Program-made: the position numbers and the translations under genes
The notes under the pieces: generated by a model
What the model was told of the DNA's origin: nothing
The model's database searches: none
The model's input: the letters and a program-made list of their open reading frames with translations, nothing else
Shown: positions 1 through 64,000 of the stretch, piece by piece
Position numbering within the stretch: the first letter of the stretch is position 1
Layout of the letters: each line of letters starts with the position of its first letter
DNA from: Diabrotica undecimpunctata
Lineage: Eukaryota; Arthropoda; Insecta; Coleoptera; Chrysomelidae
Length of the DNA stretch: 64,000 nucleotides
Assembly: GCF_040954645.1 (NCBI RefSeq)
Contig: NC_092803.1
Span: 122,655,961-122,719,960 of the forward strand
Direction of reading: 5' to 3'

Positions 1-1656
1 ATACATAGTAAACAACGAAGATGGAGTAAACAGCTATGAGTTGAAACATATGGATTCTGAAAAGATCAGAGGTATTTATAATATCCATGATGTATATAAA
101 TATCACGAATGAAGATTTAAATTTGTATAAAGTAGATAGTAGGATAGGATAATACGTAGCATAAGTACAGATAGCATACAGGAAGTGCGTTTATTTTGCC
201 TCGAGAAAATTTAGTTGCATAAATTGATAAATTTTATCGATTACAAAGGCGGGGATTTGTTGTACTTTTGAATGTCCATAAGCAATAAAAAACCGATATA
301 CAAATTTTATTACTTAAATAAAAATTAAAATTATTGATATTTCATAAAGACACGGGCATATGAATTTTCAAACATCCTGTATAAGACAAAATATGTATTT
401 TAAGCTGTTCGAAGAATTGTTCATTAGGCCTCAGAGACAAGACTTTCAAATATTATCGATAAGAAATTTAAATAAGTCGGGTATTGTGGAATGGTTTTAC
501 CCGGAATAAAAGTGTATATATAAAGTGTTGAACAATAGACCGGGATTTGCGGTGGTTTTCTCCCCGAAAGATTATATCGGTAAAAGTTTATTAACAAAAG
601 ACATTGAATTGAGAAACAGGTATCGTTTGTAGCTATTAGTAAGAAATATTTGTAAAGCAGATAGATTTAGTTAGAATAATTAAAGAAGGTTTGTTTTCTG
701 GAATAACCCGAATGACGTTTTATAGAGAGAGTTGGGTGGCAACGATATACGTCACAAGAGGTGGATGATTTTTATTGGTCAATTTTTGAATGCAAGGAGG
801 TTGATTTTGGCTATGAGATAGGAGAGAAGAAAAAAAGGTTAGTTAGTCAGTTTTCGTCGTCCAAGAAGGAAGGAGCTTTGTGATTTGTGTTTGTTTGAAG
901 TCCCGAAGACGTAATTTACCGGGTGTGTTGATTTGCGGTGTAAAAGCTGACCAGTGTGAGGAACGGGGTACAGAGAGATAGAAAACCAAAGGGCCTAAGA
1001 ATATTAATAGCAGACGAAGCCGGAAACATTTGGAGATACAAGGACAGATAGGAGAAAGGTGTACGTCATCTGGACCACAATAGGAGCAGAAGCAGAGAAA
1101 GGTTTTTTTTGTTGTGGCGTGGCCATAGAATTGCAACGGCAGAGAAGGAAAGGTCAGTCAAATTTCATTAGAGCCGGAGTGTGATTTTCATTTATTAATT
1201 AAATAAATTGAATAAATAATAGAGACAGTTAATTTTGCGATCACTTAAAAAAAAAAGGAATTATAAAAAGAGCTTAGTTATAACACATATTAAAAATCAA
1301 TGTAAAATAACATTTGGGTCCATGATAGAAAACAACTTCTCATATATTTAAAGTTAGTATATTGCAAATATTACAGGATTGATTGTTATATAAAATTTCA
1401 TTAAAATAAAGGACATCTCACATATAGTTCAGTTGAAATTCTATGTATTTTATTCAGGTCATATTACCTATCCCGATTAGGACGCCAATTGGAAAATATT
1501 TTGAATCCACGATCAAAGGTAAATCGTACAATTTAAATAGCCTGAGATTGTAATTAATTAATGCTGATTTATTGTGATTAATTGGAGATTAGTTCATTTA
1601 ATAAATATAGACAGGATTTTTCCTAATTAAGCAAGATAATACAATTTAAATAGCAT

Positions 1657-1660
<4 letters not shown>
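1..1660. other. No supported gene; AT-rich DNA with a GC-richer patch
   Basis: No reading frame here resembles a known protein. Positions 700-1140 are purine-rich and richer in GC than the surroundings; the 97-codon minus-strand frame at 843-1136 shows no domain and looks accidental. The block could be the remnant of an LTR or an untranslated region of a retroelement, but no paired LTR is visible. If the WDR33-like gene extends to the left, this DNA is intronic. Confidence 0.4.

Positions 1661-1715
<55 letters not shown>
1661..1715. repeat. (AT)n microsatellite
   Basis: An essentially uninterrupted AT dinucleotide run of about 27 units. It is one of four such tracts in the window, the others being at 5184, 6179 and 21880. 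Confidence 0.95.
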
Positions 1716-1719
<4 letters not shown>

Positions 1720-1892
1720 TATAATATTATATATACAATAAAATATTTATTAATATTATTATTTATGTGATATGTTTTGTATTATTTATTAAATGTTCAT
1801 AATTATATTAGTCTTTTGTATTTCAAAATAATAATCTCAATAAATCACTGTATGATCCAGAACTGTCAATTTTAAAATACGTTTGTGTCATG

Positions 1893-1964
1893 TCCTCGGT
1901 AGTATAGTAGTCAGTATCCCCGCCTGTCACGCGGGAGACCGGGGTTCGATTCCCAGTCGGGGAG
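1893..1964 (+). tRNA. tRNA-Asp (GTC), possibly degenerate
   Basis: A 72-nt cloverleaf. The acceptor arms pair TCCTCGG with TCGGGGA, leaving discriminator G. The anticodon stem is CCCGC/GCGGG around the loop CTGTCAC, which contains anticodon GTC. The B-box GGTTCGATTCC is present. Two features are unusual: the D-loop GG dinucleotide reads AG (G18 lost), and the T-stem has one A-G mismatch (CGGGG against CCCAG). A run of six T follows three bases downstream, as expected for Pol III. It may be a functional variant or a retired copy; it most likely lies within an intron of the WDR33-like gene on the other strand. Confidence 0.85.
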
Positions 1965-1967
1965 GAC

Positions 1968-1973
1968 TTTTTT
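1968..1973 (+). terminator. Pol III T-run terminator of the tRNA-Asp gene
   Basis: Six consecutive T directly after the tRNA 3' end, the standard RNA polymerase III stop signal. Confidence 0.7.
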
Positions 1974-2572
1974 ATTTATATTATTACATGGTAAATTAAA
2001 CATATATGCGTAAGTAGAAAAGTTATGTATATTATTGTCATTTTTAAATACTTATGAATATTGCATTTTAATTTGTATTGTATTATTATATTGAATTATG
2101 TTGCACTGTATTGTAGTGTATTTTTTTATGTATATTATTGTCATTTTTATAACACTTATAAATATTGCATTTTAATTTGTATTGTATTATTATATTAATA
2201 ACAAAATAAACAATGAATTTTACTGCAGGGTATGTGTAAAAAAATTTTTGCATTCAACTCCTTTCATACATATATGAAAATAAAAAGATACATTTTCATC
2301 AAAATATTGATTCAATCCTTCATTTACTATACTCCTATTACAGGTCAAAAGTTGTTTATTAATTGTTAGTAAGTGGTTATTGTGGTTATTAATTATGTTT
2401 CTCTTTCTGCTATGTCTTACCTATAGCATTACATATGTAATGATTGTGCATATTGACTCCCAAATAAATTTGTAACGGCGAATGCGTGTATAGAAGTGTA
2501 ACTTCCACCAGCAGTCCCACCGGACTGCCACACCCGTTTTTTTTTCAATGAATTGCAAACATATTTATATAG
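1974..2572. other. AT-rich DNA without a recognisable feature
   Basis: No coding similarity. A segment of about 45 bases recurs at roughly 2030-2070 and 2128-2190 (a stretch containing TATTGCATTTTAATTTGTAT in both), indicating a local duplication of roughly 100 bp. Confidence 0.4.
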
Positions 2573-3252
2573 TATTCGCTCCGTGCGTGACTGACGTGAC
2601 ACCTACCGCCTTCATCTGACAGTTTTGGACCTACCAATTTTAAGGTTAAACATATGACATATGTTTGACATTGTTAAATACATGCGAAATTGACAATTAT
2701 TAATAATTAACTTTTTAATTATATTTTTCCAGTTTATGTACAAAATAAATGTAGTATTAAAAACTGGGTTTCTCAAAATTCATCATAAACGGAAAAGAAA
2801 GGGAAAAATCTAGTACTGGCAAATCAAGTTTTTCACGTGAAAGAGCATATATTTAAAAACAGTAATAGTAAAAGTTATGATATAAAAGCTAAAGTCATCA
2901 GGCACTCTGCAGTTAGCTTGAAGCCTTATAAAATATCATTTAAGGTAAATTATTTAAATTTTTCCTATTTCAATTGCATAAAAATGAAGTTATGTGATAT
3001 TTACTTTTTCATATTAATAGCACGGATCCATTTTTTCTTTTCTCTAATTTCTATGTAATCTTTGGGAACCTATAAAAACTACACTTACTATTTTTGCTAT
3101 TATTAGCACAATTAAATACGCAATATGTATTTGCACACATTTTTGATAAAATTTATGCTTAAAAAGGTAGGTCCAATTTTGTCATATTTCGCCGCTACGC
3201 ACGCTGGCATCGTTTCAAAGTACCCCTACCATGGTCACGCACGCAGCGAATA
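2573..3252. mobile_element. MITE-like element with imperfect terminal inverted repeats
   Basis: The left end begins TATTCGCTCCGTGCGTGAC and the right end closes with the near-complement GTCACGCACGCAGCGAATA. The similarity continues inward: a ...TTTTGGACCTACC... stretch at about 2625 is matched in inverse by GGTAGGTCCAATTTTG at about 3166. Total length is 680 bp. It encodes no transposase; a 73-codon frame at 2837-3058 has an exon-like segment ending at a GTAAAT donor-like site near 2946 but matches no family I recognise. The target duplication is unclear, possibly TA. Superfamily unknown. Confidence 0.6.
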
Positions 3253-4521
3253 TGTAACTTAAATAATTAAGTATAGGATTAGATAGATATAGAAATTCCT
3301 GTTTTTTTCTTGTAACATAATTTTAAAATAAAGGAAAAAATGACTATTGAATTTGAATTAGATTGCTGTCCAATATTCATTTAATTATTATTTTTGACTT
3401 AAATGCTGCAATCTGCTTCAATTATAAGATTATTGAAAACAATGTTTATTGTTTATTTTTAGAGCACTTAATAAATTCATGTTTGTTTAAATTTGAAACT
3501 TTAATAAACATAATTTTTTTATTGGGATATATTTTATTTTTGTAGACGATATAATTTTTTTGAAATATCTTATTGAAAATGTAACCTTTTTTACAGCTTA
3601 TGGGTAAATATGTCAATTTTTATGATTTTTGTTGATAATTCTTTGATATATTTTCTGATATATTAGGTTTCTTTGATGTCTTTGAGAGAAATGTTAATAT
3701 AATGTTTAGTTTATTTAATCTTGAGTTCCTTCATGAGTATCAGGTTAAAACTCACTGGCACCCATTTTATTTTGTAGTTTTGTATTCCATGTTTCTTGTT
3801 TTTCTTTGTCAAACTGTTATATTTTGTTATCTATCATTTATTTATCTGTCTTTGATATGCACTTTTCTATTCCTCATCCCCATCCCGCATCCCCAATAAA
3901 GATCCCAAACTAAGCAATGTGGTCTTCGTTAAATATTGGTGAAGCTTTTTATTATCTACTTTTGTCAGCTTTTTCGCCACAAAGTATGTATGTTCCTACA
4001 CCTGTGTCAAATGAAGAACTTTTACTCTAATATGGAAACAATTGCTACTCATCAAGTTCACAACTATAACGTAAGAAATAGATTCCACTTTATACAGCAA
4101 TGAACATAACTGCAGGACAACAAAGCATTGTGGTAGAAGGAATAAAGTACTACAACCTTATTCCGAACTTAGAGAAGGCAATAAACATCAATGTCTTCAA
4201 ACAAAAATAAAAAAATCTAATTTATGAGATTATAACTATATTATAACCCCCTCAGACATTTTTTGTGTTTTTTTTTGTATAAGTTTTGAGTCTTCTTTCT
4301 GTTAAATAAATATTAATAATGCTAATATCTGTACACCATATAAAAATTGTTTGCACAGCTGAATCTCATCTTATTTAAAATTTTCAATATTATGACAAAT
4401 TAATTATATTAGTGTTTGTATTATATATTTTTTTTCTAATTTGACCCACATACCCTTTGATCAGAGTCACTAATTGTATATTTGGCATTTTTATAAGTGA
4501 CTTATACTTTCAAGGAATATA
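3253..4521. other. No gene; possible LINE 3'-end relic near 4142-4230
   Basis: The stretch is AT-rich. At 4142-4230 on the plus strand a broken frame reads like the C-terminal tail seen in several LINE reverse transcriptases: a Leu-Ile-Pro start, then Asn-Val-Phe-Lys-Gln-Lys, a stop, and Lys-Asn-Leu-Ile. The match is short and the assignment weak. Confidence 0.3.
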
Positions 4522-5180
4522 CAGTAGACTCCAACTATAACGAGAACTGAAATGACTGACTAATTTCCTCGTTATAAGCCGATCTCGTTATATCAGACAA
4601 TCATACTACTGTGCATACATATGAATCTGTAGTTTTCTAAACCATTAACTTCATATAGTGAAGCCATTCGGAGCAATATAAGATGCTAATAAATATTGTT
4701 TGAATGGCGTTTTTGAAGAAAAGCTATTTACTTTTATTATCAATGATATACGTTAAAACAAAAAAGCTGTACTTATATTTTTTTCCAACTACATAATGTA
4801 TAAATCGTATTTTCAAGGATAAAATAAACTATTGCTTCTGCAATTTTAAGAACTCTGTTATTTTTAACTGCTTTAAATGGACCAGTATCATTCTATCATA
4901 TATTTTCTAAAGATGTGAAACAGTTGTATTTATTCATTGTAAAGAAGTTTATTGCGGGCTGTAGTTAAGTTTATTGAGGGGCTGTTTGAAAAGGTATTTA
5001 TTTATAGCCACGACCGGACTAAAAACGTAAAAAACACGTTTTTGGATCTTATTTTCTCTCGTTATAACCAAATTTGCCTCGCTATAGACGGTTATAGTTC
5101 AATAGAAATTTCACGAGACATCTAATGTATCTCGTTATAAGCGAAACCTCGTAATAACCGTGTTTGTTATAGAGGGAGTA

Positions 5181-5184
<4 letters not shown>
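4522..5184. mobile_element. pogo/Tigger-type MITE with CAGTA termini
   Basis: The left end is TA|CAGTAGACTCC followed by an ...ACTATAACGA... stretch. The right end, read in reverse complement, gives TAGTATACTCC followed by CTCTATAACA. Both subterminal regions contain several copies of CTCGTTATAA in opposite orientations. Length is about 663 bp and there is no ORF. The CAGTA start and TA target site match the pogo/Tigger family, and the larger element at 48525-50515 starts the same way. The right-hand TA has expanded into the adjoining (TA)n tract. Confidence 0.55.

Positions 5185-5274
<90 letters not shown>
5184..5274. repeat. (TA)n microsatellite
   Basis: About 45 TA units between the right end of the pogo-type MITE and the left end of the large palindrome. 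On the minus strand it gives an Ile-Tyr repeat frame, which is not a gene. Confidence 0.95.
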
Positions 5275-5317
5275 TGAAAAAGCGATAAACGCTTGTCATC
5301 AACGCTGATCAAATAGA

Positions 5318-6175
5318 ATACAAAACTCAAATATTTGGGTGTGCAGCGGAAGATAGGACAAAGAAGTACTCTTTTTAGTAAACCAAGCTTTCGCAAATCT
5401 TTATTTGCATCATCAGGGTGCTACAATAAACAAAATTAGTACAAAATACAGAAAAGGAATTATTTTGCATCTTACACTAATTGAGGTTGGTTGTCGTGAT
5501 GTTTATCAAATGAAATGAGCAACTCATTTGACTCCTACAAATGATGGTGAAAACTATCCAAAATTTTTTTTTAAAAAACGTTCTTTAACAAATACATATT
5601 TAAAACACTTTAAAACACATATACATGAACACTTAAATAAAATTATGTTAAAATAATTACAGAACATGTCATAAAATAAAATTTAGGTTATAAACATTCT
5701 TATCAGAAACAAAGAATTGGTTGTGAATTCGTTACTGCCAACTCTATCGTTTTAAGTTGGCAGTAACGAATTCACAACCAATTCTTTGTTTCTGATAAGA
5801 ATGTTTATAACCTAAATTTTATTTTATGACATGTTCTGTAATTATTTTAACATAATTTTATTTAAGTGTTCATGTATATGTGTTTTAAAGTGTTTTAAAT
5901 ATGTATTTGTTAAAGAACGTTTTTTAAAAAACAATTTTGGATAGTTTTCACCATCATTTGTAGGGGTCAAATGAGTTGCTCATTTCATTTGATAAACATC
6001 ACGACAACCAACCTCAATTAGTGTAAGATGCAAAATAATTCCTTTTCTGTATTTTGTACTAATTTTGTTTATTGTAGCACCCTGATGATGCAAATAAAGA
6101 TTTGCGAAAGCTTGGTTTACTAAAAAGAGTACTTCTTTGTCCTATCTTCCGCTGCACACCCAAATATTTGAGTTT

Positions 6176-6180
<5 letters not shown>
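5318..6180. mobile_element. Near-perfect foldback element (~426-bp arms, 11-bp spacer)
   Basis: The left arm 5318-5743 and right arm 5755-6180 are reverse complements of one another about a centre at 5749, with only two differences that I found (a T/G near 5566 and a C/T near 5965). The spacer is 5744-5754. The element lies between two TA tracts; on the left another ~43 bp (5275-5317) continue the element sequence and have no partner on the right. Each arm carries, pointing outward from the centre, a CTGATGA box and a GAAA box (6082-6088 and 6106-6109 on the plus strand) separated by a short GCAAA/TTTGC hairpin, a layout reminiscent of the hammerhead ribozyme core in Penelope-like elements. 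The arm sequence also resembles Penelope-type terminal repeats. No protein is encoded. Confidence 0.75.

Positions 6181-6212
<32 letters not shown>
6179..6212. repeat. (AT)n microsatellite
   Basis: About 17 AT units directly abutting the right arm of the palindrome. Confidence 0.9.
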
Positions 6213-6214
<2 letters not shown>

Positions 6215-6536
6215 TTCATCTAATTTACATACCGTTGCACGTCATCCATGTCATAGCAAGTGAGGTCACGTGATACCAACACGAAATATTTAGGCGGTAG
6301 GTGTGTTCTTTTTTTGAATCACGTTGCCGAGTACACAGGCATTACAGCCACTAAGATTTCTATTAATATTAACTTAAAGAAATATACAATAATATGTTTC
6401 ATTTAATTTGTATAAATGCATTATAAAGCATTTTTATGAAGAACATTTGTTCGAAACACACTGTAACTGTAATTGAACGAAGGTGATATTTTGGCATAAA
6501 TTGCAACTATGTCAACTTTGATCTCTGTCAATGATA
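6213..6536. other. No recognisable feature
   Basis: Unique-looking AT-rich sequence between the foldback element and the LINE tail. No coding signal. Confidence 0.4.
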
Positions 6537-6559
6537 TTTATTTATTTATTTATTTATTA
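6537..6559 (-). repeat. (TAAA)n 3' tail of the LINE
   Basis: A TTTA run on the plus strand, which is (TAAA)n at the 3' end of the minus-strand LINE. Jockey-group and related LINEs commonly end in short tandem repeats of this kind. Confidence 0.75.
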
Positions 6560-7672
6560 ACGGGATACCACCCAATTTAATATATACACAAAGTATTACA
6601 AGTATTATCTAGTGATACAATAATTATAAAGATATAGTAAATATGTATGAAAAGAATTGGCGATGCAGCTATATAGAAAAAAAAACAAATATTAAAATTA
6701 TATAAAGCACATAGCAAATATAAATCACATAAAATTACAATTTTTTTTTAAACACATTCTACAGACATTTTCTGAAGCGCACAGCAACAAATCAAAGTCT
6801 ATTCTATTACCATTTAGAATGATTCTACTCAGTGGAGAATGCCTACCAAAGTTAGAGCGATGAAATTTAATTGCAAAATTATGAGATGTTCTAGTAACTC
6901 TAGAGGGAACATTAAAGTCAATTAGAGACAGTAGATCATTGTAATTAATTTTTGAATTCAGTAGTTTATGAAGAAACAAAACATCAGCATACATCCGTCT
7001 GGAAGATAGCCTAGGAAGGTTTAATGTATTTCTAATTTCTGAGTAGGAATGGTAGCTTAAAGGTTTATGTAATTTAAAACTTAAGTACCTAATGAATTTA
7101 TTTTGGACTTTTTCAAGCTTGGCTATATGGACTTCATAAGTGGATGACCAAACGACTGAGCAATACTCAAGAACAGATCTAACTAGGGAAATGTAAATCA
7201 GTCTGATGGAATTAATGTTACGCAAACATCTAGAGGTTCTAATAATGAAGCCTAACATTTTAAATGCCTGGTTATTCACATAATCAAAATGAGCGCAAAA
7301 ATTTAGTTTGGAATCTAATTGAACACCTAGATCTCTTACAGTTGAGACAGCCTTCAGTGGTTCTTCAGCTAATTTGTAATTATAAGAGAGGTTGTTAATT
7401 CTTCTACAGAAACTAATAAAGTGACATTTTCCAACATTAATGCTCATTTGTTTCCAATTGCACCATGCCATAATTTTGTTAATATCAATTTGGAGTTTTT
7501 CACAATCTGAGATGTCTTCGATAATTCTATAGATTTTTAAATCATCAGCAAATAGCAAAAATTTAGAGTTAATTTGAGATTTAATGTCATTAACATGTAT
7601 ATTAAAAAAGAAAGGCCCTATGTCCAGAATGTTGTGATGAAGATAGCTACAAATGATGTATGACAGAACCAA
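6560..7672 (-). pseudogene. 5'-truncated Jockey-like LINE: reverse transcriptase C-terminal half
   Basis: An open frame of 315 codons runs from 7672 to 6725, followed by about 165 bp of 3' UTR and the (TAAA)n tail. It enters the polymerase in a decayed version of the GxLGPLLFNIFINDI region (seen as GPFFFNIHVNDI) and continues through the catalytic box LLFADDLKIY near residue 45. Next comes a WCNWKQMSINVGKC segment, then the thumb with LGVQLDSKLNF, and the usual C-terminal region with RSVLEYCSVVWS and VQNKFIRYL. The endonuclease, gag and fingers are missing, so this is a dead 5'-truncated insertion, even though the remaining frame is open. The clade (Jockey/CR1 group) is inferred from motif style. 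Confidence 0.8.
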
Positions 7673-7754
7673 AAATTGGCGTTTGGCAGTGTTGAAATTT
7701 ACAATAAAAATGAACCATATACAATCAAAAGTAATAAAATATATAAAAATTAAT

Positions 7755-8328
7755 GGGCAATACGCATTTTAGTGCACTCTAACCTAACCAAGCTCTTATA
7801 TGACATTTAACATACTCTTAAATGGTGTCAGAGTTGCCAAGTCTCCAGTTTTTTCATACTCTCACGTAATATTATAGAAATGCATATAAAATTAATAGAT
7901 TTTAGTTAAATTAAAGATAATAATCAAATGCATGTACAATAAAATTCATTAAAATGATATAAAAAATTAATAGTATTAATTAAATTACCGTATATAATAG
8001 AAATGCATTGAAATTATATAAAAATTCATAGATTTTAGTTAAATTAAAGATAATAATCAAAGGCATAAACAATAAAATTGGAGATTTACAAAGATTTGGA
8101 AAGTGCTAATTTACAATATTTAACTGCATTTAAACAGAAAATATTTGTTTTATACTTATTTAAAACTTGTAGCTTCTCATAACACAAATTATAATTTCGT
8201 AAAAGTAACTTTATATTTGTAACATTCATATACATATTTTACTAAAATAAATACGGCAACACTGTGACGCGGTGCCTTGAGGAAAATATATTTGGTTAGG
8301 CTAGAGTGCACTAAAATGCGTATTGCCC
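7755..8328. mobile_element. 574-bp MITE with 37-bp inverted repeats and 8-bp target duplication
   Basis: The left terminus GGGCAATACGCATTTTAGTG... is mirrored at the right end for 37 bp with a single difference. Directly outside both ends stands AAATTAAT (7747-7754 and 8329-8336), an exact 8-bp target-site duplication. Inside, a segment with TAGATTTTAGTTAAATTAAA is repeated at about 7896 and 8029. No transposase is encoded; the minus-strand frame at 8189-8509 straddles the element end and is spurious. An 8-bp duplication fits hAT, P or Merlin; the GGG start favours Merlin, but this is unproven. Confidence 0.8.
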
Positions 8329-8336
8329 AAATTAAT

Positions 8337-8910
8337 AGTTTAGAATTAACAAAAAAGAAAAAGTAAATAGTGTTAAAACAGTTTTTAAAAAGTAAATAAA
8401 ATTTCAGTATAAATAATAACGTTAAAATGAAATTTGTTGTAATCTGGCAACTGGTGGTTTGAGAATTGCCAAATCTATCTGCTAATATGTAGTCAAAGGA
8501 CAATTGCAAAAAAATTATAATAATTAACTGTAATTAATATCAAAAGAATCAAATATTTATTCATTTGTGTTTTATATAAATTAAAAAATTGCAGAATCCA
8601 TATAATAATAAAAATGTACTTTTTCTAAATTTCCTCTCTGTACATTTGAAGCATACATATAAATATACATTATAAGGGAGTGCCAATACTGCCAAATGTA
8701 TTGTGGACAATGACATTGTCCAAAAGAAGTCTACAATAGTAAGTTTATTTGAGCTGTTAATAGTGTGAGTAGTAAGTTTATTTGAGCTGTTAATAGCATG
8801 AGGTAGGAATTTTTGTGTTGTTGGTTTCAGACTATGAATCTGTCAAAATATTCCTGAGCTGAGGGAATGATTATAAAAGTATTTAATCATTATTTATTAT
8901 ATTCACTTAC
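8337..8910. other. Intron-like AT-rich DNA with a short tandem duplication
   Basis: This is the region just downstream of the WDR33 exon 2 donor site, on the minus strand. The only structure seen is a 33-bp unit containing AGTAAGTTTATTTGAGCTGT, present twice in tandem from 8738 to about 8796. Confidence 0.5.
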
Positions 8911-9236
8911 TTCTAACTCTTTTATTATAGATGAATTATAATCTACAGTTTTTCTCATGACTGACTTTCGTAATCTTTTTCCATCAAAATCTTCCAATGT
9001 CATGTTGCTTAAGGGACCTGGTAGAGGCTTGTGTATATTCACAAAGGGCCTAAAAGCCGGTCTATTACCGTAACCTACAAAATAAGAATTTACTTAATTG
9101 GAACTGTTTTACATTCTCTAATCTAAACTATATTTTATTACATAAAAAAATTACCTTGCTGCATAGGAGCCATAGGTGGAACTGCTAAATTAGGGGGAGG
9201 CATCGCTATATTTGGGGGTGGTTGGGCAAAATCCAT
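8911..9236 (-). CDS. WDR33: WDR33-like pre-mRNA 3'-end processing factor, first two coding exons (partial)
   Basis: Exon 1 is 9236-9155 (ATG at 9236, good context CAAAATGG) and encodes a Pro/Met-rich start. An 80-bp intron (9154-9075, GTAA...GTAG) follows, then exon 2 at 9074-8911, closing at a GTAAGT donor. Phases fit: 82 + 164 nt gives 82 codons. Exon 2 contains FDGKRLRKSVMRKTVDYN, the conserved segment just before the WD40 propeller of WDR33, the CPSF subunit (Drosophila and human) that together with CPSF30 recognises the AAUAAA signal. The WD repeats are not in the window, so the gene must continue beyond the left edge and its second intron would exceed 8.9 kb. The identification rests on this short but characteristic motif. 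Confidence 0.75.
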
Positions 9237-9683
9237 TTTGAAGGATATTTTATTATAAACCGATTAAAATAAGTTCAGTAACAGCGCAAAACACTTTCAA
9301 AAAATAGCACATTAAACACAATATTGTTCCCGAATTCAATTAATGAGTACCACAATTTCATAACGTTTTAATTATACATTTTCACTACAGCAATAATTGA
9401 ACACATTTTTATTGTCTAAAAAATTACACTATATATAATATAAATGATATATTTTGAAAATTTATTTCACGTTTGCATCAATACTACAAAATGGACGTCA
9501 CAAGCCACACCATAGATTGTGAAAGGAGGGAGGGAGAATGAGAATAATGAATAATGTCACAAGTCAATTTGAATGACAATTACTGTTATGTGGTATGTGG
9601 TAAATATCAAACTTGACTCTTGTCTGATTATTAAAATTTTCTAAAAAGTCGACTTACACACTTTAAGTAGACTTTACACTACA
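9237..9683. other. 5' flank of the WDR33-like gene
   Basis: Presumed 5' UTR and promoter of the minus-strand gene. It is AT-rich; I see no clear TATA box or other element that I could assign. The next annotated structure is the left inverted repeat of the DUF7869 transposon. Confidence 0.35.
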
Positions 9684-10012
9684 TCGACTGGTCCAACGAA
9701 GACTGTAGTAACTCATTTTTTATGTAATTGAGATAATTATAAAAATGTATTTACACTGTTACCAAAATTCATTAATCTATTAAATGGATGTTTTTATAGC
9801 ATTAAGTGATACTTTTAATAATGATCTTACAAGGGTAAAACAGATTTAAGACAGAAATGGTCATAAGTGACTTTTGAATGAGTTACTATAGTTTTCGATG
9901 GAGATATTTTTAAAGTAATAAATACCAGAATTATTTGTTTCTTAACTTTATTTATATAAAATGCTACATTTTGAAGAAGCTACTGATATAATTTGCAGTT
10001 TTATATTTTAAT

Positions 10013-11758
10013 TCAATTTTCCTCATCCGACTCTTCTTCGCTCTCAACTGAATCAACTTCGAGCTCGACTTTAGGAGGTACATAACTCTTTGAATTAAGA
10101 TTTTTATAAAATCCATGGTACATTGTGGGTATTTTACCGGTATTACACAGCCACAGTAATCCTTTTAGCTTTTTTTCTTCAATTGGTAATGGTGCATCAT
10201 ACAGTTTCGGTGGAAATTTGATAGTAGTGGAAGGCCGTCCTCTGCATTTTCGATTTAATTTTATGTCACAACCTCTAAAACCATCATCGAATTCGTATTT
10301 AAACATTATAGAATTTTGGTGTTCATGCGAAAATTTTATTTCTCGTATTTTGCTAACTTTTATTGATTTCTTTTCGTTGTCAAGTTTCCAATTCTCGGTA
10401 TCAGTCAGTTTTTTAAAATTAAAAAAATTATCTTGGGACATTTCCGTAACATCATAAACTCTTCCTGTAGTTTTAGCCATTCTAATTAATGTAACCCACT
10501 GTTCTGGCACATATACAACCGATTGCCTTTTCTTTGCATTTTCGATAACAGCATGCATACTGTCACCCTCGTTCTGAGTGTGGCCTTTTTCCAGAAATCT
10601 GTGAACGATATCAATATGAAAATGAGCAGCAGCAAAAGCAAACATCGAAAACACAAAACGATTCCTATTTTGTCCCCCACAGTTGTCTGAGTAGAATATT
10701 ATCGTTTTAACACTTTGTTGTGCCTTGAGATCTAAAAATTTCCAGAGGCAACTGGAAATTTCATTAGGACCTCTTTTAGCCACCTGCTCGTGCCATACAT
10801 AGCAGTAACCCTGATTATTTCCAACATCATAAACTGTAAAGTTATATGTAGAGTATTTGCTTTTGTAGTAAAAATCACTTACGTTAGACAAAGGGGTAGC
10901 TAAAACCTTTTGAAGGTCAAAGCAAGCCACACACAAGCTCTTGTCATCTAGTGCAAGCTGTTTGTCTATGTCTTTTAAGTTTCTGATAACTTCTTTGTTT
11001 TTCATATGGGACTCATATTGTTCGAGCAATTTTGCTTTTTTAGCATCACTAGCCATATTAAAAACAGAACAAACAGTACACTGGTCCTTTTTTGGTTTAA
11101 AGAACCCAATATTGAACTGTTCATTGAAAATATCTCTATACTGGCGTGACGTGGCAGCTGTAGTGATGTTATTTTTTTTCGCAATGCTCGTTGTACAATC
11201 GGTACATTTTCTGGATAGTTAGCCCTTCTTCAAGGTACATCTTCATCTTATTCTTAAGGGTATAATGGGAAGGTACTACAGAAAACTGATTTATGTGATT
11301 TTTACGTTGTCTATAAGTTCTGGTGATAGTTTATGTGGTCTGTTAGTGTGCTTTCCACGTTTATCTTCCTCTAATGGTCCACCATCTTTCAGTTTCCTTA
11401 ATGCTGCAGTGATCCAAGTTTCTGAAACGTTAAGGGTTTCCAAAAACATAGTTTTGCAAACACGTTGTTTTTCATTGCGAATGTAGAAGTAATATTCTCG
11501 AGAGAAATTTCTTCGAGACCGTTGTTCTGCAGTAATAGTTACTTGTTTTTTGGCAACCTGTCTCACATGACGAGTAATAAAATCCCACTTTCTCGTATGA
11601 TCTTTTAACTTCCAAAATTCATTGAAAAAAAGGTCTCTATCTTTTTTAGCTATTTTGGTAGCACATTTTAGTCTACATGTGTTTGCGCATGGTGCACCCA
11701 TCTGTCTTCCTTTAATTTGAATACCTTTTCGATTTTCATGTTCAAGAAGGAATGTCAT
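10013..11758 (-). pseudogene. DUF7869-type transposon protein, two frameshifts
   Basis: There are two large frames: 11758-11291 (155 codons) and 11056-10013 (347 codons), with the linking sequence readable in other frames. The N-terminal part has the Cys-rich start (CANTCRLKCATKI) and a basic R..D..FFNEFW segment. The middle part ends in a CTVC pair just before 11056. The C-terminal part contains FYSDNCGGQNRNRF and GHTQNEGDSMHAVIE, the hallmark blocks of the DUF7869 proteins that occur in many copies in insects. The chain is broken by one missing base in an A-run near 11305 and another in an eight-A run near 11177. The Asp in SDNCGGQN and the acidic residue in GHTQNEGD are candidate catalytic positions (inference). 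The tail is strongly acidic. Confidence 0.75.
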
Positions 11759-12107
11759 GTACGATATTGTAGATTTTTGTCAGGAGGAAAAAAGTGCATA
11801 CTTATTCCTTCCGATCGATAATTACTGCATTGCGTTGCAGAACAATACTGTTTACATTTACTTTTTAACATTTTGTTACCTTATTGTGCTATATTTAATA
11901 ATATTTAAAATGTTTATAACTATGTTGTGTGTATAAATAAATACAAACGGTTTTGTTATCCTACGTGCACTAGTTCAAATTTTTACCGCACCGTGCCGTC
12001 TCTTTCGTTTGACATCGCCAATACTTTCAGCAATATGTTTACCTTAAAAAATAAGTAGGTTTTTACTTTGCTGTTATTATTTTAAATAAAGTTTATTATA
12101 AATTTAC

Positions 12108-12195
12108 CTTCAAAAAAACGATAAGAAATATCCGTTTCAGTGTTTTTATACGCTTTCTCAGCTAATTCCAATATTAACTCACTTCTGGAACACAT
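12108..12195 (-). other. Likely first coding exon of the DUF7869 transposon gene
   Basis: An ATG at 12195 opens a frame of 29 codons (MCSRSELILELAEKAYKN... ), closing at a GGTAAA donor at 12107. Its position upstream of the main frames and inside the inverted repeats makes it the probable 5' exon; the acceptor before 11758 was not fixed. Confidence 0.4.
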
Positions 12196-12220
12196 TATGG
12201 CAATTATAACAAAACTAAAC

Positions 12221-12262
12221 CACAGTATAGATAACAACTAGATAGTTGTTATCTATACTGTG
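12221..12262. repeat. 42-bp palindrome (CACAGTATAGATAACAACT arms)
   Basis: 19-bp perfect arms around an AGAT spacer. A second, shorter copy lies at 12332-12366. Confidence 0.9.
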
Positions 12263-12331
12263 ACTAAACTTTTGAACATAACCTTAAACTAACGCAGAAT
12301 ACCGTAGTAACTCATGTTACGATACCTATGC

Positions 12332-12366
12332 CACAGTATAGACAACAAGTTGTTATCTATACTGTG
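12332..12366. repeat. 35-bp palindrome, second CACAGTATAG copy
   Basis: Same motif as at 12221-12262 with a T-to-C change in the left arm. A single half-site (CACAGTATAGGTATCAAC) occurs at 12763, outside the DUF7869 element. Confidence 0.85.
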
Positions 12367-12670
12367 CCTATGCTATCGCCTCAGATAACAACGAAGACTA
12401 TTGTAACTCAAGATACGATGATTTTCTACGGTTGTTTTTCATAAATCGGAGATACTATAAAACTCTTACACGTAATATTGGTTGCATAACTACGCTTACT
12501 GAGATACGATTCTTTCCTGGGGAAGATATCATTATGTTTTATTGTTTTGCGCTCGTAACTCAAAAAGTGGAAAATTTTTACTAGTCTTCGTTGGACCAGT
12601 CGACATGATTTTATCATATGAGATTTGTTATGATTCCTCGTTTCTGTGATGTTTTAAAAAATCGTGTTTA

Positions 12671-13331
12671 CACTGCATGATAAGTTATGACTTATGATAT
12701 GAGTGACAATGAGTGAGGTTTTATTGATTTTTCTTTTTGTTTATGGTCATAGAGATATTAGACACAGTATAGGTATCAACTATTAGATTTTAAAACCATT
12801 ATAATGGAAAATAAATCTTTGATTGCATTGGCTTCCCGACTTTTAATAATAATACGCCGGTAACAACTGCGTACAGCAGTAAGAAGAAAAAGATCAGACG
12901 CCTTTGGCCTTGCAGGTGGCTCTTACGAAGAAATCGTGGACAGGGTATATCAAATTTAGTGTTGATATTATACCAAATTAAAAATAATTAATAGAGAAAC
13001 TAAACTAAAATTATGACTAAGAAGACTATAAAACACTAAACTAAGAATAAAATAAATAAAAAGAAAAATACGATACAATAGCACAATAGGTTTAATATCA
13101 ATGCAACAAACAAAAAATAAATAAATAAATAAAGAATGTTGTCTCTTGGTAAGGGAATGTCGCTGAATTGACATAAGAATAAGGCGCGATATTTAAATAT
13201 GTTGGTGTTAACCGTATTATTACCGAAAATCATATGATTTTATCCGTACCGTACCGTCCAATTCTCCTGTGACAAGCTATGACGAGCCGCATGACAGTGC
13301 TTATGACAAAATCATATGACAAATCACAGTG
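12671..13331 (+). mobile_element. PIF/Harbinger relic with short inverted ends
   Basis: The ends are TTTACACTG (from 12667) and CAGTGTAAA (to 13335), with partly matching inner sequence such as TTATGACTTATGATATG against CATATGATTTTGTCATAAG. On the plus strand, 12878-12991 reads RRLWPCRWLLRRN, a decayed version of the [RK]RxWVRPWLLRR block at the start of Harbinger transposases, preceded by a Leu/Ile-rich helix-like stretch and followed by stops. The remainder of the transposase is gone. The right end was later the landing site of the P element. Superfamily by motif; boundaries approximate. Confidence 0.55.
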
Positions 13332-13337
13332 TAAATA

Positions 13338-15564
13338 CATGGTACAATCAATACACAAGGTATTATATTGCGCATGACATTTGACAGCTGGCCCACGAGT
13401 GTGACGTAGTCAAGACCGCTCGAACCACCTCGAACCCATTATTACAGCTTAACGTACACATTAAATTTGAAATTATGGTCAAAAAATGATCTAATTTTTT
13501 TTTAAATGTTTTGTTTTGGTTATAATTGAATAAAAAATATATTTTCAGTAGCGTAAAACCTTTACTTTTCCTAGGGATTCAGGTGAAATATTTATTTTTG
13601 TTTTCGTACATATACTAATAATATAAGCACTCTTTTTGTATGCAAACCCGTTGACATTTAAAAATTTTCTGCAGAGGAAATACTGTGAATAGGTAAATAG
13701 TAGTAGATTTGCTTATTCTGATTCACTGTCACTCACTTCCTAGCAGTTTTACTGAAATAAAAACAAAATAAATTACAATAAAGAAAAATATGTTTTACAA
13801 TTCAATATGGTATTTTAGATGAGTTATAATGAAATTTAGTAAAATAAAAAATATACACATTACTTTAACCTACCGATTATTATATGCAAAATTTACTTAT
13901 CAAACAATATAATAATATGAAAATAAGACACAAATTAGTTCAAACGCAAAACACAATAAATATCGACTTCAGACGACTTTACACCGGCAAGACAGAAGGC
14001 TTGTATAAACACAAAAGTTCAACAATAATATCGGTTATCAATGGTGACTATTGAAAATTGCAAGTTATGAGATAATAAATATATTTTAAAGTAACTCAAT
14101 ACTGACTGAGTCATCTATTTTATAATAGAAAAATAATTTAGATATATGCTTACATATATGTCTTTATACAAATATCCACTTCGCAAGGGCTTAAAAAATT
14201 TAATGGGTAAAATTAAACCGGCGGCCGTATCCCAGACGAGCGCGTAAAAAATTATCAGTAAGGCGCACCTGTGTCTGAGACTTGTGTGTACTTAACTTGT
14301 GGTGTTTAGTTACTCTTTATTTATACTGTATAGTATTTTTTTTGTAAAACTGAAAGATTTTATTTGCCATTGTATATCTGGTTTTGTACCTTTTTCAAAG
14401 TGCGCTGTGCAATTGCTTGTTGCAATAGTGACAATGAAGATAAAATCTTTAGGTTTCATACATTTCCTAAAGATAGTGTGACCAGAAAACTGTGGATTAT
14501 ATCTTGTTGTAGATAGGATAATTTTAATTGTAATACTGCAAGAATTTGTTCTAAACATTTTAAAACTGAAGATTACCAAAGAAATCTACAACAGGAACTT
14601 TTAAATTACGTTTCTAAAAAGAGTCTAAAACTCAAACCTGAGGCAGTACCTAGTCTTTATTTGCCTAAATCAAAATCGGCTACCCTTTTAACCAACCAAA
14701 AGAAACGCGTACAAAGAGCCGAACACAAAGAGTCAAAAAAGTATGTTGAGCAGCTTCTTACTACTTCTAGGTCAACGACGTAAGTCTAAATCATTACTTT
14801 TATTAATTATTAGTCATGAAACCTTAAATGGTTCTTTCATATCGATTTGTTAAGTAAGAAACTAGCCTCAGCCTGCTATGCAATTTGCAATAAGAACTGT
14901 TTCGGAGGAAATTAATTTAGCATCTTCCAAAATAACATATTTTTCTTTGTTAAATCATGTTATCATTATTAAAATATATAATGTTATCATTATTATAAAC
15001 AATACCAAGATAATTTTATGTGTGAATATTACAAAAGATGTCATTTAAAATATGCAATATTGTGTGACCTCACTACACTCATATGCGATGGCCAGCTAGC
15101 TCCACAGATCACGTCTGTGGCTAGCTCATTCGATATAAATAAAGTTGACTTTATTTATTTTGATTGATTGATTATTTATTTTGATTTTGTGTTGAACATC
15201 TGAAATATCGAACTCTGGAGTATAAGTTAATTAACCTGTACCTAAGTGTAATAAAAGATAATTAAAACTTGTTTTTTAAAGGATATCTATGTTAACAAAA
15301 TAACTGTACCAAAAATCAATAAACTTAAATTAACTTCAAAATTTTATTTATGATTAAATATTATAATAACATAATTTTATCATCTCTTTATAATTACTAT
15401 AATTAATCTAGCCAAATTATATAAAAAAAACTTAAAATTAAAAGTCTTTCCTATACAACTACATTCAAATGTTGCGGGAATAAGCGTTCTTGGCTACGTC
15501 ATGCGCGAAAGCGAACCGATTTTGGAACATTATGTATCATACCTTGTGTATTCATTGTACCATG
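13338..15564 (+). mobile_element. Internally deleted P-superfamily element with flanking target duplication
   Basis: The left terminus CATGGTACAATCAATACACA and the inverse right terminus agree over about 30 bp (one or two differences). Directly outside both ends stands GTGTAAATA (13329-13337 and 15565-15573), i.e. the 8-bp duplication expected of P elements plus one chance base. Inside is one THAP-domain exon ending at a GTAAGT donor (14780), but no DDE/GTPase transposase body. The CATG start, ~30-bp inverted repeats, 8-bp duplication and THAP domain are all P-element hallmarks. A hairpin with AGCTAGCTCCACAGA arms lies at about 15095-15126. Confidence 0.8.
14376..14779 (+). pseudogene. THAP-domain exon of the P element
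   Basis: The reading frame gives a C2CH THAP zinc finger: CAIACCNS from 14406, then FRFHTFPKD, a tryptophan in KLWIISCCR, ICSKHF (the C-x2-H pair) and AVPSLYLP, the domain-closing AVPxxF-like box. A basic linker and a GTAAGT donor at 14780 follow. A TAG stop interrupts the domain just after SCCR, and no in-frame ATG precedes the first cysteine, so this copy is inactive. THAP domains bind the subterminal sites of P elements; THAP9 and THAP0-11 proteins of vertebrates share the origin. The rest of the transposase is absent here. Confidence 0.8.
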
Positions 15565-15599
15565 GTGTAAATATACTTCATCTCATGATACTATGACCC

Positions 15600-16217
15600 T
15601 AGAATAACAGAGACACACTACAAACTTTGAGCTGTCTTTAAGCCTCATACGAAGCTGTTGAAATTGATCATTGCTAATGTCTGAAATTCTTTTGGACACA
15701 GTGTCATTTGATAATGGAATTTTACTAATTTCAGCAGCATACTGTTTTCAATGAACAATTTCAGACATTCTTATAGCTGCAGATAGTAAAAGTTGCTCTC
15801 CAATAGTAAAAGGCTTTTTCGTTTTTGCTATCAAATACGAAACTTCATACGATGCCAATAGATATCTATCATTCAAAGTAACATACTTCTCCAAAGTGTT
15901 CTTTTCTTTATTTGATGTTTGCAAAAGACGCTCAAAATATTCTGTTGGCTTTTTTGATAACGTTGCATGTTTAGTATTCAAATGTCGTTGCAGTTTTGAC
16001 GGTTTCATGTTTTCTGTAGCCAAAACTTCTTTGCAAATTAAGCACACTGATTGTTCTTCATTGTTGTGAGAAGAGCATGTGAAGCCATACTGCAAATATG
16101 ATTCGTCATATTTTCTTTTTTTTTTGTTTTGCTAGAAGTCGGATTTGAAGCACTGCAACTTGGTTGTGACGGCGTGGCAGACTTATTAGTTGGAATTTTA
16201 ATTAGCCATTTATCCAT
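15600..16217 (-). pseudogene. hAT transposase N-terminal part (BED zinc finger, SCAND3/ZMYM6-like type)
   Basis: An ATG at 16217 opens MDKWLIKIP..., the typical start of this hAT lineage. After a one-base slip in a ten-A run near 16120 the frame continues (16095-15748) with a YGFTCSS block, then a zinc finger with C-LIC, LQRHLNTKH, then PTEYFERLL and LLASYEVSYLIAKTKKPFTIGE. A TGA stop at 15748 is followed in the same frame by AAEISKIPLSNDTVSKRISDI, also a conserved hAT block, after which similarity ends near 15620. The catalytic RNase-H fold and dimerisation region are missing. The element's minus-strand 5' terminus may be the hAT end at 18091. Confidence 0.8.
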
Positions 16218-16752
16218 GATGGTTAAATAATAATAAATAATTAAACAAAATGTAGTTGAACTTTAACGTAATAATTAAAAACACCAACTGAAAATTACAC
16301 AGTAAATACACACATGTCACTACGAAGACAAAGCTGAGTCCAAACTGAAGTACAAACAGAAAAATAACTACACTCGAATCTTTACCAGTGCAATGACAAC
16401 AAATTACGATCAGATCAACCCCGGCGATTATTTTATAAAAATAATATGCCGATTCGCCTAGCCTAGCTTGATTATGCTTCTGTATTGTATGTGTAAGCTG
16501 TAAGGCGACGCGGCGTCTGGGTACTTATAATCACTAAGTTATCTTGCAAACACTGGCGCCGGCGGCCAGACATCAATGTCGAACGTTCAGTTGAAAATCG
16601 AGGAGCGCGTTGTATTTATTATTTTAAATGTTACTTACATATTTTCATTTATAGGCCCTACATAACAGTTTTGCATTGCCACTTTTTTCAAAAAATAGTT
16701 ATAATAAAACTACAATAGTATTTTGTATGACTTTTATTTGTATTTATATTTG

Positions 16753-17962
16753 TACACTTCCCGTCATATAAAACTGGTACACTTTTTTTTCCCAATGTAA
16801 ACCTGTGTTCAGACTGGACACAATGGTTCGTGAATTAATTCGTTGTTGCCATCACAGATAACGAAATTTCAGTAAATTTAAATAAAACTTAAAACGTAAA
16901 AAATAACGTTCAAAAATGTATAAAGTATTTAGATAGGTATTATTTTTATTATTAACAACAAAAAACCGTATCTAATAAATTTAAAAACCGGAGAGAGGAT
17001 TAAGTTAATGTCCAAAATGTTGAACGATATTTAAACGTAGGGTATTGGCACAGGAAACATTGGAATGCATCTACTGTAATTTTATACTTTACTTAATTAC
17101 TTACCGAACACAAACTGTTGACTGTATGTTATGTCAATAAGTTTAGTAACAGGCAAACTACTTAAATTAATTTATTATTTATTACATAAACGATAAATGT
17201 GAAAAACTAACATTATACTTTATCCTACATAGAAAAATGCTTTTCAAAACGTGACAGTATTATATTACAATCCAATATCTCACTGTAATGTTCCTTATGG
17301 AGGTTGAATCTACACCCTAATTGTAATCCGTTTTTATCTATAAAGAGACTATTACTTTTTTACATTATTATGTATAAAATGTAAACAAAAAACATTTACC
17401 TACCCATTGACATGCATATTTTTTTCAAAATTAAATGATTTACGGTGTATAAATGATAATGAGAATAAAATTAAGCGGAGTAAGATATCATCGTCTGTCT
17501 TAAAAAATCCTCTTATAACAGAACTGAAAACTTCTCGAACATATCCGAACGATTAAACATAAAAAATATTGCTTGCCATCAGTCACATTTGACAAGTTTG
17601 TCAAAATGAAATATTTTCACAAATTATAATTAAACACGAATCAATGTATGGGTACTGAGATAATGGAAAATTTCAAAATTAATAGAATTTTTTGAGATGT
17701 ATGTTTAAATAAATGTTTAAATATAAATGTGACTGACTAATCGAGAACGCTCGATATTGTTTTAGATTTTAATATACTAAAAACTTGCGACCTGTCGCAC
17801 AGCCCTGCTTTTAGCTGGTTTGATATAATATTTTCATTGAACTGGCAACGTTGCCTTCGAAATTAGAATGACACATGTGAAAAGCTCAATTTACACAACT
17901 TAAAAAATACGATTTTCGATTATAAGAGTTGTACCAGTTTTTTATGACGCGAACGGTACGTA
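16753..17962. mobile_element. Tc1/mariner-like inverted-repeat element without ORF
   Basis: A left segment at 16755-16781 (ACTTCCCGTCATATAAAACT...) and a right segment at about 17930-17957 are imperfect reverse complements (roughly three quarters identical over 27 bp, ending inward in ACTGGTAC on both sides). The CCCGTCATA-type terminus, TA nearby and 1.2-kb length suggest a decayed Tc1-like element inserted in hAT sequence. No transposase motif was found inside. Confidence 0.4.
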
Positions 17963-17999
17963 GTGTGTATACTAATTTTAAAATTTTAAAATTTTATTT

Positions 18000-18091
18000 A
18001 TAATGATTGAAAAGTATCAGATCTTTGCGACCCCCTTTCAGTAGTCTCGCGACCCCCCTGGGGGTCGCGACCCACAGTTTAAGAAGCCCTG
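18000..18091 (-). mobile_element. Terminus of a hAT element
   Basis: Read on the minus strand from 18091 it begins CAGGGCTTCTTAAACTGTGG and continues with GGTCGCGACCCC and a second GGGTCGC block. This is the well-known end signature of Charlie-like hAT elements whose transposases resemble the relic at 15600-16217. The opposite terminus was not found. Confidence 0.65.
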
Positions 18092-18365
18092 GTGTAGACA
18101 ACAACTCATGTGCTCATATCCTTCGCATATCATGACTCATACCACAGAATAACCATACCACAGAATAATAAAACATTTGATATTTTTCTGTGATCATACC
18201 ATCTCATACAGATGATTTAAAACGTTTGGTTCTGTGGTTTTCTTGCGTGAAATGTCAAATGCCAGTTTTCTGTCACTTTCATGGGAGTAGCCAATTCGAA
18301 ACAAAAATAAAATTTTAATTAATCTGCAACATCTCCCAAGTCTTTAGAAAACTTACATTTTCAAA
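18092..18365 (+). promoter_or_regulatory. CCT5 5' flank
   Basis: The promoter-proximal DNA and 5' UTR of CCT5. A CCAAT box stands at about 18290 (GTAGCCAATTCG). ACCACAGAATAA is repeated twice near 18140-18165. The transcription start cannot be fixed from sequence. Confidence 0.4.
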
Positions 18366-21300
18366 ATGAGTGCTATACCAGGAAGTATTGCCTTTGATGA
18401 ATATGGACGACCCTTTATAATTCTTAGAGATCAAGAGAACCAAAAGAGATTGACCGGGATAGATGCACTTAAGGTAGGTTATGTTTTGATTTTGCAAACT
18501 GTTTTATATTTTCTAGTTTTTTTCTTAATTTATTATATATTTTAAAAGACACACATTTATTATAAGTACAATGATTATAAATATTTGTTTTAGTCACATA
18601 TTTTGGCAGCGAGACAAATCGCTCAAACAATAAGCACTTCTTTGGGTCCCAAAGGTTTAGACAAGATGATGGTATCACCTGATGGTAGGAAATGTTCATA
18701 ATACTCGTGATACAATTCGTGTAACAATATTTACTTTCCAGGTGAAGTAACAGTCACTAATGATGGTGCCACTATTTTGAAAATGATGGATGTGGAACAT
18801 GAAGTAGCTAAATTGCTAGTACAGTTATCACAATCCCAAGATGATGAAATTGGTAATATATTTATTATTTTTTATTGACACATTTTAAAAGTTATTTATT
18901 TACCTATTTAGAAAATAATTAAAAGAAAAAGTTTCAAAACAATTCTTTCTAATTTAGCTACCAATTCTAGGTCAACAGTAATTTGTTAATAAAACTGTCA
19001 GTAGGAATTGTATTTATAAATTTAATTTGTTTTTCAATTGTGGTTGCAGAATATATGCTCTTATTTTTCAGCAGTGTAAATTCATGTTATGATAGTCATC
19101 TAATTAAATAACCCGTTCTTAAAAAAATCTTAAAAATAAGTTCTATAGTGTATTCAAAATAAAGATGATTTGGGAATAAACAGAATCTCGCTTATATACA
19201 TAAGAAGCCATAGGTGTTGTTTTGCTTTCCTATTAAATTATTAAAACAAGTAGAGTTGCTACTTGTTTTAACAAGATTTGGTTTCAGTTTGTTGCAAATG
19301 CAATTAGTGAATGTTGCTTGTTAATCATTGTATTTATTTTTTACTTTTATTTCCTAAATGGACTACTGAAGTTTGATGTCACAATGGGCAGGGATTAAAA
19401 ACCTCTCCAAACATTTCTAATTTGTGTATACTTGTCCCATAAGAAGTTGGAAATATTGTTCTTTTTTTAATTGTTTGAAGAATAAATAAGGACTTTTCGT
19501 TATGAACATTCATTCAGCATTTGGTATTATTTGTTGTTGTTCCTTCAAGGCAAGCCTTTCTGGATGGTTTTTCGACTGAATTAAAGAATCTGTCACATCT
19601 AAATGTCAGTTAAAACATGTTCATTTTAAATTTGCAGTACAGTTATAAATTTTCACATATAGTAACTGCAAAATAATTATTGTTGCACATCATCTCCTTA
19701 GAATGTATGATACTGCCTTATATCTGTAAATAATGGTGAACAGTCAGTTTCACTTTAAAGGTACCACATTAATGAACTTAAAAATTATTCTTTTTTAATG
19801 TTTATAGATAATATAAGACAGTATCATATGTTTTAAGGTAATCCCGTGCAATGATAATTGTTTTGCATTTACTATAGTAGTTAATTTCCACTTCAAGAGT
19901 AAATTAAAAATCAGTTTATTTTTTGGTAAAGGAAAGAGGTTGATCGTTTGTAATCTTGTTAGTGACGACAAATTTGCTCCTGATACCTTATGGGCTTTTG
20001 AATAAAAAAAGTGTGGTGACTATCATGAAGAGATGATTGGCGAGTCATTTGAAAAGTAGTTCTTTTCGATATTAGATAAACTAGACAAAAATTCGGTGAA
20101 AAAATCAAATAGTATTGAGTCTTCTACCATACCACTGTGAGCTCAATCCAATTGAGTTAATTTGGGCAGACTTAAAAAATTATATTGCAGAGAAGAATAT
20201 GATTTTTAAATTTTCAGATATGAAAGATCTTTTTAATGAAGAATCGTGAGTATTACATCTACAAAATGGCAAAAATGTATATAGCATGTTTAGCAGAAAG
20301 TTAAACAAAAGATGTGGAATCTTGTCAATATCATTGAGACAAGTTGAACCACTGATAATTAACATAGTTAATGGTAACAGCACGCCAGACTCTGATTCTG
20401 AGTAAAATATTAATTTACAGTTTGAGTTTTTTTGTTTTATTTATTAGTCAGATACATAGAATGTCTTTATTTTCGACAAATGATTTTTCTGACCTTTGTA
20501 TAGGTTTTTGCTACTTTGAAACTTCGTTTTCCTTAATATGTTGTAATTATACATATATGTTCTACTTGTTTAATATTATTGATGTTGTTTTCTTTGGAAC
20601 CCTTCTTTTTATTTGTTTATATACACTATAAAAAATATTTAGTAAATCTGCCAATTTAAATATTTTAAGAAATTGTAACCCTCATTAAACAAGGTAGAAT
20701 TACTAAACTTGTAAGTGTAGTGAAATGTACTACTCAAAATTTTAGTAGTACATTTAATGTAGTACATTTGAGTTGCAAGTGAGTACATAAAATTACCAGT
20801 GCTAAAATTCCAACAGAATTACAGTAGTGTCAGTTAAATGGCTCATGCAAATTTACTACTATTGTAAGCAGTCACGATGTCAATATTGTTATTTTCTTTT
20901 TACCATCTTTACCATTAAAAATATTACTTAAATTATATATAATATTACTGTACTGTACATACAGTGATGTATAATTATTCAACATCATTTTAGGTGATGG
21001 TACCACAGGTGTTGTTGTTCTGGCTGGTGCCCTTTTAGAGCAAGCAGGATCTTTAATAGACAAAGGTATTCATCCCATAAGGATTGCTGATGGCTTTGAG
21101 CTAGCTTGTCAAACAGCTGTAGCTCATTTGGAAAAAATTGCTGAACTATTTCCAGTATCAGCAGAAAACACTGAACCTTTAATAAAAGTTGCAATGACCA
21201 CACTGGGATCTAAAATCATTAACAAATGTCATAAACAGATGGCAGAAATAGCTGTTAATGCTGTTTTAGCTGTTGCAGATTTAGAACAGAAAGATGTTAA

Positions 21301-21877
21301 TTTTGAACTTATTAAAGTTGAAGGAAAGGTAGGTTTTATTTTTTGGTACATGAATTGTGTTTTAGTTAGTGATTAATATACAATGCCTTTTAATGGGTTA
21401 GCTTAACATTAATTTTTATAGAGTTTCTATTTAAATTACATTTTATTTTTCATTTCAACTACTATCAATTATTTGTAGAGTTTTTTATTCGCAAATATTT
21501 GCCTCATGCTTCAGAACGGAAAAGGAAGAATCTGACATAAGTTACATTCAATTTGACAAATTGATGTTTCACTGAGAATATGAAATAATTATATTCTCTA
21601 ATTATAATTAGATTTTTTTTACCACAGGCAATATGGCATTGTAGTAACAATACAACAATCATAATTCCGCTATAAATCAAATGCATAAAAATAATAGAAA
21701 TCAAAAGTTATGTTGGCACACATGGATGTAAAAAAATTACAGATAACATGCTTCTTTTCTAACTTGGCTGAACTGTACAACCAATATTCAGAAATAATTA
21801 TATTTTTTTTCTTTGTTGTGAGCTATGCTGATACCTTCTACCTTTATTTTACTATTAACTCGCATTAACCATGTTCT

Positions 21878-21952
<75 letters not shown>

Positions 21953-24900
21953 AACCATTTTCTTGTTATATTATATCATATTATATACTCATATTCAGAC
22001 CATATTATATAGACTTTATAATGAAAATAGTTAATTTCTCTTTGTTTTGTGTTACTATGATTGTTTGCTTTTTTAATATGTGAGTTAAATAAGAATGTAT
22101 TTATTGTTTTAGGTTGGTGGAAAATTGGAAGACACAACATTAGTTAAAGGTGTAGTTATTGACAAAACAATGTCCCATCCACAAATGCCCAAAGAACTAA
22201 AAGATGTAAAATTGGCTATTCTCACCTGTCCATTTGAACCACCAAAACCAAAGACCAAACATAAGTTGGATGTAAGCAGTGTGGAAGATTATAAGGAACT
22301 AAGACAGTATGAACATGATAAGTTCAAGGAAATAGTAAGTTAATCAAATACATAGGATATGTTTCGACTTGAGCATTATTACAGTATTCCCTTTTTATTA
22401 AAGATCTCCAATTCTTCCCCTTTTGATGTTTTTCGGTTAATAGAGTCTTTGAGCCCAGCCTGATCAGCATCATTTATTATAGCCTTTTTTCTTTTTTATG
22501 ATTTCAACAGTTCTCTTAAAAATTGTTATCTGGTGATTTTGAAAAACATCTGCTGACATGGCTGTCAAAACTATTTGATTGTAACATGCACATTTGAAAT
22601 GCTTTGATCCTATTTATATTACAAACTTAGCATTCAAGCTTTAGTTAAAAATCAAAAATACAGTTGGATGCAGCAGAGAACCTGATGCCCTGATGAAGGT
22701 TTAAATCTTACTGTAACCTATCTATCAGTTCCTAAATTAGGCATTAAAGTCTGTCAAAAACTACCAACACATGAAAAGTACATAATGATATTACCAGCTG
22801 ACAAGGATAATGCAAGCTGACAAGGGTAATGCAACTGTAATCATGGACAAAGTTCAATACTAGGAGAAAATCCAAGAATTAGTCACACCTGGGCCATACA
22901 CAAAACTACAAAAGAATCCAATCAAATCATTGGATAATAAAATATACAAAGCACTACATAAATTTAATAATATAATACCTACAGATTACTGAAGAACACT
23001 AACGCCCCACTATAGCAGGACACTGCACCTGTACATAGTCCCAAAAATACATAAAGAAAATGTACCCCTCATAATACAAATTTGCAGCAGGATTGTTTCT
23101 CCTTATAGCAAACTGTCAAAATTCCTCCTAGATTTAAATACAACTATTAGCACATAATGCAATTTTTTATTTACAACATTTATAAAGAATTCACAGTATT
23201 TTGTGCAAAAACTAGCAGACCTAGATTACAATATGCTAGTCAGTTTTGATATTACCAGCCCTTCACAAACGTGTCTTTAGAAAAAAAAAATTAAAAATAA
23301 TAAAAACCAAACTAGAGAGGGATGATACATTGACAACAAAAAAAAACTGAATGTAGGACAGACAACAGCTATTAATTAGGCAATGATTTTTATAAACAAG
23401 ATTTTGAATGATTGGGCTATTCATTATCTCCTTTATTAATAGATATTTTCATGGAGGAATTTGAGAAAAACATTGTGTGTAAACATAAAAAAAAACCCAC
23501 AGATTGGTGGATATATGTAGATATTGTGTTCTACATTTGATCTCATGGACCAGAAGTACTGGACTAAAAAAGTATCAAATTCATCATGGAAAAAGAAAAG
23601 AACTTCCTACCCTTATTGGATGTGTTAATCACAAAGGATATAGGATATGCCACCAAAGTCTAAAAATATTTACACCTGTTCTAACCAAAATGGCATTCCA
23701 GGGAGAAAAACCTGCTAACAAAGGTTTTAACAAAAAATGATTATGCATTGACATTTATAAACAAGGATTATCACAAGTTTTAAGAAAGAAAACAACATAA
23801 CACCATAGAATTTGAAGATGACAACAATACCATATGTAAAGGGCTTATCAGAAAAATTGAAAATAATAGGAAGTAAGTAGGTACATTACAACATTCAGAA
23901 CAACTAATAAACTGAGATCTATTTTGTCCAAAACCAAACTAAACAACACACGTGGTAGATCAAAGAATTGCATCTATAGGATACCTTGTTTATGTTACAA
24001 CAATGTTTATGTGGGGGAAACTTTAAGACCACTAACTGTTAAGATAAACGAGCATTAATCATACATCAAAAACAGAGACTTTGACAGATCCCAGATATGC
24101 AGATATGCCTGGGACAATGAGCACATAGTACAATGAAAAGATGCATCAATAGTCATGAAAGAAATAGACTTCAAAAACAGAAAAATCAAAGAAGCAGTTC
24201 TCATCTTAATGAAGAAAAATGTGTAGCAAACCCATCAACACACTGTAGCAGACTCTGGTTACCAATACTAAAAGAAGTCAGCAACAAGAATATACCAATA
24301 TTAATGGATTAATAGGTCAGAGGCATATTCTACAAGTAATTACCTAAACACACAAAAATCAGAATTTAATATAAATCCGAGGGTACATCACACTCAGAAT
24401 TTCAACTCAACCCATGGCTTTTTACCTACAAGATCAAGTCCAAGTAAGTCACCTGTCAAGTTGGCTGAAACAAAGCGTCAATTAATTAACAAGTAAAACA
24501 TTTTCTGGATTAGAGATTAAAATTTCAATACAATGTGGTTTAACCCCATAAAAATACAATATTTAATATAAAGGACTTGGCTACACAAAAAAGAATAGGT
24601 GCTGGTCCCAAATTATGTGTTTTATTTTGTAATATATTAACAACACGTTACGAAACTTCATCATCATCAGCCGTTTTTAGTCTACTGCTGGACAGAGGCC
24701 TCCCGTAAATAATTCCAATCCATTCTATCTTGAGCATCCTGAATCCAGTTGTGCTGAATGCACTTTATGTCATCTGACCACCTTGTTGGAGGACATCCTT
24801 GATTACGATAAGCATCATGTCTAGGTCTCCATTCCAGAATTTTCTTCATCCACCTTCCATCTTTTAATCTTGCAACATGCCCCTCCCAGTTCCATTTCAA

Positions 24901-27900
24901 TGTTGTAATCCTTTGAACTGCGTCAGTAACACCAGTTTTTCTCCTAATTATTGTATTTGATACTCTGTCTCTGAGGGATATATTCAGCATTGACCTCTCC
25001 ATTGCTCTCTGTGCCACTTGTATTTTATTGATTACTTTTCTGGTAAGGGTCAATGTTTCTGCTCCATACGTTAGAACTGGGAGTACACATTGATCAAAGA
25101 CCTTCCTTTTCAAGCACATGGGAATATCTGATCTAAAGACTTCTCCTGTTTAGCTCTGTTGTTTGATTATCTCTTCCTAATTTAATCTCGTGGCCCAGAT
25201 ATTTATAGCTATAAACCTGTTCAATTTGCGTGCTGTTAGTTGAGATGTTTTTTGCCATTACTAGGTTGGTCATATATTGTGTTTTGGAGAAATTAATTTT
25301 AAGTCCAATTCATGTACACAAGCTCTGAAGGTCTTGAAGAAGCTGGCAGGCATGATCTACCCGGTCTGCAATAAGGACTATGTTGTCTGCAAATCTCAAG
25401 TTGTTCAGAAATTCTCCTTTTATGTTGACTCCAATATTCTCCCAATTATTGTTTCTCATAGCACTCTGCAACAAAGTGGTGAATGGGTTAGGAGAGATGG
25501 TATCTCCTTGCCTAATACCCCTCTCGAAGGGAAATGTATTTGTGTTGCCATAATACATTCTAACTGCAGCTGTTGCGCTATTATATATGTTCTGAAGAAG
25601 AGTTGTGTACCTATGATCAATACTGCACTCTGTAAGAGCTCTTAACATGGAGCTATGCTGGACTGAGTCAAACGCTTTCTCAAAGTCTACAAATATTAAT
25701 ATCAATGGCTTGTTGTATTCTGTAACTTTCTCTATTAATGATTTTATTACTTGTAGGTAGTCATTCGTTCCAAAGCCACTCCTAAATCCTGCCTGCTCTA
25801 ATGGTTGGTGAAAATCCAGCTTAGGTTCCAGTCTGTTAGTAATTATTCTCATAAAGAGCTTATATATAAATGAGATAACAAGCTGATAGCTCTGTAGTTT
25901 CCAATTTCTGTTACATCTCCTTTTTTGTGCAATATCATAATGGCACTATTCCATTTTTCTGGTGTAACTCCTTCAAAGAGGCAGGCATTATAAACGGTTT
26001 TTAAAGCTTTTATGACACATTTGCCTCCTAATTTTAGCATTTCACTTACAATGCCATCTTCTCCAGGTGATTTGCTGTTCTTCATACCTTTCAACGCTGA
26101 TTCAATTTCCTCTTCGGTTATATCTGGAAGTTCCTCTGATCCTTGATTTTGTATGGCTGGGATTTCCACCTCTGGAATGTGAGCATCTCGATGATATAAT
26201 GTTCTATAGTACTCTTCGATAATTTTCATAATTTCTTGTTGTTCATATACAGCATGTCCTTGTCTATTTTTTAGCTTATAAATGTTCCTGGTTCCTGTCT
26301 TCAATTTTCGTTTTAGAACTTTAAGGCTTTTATTTTGTTTCTTTAGTGTTAAAATCCCTTATGTCTTTCCTAACAGCTTTTGAAATGGTTTTATTTAAAT
26401 TCCTCAGCTCTGCGATGTTCATTGTGTACTTATCTTTCATTTCCCTTCTTTTTTGCATTAGGTTTCTTGTGCCTTCTGTAAGTTTTTCATTTTTCCTTAT
26501 TTGCTTAACTTGACAGTTCTTCTGTGCCTTCCTTAGAGCGTCCACCAACCTTTCGTTAAGTTGTTCAATATCGGTTTTATCTTGCACGTCATTCTGAAGG
26601 TTTCTATCTATTTCTTCCTGATATGCCCTTGTGTTAGTAATCGCAGTGAACATAACATTTTTAGTCCTTGTTAGTATATTTCTTCGTTCCTTCTTTATGT
26701 TCAAGACTACCTTCGCTTTAACCATTCTATGGTCACTTCCGGTTGAAACTTGATTTAATGCAGTTACGTCTTGAACAGCGTCAGTTTTGTTAGTAAAGAT
26801 AAAGTCAATTTCGTTCTTGTTCAAGCCATTTAGTGATTGCCAAGTCCACTTTCTTTGGGGGCTTTTTTTAAAATGGGTGTTCATGACATTTCTGTCGCCA
26901 TATCCGTGAGGTCCAAGTACAAACTCTGAGTACAAATTACGAAACTTAGGTGGTTACAAATAGAAGAGTATTATATATCTGGCATTTCACAAAGTTGTAT
27001 CATACTTGGATATCAAGTATCTTATCATTATCAAATTTGTTCTGATCGCTATAAATTCATTTTACTAATGGAGATTAATATCTTTACAATCTCACACTGA
27101 GTGTATGTTAAAAAGTGTAGAGATTAATAGATAACCTCATCTGCACATTTTTTGGTACATCCATTTAAGTGTCATGCTTTACTGTCACCACTTAATGTTC
27201 AAAGAGTTACCAAATATTCTTGTGTTCTGAGAGTCTAAGCCTATGCTTTTAAACATATTGAATACTATATGTTTGACACAGTCAAATAGTTAACATTTGA
27301 GTAGAATTTCATTATTGGGAACTAGTATAATAGTTAGTAGGATAAATAATTTCTCAGCTTATGCTGTTTTCAAAACAGTTAGAAGTTTGGCACATTAACT
27401 TCTCTCTCTATTAGCTCCCGCCTATATACATATTACAGCATATTTCATTTTTAATTATTTTTGTCGTACTGTATATATTACTTTACATACTGCCTATTTT
27501 AACTACGCTTTAAATAAAAATATGTTATATTTGTTTAGGTTGGATTAGTAAAGAAAGCTGGAGCTACATTAGCAATTTGCCAATGGGGCTTCGATGATGA
27601 AGCCAATCATTTATTGTTACAACAAGAGTTACCAGCTGTAAGATGGGTAAGTTTTCCAAATTATAAACTATTTAAAATATATAATCAACTGATACTGAAA
27701 GGATTATTGAAAACTCAAGTATATAAAAAATAGCGATCCTGATGCAGTCTGGGGAAATTTTATTTTGGTGAAGGCGCTGCTATCAATTATTATTTTAATT
27801 TATTTGATAATGCATGACCTGGCCTTCTACTGCTGCGATGATCATCCAAGAAGCAACTTAGCCATTATTGATAGATTCCTATGATAAGAAAAAATGTAAG

Positions 27901-30900
27901 TATACAGGATATAGTCAAAAAATTTGACTTCAAAAAATTTAACATACAGGGGCATGCAGCATACCTAAGGGTAGGATTTAACGAATAGAATATGATGACA
28001 GAAAAATCCAACATGGCTGTGTGAAATAAAGGCCATAAACGTGTAGCGTCTAAACGGCTTCACATACAGGGTCATGCGGTATAGCTCAAGATAGGATTTA
28101 ACGAATAGTATAGGATGATATAGAAAAATGAAATATGTCACCATGTTAAAGGGGCCTTAAACCTATAGTGCCGAAACAGCTGAACATTTAGGGACGTGCG
28201 AGAACTCACGTGATAGAATTTAACGAATAAACTACGATTACATCAACAAATTTACTATTCTAGTGGATCGTGACATGTGACATGATAAACGGAAACGGAA
28301 TATTACACGAAACATGTGTGATATTTTATGTGAAATTTGACATATTATGTGATATTTAACGTAAAACGTGACATGTGGCAATTTAATGTAATAGAGAGTT
28401 GACAGTTCTAGACAGGTGTAAACAAATACAGCATAGAGCAGTAGTGAATACGCTTACGTTTTGACATTCAAAAAATTTCCCAGGCTACTACTACAACTAT
28501 TAACAAGTTTTAAGACTCTATCCTCTCTATCCTGTGATAGTATATAATTTCTATGTATTTTCGGTGACTCAGCTATTGACTCCTATTTAATAGGGTCCTT
28601 CCTTGGACCAGAAGGAACCTAGGTACAAGTTTCATGGTTCAAAGGTTTTTCGTTGAAAAATTATCACAGTAAAGAGACAGAAAAAACACAAATTTAAGAA
28701 GGATCATTAGGAGGATTATTAATAAATAATTTTATTATATAGCAGCTTATGGAGAAAACTTAAAATCGAAAGTCTAAAGTCGAATCAAAGTCCACTGCAC
28801 ATAAAACATTTATTTTTGTGCTTTTGAGTGAATCGCCTTAAAGAACAATAAAAACATCTAACTATTTGAAATAATTTGTGATTTTTCAGCTGTTATATTT
28901 GTTTTTTCCTGTACAAATATAACCAGGCTTTTCTCCAGGCACCAAATTGTTTATATTCTTCCCCTGTTTATAATTTTTGTCTTCTAATTGAGTCGTAGGC
29001 CTGTTTAAAATCTATGAATATGTTGTGGGCGTCAATGTCGTATTCCCACGATTTATTTAGAATTTGTTTCACTGTGAATAGCTGGTCAGTTGTAGATCTC
29101 CCTTGTCGGAAACCGGTTTGGTATTCCCGCCAATATTTTCAGTTAGTTGTTGAGTCGTTTATTTAGTATATAAGTAAAAACTTTGTACGCTGTGCACAAG
29201 AGGGTTATGACGCGATAATTTTCGCATTTCAGTTTATCCCCTTTTTTATAGATTGGGCATATAATTCCGGTTTTCCAGTCGCTAGGGATCTTTTCCTCAT
29301 TCCATATCTTGTTCATAAGCATATGTATTTGTCTAACTAGATTTTCGCCACCTAATTTATATAGCTCAGAAGGGACGTTGTCAATACCTGGAGCCTTGTT
29401 ATTCTTCTGTGCTCATATTGCTTGTTTTACCGCTTCCATCGTCGGGGGTTCTATATTTTCTGTCTCTCCCTCAATGTGATGCATGTCAATATGCTCTTCA
29501 TTTTTTTGCGTCCGTAGGAGGTTGGAAATAGGTTTTCCAGACTGATTTTATTTCTTTTGGATCACTGGTTACATGCCCTTCTTGATTTCTGCATAGATTT
29601 GTTCGGGGTTTGCATCCTTCTCTTAAATTGACTAGACATCTATAGGCTTCCCTTACATCGTTGCTTTGAAAATTTTCTTCCATTTTCTGTATATTACCGT
29701 TCTCGTATTTTCTTTTCTCTGTTCGGCATATTTTATCGGCCCTCCCTTTTGTATATTCGTAGCTTGCTCTTCTTTCTCTGGTTCTTCTTCCCATATTTTT
29801 CTCGTGTTCTTCATTTCTTTTCTGTATGGCCTTTTTACACTCGTCATTGAACCATTCTCTTTTTGCTTGTTTTTTTTGCCTATGATTTTTCTTGCTGCTT
29901 CAATTACTTTTGTTTTAATTTCTTCCCAATGTTCTTCAGTGCCTAGATTGTCATTGTTTGTGTTATTTCTGTCTCATAGTTCTGTTTGATATCTTGTCTC
30001 AATTTTTGTATATCTACTTGTTCTGTTGTTTGTTCCTGTCTGTCCCTCCTGTTTCTTTGAATTCTGCATCTGTATTTTATCAGTACCAGGAGATGGTCAG
30101 ATCCGCAGCATGCTCCTCTTCGGCTCTTTACATCCTGTATGCTTGTTGTTGCCCTTTTGTCTATCAAGACATTATCAATTTGGTTGGCGATTTTTCCACT
30201 AGGCATAATCCATGTCGCCTTAAAGTCGAGCTGATGATCATGTTTTTTCTACTGCCAAAGTTGATAAGTAATTCTCCATTTTCATTGGTATTTTGATGGA
30301 ATGAATGTTTACCAATGGTTCCTAAGACAAGTATTTCTTTGCCTATTTGAGCATTCATATCTCCAATTACGATCTTAATATCATATCTCGCTGAGCTGTC
30401 ATATACTTCCTCTGTTGTCGGAAAAATTTTCTTTTATTTCCATGCTATGTTTTTCTGTTGGGCAATGTATGTTAATGATTGAGAGGTTAAAGAATTTTGT
30501 TTTTAAATCATGAATGTGTTGCTTGTGTGAGTCCATTTCAAAAGGTAAAAGAAATAATAAATTAGACTTACAATCAATTTAATTTAACTATCCAGACGAA
30601 AATTTTGTTTTTGTTCTTAGTTTACAAATTCTCTCATGCAATGCTTTAAAATCTAATATGGCATGTTTCATCTTATTGTCAACTATAAAGGCTACTCCAA
30701 ACTCTTTTTTCCGCCATCTTTTCCGATATATAGTAATGCATGCGTTTTTGTGTCTTTTATTCCGTGCCTTAGCCATTTAGTTTCTTGTATTGCTGCTAGT
30801 TCTATTTTATATTTTCGGAGCTCGTTAAGTAGTGATGCCTGTGTTCATGGTTTATTCAATGTCAGGAAGTTCCAGGTACCGAGTATGTAGTCCATATTTC

Positions 30901-33900
30901 TTTGCTTAAGTCGTCGTCGATATTCTTTGCTTAAGTTGTCGTCGATAAGACCGATCTATCCGAGGCTTATTTGAAGGTTTCGTGGTTTTTTACTTTTTAC
31001 GGTAACGGGTCATCGGCCCATTACCCAACCCCCAACCTGGAGGACCAGAATTTTCTGTCAGGGTTTATTCCCTTGGCTGATATGTTAAAGTTTTTAGGCG
31101 CCAGAAACTCACCTTTCACCCCCTCTCCTTTGCTACATAAAGCACAATCATTGTACGCCATGCACCTAGTGGCTACGCGGTAAAAGCCTTCGGGGACGTG
31201 GGAGTAGGATTTGTTGGCAGAAGCTGAGTTCTATTTCTAGGAGACTATTACTTGGAGTTTTGTTACAGTATAGGCAAACCATACTGCTTCCAAGATCCTT
31301 TACCAACTTTAAACCACCTATTGTTGCCTTATTTTTTTTTTGAAATATTGGTTATTTTCATAATGATTTTTATCATATCTGGTCTGCTTTAAATGGTTCA
31401 TTAAATATGCAATCCAATCAGTCCTCCTGAGATTTCTCCTAAATTACTAGTTGTATTGAGGCCTGTAATTGTATATCTCATTAAATGGCTCAGATATTTC
31501 AATTTTTTTAATTGAAATTATCTTTGATTATCTTATAAATATCTTATGAAAATAAGGAAACTGGATTATTTGGATTACATAAGTAGGTCAAAAAAATAAG
31601 AGACTGCTTAGGGTCATTATGCAAGGTAGAATTAGGGTAGAAGAAACATAGGAAAAGTATACACTTACTAGCTGAGTAACCTTCGGGAATGGTTTAACTG
31701 CAGCTCGTGACAGCTATTCATAGCAGCAGCTAGCAAAGTAATCATCATCATCATCATCCAGCCCCATTTTCACATCCATTGTTGGATATAGGCCTCCTCC
31801 AGACGTCTCCAGTTCTCTCTATCTCTAGCTGCTGCAATCCAGTTTGTTTCTATTCTCCTTAGGTCGTCGGTCCATCGGGTGGGTGGTCTGCCTCGACTTC
31901 GCTTGTCGGCTCTTGGTCTCCACTCCAATAATCTCTTCGTCCATCTTCCGTCTTCCATTCTAGCAACATGTCCAGCCCACCTCCACTTTTCTTTATTGAT
32001 TCGCAGTATAATATCGTCTACGCCAGTTCGTCGGCGTATCTCCTCATTTCTCACGCGATCTTTCAAGGTCAAGCCCAGCATTGATCTCTCCATTCGCCTT
32101 TGTGTTACCCTCAGTTTTTCGGCAGTAGCTTTCGTTAAAGTTAGGGTCTCTGCTCCGTAGGTCAAGACTGGTAAGATGCATTGGTTAAATGCCTTCCTTT
32201 TCAGGTGAATTGGGGTATTTGTTTTAAAAATGTCTCTCATCCTTTCATATGCCGCCCATCCCAACGTGATTCGTCTATTTAACTCGCAGGTTTGGTTGTC
32301 TCTGGTTATTCTAATTTCATGACCCAAGTATGTGTATTTATCGATTAATTCTACCTTGTTGTTATTGATCTGTATCTCTTCGCTGGGAACCATATTGGTC
32401 ATCATTTTGGTTTTCTCGAAATTTATCTCCAGCCCAGTTTCTTGTAGTATGTCATTCAGTTCTTGGAGCATGTCTTTGATCTCTCCCAGATTATCTGACA
32501 GAAGCACGATATCGTCCGCAAAACGTAGATGGTTTAATCTTTCTCCATCGATGGATATTCCTTTCTGTTGCCATGTTAGTTTTTTAAATGCATACTCAAG
32601 AACGGTAATGAACAGCTTTGGTGACGTGGTATCACCTTGCCTGACTCCCCTTTTTATCTTTATTTTATTAGTTGCTGAATGGTTGTTGTGGCATTTTCAT
32701 ATATATTTTTAACTATATTACAATATCTGTGGTCGACCCTGCAATCTTGTAGTGCTCTTAAGATGGACGGTAGTTCCACTGTATCAAACGCCTTTTTAAA
32801 GTCTACAAATATCAATGCCAAGGGACGGTTATATTCGTTAGTTTTTTCTATCAGGGTTTCTAGGCACTGCAGGTGATCGTTTGTGCCGTAATTAGGGCGG
32901 AAACCGGCTTGTTCCCGAGGTTGGTAAAAATTCAGCTTTGTCTCTAATCTGTTCGTTATTATTCGGGTGTATAATTTATAAAGATGGTTAAGGAGACTGA
33001 TTGGTCTGTATCTTTCCAGGTCTGCTATATCTCCCTTCTTGTGTAAGAGTACAGTTATTGAATTATTCCACTTTGTTGGGATATTTTGATTCCATAGACA
33101 TAGATTAAAGAGCTTTTGAATTTTGGTTATCAGTACTGAGCCTCCTATCTTTATCGCTTCCGTGACGACACCGTCCTCCCCCGGAGCTTTGTTATTCTTC
33201 ATCTTTTTTAGAGCCTTGTAAATTTCGTCCAAGGAGATTTCTGGGATATCTTCGGAACCCTGATTTTGAACCTTCCTCTGCTGATATTCAACTATATCTA
33301 GGGTCGATTGGTTGCTATATAATGTCTTATAGAATGATTCCACAATTTGTAACAAATGTTCTCTGTTTGATGTGATGTTGCCATTTCTATCCTTGAGTTT
33401 GACTATTTGTTTATTTCCATTTGTGAGTTTGCGTCTCATTATTTTCATACTCTTATTTTCCTCAATGGTTTTGATGATTTTCTCATCTTTGTATTTTCTT
33501 AGGTCTTTTCTGATTTCTGTTGATACTTCCTTGTTCATTTTATTTATATCGTCGTTACTAGAGTTTTCGTCGCTTCTCAGTATTCTTCTTTGTTCCATTT
33601 TTTTCTGGGTTTCCAGACAAATTTTTTCTTCCTTCACGCTTTTTGGGCAGCATTTCTTTTGAGCTTCTGTTATTGCTTCTACTATTATGTCATTTAGGAT
33701 GTTAATATCATTTGTTGATGATTTTTCTTGAAGGAATTTACCGATATGATCTTCAAAATTTTGTTCGTTGTTTGGATGTGTCCATATGTTTATTTGCTTC
33801 TTCTTTATCATATTGTGTCGTTCATAGTTGGTATTTAACACAATGGTGGCTCTCACCATACGATGGTCGCTTGATTTCGCAAATTTATTTAGCACTGTCA

Positions 33901-36900
33901 CATCTGTAAATATGTATCTTTTATCAGTGATAAAGTAATCGATCTCATTTGTCGTCTTCCCATCTGGGCTTTTCCACGTCCATCTGCGGTGAGGTTTCTT
34001 GTAGTAGTAACTGTTCATTAAGAATAGGTTTTTCTCTAGTAAGAAGTTTAAAAGAGTGTCGCCACGGTCGTTCCGTCCCTGACTTCCAAAATTTCCAAGA
34101 GCAGTTTCTGCTGGATCCAGTTTTGTTCCTATTTTGGCGTTAAAGTCTCCACATAACTGTGAAATGTGTACGGTTGTTTGTGTTGGCTGTGCTTAAATCA
34201 TCATAAAAGACTTCGATCTCCTCGTCTGTATATTCTGTTGTTGGAGCATAGACTTGGATAACTTTTAGATTATATCTAGTATTTATTTTGAACGTGGCAT
34301 ATGTAACTCTAGTGGATACTGATTGGACAGTTTTTAGATTTCCTGCTAGCTGTTTGTTTATGAAGAATCCGACGCCTCCTACTGACTCATGTTGTTCTCC
34401 GTGATAGTAAAACAAGTGACCAGATTTTAGGGTCTCGAGGCCTTCACCTCGCCTTCTCACTTCACTAACTCCGACGATGTCCCATTTGATCTTTTCTAAT
34501 TCTTTTTCCATTTCTTTAAAGCTTTCATCAGAAAGTAGAGTTCTAGTATTCATGGTTGCAATTTTGAAAACTGTTTGTTTTTTAAAGCATACTCTTGTCA
34601 AATTTGTGTCCCCCCCTCCAGAATCCTTGGGACAGACTGATAAATCAGTGTGAGAGTGTCTACTCACCTGGGGTAGTTTCCGTTTTGTTTTAAAATCTGA
34701 CATTTGTAAGGGTTTTTGGCTAAGTTCAATGCCACGCGAGCCACTGCGTGTTTTCAAGGTTTCAGTTTCAGCCGCGCACTCTGGGAACAGACGCTGTTTG
34801 CAGCCGCCCACTTTGGGTCAGACGCTGCTGCTGTCGCAGTATCACAGCCGCTTAACTCATAATGTGAGTGACGCCTGTGAGTATCTGGAATTAAGCCTAT
34901 AGGATTTTTACTTCCCATAGCCTTAATCCAGTAATGACATTACTGCTGCCTAATGTCATATCCTCAGTTGATCCGCGGGTACTTATTTGGCAATGCCTTA
35001 TTCGTACCTGTCCTGCATATCTGCAGGAACTTTCCCTATCATCCATATGGGACGTGCCGTGTCGAGGTTGAGGACATCCCCCGTCCAATCTGTCTTCCGT
35101 AGAGTACAGAAGAGCCCCTACTTAGTTCAGAGCTCCTCCTCCACGAAAGCTAAGACCGACACAGAAAGTGATCATAGCTATGGTCATATGTAAGATAGAA
35201 TAAGAGAAGGAACTTTAAGCAGAAGAAGCTCATTTTTCTGTTGCTATTTTCTCCAGTTTACACTTCTATTATGTCGATAATTTTATAACTTATTAACTAA
35301 TAACTAAATTAACTAACTATGTTAACTAATTAACATGAACATTTTTTGTCTACAAATTTCTATAACCAAAAAATTGTTAGCTTGTTTAAATTATAAAGTT
35401 ATTTTTTTCTTTACATGCAATCCAACAATATAAATCATTATTTAGTATTATATATAATCAGTATTTGGAGAACAAGTTCCGATAATTTTATTTGGAGACC
35501 AAAAAGGTTTTTACAATTTTTAGATTGTGGTTAGTTAACATTAATTAAAGTTAACAAAATATTCAATGTTCTTATAATGGTTCTATTTATTAGAATATGT
35601 TCTGTTTGCTTAATCAGTATTTCCTATATATAGCATTTGAATAGATATCCTGTTTGTATAACTTCATAAACTCTTTAGGTAATATCCCACGTTTATACAA
35701 GACATGTCTGTCAAAGGAATCAATATTGGTATGGCCCAAGAAACATGAAGAAATTTGGTTTAGCCATCATATTATTGACCAATTATATTATACAACAATT
35801 ATCTTCTTGTATGATGAAATCAAATAAATGATTTTTTTTATTATAGGTTGGAGGTCCAGAAATTGAACTTATAGCCATAGCTACTGGCGGTAGGATAGTA
35901 CCCCGTTTTGAAGAGCTTACTCCAGAAAAACTTGGTTATGCTGGTTTGGTACGGGAAATTGCATTTGGCACCACTAAAGATAGAATGTTGGTTATTGAAG
36001 AATGTTCAAATTCACGGGCAGTTACAATTCTTGTTAGAGGAGGTAACCAAATGTTAGTAGCTGAAGCCAAGAGAAGTCTCCATGATGCATTATGTGTTGT
36101 CAGGAGTTTAGTTCAGGTAAGAAATTGATATTATACAATAATAGTCTAGCGCAGCTTTGGAATTATAGCAGGGTAGTCTGCTTTCTCCTGGGCCTACAGT
36201 GTACAAGAGAGGAAACAAGGTCAGTGCTACGCTTCAATCTATAATATAATATGTACATTTCATCATATTTTAATATTCTAGTAAATTACTTCATCCACAA
36301 AAAGTGATTTTTAACACAGGTCTGATGGATCAATACCTCTAGGGAACTCCATATTATTGATTTGGTTCTGCAGATTGCAAGGTTAAATAGAGGTTGATAG
36401 TGCTATCCTATCCAACCATTGGCAGTTGCACAGAAAGTGTTCCAAGGATGCATCTTCAGCCTGACAAAATCTACAATCTGCACTTTCTGCCAGTCAGATT
36501 TTATTCATGTGTCCCTAGGCGACAGTGTCCTGTTAGGAGACATACGATAATTCGTAGATCATTCCTATTCATATCTAGTAGTTCATTGGACCCCCTTTTT
36601 CGAAGATTTCCAGGAGTTACATTTCATCTGTTCCACCCAGTCTGATATCAATCTTTTGGCTGTGCTTCTTGCTATTCTGCAGGTTCTGGGTCTATGAATG
36701 TTTCTTTTTCCCTCTCCCAGCAAGTAGGTTAAGTTTCTGGTTCCCTTTAATATCAGTATGTTCAGGCACCCAGAGTAAAACTTACTTTATTACTTTTTAG
36801 AATGCGAATCATATTCGGAAGACAGTTCCAAGCAGTTCCTCCTTATTTATTATTTCCTGCAGGCACATCTCTATAGAATAAATTTCTGCTTGAAATATAG

Positions 36901-39225
36901 TGGAGTGATTACCTAGATTTTCACTAAGGCTCAGCCTTGGTTTCCATTGTATACTCCAGCCCCAATACATTCATCGGTTTTAGAGCCGTCTGTATACCAG
37001 TATTGATCTGCCATTATGAGATTCTTTTTATTCAACTCCAATTCGGGGCTTCATGGAAAGGTGCCGCTAAACGGCTTTACGAAATAAGATTTAGGTTGCA
37101 TTGCATCTGGTATCATTTCCTGCTCTTGGTGATTTTTTTATTATCTTTCCAGATTTGATCCCGTTATCATTTCGCCCTGCTTCTTGACGTCTTATCCACC
37201 TTCTGTATGCTTCTGTATGTAATGGAAGGTCAAGTATGACCTCCATGGTGGTGGTTGGGGTAGTCGACATTGATCCTGTTACGATTAAGCATGCTTGTTG
37301 TTGAAGCTTATTCAGCTTCTCTCTGGTGGTCTTTTGTTGGCATTTAAACCACCATACTAATGATCCATAGGTCACACTTCACAAATTCTTTAACATGTCC
37401 ATGGCTTTGTTGGATATTCTTTGCAGATGAGCATTCCATGTAAGCTGCTTATCTAGTATTACTCCTGGATATTTGACCTTGTTCGCCTCTTTGTTTCTCC
37501 ATACAGAGCAAGCATCCAGATGTTATCTAGACTCCGTCTTCTTATGAAACTGACTATTATTGTTTTGCTAGGATTGACAGAGTTTTTCCCTGTCTTACCC
37601 CCTAGTAAGGATATTTAATGTTATTCGAAATGCGATAGATAGCGGACTTTATACACACATTACTGTATTTTTCTCTTACCATAATTACTAGATCATTCCA
37701 CATAGACCTGTACTTCTACCCCTGTGCGCCAAGGAACGAGATCAGGTCACTCACCAGGAGTGACCACAGTAGAGACGAAAGCACTTCCCTCTATGGGCAT
37801 CCTTTAGCTGTTTTGGCCATAAGCTACTCTCCTTGTAGGTCTGTTAGAATCAGTTGATTTTCCAGCATCGCTTTGATCTAGTTGCATGTGGTGGTGAATA
37901 TCCCTTTTGATACTACTGCATCATAACGATAATTTGGTAGTGCATTATTAAATGCACCTTCTATATCTAGAAGGGCTGTTAACACAATCTCTCCAATATT
38001 AATGGAGTGAATGATATTCAGAACTATCTTGTCCAGTGTTTGTTTTGTTGATTTTTTCTGTATGTTTCCCAGTCCCCAATTCTTTGCCTTTATTCATACA
38101 CAAATACATACTCAATTTTAACCTTCAACTCTTACAGGTCTCGATATTTTAGACAAAAATTAAATCACAGATGAGGATGATTCATAATTAGTCCGGCTCA
38201 TTAAGCCAGATCATATTGGCTTTTCATGTTTAATCTTCATTATAGTAAATGCGTGCAACAATGCAGTTCTTTGTTGAAACAAATGCTTTGCCTTATTTTG
38301 TAAAATAATTAGACATAATCTGATACTTTTATTATTACTGTTGTTGTTTTTTAGGAACCAAGAGTAGTGTATGGTGGTGGAGCAGCAGAAATTGCCTGCA
38401 GTTTGGCAGTCGCGGCTCAAGCAGATCAACTAGCTTCCTTGGAACAGTACGCCTATCGTGCATTTGCTGAGGCTTTAGAAAGTATACCACTTGCTTTGGC
38501 TGATAACAGTGGACTGTCTGCCATCCATACATTAGGAGAAGTGAAGGTAAATGATTACAGTCTAATAATAAAATAAGTACAAGCTATAATGATCATATTG
38601 TGACGTGAGGTGGATGGAGATCATATGTGCTTATTTTAATATGTGTATTAAATATATTTACAATTATTAGATAAATTTTTAAACACTACATTATAAACGA
38701 TTTCAGTTCCAAATATGTTAGTCGTATTTGTCGTCGTAAAAAAATAAACATGCTTGAGAGTCGCGACTTCACTGACAAAATTTCAATATTCAAAATGACG
38801 GACCAAGAATATTAAAAATACTCTGAATTTTGTTTAAAATAAAATATTTTGTTTTATTTGCTTATCATCTCTATATTCAGAATTTACAAAAATCAATATT
38901 TTGTATGTATATTACAATAAGGTAGTTTTGCACTATCAATACCTTAAATTCACTATTTAAATTTTTAATTTTCCTATTATATTTATTATTAATATTAATG
39001 TTATCATTGCAATTTCAACTCTACATTTTATGATTTTAGGCTAAACAAGCAGCTACAGGAGATCCAGCTCTCGGTATCGATTGTATGAATACTGGAAACC
39101 TCAACATGAGAGAACAACATGTTATCGAATCACTCAGATCAAAGAGGCAACAATTTTTGTTGGCTACCCAGTTGGTTAAAATGATATTGAAAATTGATGA
39201 TGTACGCCAACCTGCATCGGGATAA
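18366..39225 (+). CDS. CCT5: CCT5, T-complex protein 1 subunit epsilon (complete, nine exons)
   Basis: Exons: 18366-18473, 18594-18684, 18742-18852, 20994-21328, 22113-22334, 27539-27646, 35847-36116, 38355-38546, 39040-39225. All junctions are GT-AG and phases agree, giving 540 codons plus TAA, the usual length of the family. The product is one of eight subunits of the cytosolic TRiC/CCT ring that folds actin, tubulin and other proteins in an ATP-driven cycle. Visible group II chaperonin blocks: FDEYGRPF at the N-terminus (epsilon-specific), [37 protein letters not shown] (split by intron 3), [67 protein letters not shown] and a C-terminal ALGID. There are no stops or frameshifts, in contrast to the surrounding elements. 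Introns 3, 5, 6 and 7 carry the insertions listed separately. Confidence 0.98.
18853..19924. other. CCT5 intron 3, left part: no recognised element
   Basis: AT-rich intronic sequence without coding similarity. It leads into the transposase relic that starts near 19925. Confidence 0.4.
19925..20405 (+). pseudogene. IS630/Tc1-mariner-type DDE transposase relic in CCT5 intron 3
   Basis: The frame from 19925 reads [19 protein letters not shown] and, after a [18 protein letters not shown], the block around the DYH motif of DDE_3 transposases. The second catalytic Asp region is missing, apparently deleted near 20105. From 20139 the chain resumes with [19 protein letters not shown] (the third catalytic Glu lies in NPIE) and runs on to a stop at 20403-20405 after an acidic Asp/Ser tail. 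A TAG at about 20058 and a TGA at about 20249 confirm that it is dead. Such full C-termini with a DSDSE tail are common in insect copies. Confidence 0.75.
20406..20993. other. CCT5 intron 3, right part
   Basis: No gene or recognisable repeat. AT-rich, ending in the TTTTAG acceptor of exon 4. Confidence 0.4.
21329..22112. other. CCT5 intron 4
   Basis: 784 bp with one (TA)n tract and no other element visible. Confidence 0.6.
21880..21953. repeat. (TA)n microsatellite in CCT5 intron 4
   Basis: About 36 TA units with one TTA interruption. Confidence 0.95.
22690..24330 (+). pseudogene. Penelope-like retroelement: reverse transcriptase plus GIY-YIG endonuclease, degenerate
   Basis: In shifting frames the plus strand shows the order of a Penelope-like element. 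First comes the N-terminal [18 protein letters not shown] block (about 22790-22850; an 18-19-bp unit is duplicated here). Then [26 protein letters not shown], and a [10 protein letters not shown] stretch. Next [20 protein letters not shown] (about 23195-23260), and the decayed catalytic box WWIYVDIVF (about 23503-23530, where an Asp-Asp pair is expected). [17 protein letters not shown] follows. A GIY-YIG nuclease closes it: CIYRIPC...[19 protein letters not shown] near 23970-24056, then [16 protein letters not shown]. At least six stops or frame changes. It sits in CCT5 intron 5. Confidence 0.8.
24648..24658. repeat. Target-site duplication of the intron 5 RTE, left copy
   Basis: TTACGAAACTT, repeated exactly at 26937-26947. 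Confidence 0.85.
24659..26936 (-). pseudogene. 5'-truncated RTE-clade LINE in CCT5 intron 5
   Basis: The insertion is flanked by TTACGAAACTT on both sides and ends (3') in a short GATGAT tail, both usual for RTE. Frames in order: 26935-26330 (C-terminal half of the AP endonuclease with [18 protein letters not shown] and [10 protein letters not shown]), 26304-25849 (RT fingers with [14 protein letters not shown]), 25852-25310 (RT palm with [35 protein letters not shown], and [11 protein letters not shown] where the usual FADD is FADN), and 25119-24682 (C-terminal domain with [12 protein letters not shown] and GCPPTRW). The endonuclease N-terminus is absent because of 5' truncation. Several frameshifts and the FADN change mean the copy is inactive. 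Confidence 0.9.
26937..26947. repeat. Target-site duplication of the intron 5 RTE, right copy
   Basis: TTACGAAACTT, identical to 24648-24658. Confidence 0.85.
26948..27538. other. CCT5 intron 5, right end
   Basis: AT-rich intronic sequence with no recognised element, ending in the TTTGTTTAG acceptor. Confidence 0.5.
27930..28270. repeat. Degenerate ~120-bp tandem repeat, three copies
   Basis: The phrase GGATTTAACGAATAG (third copy GAATTTAACGAATAA) occurs at about 27974, 28094 and 28216. Each time it is preceded by CAGGG-CATGC or GGGACGTGC and a short A/T spacer and followed by a GATGA...AAAAAT-like stretch. The spacing is 120-122 bp, with copies perhaps 70-80% alike. It resembles a small satellite block in CCT5 intron 6. 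Confidence 0.65.
28271..28899. other. CCT5 intron 6 sequence without an assigned element
   Basis: Between 28270 and 28400 there are many short repeats of GACATGTGACATG/ATATTTTATGTGAAA type, which could be a decayed extension of the neighbouring tandem repeat. No coding signal. Confidence 0.4.
28900..31225 (-). pseudogene. RTE-clade LINE (BovB/CFDP2-type), decayed and lacking its 3' half
   Basis: Reading leftward on the minus strand: the endonuclease start near 30890-30790 ([22 protein letters not shown]), 30776-30588 ([31 protein letters not shown]), 30358-30164 and 30206-29943 (MNAQIGKE for the usual DxNAxxG, then [28 protein letters not shown] and [12 protein letters not shown]). Next is the linker 29847-29498, then the RT fingers and a palm segment whose catalytic box is DFKQAYDSI near 29000. 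Sequence homology ends there, before the second catalytic box, so the 3' half is missing although LINEs normally lose the 5' end. There are many stops. Genome pipelines often label such frames 'craniofacial development protein 2'. Confidence 0.7.
31226..31734. other. CCT5 intron 6, segment between two LINEs
   Basis: No recognisable coding or repeat feature. Confidence 0.4.
31735..31745. repeat. Putative target-site duplication of the intron 6 RTE, left copy
   Basis: AAAGTAATCAT, matched with one difference by AAAGTGATCAT at 35165-35175. It merges into the ATC tail, so its exact limit is uncertain. Confidence 0.5.
31746..35164 (-). pseudogene. Nearly full-length RTE-clade LINE in CCT5 intron 6
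   Basis: Three large frames follow each other on the minus strand. 34811-34140 carries the N-terminal extension and first endonuclease half ([39 protein letters not shown]). 34018-32660, open upstream to about 34160, carries [31 protein letters not shown] and the RT with [42 protein letters not shown] and [11 protein letters not shown]. 32507-31770, open upstream to about 32650, carries [21 protein letters not shown] and the C-terminal [12 protein letters not shown] and [10 protein letters not shown] blocks. Two single-base slips separate the frames. The 3' tail is (GAT)n. The catalytic Asp pair is intact. It is related to, but distinct from, the intron 5 copy. Confidence 0.9.
35165..35175. 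repeat. Putative target-site duplication of the intron 6 RTE, right copy
   Basis: AAAGTGATCAT, one difference from 31735-31745. Confidence 0.5.
35176..35846. other. CCT5 intron 6, right end
   Basis: AT-rich; no element recognised. Ends in a T-rich tract and the TTATAG acceptor of exon 7. Confidence 0.5.
36370..38060 (-). pseudogene. Decayed LINE with RNase H (LOA/I-type) in CCT5 intron 7
   Basis: Reading leftward on the minus strand from about 38040: a [19 protein letters not shown] stretch followed by [13 protein letters not shown] (RT catalytic box A), then KTAKGCP and [12 protein letters not shown] (the GCPQGGVLSPLLW region), and [11 protein letters not shown]. The frame 37375-37091 has [39 protein letters not shown] and [10 protein letters not shown], the linker that precedes RNase H. 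At about 36520-36400 comes the C-terminal [18 protein letters not shown] finger. The order and the RGCPQGG-like style point to the LOA or I groups. Multiple stops throughout. Confidence 0.7.
38061..38354. other. CCT5 intron 7, right end
   Basis: Short AT-rich remainder before the TTTTTTAG acceptor of exon 8; no feature seen. Confidence 0.5.
38547..39039. other. CCT5 intron 8
   Basis: 493 bp of AT-rich intron without recognisable elements. Confidence 0.7.
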
Positions 39226-39724
39226 AATAGCACTTATTTTTATACTACCGGCGTTAATTTCTAATTCTCACTAATAATGACTTTTATAAGTTGATCTGCG
39301 TAATGCTTCTTTGTTCTTATAATCACTGAAAGTATTAATATAATTTATAGAAATACCTTGTTTTATTTAACGCATTACCTGCCATTGTTGCTTACATGCT
39401 CCACCATACTTTTTATTTTTTTTTGTACAAGTAAAAAATCTTACTAAGATATATTTATGTTTTTGTGAATCGCAATGCTAAATATAACTACAAAACAATT
39501 ACATATTTTGTATAAATAACTAAAATTTTGTTTACTTGAAAATTGCCAACTTTTCTTTCTTTTCGAGCGAGATGTTTTTATTATTACATTCTTAAAAGAC
39601 TTTTATCGTACGATCGAGGATCGTACGATATAAGTTTTTTGACGAGGATACTTATATTTCTTTGATTATAATTGTTCTTTGTAGATGATGCGATAATTCT
39701 GAGGGTACCTTGATAAGTAGACAT
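39226..39724. other. CCT5 3' flank
   Basis: Presumed 3' UTR and downstream DNA. No canonical AATAAA is obvious in the first 300 bp; AATATAATTTATAG near 39340 or an ATAAATAA near 39512 could serve. A perfect inverted repeat ATCGTACGATCGAGGATCGTACGAT-like hairpin (arms ATCGTACGAT) lies at about 39607-39630. Confidence 0.4.
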
Positions 39725-39985
39725 TATTATGTAGAACAGCGAAAAGGTACAACAGTGCTGAAAAACGGCTAATGAAAGTAAAACAACCTTTTGTAATATC
39801 TCGATACAATTCCTACATGAGAGGTGTCGTTATACACGATAATGGTGTAGCTAATTACAGGATTGGTATAAAAGGGAAAAGTGGTGGCCTTTATTTACAA
39901 ATACTGTTCTTAGTAAACTCGTGGAAATTATATAACATCGTAAACAACACAAAGATATTTGTTATAATTCAATCCAAATAGATTT
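39725..39985 (+). pseudogene. piggyBac transposase fragment
   Basis: The plus-strand frame reads a TAKRYNSAEKRL lead, then KVKQPFVISRYNSYMRGV and ANYRIGIKGKS...VNSWKLY. This is the C-terminal third of a piggyBac transposase: the block normally has P..I..YN..MGGVD, and here the GGVD (with the third catalytic Asp) is RGVV. The stop is at 39979-39981. Possible further C-terminal remnants in other frames run on to about 40240 (for example a CKTRHMFFDF stretch). It is unrelated to the other piggyBac relic at 52243 except by superfamily. Confidence 0.65.
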
Positions 39986-40924
39986 AAAAAAAATGTGGCA
40001 TTAAGCTTGCTGAAGATGAATTTCACCAGTGCTTCAGCTTCATTTTCTAGTAACATACCAACAGATACTGGTTGGAACCAATCAAGTCATTTAATATTTG
40101 AGCAGCCTACAATAAGATGCATATTGGTCAGAGAGTATATATCAGGCGTATAAATGCAAAACCCGTCACATGTTTTTCGATTTTGAGATGTATATGTCAT
40201 TCTAGCCGTAATATATAGGTCTACCAGTTGCTGTATCATTTTAATATAAAAGTCGACATCTTCCATGAAATATTCTGAATAAGAATAGAGTTGGATGTAC
40301 CACGTGGCTAAGGCGCATGTCTGACCAAAAGAAGGGATGGTTTAATAGTTAATGTATGTAGACAAGATTTTATGGACATTTTATGTGAAAAAAGACAGAA
40401 TTTTAAATATTACCAAGAGGTTCAAAGAATGTAATGACATGCTCCAATAACGTCGTGGAGGAGAACTAGAGGAACAAATAATAAACAAGCAGCTTATAAA
40501 AATTTAGAGGAGTTTCTAAAGTTTTGTGTCAAAGATTTTATTTACTAGCAGAGCTAATCATACGAAAGCTCTGGAGAATGTTTAATAACTGTAGAGAAGA
40601 GAATAAATCTCTTTGTACCACTTCTTATTTTAGTTTAGAAATGACAAAATTGTAGATAACAATTTGTAGAACTTTTATTTAAGATACAAACTGACTACAA
40701 TACAAAACATAAGACTACTTGAGACGAAGGTCATAGAGGGAATGAATAATAACCGGCTAATTTGCTGGCTAAATATTAATCGTGTCTCGTCAAAGTCCAG
40801 GACCGTCGCAGCGGTCTGCAAATACCTTACAACTAAATAAAAATAACATAATTACATATAGTTTACTTACTAAGCTAAGCTAACTAAGTTTATTACTAAG
40901 CAACCTGAAGGTTAGGGAAACGTT
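39986..40924. other. Transposon-derived or unassigned DNA
   Basis: Probably the remains of the piggyBac 3' end and of the 5' part of the DUF7869 copy that becomes recognisable at 40925. No frame can be assigned with confidence. Confidence 0.35.
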
Positions 40925-41564
40925 TTCAGATACATTTTTACGCGATATAATGTTGGTTTAAGTACCCCAAAAACTGACTCATGTTCAACGTGTCTTCAAT
41001 TTAAAGACAAACTAAAAATCGCCTAGATGCTGGCACAAAATATCAGATAATGGTTCATCAGCGTTTTCACAAAAGTTAAGCTAAATGTTTTTAGGAGCTG
41101 AGAAAAAACAAGAATATGCTGACGTAGTGACATTGAGCTTTGATTGCCAAGAAAAAGCTTAGTATGTACTCCTAAAAATGACAGACCAATCAGCCTTCTT
41201 TGATATGCAACTAAATTTCTACCATTTTGCGATAGATGAAAGTTCGAAGGGAATATTGAATCCATCTACAGTTATGTCGTATGTATGTGCAGAACTGGAT
41301 CATCAAAGGAGGCCTAACGAAATAGCGTCAGCACTATACCATAGCCTCACATTTGAATTTAGTAACAATGCAAAAACCGTTCGCCTCTCCTGTGATGGCT
41401 GTGGCGCTCAAAATAAGAACTCCATAGTCCACAGTAAATTTAAAATCAGGCATAAAGTTGAAATCTCTATTCCAGTTGTGGGATATTCGTACATTTTACC
41501 AGACAGACTTTTTGACCAAATTGAAAAAACTATTAAAATAACGCCTGAAGTTACGTGTCCTTAA
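40925..41564 (+). pseudogene. DUF7869-type transposon protein relic, second copy
   Basis: In broken frames: YNVGLSTPKTDSCSTCLQFK near 40950-41010, SFDCQEKA near 41140, and then an open frame at 41178-41564 with DQSAFFDMQLNFYHFAI, a DGCGAQNKN block (the counterpart of DNCGGQNRN in the copy at 10013) and VVGYSYILPDRLFDQIEK. The last block is typical of the family and normally continues further; here it stops at 41562-41564. Several stops before 41178 show that it is dead. No terminal inverted repeats were found around it. Confidence 0.7.
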
Positions 41565-41882
41565 CGATATTTTAAAATAATAAATAATTTTTTTATATGT
41601 TCCTGTATTATGACAAAAATCTGAATTATTTACTTTTATTTCACGTACTAATAGATCATTGTAAACAAATGTTTTATTACTTAACTTATTTATTCATTCC
41701 TTAGTCACTAATGAGTTAAAAGTGTAATTTAAGCTTTTATCCTACAGGAAAAGGTCCCACCCAACACAAAACGTTTTTTTGTGAGAACAGAACAACTATG
41801 AAACGTATTCGTATGCGTATTTCATTTATTATTTTTTTAACTCCTTTGTTATAAACAAAGTTTTGGTATCATGAATATTTAT
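41565..41882. other. Unassigned flank of the Gypsy element
   Basis: The place where the 3' LTR of the minus-strand Gypsy element would be expected, but after the first nine bases it does not match the 5' LTR. The 3' LTR is therefore lost or heavily diverged here. Confidence 0.4.
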
Positions 41883-42061
41883 CGTAACATTGCCCCCCTC
41901 TTAAAAGATGGTTCCTCCTGGAACCTTGTCGGGACTGAAACTGGAACGGTATGCTGGTATCGGCAACTGGACCCTCTTTTACAACTTCCAGTTGTATAAA
42001 AATGACAAGGGACGGTTTTCTCTCCGCACCAGTAACTATGCGGATTGCAATAAACTAACAC
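41879..42061 (-). pseudogene. CCCH zinc finger at the C-terminal end of the Gypsy polyprotein
   Basis: The frame contains CHFYTTGSCKRGSSCRYQH, an exact C-x7-C-x5-C-x3-H zinc finger of the RNA-binding type (as in tristetraprolin or U2AF35 proteins), followed by a short Pro/Val tail and a stop directly before the polypurine tract. The segment just upstream (VYCNPHSYW) matches the last strand of a macrodomain, so macrodomain and finger belong to one chain that is now broken by a frame change near 42070. Being the last coding segment before the LTR shows that it belongs to the element. Confidence 0.75.
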
Positions 42062-42539
42062 CTGGACTTCGGTGTTAGTCCTCCACCATACTTCGGATAA
42101 CCCTCCAATCTAATTGGCGTCACTCTAACTTTGGCATGGCTAACTTTTGCACGTCGGACTCTGGTACGTGCTCTCTCAATTGAAGTAAGGCTTCCCATAC
42201 ATCTCGGTAGGTAGGTTGGTCACGGGCAGTGTCTTTTGTTACCAGGTAGAAAAGGTAACGTGATGCATCTTGGAGTTTCAAGGCTTTCCCGGGAGCTGGC
42301 ACTTGGCATTGAAGTTCTGCAACTCGACCGAACTTTCTTCGAAATACGGATGCCAACCCTGTTGCGTCTTTGATACTGGCCGGGATGGTAAGGGCCAGCG
42401 AGTAGTCATCGGGAAGCGCGAGTAGATCTTGCTCGTCTTCAGTGGTAATACCATGTCTTGCTTTACCGGTACCTCCATAGGCACCCATGAATTCCTCAAA
42501 CGTAAAGTCAGACACATCTTGGACTTGGTTTACTTCCAC
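42062..42539 (-). pseudogene. OARD1-like ADP-ribose macrodomain in the Gypsy element
   Basis: The 139-codon frame 42539-42120 contains, in order, SLALTIPASIKDATGLA (counterpart of the first ADP-ribose loop), VFRRKFGRVAEL, SRYLFYLVTK (with the lysine equivalent to the catalytic Lys of OARD1), PTYRDVWEALLQLREH and KLAMPKLE. After a TGA, LDWRVIRSMVED continues in the same frame, which is the final helix of the fold. The Gly-rich second loop of active enzymes (IGCGLD-type) is shorter and not recognisable here. The frame is the same as that of the RNase H piece (42953-42753) and of the integrase start (PKSRIAEVLRQLHDGPSGG at about 42600-42660), so it was probably the tail of pol. Confidence 0.8.
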
Positions 42540-44173
42540 TTTTTCATCTACGTCGTTCCCGTTCCCGAATTCACTGAAGGGTTTTCTTTACACCAAAAGC
42601 CCTCCTGATGGACCGTCGTGTAACTGACGAAGTACTTCGGCTATTCTGCTCTTTGGGATCACCAACTGTCTTCTCTTCTCTGAACCGTCATTATCCGTCA
42701 TAGCCGTCATCTGGCTATCTGACCTTCTGGATTCTTAAACTGCATCAACCACTTAAGGGCGGCATGGTCGGTTCGGATTAAAACTTCCTTCCATAGGGTA
42801 TTGATAGAAATGCTCTACTGATTTCACTACTGCTAGAAGTTCTCTTCTCGTGACGCAATAATTCCGCTCAGGTTTTGAAAGAACTTTACTAAAATATCCA
42901 AGGATTCGTTCTTGTCCTCCTTGAATCTGAGACAGCACTCCTCCAATTCCCACATTACTTGCATCTGTATCTAAGATGAACTCTCCTTCTGGCAGCGGAT
43001 ACCCTAAAATTGGTGCTGTGATTAAATGCTTTTTTAAGGTCTCAAAGGCATTTTGGCAGTCTGTATCCTGCGGTAATCTCTTGCTTTCTCTGTAAGTCGC
43101 GTTAATGGCTTAGCGATATCTGCAAACTTCTTAATAAACCTCGGGTAGTAAGTACATAGTCCAAGAAAACTTCTCACTTGATGTTTGGCCGTTGGTACTG
43201 GCCATTCCTTAATGGAATCGATTTTTCCCTTATCCACGACCACTCCTTTACTGACTATATGACCCAGATAATTGACTTTACCTTGAAATAGCTGGCACCT
43301 CTTGGGGTTTAACATCAATTGGGCAGCTTTAAGTCGATTAAGAACGTTTTCTAAATTCTTCAGATGATCTTCAAATGTCTCCCCCAATACGATTATGCCA
43401 TCTAGGTAAACCAGGCATGTTTTCCAAGATAATCCTCTCAAAACATTTTCCATAAACCTCTCAAATGTCGCAGGAGCATTACAGAGTCCAAATGGCATAA
43501 CGTTGAATTGCCACAATCCAGATCCTGTGGTAAAGGCTGCCTTCTCTTTATCTACTGGGTCCATTTCTACCTGTCAGTATCCAGACTTCAAATCCAAAGT
43601 AGAAAACAAGTTACTTCCAGCCAATGTGTCCAATGTATCGTCGATCCGAGGCAGAGGATAACTATCTTTCTTGGTAACGTTGTTCAGCAAACGATAAACC
43701 ACACAGAACCTCGTCGTTCCGTCTTTCTTCTTAACCAGGACCACCGGAGAGATCCATGGGCTCGTAGAAGGTTCTATCACCCCGTCTTTCTTCATTTCCT
43801 GAACAATCGTTTCAGCTTCCTCTCTTTTCGCCTGTGGTAATCGTCGAGCTGTTTGTCGAATTGGCTTAGCATTACCAGTATCAATTTTATGCTTAACAAC
43901 GGTTGTTCTTCCCGACTTTCCTCCTTTCGGTACGAAAATATCACGATACTGCCGAAGAAATTCCCTTAATTTCCTTTTTTCCATCTGATTTAGAGACTGT
44001 CCAGCAACTGCAACCATTTGGTCGAATTTGTCGTTGGAATTATCAGATGTTGTCGCCTGACGGATTATAGATGTCACAGGTACACAAGTTCCTACTTTTG
44101 TCTCTTTCTTGATGGTCACTGGGTAGTCATTGACATTGATAAGTCTCACAGGAATTTCTTTATTCTTTCTCAC
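42540..44173 (-). pseudogene. Gypsy reverse transcriptase, RNase H remnant and integrase start
   Basis: Frame 44173-43574 carries the RT fingers ([50 protein letters not shown] with the first catalytic Asp) and ends in TGA where the family has Trp. 43564-43034 continues with FGLCNAPATFERFME and the active box YLDG, where YLDD is expected, so the second Asp is lost. Then LGHIVSKGVVVDKGKI and RSFLGLCTYYPRFI follow. 42953-42753 is the RNase H start (GIGGVLSQ, RELLAVVKSVEHFY), which breaks up at TDHAALKWLMQFKNPEGQIAR. Only the N-terminal LHDGPSGG zinc-binding lead of the integrase remains before a stop at about 42592. Confidence 0.9.
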
Positions 44174-44628
44174 ACAATTCCCTGTAGCCGCGCTACTATG
44201 ATCGTTTCGCTTCTCGCAAGCACGACTGTATCTTCTTTAATGGCTGCTTGCACAGTGTTGTCATCATGTGGATGAAGAAATACCTCCTCGTTGCCAACTT
44301 TGATTACCTTATTCTGAAAATCCAATTGGAATCCATGCATATTCATTACGTCCATTCCTAATATAACATCCTCTTTGATGTCAGCAACTATAACAGTATG
44401 GACGAATTTTTCTACTCCAATTCCCAATTGTACCTGGATTTCTCCATGAATGTTGGCATTTTCACCTGTAGCGGTCCGAAGTCGCAACCTCGTTGGTAAC
44501 AGTTTCTTACGGCTGTTTATAACTGTCGGGCGTATAATGGTTCTGGTCGCTCCGGTATCCACCAACAACGTATGTCTTTTACCATTTATTTCTCCATCTA
44601 CATATACACTATCTTCACGACATTTCAA
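44170..44628 (-). pseudogene. Gypsy aspartic protease segment
   Basis: The frame contains LLVDTGATRTIIRP (active-site Asp-Thr-Gly) and VILGMDVMNMHGF (the second ILG(M/L)D hallmark of retroviral-type proteases), followed by a linker to RT. It overlaps the RT frame by four bases in a different register, indicating another slip. The DTG triad is intact. Confidence 0.9.
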
Positions 44629-44699
44629 AGAAACTGTTAGTATGAGAGGGTCTTTGGAAAAGTTCCGGGTCGAAGCTGCCCCCCTAAGGCCGACCCGTT

Positions 44700-45963
44700 C
44701 TAGTTTTCCTGGTGGTGAGTTTCTTGATTTGCGTCGTACCTAGGGTGCTTACATGAACTTCGTACGTGTCCTATTTCGCTACAATTCCAGCATCTTATGG
44801 TCTTCGTTTTCTTGTATGTCATACTTTTCATCATATTAACAAGCTGGTCAAGTTTATCTTCATCTCCTTCCTCTTTTATAGTCCTAACTTTACTGTACCC
44901 GCCAGAGGCCTGCGTAGCTGACTCGTATTCGAGGACGGCGAATAAGACATCAACCAGCGTCTTGTGACGAGCTAATCGCAGTGTTCTCTGCATTTCATGA
45001 TCACGAAGACCATCAATAAACATTTGAACGGCCAATTTTTCCATAATGTCTTCGGGAGCTGTTGGATAAGCATATCGTACTAATCTGGCAATATCTACCT
45101 CATATTCTTGAAGGGCCTCATCTTTCTTCTGTCTTCGATTTTTAAGCTGCGACTGATATACATGCTCCAAATGTTCGTGGTCATATCGCATAATTAACCT
45201 CTTCTTCAGTTGTTCGAAATCATCTGTCTCCTCTACGGCTATGGTCTGAAGCACATCTAAGGCATCTCCTCGAAGAGCGATAGTCAGGTTTGCGGCGTTT
45301 TTTTTCAGACCATCCATTCGCTCTTGCGGCTGATTCGAACTGTTTCATGTAGTTGTTTCATGATGATTTTCCGGCGAAAGTTGGCACTTTATCATGAACA
45401 GAACCTCCACTTCCTTCAAATTTCGGCCGTGTTTCCAACTTACATTTCGTCTCGTCTTCTTTTGTCTCTACTGTAATTGGCTTATATCCTCTCTCTGCTG
45501 TCCCTGTTTCCTCCATCTTCCTTTCCATCTCTTTCATCTTTTCTTCGAATGCCAACTTATCGGCAGCAATTTGGTTTTTTAACGAAGATATTCTATCGTC
45601 CAGGTCAGACATCTCAGAAGTGACTTTAGAGATTTCCGAAGAGATATTAGCAGAAACTTTGCTTTCTAGAGAAGAAATCTCGTTAGAAACTTTGTTTTCT
45701 AAAGAAGCGATGCCACCAGAAACTTTGTTCTCTAATGATGCGATATCACCAGAAACTTTGTTCTCCAGTTTCGAAATCGACGAGATAACAGTAGCATGTT
45801 TGTCTTCAGATATATAAGTTTCTGGATCTAAATCATCTTGCTCCAAAGCGTTCTTTAGTCGTTGGACTAACTCAGCCTTTTTTCCGGTAGAAGCTAATTC
45901 TCTATCCTCGAGATGTCTTCTTAAATTCGTCACTGTGAGTTCATAAATCATAGTCATTTTCAC
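44700..45963 (-). pseudogene. Gypsy gag: SAP-like motif, hendecad coiled coil, capsid and CCHC knuckle
   Basis: ATG at 45963. Residues 8-40 read like a SAP motif (LRRHLEDRELASTGKKAELV), a helix-loop-helix that binds DNA. Residues 63-117 are five 11-residue units of (I)SSLENKVSxx type, a coiled coil of hendecads. A TGA at about 45356 stands where the next segment NNYMKQFESAARANGW continues in frame, and one extra A in an eight-A run near 45300 shifts to the second frame 45317-44700. That frame carries the capsid (ALRGDALDVLQT, QEYEVDIARLVRYAYP, FIDGLRDHEMQRTLRL) and a CWNCSEIGHVRSSC zinc knuckle (C-x2-C-x4-H-x4-C). Confidence 0.85.
45613..45777 (-). repeat. 33-bp in-frame tandem repeat in gag
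   Basis: Five degenerate 33-bp units encoding the 11-residue coiled-coil repeat, central unit IASLENKVSGG. Confidence 0.85.
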
Positions 45964-45997
45964 AATTTATTTTATATATTCCACTTCTTAACACCAA

Positions 45998-46455
45998 TGT
46001 TATATTTTTATTATTAATCTAATTTATTGTTTTTTTTTTATTTATTATTAAAGGTTTTATTTATAACGCTTAAAAATTTATTAAAGTCTTTATTACTAAT
46101 TTATCTTACACTAATAATTATATAATTTATTATAATACGTGCGTTACATTTTAAAACCCAACGCGATGTTCAAAAACTGTCTGTTTACAACAAAATTCCT
46201 CTAAATATAAAATTCCGTTATTCGAGAATTGCCGCGATTTCCCATCGGAGAGCCCAGAAGGTCGCTCAGACTGGTTTTATTCGGCCTGCTTTTGGAAATT
46301 TCAAGTCGCGGTGACTCATCAGAAGCGGTGACTCATCATAATTCAGGTAGACAGGTCTTTCAACTGAGAGCCGAAATAACTAGAATAGAAAAGATATTAG
46401 TAATAAATATGTTTACAGTTTTGAGTCATATCACACGTCATTATCCATCGTAACA
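45998..46455 (-). repeat. 5' LTR of the Gypsy element
   Basis: On the minus strand it starts TGTTACGATGG and ends TATAACA, i.e. TG...CA limits, 458 bp. It is followed by TTGGTGTTAAGAAGTGG, a primer-binding-site-like stretch common in insect Gypsy elements, and the gag ATG lies 35 bp further on. The start TGTTACGAT recurs at the polypurine tract (41889). Confidence 0.7.
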
Positions 46456-47843
46456 ACTATATAAGGTCACTGCATGAACACACTCATCACTCAATTCTTT
46501 GTAGCGCGTTCCGTTTCCACCAAACAACAAAAAAAATTACGGACTTCATTGAAACTCTAAATAATAAATCTACTAATTTTCATAACAAACTAGACACTTT
46601 TTGATTGTTAACAATTTGAAATCTATCAAATTGTTAAATTCTCATAGCCCACCATAGGTTTTTTTTATTAAACTGAACAGAAAATGAGGATTTATTGATG
46701 AAAAACATGGCTAAGTAGTTTTTCAAGTACCTAACTTTTTTATTATCCAACATAAGCGAATGAATAAAAAAATGTTAAGAAAACCTAATGCTAGAAAATT
46801 CCACAGGGTGTTGGGAACTTAAGAAAAAACACAGGCTCATTGGTACACTCGGAATACAATGACAATTTGCCTATCTAGTAACAATATTATTACAGCAATA
46901 TTGTTAAAGAAAAAGGGCTATAACATATTAAAAAATGGACAGGTTTAGGAAATTTCCAAAGAAACTAAATTTTATAATAAAAATTAAAATTAGTATATAC
47001 ATTTTGCTTCTGTCTCCCCTACTAATATATTTATTTGTTAATTACTTAGTAATGAAATGAAATCCTGTTTTAGTTTTTATCCCTATATACTTTTGAGAAC
47101 ACGACAGAACCTAACTGTACGAGAATCATGAATATAATCTACTTACATAATAATGCTGAAAGATTTCACAAATGCACAAATATTTTTTGGCTTGACAAAA
47201 AATACTTTTACATGTTTATTCAAAACATTTAGATAGGTATGTAGAAAATATCAATATTATTTTAGACTGTTTTCCACAAATATTGAGTTGTTAAGAAAAA
47301 TATCAAATCGGTATAAGTAAATGCAATAACAAATAATATCGGAGATATATAACATATCTAATAGCAAACATACAACATAATATCTAATAAAAAATCATTT
47401 ATCATCAAAATTTATATAATTATATATTTTTACAATCACTGATTTGAATTATTTATGCATAGAATTAGATATACATTTAATGCCCGGTATTCACAAAAAC
47501 ACATAATACTATTTTGAAATTGATTTTTATGGCATCTGATTTTTGCGAATATTTTTTTGTTGAAAATATTCCTTTTACAAATTATTTGACGTTTCCGTTT
47601 CTTGTCTTCTTTCGATTTGTAAATCGAAACGAGCTACGTAAATATAATCATTATATTTTTCTCAAGCTATAATACTGCAAGCTGAGTTATGTTAGTTGCT
47701 AAAAATACTTTCCTACTAGACAAGTCGATTCAGAAATCTAAAAATAACAAGATGCCAGCGACTAGTATTTTGTCAGGATTATATAAAATAAGGTTAAAAA
47801 AGGTTTAAAAAGTGTAATTATCTACACAACGAAATAAGAAAAA
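46456..47843. other. 5' flank of the SMYD4-like gene
   Basis: AT-rich intergenic DNA without recognised genes or elements. A CTATATAAGG TATA-like box at 46456-46466 directly beside the LTR is followed about 30-40 bp later by ATCACTCAATTC, but nothing coding follows, so its role is unclear. Confidence 0.4.
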
Positions 47844-50800
47844 ATGGTTGAATTCGAAGACATGGCTTACAGAACCAAATGTAGTGAAAGAACTCTACAA
47901 ACTGAGGTTAAAGGATTTTTTATGGATTTTGTGGAATTGGTCAAAGATCGAGCCGGTAAAACATGGATTCAAAACACTTTTGGCAAACTTAAATCCGACT
48001 CTGAAAGAATAAGGAGTATTTATGCTTCCGATGAGGTAAATAATTTATCTGTTTCATCATTATTCATTTAGAACGACAAAGGCAAACCTTGAAGACTATG
48101 GCGTAAAGTTATCATTTCCTATCATATCACAACAGTTATTAGAAATCTCGAAAAAGTATAATCTTAAAATTAAAAAAATATTTTTTCCGAAGTCTAGTGT
48201 TTTATCGATATTAACTAATATAAGTGGCCTTTTATAACTTATTAATAATGGCCAAGAAATTTTACTAAAAACTTCTTGGCTTAGAATATTCTTGCTGTAA
48301 AATTAATCTAAAAAATGTTACATTTATTGGATATTGTTTTGATTTATTACCAAAAGTATTATTTATTGAATAAGAGAAGTATTATTTATTTATTGAATAA
48401 GAATTTTTTTTATATTATTACACGGAATCTCAGAAAATAATATCTAAGTTTAGGTATAGGAATGCTTCATAAAAGTAAAAGTGAAAGAGTGGAATAAATA
48501 GGTACATTTTGAAAAAGTTGAATACAGTAATATCCCGAACTTACGTGGTAGGTGGGACCGAGCGATAATCGCGTAAGTCGATTTCGCGGAGTATAATTAT
48601 TTCGTATATGTATGTATATAAATTATTTTAATTGGGGCCAGAAGAGAAGAAAAAATAGCAATTTACACAAACAAATTTTTATTAAAATCTTAGGATATAC
48701 AAATATAAAATTGGCAATTCAATTTATTTCGATGTAGAAGGCTTTATAAAATCTAACAAAGTAGTTTGACGACTCAAAGATTTTTTTTCTCCCGCAAAAT
48801 TTATTTATAGCAGGCTAATAATTTTTTTATCGCTTGTTTGGTAGAAGAAATGCGCTCTTCGTTGTGATCTATATTTTCTAAAACTTTTAATCCCTTTTCA
48901 ATTAAACTGAGACCTTCAGTCAAGTTTTCAATCGGCATTTGATCCTTAGATTGAACTGGATCCAAACACTCAAGCTCTTCAATGTCTTGTTCTTCCTCGT
49001 GCATTTCTATGAGGTCATCTATTGTCAGCTCCTGATTATGAGAATTCAACAGTTCTTCAACGTCATCACTTCATCACTATCAACTTCTAAATTTATTTGC
49101 TGGGCGAAATCATCAACTTCTTTAATAACATTACTAACTCCATCATGCTCTGGCATCAATTCCATTTTAGTATCATTGATGAAAAAAAGGACACTTTTCC
49201 AGACGCCATTCAACGTTTTTTGTGAAACTCTATTCCAAGATTGTTCAATGATTGTCACTGCATCTAACACGTTGAATTGTTTCCAAAAGTCTTTAACAGA
49301 GAGCTTATCGTTTTTTCTTATAACTTCATGGAGATGTGCAAATGATCGTTTGGTGTAATAAGTCTTGAATGTTTTAATGACTCCTTGATCCATCGGCTGA
49401 AGTAAACTGGTTGTATTAGGTGGCAAAAATTCAACTTCACACGTGGGTCAAAACTAGTTAAAGTTGGAGGAGGATGACCTGGAGCGTTGTCGATAATTAG
49501 CATCACTTTAAATGGAATTTGTTAAGATTGACAATAACATTCGACTTCAGGTATGAAATGATGACTAAACCAATCCTCATAAAGGGAAGCTCTAACTCAA
49601 GCTTTACAATTAGACGTCAAAATTACATGCAAGCCAGATTTAGATTAATTTTTTAGTGTTCTTCAAAACAGGCCAGTCTCATCTATATTGAATAGGGTTT
49701 GTTTGGTGTAGCCACATTTATCTATTATGGCTTTTAATTTCTGTGGATAACAAGACGCAGTCTCTTTATTAACACTTACCACTTCTCCGCTTTCTGTAAC
49801 CAACCCTTACTGGCTTTAAACTGTTCATCCTTAACGATTTCTTCAGTATCCTCTTTCAATCTCTCAAAAATTAGCTTAGCTTGGAAGCATATTCTATTCT
49901 GATCAATAGCACACTTTTTCACATTTACCTCATTATGACACCATAATTTTAACATTGTCTCCATTTCGGCGATAATACCATGACGTTTACGTACGATGGT
50001 GGAATTTAAAAATTGTGCACTTTTCACAACTTCGAGAATTTTTTTTTTCTTTATAATTGTTCTGACCGTTGATTCCGATAGATTAAACTTCTTTGATAGT
50101 TCACAGAATTTTATTTTTGATTCAAAATCTGTAATTACGTTAAGTTTACATTCCAAAGAAAACGTTTTTCTTTTCTTATTTGCTACAGAAGGATCAGTTT
50201 TACTTCGTTTGGATGACGTCATTCCTCTTTCAAGTCTTCAGTAGATATAAAATAAAAATCCCGCTATAAAAGTAACAAACACCCACTTCGTAGACAAAAC
50301 TGTAGATAAGAAATACCTAATACAAAATAAATGTGCTGATTTCTTGCGAAAAGTCAAAACATGTACTTTGGATGAGCAATAATGTGTTGGCGGTAATTCT
50401 ATCTAATCGATAATCGAACGATTGTGTGGTACTCAGATGACGAATCAACAAGATTTGAAAATCGTGTAACTCTGGATTCGCGTAAGTCGGGGTAGCGTAT
50501 GTCGAGGAATTACTGTATAGGGTCGTACATTTAAAAAATATAAGAAAATGGTATGAGTAATTAGTATGACATTGAGTAATTAGATGATTGATGAGTAATT
50601 AGTATGAAAATGGGAGTGCGACAATGGGAATTACTGGCACAGGACCGACAAACATAGAAGGCAATAGTAAACGCGGCAAAGACTCACGAAGAGTTGTAGC
50701 GCCATTGATGATGATGATGATGATGATGAATTAGTTTGACAAGAGGTAGGATTTCGACGCTAGGTGATACTATTCATCAATCCCTACCGGAAGGCGTTAA

Positions 50801-53800
50801 GACGCTACAAAACAGGAAGATACAACCTTGAGAACAGAGACATATCACATTCTTTGATTACTCGTTCTAAGTTTTGTATCTCGTGACAATGGTTACAGAA
50901 TAATAATTTAATTATTTTTAGACCAAAGATGCAGTTATTAGTATATTATCTAATGTCCAAGAAATCTATAGAAAAAAAGATGCTACAGTTTCTCAATTGA
51001 AACGATTAGAAGCAGACACCGCCCTCGAAAAGGGAGAGATGAATAAAGCATTGATGCTTTACAGTCAAAGTGTTCTTAGAGCTCCAAAAACTGGTGAGTA
51101 ATTACGATACAATGTAAGTATATATATCATACAAAAATAACAATCATTTATAGATTTTAAGAAATTTTGCGAGTATTATTCGTACAGACAATGTTCAAAT
51201 TTTCAGAAACTATTAATAGTTGAGTCTGGTTTTTTAAGATAAACAATTCTGAATTGGTTTAACTATTTTTACTTTTAGTTGAGTAAAATGTATTAATTTA
51301 TATTGGAAGAATGTTCTTGATATCTACATATGGCAAAATGTCTATCAAGCTACCGAACTCCAATATAGTAGCGAAACTTAAATATGTCATGTATGAATGA
51401 TTTAAAGTGATTTGAGTGATTTGTGTGATTTGTAGCCTTTGCAATGGTGATCGCCAACGTCGGATAATTCTGATATGGCACGCGAAGAAGAAGAAGAAGA
51501 TGAATGATTTGAAATTACTGCCTTGCACCAGAAAGCATTTAGATCTACTAAAAACTGGAGAAACTTTGTCAAATGACATTTGTATGCATTTCGGACTAGA
51601 CATGTGTCTAATTTTTAATATAATCAGAGGAAAGAAACCAACTAACATAACTGGGGGCTGCCAGGTATGTGAATGCCAAACAACTTAACATAAGAAACGA
51701 CATGACTCAGTAGCAAAGATACTTCATCAAGAGACAGCTAAAAATCTGGAACTTCCGAAACCAACCATATCTTTTATCATTATTATGTCTCTGACATTAT
51801 GTTTGAGAATGACAATTATAAGAATGACAACTACAAAATATAATACGATAGTACTGTACCCACAGACCAACATGGTAAGATATTCGTACAACATAGCTCA
51901 TTTACTGCTAAACAATATTAACACGTGCATTTCACAAATAAATGAACCGAGTTGACATTTAGCAGTTGTATTAACCTCAAAAAAAAATCATTACTTTCGA
52001 GTAGCAATTTCAATTGTTTATTGTGCTATGTAAAGTTTGAAATGAATTTCAGAGAGTAGTATAAGGTAAGTAGATAACGTTTTATTACATAGAAATACCG
52101 AATTTTGTTATTTAGCAAATATGATGTAGGTACTAAAATTTGTATGTTGCAGAAATACAACACTATGCATTTAGGGCTTATTTTTTTATCACATTCTCTT
52201 TTATTACATCTATCATTTACACATTACTTACTAGTTTCAGTCATGGCAAGTAAAAAGTATTTAACCCAAAAAGAATTGTAGGATATTGTCGACAATTGGA
52301 GCGATATTTGTGACGATGGTCTAGACTTCTCAGATACAGATAGTCTGAATGACCCAGAATATATACCAGAACTAGAACAGGAAGATGAAGAAAATCTTGA
52401 ACAAACCATCAAAGATGAAGAAAATCTTGATGAACATATTATCGAACAAGGCCAAATTCCGAATTATGTGATAACAAACGCAACTACATTGAACATTATT
52501 TGGAAAAAGAAAAACCTACTGTTGACTGATGCGCAGAAAGCTTTTCGTGGTACTGAGTCATAATCTTCCGAATTTCTAGAGATCAGTACCCCATATGAAT
52601 GTTTTTTATAATTTTTTACAAATGGCTAATGATAATATAATAAACCATTTATGTTTATATGCACAACAAATTTATATTAGCAAACCTTTACATCTTACTA
52701 AAACTGAACTTAAAAAGTATTTTGAAATAATTATTATGATATCTAATGTCCGTCTTTCTAACACACAATTCTACTGGAACAGTGACGTTGGTCTAGAAAT
52801 TATAAAAAACGCGATGACGTTAAATAGCTAATTAAAATCATGATAGGATCCATAAACTTAGACCAGTAGTGGAACATTTAAATAATGTATATTCATCTGT
52901 TCTTGTAAGTGAAGGGAAACTGGCAATTGATGAACAATTATGTTCTTTCTACTTATGAAACTCTATAAGTGGGGATTTAAACTGTTCTTATTGTGTGGTG
53001 TAAGTGGTTTTGCATATAAATATAAAATATATTCTGGACAAGCTCATACAAATTATAAAGCTCGTAGAAATATATCAGAACCAGATCTAGGAGCATGTGC
53101 GAATATCGTTGCACGACTTGCCAGAATTATACCCAATAACCTCAATTATCAAATATACTTCGATAACTACAATACTGCTCTTGATATGTTAGTGTATTTG
53201 GAACAAAACATAATTTTCGATCTTGTAACAGTGAGACGAAACAGAGTTCCTGGTTGCAAATTACCTAGAGAAAAAGAAATGGAGAAGATGACCCAGGAAC
53301 AAGTTATGAGTTTGTAGCTTCTTCTTAAGGTGCCTTCTCCATTACTGAAGGTTGGCTATAACTACAGCAAACTGCTCTCTATCTTGAGCTGTTCTTAGTA
53401 TCGAATGTGTGTCCATGTCTGTCCAATCTCTTACATTCTTCAACCAGGAGCATTTTCTTCTTCCTGGACCTCTTCTTCCTTCCACTTTCCCTTCCATTAT
53501 AAGTCGAGTTTGTAGCTAGCTACAAAATATAGATATAAGTTCTATCGTATGGAAAGACAATTGCGTGGTAAATTTGTTGTCTAGTTTTGGTGGGCACCAA
53601 AAGTAAGAAATGGTACATCCCTATCATTTAACATCTTCTTGATATGATACTGGCTAATGCTTGGATACTTTATAGAATAATTGGCAAAGAGAAGAAGAAT
53701 AAAGAAATAAAATATAGCACATTTTTCCAATTTCGAACAGAAATAGCAAAATGCCTGTGCCTAGTTGGACAAACCACCAAGGCATTAAACGAGGAAGGCC

Positions 53801-56800
53801 ATCTTCCAGTTCAGTAGAAGAAATAAATGGTATTAAAAAAACAAGAGGACCAACTCAGCATGTCACTCCTTAAGATGTACGGCTGGATCAAATTGGCCAC
53901 TGGATGATATAGACTACGAAGAATCGGTGCAAATTTCCAAATTACACTGGATATTCGCAGACGTGTTGTAAAAAATGTGGTTTGAATTTGTTTCAATAAG
54001 AAAAATAACTGTTATAAAAAGTTCCATACTGAGACTTGATAAAAAAGTGACAACCCAATGCATGATGTTGCACATCTGCAACATTAGATTTTTGAATTTT
54101 TTAATATTTTTTTTTTTTTTTTTTGGAGGTGGAATCTTCTAAAAGACCGTCTGGGATCGGGTGTCAGCCCTTTACCCAGGTGTGTCGGATTCAATCTCTT
54201 ACGCTTCACCGCGTGACGAGACTGCCTACCGACTAAACCACCCCCTCTTTCTCCGACCGACGGGCCCGGAACCGCTCTTAGCGAGCATATCTGGCCCGTC
54301 AGCCTTACTCTTAACTTCCCTCTGGCACTTTTCGCGTGCATTACCTGGATTTGACGGCCTCCCGGTCTCTCTCACCAGCACAAGGCTCGGGCGAGACTGG
54401 TCGGTGAAGCTACCGTCCTGCTCAATCCTCATTCTGGCGAGACAGCCTGGTTGCCACCCCTTCCACATTGAAACTAACGAGTAGAACCAGTTGGCAATTA
54501 ACAGTAACACCATTCATTCGTACTTTCATCAATTCAGTTCCGCATTCATACCCTCATTCACTAAATTTCGGGGTATCGGGACATTCGACGGGATTGGATG
54601 TAAAAAGTCTTTTCCCGTCCCATGTCCCGCGGCCCCGACAATGAAATAAAATAAATAAATTAATAAATAAAAATAGATAAAAAAAAATAAGTTAAAAGTA
54701 ATGTAGATAAAATAAAAATAAAAACAACAGCTAAAGTTGGTATAGATAAGATATAGTAAAAACGAAAGTAACCTGAATAAATAAAATGCAATAAAATAAG
54801 TAAATAAATAACACACATTTTTAAAACAGTACATAACTATAGCGGTCAATCCATCTGCAGCCGCCTCTCTTTCTCTTCCTTGTGCTTTATGGTTTTTGTA
54901 ACAAAGGCAATGATCAGTTCGAAATCGTGCTTGCTGTCGATGGCTTTATCGATCAGCTCGTGAGGCTCGCCTAGTGGAGATCCCAGGCTCAGCTGCAGTT
55001 CGTTTCGCCCCGTGTGGTATGCAGGGCAGTCGAAAACAACATGCGCATCGTCCACCACTCCACACTCAGGACATAGATCGTCTCTGGACCTACCGATTCT
55101 GTGGGTGTATTTCCGAAACGATCCGTGCCCTGTCAGAAACTGCGTGAAGTAGTAGTTGACGCGCCGATGCCGACACCCGTACCACCTCACTACATCCGGG
55201 ACCAAGGACCTCGTCCAGGCCGCCTTTTCGACTTCGGTTGCCCATTCCCTCTTCCACATCTCCAAGCTTCTGGCTCTTTCTTGTGGCCCTAAACCAACCG
55301 CCCCGCTGCCCCTCTGATACATTCGAGCTCTTTCCCTTGCCAGGATGTGCACGGGTACAGAACCAGCCACTACCTGTAAGGCAATGGTAGATACAGTTGT
55401 GTACGCGCTGCACACCCTGATCAGAGGTTTCCTTTGAGCCCTAAAGAGCATGTCCTTATATTTCTTCATCTGGAGAACCTCGTGCCACACGGGGGCCCCG
55501 TATAAGATGATCGATAATATTGATTGTAACATAACTGATCTCTTCTGAGATCCGGGCCCCCCTATGTTTGGCAATAATTTGTTCAATGCTGAGGTCCTCC
55601 CTTCCGCCTTTCGACATGCTTCTTGTATGTGCTGCCCAAAGGTAAGTCGGTCGTCGAAAGTAATACCGAGATACTTGACTGTCCTTTGGGGTCTTATTTC
55701 GGAGCCTTGATATTTGAAACCCAAGTCATCCCTTTTCCTTGGTCCTCTTAGAATTATTATCTCTGTTTTGTCTACTGCTAATTTTAAGTCGTTCTTCTCG
55801 ATCCACGCCGCGGTCGTGTTTATTGCTTTATTTACCTTTTCTGTTATGCCCCAATTCTTATCATCCTCAACCAATAGGGCTAGATCGTCTGCGTATGCTA
55901 TCGCTTTGACTCCTTGTCTCTGCTTGTGAATTTCTAGTACCCCATTGTATAACATGTTCCAGAGTAAGGGTCCCAGGACTGACCCCTGGGGTACTCCTGC
56001 GGTCATTTGTTTCTTTTTCTTCTTGGATATGCATACGGATCGTTCCGAAAGGTAGTCCTTTATTATATTGGACATATATTCCGGAGCCCCGCTTTCGACT
56101 ACTCGGTCTACTATGAGGCCCCAGTTTGCTGAATTAAAAGCATTTTTTATGTCCAACAGAACAAGAACCACCCATCTTTTCTTGCTTGATTTGGCCGCGT
56201 TTTTTATCCAGGTCGCGGCGTCGATTGTCGATCTGCCTTTCCTAAATCCGTACTGTTGGTTGGATAAGACTCTCTCATCTTCCAACATGCCTTCCAACCT
56301 CTTCTTGATAAGTCTTTCGTAGAACTTACCAAGGCAGTCCAGGAGGCATATTGGCCGATAAGAGGTCGGTGAATCAGGGGGTTTCCCGGGCTTTAGGAGT
56401 AGAACCAAGTTCGCCTCCTTGAAGTCCTTGGGAAACTCTTGTTTCTGCAGTAGATCATTAAATATTCTTCTGATCAAACCTGGTTTCTCAGTTGCTATTA
56501 TCTTTATTGCCTCTGGTGGCAGCCCGTTAGGGCCGGGAGCTTTCCCTGTCTTCGTATCCTGACCAGCGGTTTTCACCTCTTCTTCTGTGAACTCTTCTAT
56601 CATGGTTGGGAAAACCTTGGTGAAATCTGGCATGTCCTTGGTGGGAAAGAGGAGTTCAGCTGATCTCATCCGCTGGTCTTCGTCGAGTCTATATGGGGCC
56701 ATTATCTTTAAGGTCTTCATTGTGATTTTGTATTGCATCACCCCATATATCCTCGTCGAGTGCTTTTATCAGGGTCTGCCACTTTTCTTTTTTCTCTTTT

Positions 56801-59800
56801 TTTATTGTATTATTTAATCTTTTCTTCAAATCCTTGTATGTATCTTTAAGCTCGAGGTTGCCCTGGCTTCTCGTATAATTCCTTCGAGCTCTGAGGCATC
56901 TCTCCCGTAGATCTTCTATCTCATCTGTCCACCAGTAGGGGGATTTTTTTCCATGTTTCTTCTTCTCGGTAGCCAATTTTGCCGCATTTTGTAGAGCTGT
57001 TCGAAGTTGGCCGAGGTCAGAAATCTCATCTTCATTTATTTTTCTGACCTCCGATAGGTACTTGTTTTTGTTGAAATATGATTTTGCTGTACCTATCGAC
57101 CGCTTTACCCCCCCTTTAACCTTTACCTCAAATTGTATATATTGGTGGTAGGTGAAGAGCTGATCGTCGAGTACATCCCACCCGTACACCTTCCTGGATA
57201 GCCCTTCGCTCGCGAATGTGATGTCAATGTGTGATTGGCTGGCCCCCCGTACGAAGGTTGGCTTATTGTTGTTCAGCACTTGGAGGCCAGCCTGGGCTAT
57301 CCATTCATTCCAGAGTTCCCCCTTTTTGTCGTTTATGGGGGAACCCCATTGTCTGGACTTCGCATTTATGTCCCCGGCGATCAGTATTTTTTTTTCGTTT
57401 CTAGCGGCACCCATTATTTCATTAACGATTGTTTCGTATCTCATCATAGAGATGTTTGGAGATACATAGCATGCCAGGAGGCTGAAATCCCTCAACCTAA
57501 TGAGTAAATGATTTCCTCCCCTGACAATGCTCTGCACTCCGACATCCCTATTTTTAATGAGCACCGCTACATTTTTCCCCTCGTCTTGTATCCACCCACC
57601 GCCTGTCGTTATCTTTTTGTTAGGTTCGGGTACGATGAGTAGATCTATATTTAGCTTGCAGGCTTTTGCGTAGATGAGGTCGTGCGCTCGGCGCGCCCTG
57701 CCTACGTTCACCTGCAAAATCCTTATACCAGGTTGATCTTTGGGGTTCATTATGGTTCAGTTCCCTGAGGTCGCTTCCGCAGTGGATTCGCGTCTTATAT
57801 TAAAATTAAAATTCTTATAGACTAGGATAAAAAAATAAATAAGTATAGATAAAATTAGTGTATAAATAAAAAGTTTATAAATATAATATGTATAAATAAA
57901 ATAAGATAGATAAAATATATAAATAAAATAAGAAATGTGTGTATATATAAAATTTTTAAATAAATAAAGTATATAAATATGTAAATATAATAGATAGCAT
58001 TTAGTGAATAACGGGGATATAATGTTGTAGTACTTGGATGCCTTTATCCATGAAAAGCTGAGAGAGATGGCTTCCTGTCCCGCCGGTGGGCTATATAGGG
58101 GCCCACTCGCGTTCTCCAGGGAGCCATCTCTCGCTTTTTCGTTTTCCTTTTTACATTTACCCACCCTTTGGGGGTTCCCTGTCTCCTCCCCTGCCATACA
58201 CTCACCTTCTATAGGCTGGGCACTGCATCCTATCCATTCTATGGCCTTCCTCGTTACAGGTGAGGCAGTATGAAGTGCTGTCGCACTGCACTGCTGTGTG
58301 CCCTGATTTTAAGCAGTTGTAGCAGCACGCTGCCCTGCTCTCACCTTTGCACTCATATGTGCTGTGGCCATAGTGAAGGCACTTGTAGCACCTTGTTGGG
58401 GTATATCTTTCACTGATAGGACATGATACCCAGCCTATAATTATGGAGCTGTATCTCCTCAATTCTTCAGCTGTTGAGGGGCGTACGGCTACGGTCGCCA
58501 CCTGCTCCCCATGTTTATTAGTTCTTAGCGTCTTAATATCTATTTCTTTTTTCGGTATTCCTGTGTACATTTTTATGGCACTTTGGAGTCGTTCCTCCGT
58601 CACCCCTGGATCCAAACCTGTTATGTTAAAAAAACATTCTTTGCGTCGGATTGCCATATTTAACCCTGTCATCCTTGTATCCATTTCTTTTCGTAATTTC
58701 TCTGCGGCCCCTTTGCCCTTTAGTTTTACTAGGATATCCCCCCCTTCTGTTTTTTTAGTCTATCTACTTTAACCCCTATCTTTCCGATGTTAATTTTTTG
58801 GTTCATTTGTTTCAGTACTTCCGTGTACGATTTGCCCCCTGTTTTGATTAGGAGGGCTTCCTCTTGCTCGTTCTTTACTCCTTTATCCATTTCTTTACCT
58901 CTTACTTGGATTTCCCATACGATGTTTTCTGCCCGGCCTACAAACTCCAGGGCTTTCCGTACCTCATCTTTATTTATCTCATTATTGATAACCACCCTTA
59001 TTGTTTCAGGTGGCTCTTTCCTTTCCCTTACCCGTTTGATGGCCTTCTCGGCCATTTCGTACATACCTTGTTTTTTTGGTTTGGCCACATATGTGTACCA
59101 TTCCCTTCTCTGGCTGGCTATGGAACTTTCGTTCCCGTTTTTTATATATTCTACATTTCCTTCTTCGCAGACCTCTATTAGTTCATGAACTTCCTCCCTG
59201 AGAGTACGTATCACGTCTTCTACCCCCCGTCTTTTATATCCTTTTTAGTTATTATAAGGCATTCTTTTTTAGTGATCGTCTCCTGTAAGCTCACCTGTTC
59301 CCATTTTGTCTTTTCAAATACTTTTTCTTCCCATTTCTTTTTTTGTATTTGATTGAAGCTATTTATATCTCCCCCTTTTTTTAAAGCGCTTATTATTTTT
59401 TCTGTTTCTTTTCTTTGCCTTTCTTGCAATAGTTTTATTTTACATTGCTCACACTTAGTTTCTTCGTCCTCCCCTTTTGCCGTTTTTTTTTACTTTGGCT
59501 GGTCTTAATCTGAATTGTGTTAATTTCTCCTATTAGTTTGCTTGTTTTGGCTTTTTGTTCCCCCTCGATGGGTCCTTTTCCATTTAGGATATCCATTACT
59601 TCTTTTAGTTTCCTCTGTATTCTTTCGCATTCCGTCTCCTCTTGGTATCTCTCGCTTTCTCTTTCTTCTTTCTTTTCTTTCTTGAGTTTTTTATTTATCT
59701 CAAAACTGTCTCTTTTCCTCTTTTTCTTTTCTTTTATCTCTTCTTGGTCATCATCGTCGAACAGCGAGGCTGTCAGGATGCTTTCCTCCAAGTTCTGCCA

Positions 59801-62758
59801 GTTTGTGGTTCCTTGCTCTTCATTTTTTTCTTCTTCCTCTATGTCCACCACATCTGTGATTTCTATTGATGATTCCTCCCCTCCTGAATTTTCTTCTTTC
59901 CCTTTGTCTTTTTTGTTCATTGCTCTTAAAATGTCCTCTCCCACCAACGTTGAATGTTTTGGAGGACCTGACCTATTCATCTTCGGCTGACTCTTATGCC
60001 AGTTCAGCATCTCTTCTTCGAATTTCTTTTGTTCTTCCGCTTCGCTCAATCTGCCGTCTTGCGGCTGTTCTACCCCATTCTCGTATTCATTCATCTTCAT
60101 TTCTTCCTTGTTCGTTTGCTTGTGTTCGTCATTGTCTTTTCTGTCCTTCTTTTTATGTGTAAAGTCCATGCAGTTCCCACGCGTGGGGACGTGCTATATG
60201 TCCGGCGCGGCAGTGCGCCCTTACCGCGCTAAGGCTAAGTTACTTCGGGAGGTCGCCAGGTATCCCGAAGGGATCGTTTGTGATGCTCTAACCCTCGCAT
60301 CTCTCATATCTTTGGCACGATGCCTTTCACCGTGATAGTGGGGATTTTTTATCGAGCTTTACTCCTCTAGAAAAATTTTTTATTTTTAAATTAAAACTAT
60401 TAAAAAATTTAGAATTTTTTAATATTGACGGAACTAAAAAAAAATTTTTTTGTTATTTTTTAGCAATAAAGACAAAGTAAATACATATAATAATTTTTTT
60501 GTTAAATTAAAAAAGTCATGCATTAAAGGGCATACACATATGCGAAGATCGAAGGGTATACAGATTTTTAAATAAAAATAAGGAGATTATGATAATGGAA
60601 AGTGTCCAAACATTAGCTATAATTCTCTTAACTACTGCTTTTATTCCAAAAAGCCTTCTAGAGAATATCATCAATATTAGTAAAGATAAATGTGTCCAAA
60701 AATTTATAGATATCTACTCCATCCAGCCTAGTGCTTGATAAAATGGAAAGCGTCCCCCAGAACTCAATTTTTTGATAATGTAGATATCTGGAATGAGTGA
60801 ATTTTTCCCTTAAAAAGAGTGAGAACTGCATATCTTAAAGATGAATCAGTATAATATATTATATTACATATTAATCTTCACAAATAATCTAGGTAATATT
60901 ATTGTTACACAAACTCAGCCCGATAACCAGGCTTATTTCATTACCATATTAAATGCATGATGTTTGATGTATATATTAAACAATATTTTGGGAAATATTT
61001 CCAAGATATATTTTTTTAAATAGCAATCTTAACTTTCAATCCCTGCCACTTTACTCTCCGATCATTTACGTGGCTTTCTTTTTTGTCATTTGCCCTGCAT
61101 TTTACTGTCTATAATACTTCTTTTCGGTAATCTCTTATCATCTATCTCCACTACCTGACTAGACAATCGATGTTTCTGGAGTCTAACGAATTTTGAGGTA
61201 AGTGTTTTTAACATAGTTAGTAAACTTCATGATTTTAATATCTAGATCTCCATAACTAATTTTCGGTGATCGGTCTAAAGACCTTCCTTGGAATTTTTCT
61301 CCCGAAAACTTCTAATTTTATTCTTGTATTTTCTGTCATCGCCCCTGTCTGACATCCATAACATACCATGGATCTAATAATGGTTTCATAGATCTTACTT
61401 TTCGATTTCCGATGTAGTCTCTGATGGTTTTTGAGTGAACTGGACCAGTCAGCGAGAGATATACCCTGATCATCAAAATCCTCAGCTACCGGACAATTCG
61501 CTATGGTGCCAGCAAGATGAAGCGCCACCGCATTGACAGACGAAGATTTTTAGAGTGGCCAGTTAGATCTCCTGATCTGCTCCCACTAAATTTTTTCTTA
61601 TGAGGACACCTTAAGTCTAAAGTTTACATTAATAGACCTAATAATATTGATGAACTTAAAGAGAGATTTAGGACCGAAATTAATTTAATTAATGCTAATA
61701 CCCTTAATATTGTTTTTCAAGAGTTTCAACATCGTCTTGCATATTGTCAAGAAGCAAATGGTTTGCAATTTCAGCATTTATTTTAATAGTTTTGTAGGTT
61801 TATTTAGTCCTGATTATATTTCTATAAATTACGTTTAGATATGAGTAAAATAAGCGACATAAGAAAAAATATGACAATCATATACAAAAAGATGCGTCGT
61901 GTTCGATATTATATAAAAATAAGGTATTACCATTAAAAAAATAATAATAAGAAGGATAATTGTCAAAACTTTATATGATGGAGAAAGAAGTGAAAACATT
62001 CGAAGACAGTACTAAATAGATCCAGTTAATACATGGATATACAAAAAAGGAGAAGATTCCGAAAATCGAACAGGCATTTTGCATATTAGGAGGAATCAAG
62101 AAAAAGAAAAAGAAATATCAGAGGTATTGGAGAATAATCTGGGGAGAGATCAAAGCAGGAATTTAGACTTAAGGTACTTGGTCCGAAGTCCACTAAATCA
62201 GGCACTTTATTTATGGCAGTAGGCCAGTAGGTTCTTATATTAACCCATCATATTTAAGATTTTTATCAATTATGGTTATCCATTTAAAGATGATGTTGAA
62301 CTTTTTTTTATCTTATTGTTAATTACATCCTTGTTTACAATTTTTTGCGTTTAAAAATAAATGCTGGATATTTGAATTTTCATTATTTTTTCTTGTATTT
62401 TATTGTTTTTTCTTTATAGATAATAATAATAATATTTTAGGCCAATGCAACAGTTTCGACTCAGGTCTATCGTTATCTCTTGCCCTATGGGGAAGATCTA
62501 AAGTATTAATGGTCATGAAAGAGTATTCATTAGCTTTAAATGATATTCAACAAGCTGTAAAAGAACATCTTCCGAATGTGTTTAAAGCCGAAGCTTACTG
62601 GAAGATGGCTGTGTGCTATAAAGCATTAAACGAGGGGCAGAAAGCCGAGGTTGCTTTTGAACTAGCCGAAAGATTAATGGACAGCAAGGAGAAAAAAGAA
62701 CAGCTACAACAAGATAGAGAAACTGAATTTAGGAGCATTAATAAGGGAACAAAAAAAG
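47844..62758 (+). CDS. SMYD4: SMYD4-like protein (TPR region of a SET/MYND lysine methyltransferase), first three coding exons
   Basis: Exon 1 is 47844-48035 (ATG in AAAAATGG context), exon 2 is 50922-51093 and exon 3 is 62441-62758. Junctions are GT-AG (acceptors TTTTTAG and ATTTTAG; donors GTAAAT, GTGAGT, GTATAAGT) and phases match, giving 227 codons so far. Exon 2 ends with ADTALEKGEMNKALMLYSQS, the first TPR helix pair. Exon 3 holds SLSLALWGRSKVLMVM, YSLALNDIQQAV and AEAYWKMAVCYKALNE, the further TPR units, then a charged coiled linker. This arrangement (LYSQSVLRAP ... LALWGRS ... YWKM..CY) is that of insect SMYD4 proteins, where MYND and SET domains follow; those exons would lie beyond the right edge. 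Intron 2 is 11.3 kb because of the R1 and piggyBac insertions. Confidence 0.7.
48036..48524. other. SMYD4-like intron 1, left part
   Basis: AT-rich intron. A unit of about 27 bp (GTATTATTTATTGAATAAGA) is present twice at about 48357-48410. No gene. Confidence 0.5.
48525..50515 (-). mobile_element. pogo/Tigger DNA transposon with TA target duplication
   Basis: The left end TA|CAGTAATATCCCGAACTTACG and, in inverse, the right end TA|CAGTAATTCCTCGACATACG form imperfect inverted repeats of about 25 bp, with further GCGTAAGTCG copies inside both ends. The TA duplications are 48523-48524 and 50516-50517. The 1,991-bp length and minus-strand transposase relic agree with Tigger. It lies in intron 1 of the SMYD4-like gene. 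Confidence 0.9.
48801..50222 (-). pseudogene. Tigger transposase (CENP-B-type helix-turn-helix plus DDE), internally deleted
   Basis: ATG at 50222. The 148-codon frame to 49776 has the basic start and CENP-B-like DNA-binding domain (RKTFSLECKLNVITDFESK, LSKKFNLSESTVRTIIKKK), then the CENP-B second domain ending WLQKAEKW. After frame changes come NIDETGLF (first Asp), LIIDNAPGHP (second Asp; near 49500) and PNTTSLLQPMDQGVIKTFK (third Asp; frame 49426-49046). 48801-49049 carries the acidic/helical C-terminus. Between the first and second Asp about 100 residues of the usual RNase-H fold are missing. Inactive, but a recognisable relic. Confidence 0.9.
50600..50735 (+). mobile_element. RTE LINE 3' fragment with (GAT)n tail
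   Basis: The plus strand reads AQDRQTWKAIVNAAKTHEEL-like residues in broken frame (compare the C-terminus of RTE ORFs), followed within 15 bp by seven GAT units at about 50707-50730. It is thus a severely 5'-truncated RTE insertion in the SMYD4-like intron 1. The left edge is uncertain. Confidence 0.6.
51094..52242. other. SMYD4-like intron 2, left part
   Basis: At about 51415-51506 the plus strand carries a 5'-truncated RTE (BovB-type) tail: an AMVIANVG-like reading followed by five GAA units, the same type of 3' end as the fragment at 53320-53505. The rest is AT-rich without recognised features. Confidence 0.5.
52243..54030 (+). pseudogene. piggyBac transposase relic, interrupted by an RTE fragment
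   Basis: An ATG at 52243 opens an acidic N-terminus (SDTDSLNDPEY...) interrupted by TAG. 52595-52831 carries the helical region (LHLTKTELKKYFEI...NTQFYWNSDVG), and further on IHKLRPVVEHLNNVYS and KLAIDEQLC, containing the first catalytic Asp. 52940-53317 has the core KWGFKLFLLCGVSGFAYKYK, YQIYFDNYNTALDML (second Asp) and VRRNRVPGCKLP. After the nested 186-bp RTE piece, frames with ILANAWILYRIIGK and a Cys-rich end (CKFP...CCKKCGLNLF) reach about 54000. The order matches a complete piggyBac transposase with many stops. Confidence 0.85.
53320..53505 (-). mobile_element. RTE (BovB-type) 3' fragment nested in the piggyBac relic
   Basis: It is bracketed by GAGTTTGTAGCT at 53308-53319 and 53506-53517, an exact 12-bp target duplication. 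The minus strand reads MEGKVEGRRGPGRRKCSWLK and then NVRDWTDM...AVVIANLQ, the C-terminal end of BovB-type RTE polymerases, and ends in GAAGAAG. The host frame of piggyBac resumes after it, so the RTE arrived later. Confidence 0.85.
54094..54108. repeat. Target-site duplication of the R1-clade LINE, 3' side
   Basis: GAATTTTTTAATATT, repeated exactly at 60412-60426. Confidence 0.85.
54846..57750 (-). CDS. R1-clade ORF2: AP endonuclease and reverse transcriptase (one frameshift)
   Basis: 57750-56689 is the endonuclease: ILQVNVGRARRAHDLI start, LIVPEPNKK (metal-binding Glu), IAGDINAKSRQWGS and SHIDITFASEG (catalytic His-Asp region). 56741-54846 is the polymerase and C-terminal domain: GKAPGPNGLPPEAIK, YRPICLLDCLGKFYERLI, QQYGFRKGRSTIDA, LLDIKNAFNSANW (first Asp), GVPQGSVLGPLLWN, AYADDLALLVEDD (Asp pair intact) and a CPECGVVDDAHVVFDC finger. 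The two frames overlap by 53 bp and join by a single-base slip near 56720, at a TTAAAG. Apart from this the 957-codon region has no stop, so the insertion is young or was conserved until recently. Confidence 0.9.
57751..58201 (-). other. AT-rich spacer between ORF1 and ORF2 of the R1-clade LINE
   Basis: Most of this spacer (about 57800-58010) consists of TAAATA/TATAAA-like simple sequence, similar in style to the A-rich part of the 3' UTR at 54640-54820. It is unusually long for R1-type elements, in which the ORFs commonly abut or overlap; an in-frame minus-strand frame (58197-57757) shows only low-complexity Tyr/Ile residues. Confidence 0.6.
58202..60169 (-). pseudogene. R1-clade ORF1 (gag-like nucleic-acid-binding protein), three homopolymer slips
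   Basis: There are four consecutive frames: 60169-59435 (highly charged Lys/Glu-rich N-terminus), 59429-59220, 59214-58729 (helical middle part with EVHELIEVCEEGN and RVRERKEPPETIR) and 58684-58202. The last carries RRKECFFNITGLDPG (the start of an RRM-like fold) and three knuckles CYKCLHYGHSTYEC, CYNCLKSGHTAVQC and CLTCNEEGHRMDRMQC. The joins are in a nine-A run near 59487, a six-G run near 59226 and a seven-G run near 58740; each needs one base. Without those slips it would be one chain of about 655 residues. ORF1 proteins coat LINE RNA. Confidence 0.85.
60412..60426. repeat. Target-site duplication of the R1-clade LINE, 5' side
   Basis: GAATTTTTTAATATT, identical to 54094-54108. Confidence 0.85.
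60427..61255. other. SMYD4-like intron 2, no assigned feature
   Basis: AT-rich sequence; no coding similarity recognised. Confidence 0.4.
61256..61440 (-). pseudogene. LINE reverse transcriptase C-terminal fragment
   Basis: The minus strand reads KSKIYETIIRSMVCYGCQTG, then ENTRIKLEVFGRKIPRKVF and RPITEN, the block after the RT thumb in RTE/CR1-like elements (usual form: KxxLYKTLIRPVxTYGxE ... FERKxLRxIxGPxxEN). Only about 60 residues remain. Confidence 0.7.
61541..61785 (+). pseudogene. mariner-like transposase C-terminal fragment
   Basis: The plus strand reads WPVRSPDLLPLNFFL, a TGA in place of Trp, then GHLKSKVYINRPNNIDELKE and a RLAYCQEANGLQFQHLF end with stop. WPxRSPDLxPLDFFLWGxLK is the third catalytic Asp region of mariner/IS630-type transposases; here the Asp of PLD is Asn. 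Similar WPARSPEL...DFFFGDHAKDLVY residues appear at the right edge (63910-63995). Confidence 0.75.
61786..62440. other. SMYD4-like intron 2, right end
   Basis: AT-rich; no gene. Ends in the pyrimidine-rich tract and ATTTTAG acceptor of exon 3. An alternative acceptor TTTATAG at 62419 would shift the frame. Confidence 0.5.
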
Positions 62759-63200
62759 GTATAAGTAATTTTTTTTAAAATTTCATAAACTATAGCATAT
62801 TTTAATAACATTTAAATATTTATGTTATTAAATGAACTGAAGCGCCGTTCTCGTTTCAAATACTTATTTAAAGGATATTTCATACGTCGATGTCCATTGT
62901 TTGAACTTTTTTTTGGTTACGGAAATATAATGGTGGACCAAGGTTTCATCAATGGCTATGAAACTGTGTTATGACAAACTTTGTTGGTCATGATTACTCG
63001 TGAACTAAGTCGACATATCAACTTATCTTGCCATTAACAATAAGTGATAAAATTTTCAGGTTTATTAATTTGTTAAGTTTTGTGGTGCTTGCGTGAATTG
63101 TTTGGTGATAAAGAAGAATTTAGTTTTCGTGAAGTTACGGTGTCAGTTAAATTTTAAATTTCGTGTAGCTGATTGAGAAACTTTTTTTATAGCTCAAAAT
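62759..63200. other. SMYD4-like intron 3, start
   Basis: Begins at the GTATAAGT donor. No recognised feature in the first 440 bp apart from T-rich stretches. Confidence 0.5.
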
Positions 63201-63202
63201 GA

Positions 63203-63470
63203 ATGGGTGTTCCAATTGACTTTGAGAGGGGTTTAGGAGACCGAATTATCGGGTTACGTAAAGCCGATCTATTGATAAAAAAGTTTCTAGGATATAGAAG
63301 TTTTAACAGATCTTCAAGAAGTATACTTCACACGCAGTGTGACCGAACGTGGACTCAGGACGCGAGGACATCGAGCGAGGGACTCTGGACGTCCCAGAAA
63401 TATTACGGAGTGACAAGATCGCCCATTAAGACTTCTGGTTCTAAGAGACAGATTAAGTATTATTGCTATA
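63203..63470 (+). pseudogene. Tc1-like transposase N-terminal helix-turn-helix relic
   Basis: MGVPIDFERGLGDRIIGLRK opens the frame, followed by RSFNRSSRSI and a RTWTQDARTSSEGLW stretch. The R.RIIGLR.A start and the W.Q..RT linker match the paired HTH domain of Tc1-type transposases; the second HTH is missing or scrambled. The frame continues to 63571 without similarity. The DDE end of a related element lies 440 bp further on. Confidence 0.45.
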
Positions 63471-63633
63471 ATAAAATAAAGAAATTGTTATTTTTGTTGC
63501 AGAAAGTTTTAAAAATGAGTCCCTACATCATTCAAATCAAGGTTGATATGAAAGTATATTTCTCAAATTGACAATTCGGTTTTAAATCAAACTTTTTGGA
63601 CATTGTCAATTATTTAACTTACAATAGTTAAAA

Positions 63634-63879
63634 ATGAATTTTAAAAAGGGAAGAACGGCTACACGTATGGATATTGATGAATGTAATAAGAACTGTTTAC
63701 TTATCATCGGCAACCAAAATAAGAGAGCATTTCAAAATGCAATGGATAGATTTAACATCAATGGTTCAGTGTTATATCGGACTAAAGAAAAAAGAAAAAC
63801 GATTAGAACAAAAGAAATTGAATTAATTGTTTTCATGATGTTTTCACTGGATGTTTGTTGTCTAGCGACAATTAAATAA
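63634..63879 (+). other. Uncharacterised 81-codon frame between transposase pieces
   Basis: An open frame with a basic, Asn/Lys-rich product. I do not recognise it. It lies between the HTH relic and the mariner-like C-terminal fragment and could be a piece of an insertion that split them; equally it may be chance. Confidence 0.2.
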
Positions 63880-63894
63880 GCAAATTTCTAATAG

Positions 63895-64000
63895 ATGAAT
63901 AGAAAGAACCCGTCTAATTCATTGGCCAGCTAGATCTCCAGAATTAGGTAAAGTCGACTTCTTCTTCGGGGACCATGCTAAAGATCTAGTGTACCGTGAA
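63895..64000 (+). pseudogene. mariner-like transposase C-terminal fragment at the window edge
   Basis: The plus strand reads RLIHWPARSPELGKVDFFFG, then DHAKDLVYR, equivalent to WPARSPDLxPxDFFLWGxLKDxVY. The catalytic Asp of VDFF is present. The sequence is cut by the window end. Confidence 0.65.

What the first reader, a model, noticed from the sequence alone, without database searches (positions are those of the whole stretch)
41879..42539. A Gypsy-type retrotransposon carrying an OARD1-like macrodomain and a CCCH zinc finger at the end of pol
Downstream of the integrase start and ahead of the polypurine tract, two frames encode an ADP-ribose macrodomain of the OARD1 type (GLASVFRRKFG, SRYLFYLVTK with the catalytic-type Lys, PTYRDV, KLAMPK, LDWRVIRSM) and an exact C-x7-C-x5-C-x3-H finger. 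The macrodomain frame is the same as that of RNase H and integrase remnants, so it was probably part of the polyprotein. Macrodomains erase or read ADP-ribosylation and are known as countermeasures in some RNA viruses; CCCH plus macrodomain also recalls host PARP13-like restriction factors. A retrotransposon bearing this pair could use it to resist ADP-ribosylation-based defence or to bind RNA. I know of no standard Gypsy description with this cassette; the functional idea is inference.
Basis: partly seen in the sequence, partly recalled or inferred. Interest (0 to 1): 0.88.

Follow-up and report, generated by a model that had tools for sequence, protein, structure and literature searches.

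The report
Macrodomain-bearing beetle Gypsy retrotransposon family
An abundant, recently active family of jumping genes, probably in a leaf beetle, carries at the end of its integrase a protein module related to the enzyme OARD1 (which removes ADP-ribose tags) plus a zinc finger; selection appears to keep the module, although two branches of the family have each lost a different one of the two known catalytic residues.

Summary
Window 46124-41875 (minus) is a broken Ty3/Gypsy copy whose pol ends in an OARD1/TARG1-type macrodomain (E 1e-14) and a CCCH finger. It is no private insertion: a natural polyprotein from elsewhere (P0004) has RT, RNase H, integrase, macrodomain and CCCH in one frame. 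In the window's own 1.74-Gb genome the best 150 of 5231 candidates were scored, and 150 of 150 are uninterrupted; 29 of 29 other loci have macrodomain and CCCH in one frame; 17 of 20 RT-ranked places hold the macrodomain; 9 of 9 measurable chosen copies have exact 4-bp target duplications, eight with identical LTRs. A second lineage (to P0004: RT 78%, macrodomain about 47%) has the same module. Macrodomain pN/pS is 0.32 and 0.23. The TARG1 Lys84/Asp125 pair is broken differently in each: the window's lineage keeps Lys, lacks Asp; the other has Arg, keeps Asp. I favour a non-enzymatic, integrase-fused reader, placed like a chromodomain, over a counter-defence eraser; this mechanism is inferred. 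Fish retroviruses with macro domains are a precedent; my searches showed no Gypsy case.

The parts
41875..46124 (-). extent of the degraded Ty3/Gypsy copy (lineage A) that aligns to L039, one of the fetched copies
   Evidence: blastn against four printed A copies, 90-96% identity; internal deletions at 42559/42556, 42708/42694 and 44173/44162
45358..45966 (-). gag N-terminal part: SAP domain and four 33-nt (11-residue) repeats
   Evidence: PF02037 SAP E 1.8e-7; repeats at 45638-45769
44700..45344 (-). gag core and CCHC knuckle
   Evidence: PF03732 Retrotrans_gag E 4.7e-8; PF00098 E 0.0017, below its cut-off
44170..44739 (-). aspartic protease
   Evidence: PF13975 E 1.2e-12
43034..44236 (-). 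reverse transcriptase in two frames (44236-43574 and 43573-43034)
   Evidence: PF00078 in both pieces, the first below its cut-off; 156/176 identical to P0004
42710..43109 (-). RNase H, frame-broken
   Evidence: PF17919 E 1.1e-30; tblastn of P0004
42559..42659 (-). remnant of the integrase H2C2 zinc-binding domain; integrase core and C-terminal domain deleted
   Evidence: tblastn of P0004 780-845; about 0.97 kb missing between 42559 and 42556
42120..42539 (-). integrase-macrodomain linker and most of the OARD1-type macrodomain, ending at a TGA
   Evidence: OARD1 E 1.1e-14; 89 of 139 residues identical to P0004
42078..42119 (-). C-terminal helix of the macrodomain after the TGA (RQLDWRVIRSMVED)
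   Evidence: sequence; this stretch is in frame in 29 of 29 other loci
41879..42109 (-). frame holding the last macrodomain strand, the CCCH finger (42007-41951) and the pol end
   Evidence: PF00642 E 1.6e-7; CCCH in frame in 29 of 29 other loci, tail printed for six
41890..41906 (-). polypurine tract TTTTAAGAGGGGGGCAA
   Evidence: same tract before the 3' LTR in 9 of 10 fetched copies
41875..41889 (-). start of the 3' LTR (TGTTACGATAA); the remainder is lost
   Evidence: LTRs of 9 of 10 fetched copies start TGTTACGA; alignment ends at 41875

Best explanation
Shown: this is one dead copy of a large, young Ty3/Gypsy family whose pol has a C-terminal accessory module, an OARD1/TARG1-type macrodomain followed by a CCCH finger, in one frame with integrase, present in two well-separated lineages; the macrodomain shows purifying selection. 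Inferred: the module stays attached to, or is cut from, the integrase end. The macrodomain works as a non-hydrolysing or weakly hydrolysing binder of ADP-ribosylated chromatin, protein or nucleic acid ends, while the CCCH finger binds RNA or DNA, so that together they tether the integration complex, much as a chromodomain at the same position does in chromoviruses.
For: One-frame polyprotein P0004. 150 of 150 scored own-genome places without inner stops, 92 of 150 in open frames of at least 1400 codons. 150 of 150 scored places match integrase tail to CCCH contiguously. 10 of 10 fetched A copies have protease, RT, macrodomain and CCCH motifs in one ORF. 9 of 9 measurable copies have exact 4-bp TSDs, 8 of 9 LTR pairs without mismatch. 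Lineage B has the same layout. Macrodomain pN/pS is 0.32 (bootstrap 0.13-0.85) in RT-ranked A copies and 0.23 (0.13-0.39) in B. The Asp at OARD1 position 20 (adenine side; role recalled) is kept in 42 of 42 A and 18 of 18 B sequences. The catalytic pair is incomplete in both: A has Lys84 in 42 of 42 and Asp125 in 0 of 42; B has Lys84 in 0 of 18 (all Arg) and Asp125 in 17 of 17 readable.
Against: No binding or integration data. The genome searches score only the best 150 candidates, which favours intact copies; in the RT-ranked sample 3 of 20 stretches hold no macrodomain and only 13 of 20 align full-length without gaps, one of them with an inner stop. In lineage A both ligand loops are changed (GAG to APG/ASG; loop 2 two residues shorter), so ADP-ribose binding itself may be lost. 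Lys-only DarG and dyad-less SCO6735 are active hydrolases, so a missing dyad does not prove a reader. Constraint on the CCCH tail is not shown (A linker+CCCH 0.24, bootstrap 0.03-2.07; B tail 0.76, 0.33-1.76). The macrodomain diverges faster than RT (64% against 89%), which also suits a counter-defence protein.
Confidence: 0.45

Rival explanations
1. Counter-defence eraser: the macrodomain removes ADP-ribose put by host transferases on element proteins, RNA or cDNA, or on silencing factors, so that the element escapes restriction.
For: OARD1/TARG1 homology; Lys84 kept in lineage A (42 of 42), the residue that DarG also keeps without the Asp; weak DarG-model match (NF048014 E 1.7e-5, 24 bits against a cut-off of 250); fast divergence relative to RT; ADP-ribosylation of KAP1 by SIRT6 takes part in L1 silencing in mammals (PMC4695847 passages).
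Against: Asp125 lost in A and Lys84 lost in B; both ligand loops altered in A; a retained hydrolase would be expected to keep one catalytic solution in both lineages (inference).
Confidence: 0.22
2. Nucleic-acid binding tail: the macrodomain fold is only a scaffold, and with the CCCH finger it binds element RNA or cDNA to help packaging, reverse transcription or integration; ADP-ribose plays no part.
For: CCCH beside it in 29 of 29 A loci and 22 of 23 B loci; altered ligand loops in A.
Against: The Asp at OARD1 position 20 is kept in 60 of 60 sequences counted in the two lineages; B keeps much of loop 2 (IGHALD).
Confidence: 0.25
3. Passenger: a captured host fragment carried along without function.
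For: Faster divergence than RT, and loss of catalytic residues.
Against: Open in both lineages although P0004 and B are only 78% identical in RT; macrodomain pN/pS with bootstrap intervals below 1 in both; inner stops in 0 of 150 and 2 of 150 scored places, although scoring favours good matches.
Confidence: 0.05
4. Chance insertion of a host OARD1 fragment into this one locus.
For: The window copy is broken around it.
Against: The module is in 29 of 29 other loci, 10 of 10 larger copies, 17 of 20 RT-ranked places (macrodomain) and a polyprotein from another source; the OARD1-like gene of this genome, L064, found once, is only 38-39% identical to the two lineages.
Confidence: 0.01

Closest known systems
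Chromoviruses (Ty3/Gypsy with a chromodomain at the integrase C-terminus)
   Same: Ty3/Gypsy pol order; an accessory protein-reading domain fused after integrase at the end of pol (chromodomain as a known accessory domain: PMC6338049, first of four parts of the text; details recalled)
   Different: No chromodomain found in P0004; the module is a macrodomain plus CCCH, and its ligand is untested
Epsilon-like endogenous retroviruses of ray-finned fish with macro domain ORFs (Basta et al. 2009, through one passage of PMC4977317; the original was not held)
   Same: A reverse-transcribing element that encodes a macro domain
   Different: Described there as additional ORFs in vertebrate retroviruses; here it is the C-terminus of a Ty3/Gypsy pol, probably in a beetle, of OARD1 type, with a CCCH finger. 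The fish sequences were not compared.
OARD1/TARG1 (C6orf130), ALC1-like macrodomain class, with DarG and SCO6735
   Same: Whole-domain homology, E 2.3e-21 (P0004) and 3.9e-30 (lineage B); Asp20 kept
   Different: Lys84/Asp125 dyad incomplete in both lineages; part of a polyprotein
Orchid Ty3/Gypsy elements with an AlkB-like m6A demethylase (PMC9289625, abstract)
   Same: A Ty3/Gypsy lineage that acquired an extra domain related to removing a modification
   Different: Additional ORF in 25-kb elements and demonstrated activity; here fused to pol with no activity data

Membership tests
Ty3/Gypsy LTR retrotransposons | protease, RT, RNase H, integrase in that order in pol | tested here: met
   P0004 domain order, its protease truncated and just below the PF13975 cut-off; window copy has PF13975 above the cut-off and the same order with integrase mostly deleted
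Ty3/Gypsy LTR retrotransposons | LTRs with TG...CA ends, PBS, PPT, short target duplication | tested here: met
   9 of 10 fetched A copies measurable; 9 of 9 with exact 4-bp TSD; B copy L088 LTR 271 bp, TSD ATAA, B copy L089 not resolved. Not met in the window copy, whose LTRs are mostly lost. The priming tRNA was not identified
Ty3/Gypsy LTR retrotransposons | RT phylogenetic placement | not tested
   No RT tree was built; assignment rests on domain order and Pfam hits
OARD1/TARG1 macrodomain | whole-domain homology | tested here: met
   Foldseek of a weak model (pLDDT 62) ranks five TARG1 entries first at E 4.3e-3 to 2.8e-2
OARD1/TARG1 macrodomain | Lys84/Asp125 catalytic dyad | tested here: not met
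   A: Lys yes, Asp no (42 of 42); B: Arg at Lys84 (18 of 18), Asp yes (17 of 17 readable)
OARD1/TARG1 macrodomain | ADP-ribosyl hydrolase activity | not testable with these tools
   needs protein assays
Pfam Macro (PF01661) | score above the curated cut-off | tested here: not met
   No match for the four A-type sequences scanned; a B sequence scores 16 bits against a cut-off of 22
DarG antitoxin (NF048014) | score above the curated cut-off | tested here: not met
   24.3 bits against 250 for P0004's domain, 16.1 for P0001, no match for the window piece
CCCH zinc finger (PF00642) | C-x7/8-C-x5-C-x3-H above the cut-off | tested here: met
   window 31.5 bits, P0004 22.6, B 25.6 against 20.5
Chromovirus | chromodomain after integrase | tested here: not met
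   no chromodomain in the Pfam scan of P0004 at E 0.1
PARP13-like restriction factor | CCCH array with WWE and PARP domains | tested here: not met
   one CCCH, no WWE or PARP hit in P0004; the definition is recalled

The most novel reading that the evidence does not exclude
A Ty3/Gypsy lineage has put an ADP-ribose reader where chromoviruses have a chromodomain, and with its CCCH finger it uses ADP-ribosylated chromatin or DNA ends as an integration landmark. The ancestral hydrolase was disarmed independently in two lineages, by losing opposite halves of the catalytic pair.
Probability: 0.25. Interest if true: 0.88.

Novelty: new variant of a known kind. Interest (0 to 1): 0.76.

Why it matters
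Accessory domains fixed in retrotransposons point to the host process that matters to them. An OARD1-type macrodomain under selection at the integrase end of an abundant Gypsy family suggests that ADP-ribosylation matters for retrotransposition or integration in insects. The two lineages with opposite catalytic-residue losses make reader against eraser directly testable. It also suggests that beetle genes named 'ADP-ribose glycohydrolase OARD1-like' in public databases can be retrotransposon fragments.

Tried and rejected
Single-locus chance insertion: rejected. Passenger: disfavoured. An LTR pair in the window: none found; alignment to other copies shows that the LTRs are mostly missing. Structure: a 4-row alignment gave pLDDT 38, a 6-row one 62; Foldseek put TARG1 on top but with no match at E 0.001 or below, so the fold is only weak support. 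Relatives in viral contigs and in prokaryote genomes: none confirmed. A third protein search found only P0004 itself. A first pN/pS on copies ranked by macrodomain similarity (0.10) was set aside as biased by the ranking; an earlier value with misaligned rows (0.44) and a CCCH-tail value with one misaligned row (0.64) were also dropped. A neutral simulation gave only modest support (1% of 300 runs reach the observed share of conservative changes). Host origin of the capture: the OARD1-like gene L064 is 37-39% identical to the retro domains, so it is no recent source.

Full report
Observation. The region reads as described. On the minus strand from 45966 the window shows gag (SAP, gag core, CCHC), protease, RT and RNase H, a scrap of the integrase zinc-binding domain, and then a 155-codon ORF (42587-42120) followed by a CCCH frame (42109-41879). 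The ORF matches human OARD1/TARG1 at E 1.1e-14. Pfam Macro misses it. The CCCH passes its Pfam cut-off.

An intact relative. A search restricted to the macrodomain piece, with candidates of polyprotein length, returned one protein, P0004 (1339 aa, one 5313-base contig, organism not given; E 3.3e-53, 67% identity). Pfam places RT 304-464, RNase H 527-655, integrase H2C2 780-837, rve 855-948, integrase C-terminal domain 1098-1131 and zf-CCCH 1317-1339 on it; the protease match at its start is truncated and just below the cut-off. The OARD1 match lies between integrase and CCCH. It is one open frame. Three short UniRef proteins of Diabrotica virgifera virgifera, two named OARD1-like, are further relatives. 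One of them, P0003, starts with an integrase tail fused to the start of the macrodomain region.

Own genome. The genome search first answered. The window lies at C1:122655961-122719960 of a 1.74-Gb assembly. With the macrodomain piece, 5231 first-look places were found; the best 150 were scored and all 150 match (E at most 1.1e-82), none with an inner stop. One of the 150 is the window itself, and the cap favours intact copies. 92 of 150 lie in open frames of 1400 codons or more, 44 of exactly 1422, and 28 of 1700 or more. With P0004's integrase tail through CCCH as query, 150 of 150 scored places (6975 candidates) align over the whole 250 residues at 69-70%, so P0004 probably comes from another species. 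In the 29 loci other than the window (L005-L033), macrodomain and CCCH are in one frame in 29 of 29. From macrodomain start to stop this frame has 222 codons in 23 of 29 and 220-231 in the others; in the six tails printed the pol end lies at the polypurine tract and LTR start.

Youth and anatomy. I fetched ten copies, chosen by me mostly from rows with long frames, so they are not a random sample. In 10 of 10 the ORF with protease and RT motifs also holds macrodomain and CCCH. In 9 of 10 the LTRs could be delimited by motif (388-498 bp). 9 of 9 have exact 4-bp target duplications; 8 of 9 LTR pairs have no mismatch and one has one. The tenth, L039, has another LTR start and a 99.4% pair by blastn. 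Six copies have a gag frame of 419-439 codons ahead of a 1420- or 1422-codon pol in another frame; two (L040, L043) have one frame of 1810 and 1807 codons; L039 and L041 have a broken gag frame ahead of frames of 1430 and 1537 codons. The window copy is 90-96% identical to the four A copies printed and has three internal deletions.

A second lineage. Human OARD1 as query found, besides the gene-like L064 (48% identical, 760-codon frame, seen once), 149 other scored places (of 4795 candidates) that are 39-41% identical to OARD1; 2 of the 150 have an inner stop. I read 23 of these (3 returned loci and 20 picked from the list). All 23 match the reference copy; 22 of 23 have the CCCH in frame and one has a stop; 5 with a one-residue gap were left out of residue counts. 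Two larger stretches show 1414-codon pol frames with protease, RT, macrodomain and CCCH motifs. L088 has identical 271-bp LTRs and an ATAA duplication; in L089 the LTR end was not resolved. Against P0004, lineage B is 78% identical in RT, 42-43% in protease and 48% in the macrodomain; intact A copies are 93-94%, 81% and 69%. P0004 is closer to B (47%) than to OARD1 (35%), which with the shared CCCH and position suggests one capture before the split. Against that, B is 41% identical both to A and to OARD1, so separate captures are not excluded. No tree was built.

Selection. To avoid ranking by the macrodomain itself, I ranked copies by RT (159 matches, not all listed) and picked 20, including broken ones. 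The macrodomain is present in 17 of 20 fetched stretches; three hold none, which may mean truncation or displacement. 13 of 20 align full-length without gaps, one of them (L050) with an inner stop; in these macrodomain pN/pS is 0.32 (bootstrap 0.13-0.85), linker plus CCCH 0.24 (0.03-2.07) and the whole module 0.31 (0.15-0.66). In lineage B it is 0.23 (0.13-0.39) for the macrodomain and 0.76 (0.33-1.76) for the CCCH tail, on 20 of 25 sequences; B copies were found by likeness to OARD1, which lowers pN. The macrodomain therefore looks constrained; the tail is undecided.

Active site. Numbering of OARD1 residues follows my recall of the human sequence; Lys84/Asp125 as the TARG1 dyad is stated in PMC9411070 (passages). 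In A, Lys84 is kept in 42 of 42 sequences (29, 13), the position of Asp125 holds Arg after a two-residue deletion in 42 of 42, and loop 1 reads APG in 37 and ASG in 5. P0004 has Asn at Asp125. In B, Lys84 is Arg in 18 of 18, Asp125 is kept in 17 of 17 readable, and loop 1 holds MTKG in 14 of 18. Asp20 is kept in 42 of 42 and 18 of 18. L064 has both Lys and Asp. The same paper states that DarG keeps only the Lys and that SCO6735 has neither residue yet hydrolyses DNA-linked ADP-ribose, so loss of the dyad is suggestive only.

Mechanism. The position after the integrase C-terminal domain is where chromoviruses carry a chromodomain (recalled; chromodomain as a known accessory domain in PMC6338049). 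A fold kept by selection, with the catalytic pair broken in two ways, fits a binder better than an enzyme. I therefore favour a reader/tether with the CCCH as nucleic-acid grip. The eraser and the nucleic-acid scaffold remain open.

Literature. Full-text searches with combinations of macrodomain, macro domain, retrotransposon, LTR retrotransposon, Gypsy, retroelement, epsilonretrovirus, teleost, OARD1 and accessory domain (listings) showed no Gypsy element with a macrodomain. Only open-licence papers are held. I opened six: PMC4977317, PMC9411070, PMC8982398 and PMC4695847 (passages), PMC9289625 (outline, abstract, passages) and PMC6338049 (first of four parts, passages). The nearest precedent is the macro domain ORF in fish epsilon-like retroviruses. 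The host is probably a Diabrotica relative: the UniRef hits are from D. v. virgifera, and a paper on Diabrotica gives two ranges of genome size, 1.56-1.64 and 2.26-2.59 Gb (PMC8982398, start of abstract), the first nearer to 1.74 Gb. That is inference.

Noticed in passing
window 45358-45966 (-): The gag begins with a SAP domain (PF02037 E 1.8e-7) followed by four 11-residue repeats. A paper search for SAP domain with gag and retrotransposon listed 4 papers, none of which looked from its title to be about a SAP domain in a gag. My motif check for SAP in the intact copies found none, but the pattern was probably too strict to tell.
   Followed up: partly
L034-L043; window 44731-44791: Some copies have gag and pol in different frames with a short overlap, others (L040, L043) have one gag-pol frame of about 1800 codons; both kinds can have identical LTRs. 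The one-frame copies lack about 60 bases that the window has at 44731-44791.
   Followed up: partly
L034-L043 target sites: Target duplications are ATTG, ATAC, GTAT, ATAT, ATAC, AATG, ATAT, ATTG, ATAC: the inner two bases are A or T in 9 of 9, possibly a target preference.
   Followed up: no
L064 (G000:C3:100934209-100934613): A 760-codon frame, found once, with a canonical OARD1-type macrodomain (both catalytic residues) and a repetitive charged N-terminal part; perhaps the beetle's own OARD1-type gene.
   Followed up: partly
P0001-P0003 (UniRef, Diabrotica virgifera virgifera): Two proteins named ADP-ribose glycohydrolase OARD1-like and one uncharacterised protein look like fragments of this retrotransposon family.
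   Followed up: partly
window 41163-41564 (+) and 10013-11218 (-): Two ORFs with similar motifs (CDGCGAQNKN / SDNCGGQNRN, compared by eye); the second matches PF25273 DUF7869, the first has no Pfam match; probably other mobile elements, the first beside the relic's 3' end.
   Followed up: partly
window 49046-50237 (-): DNA transposon remains, perhaps pogo-like: DDE_1 (E 1.5e-17) and a CENP-B_N-like helix-turn-helix just below its cut-off.
   Followed up: partly
window 20975-21376 (+): Probably an exon of a TCP-1 chaperonin gene (PF00118 E 1.7e-29), a host gene in this transposon-rich window.
   Followed up: partly
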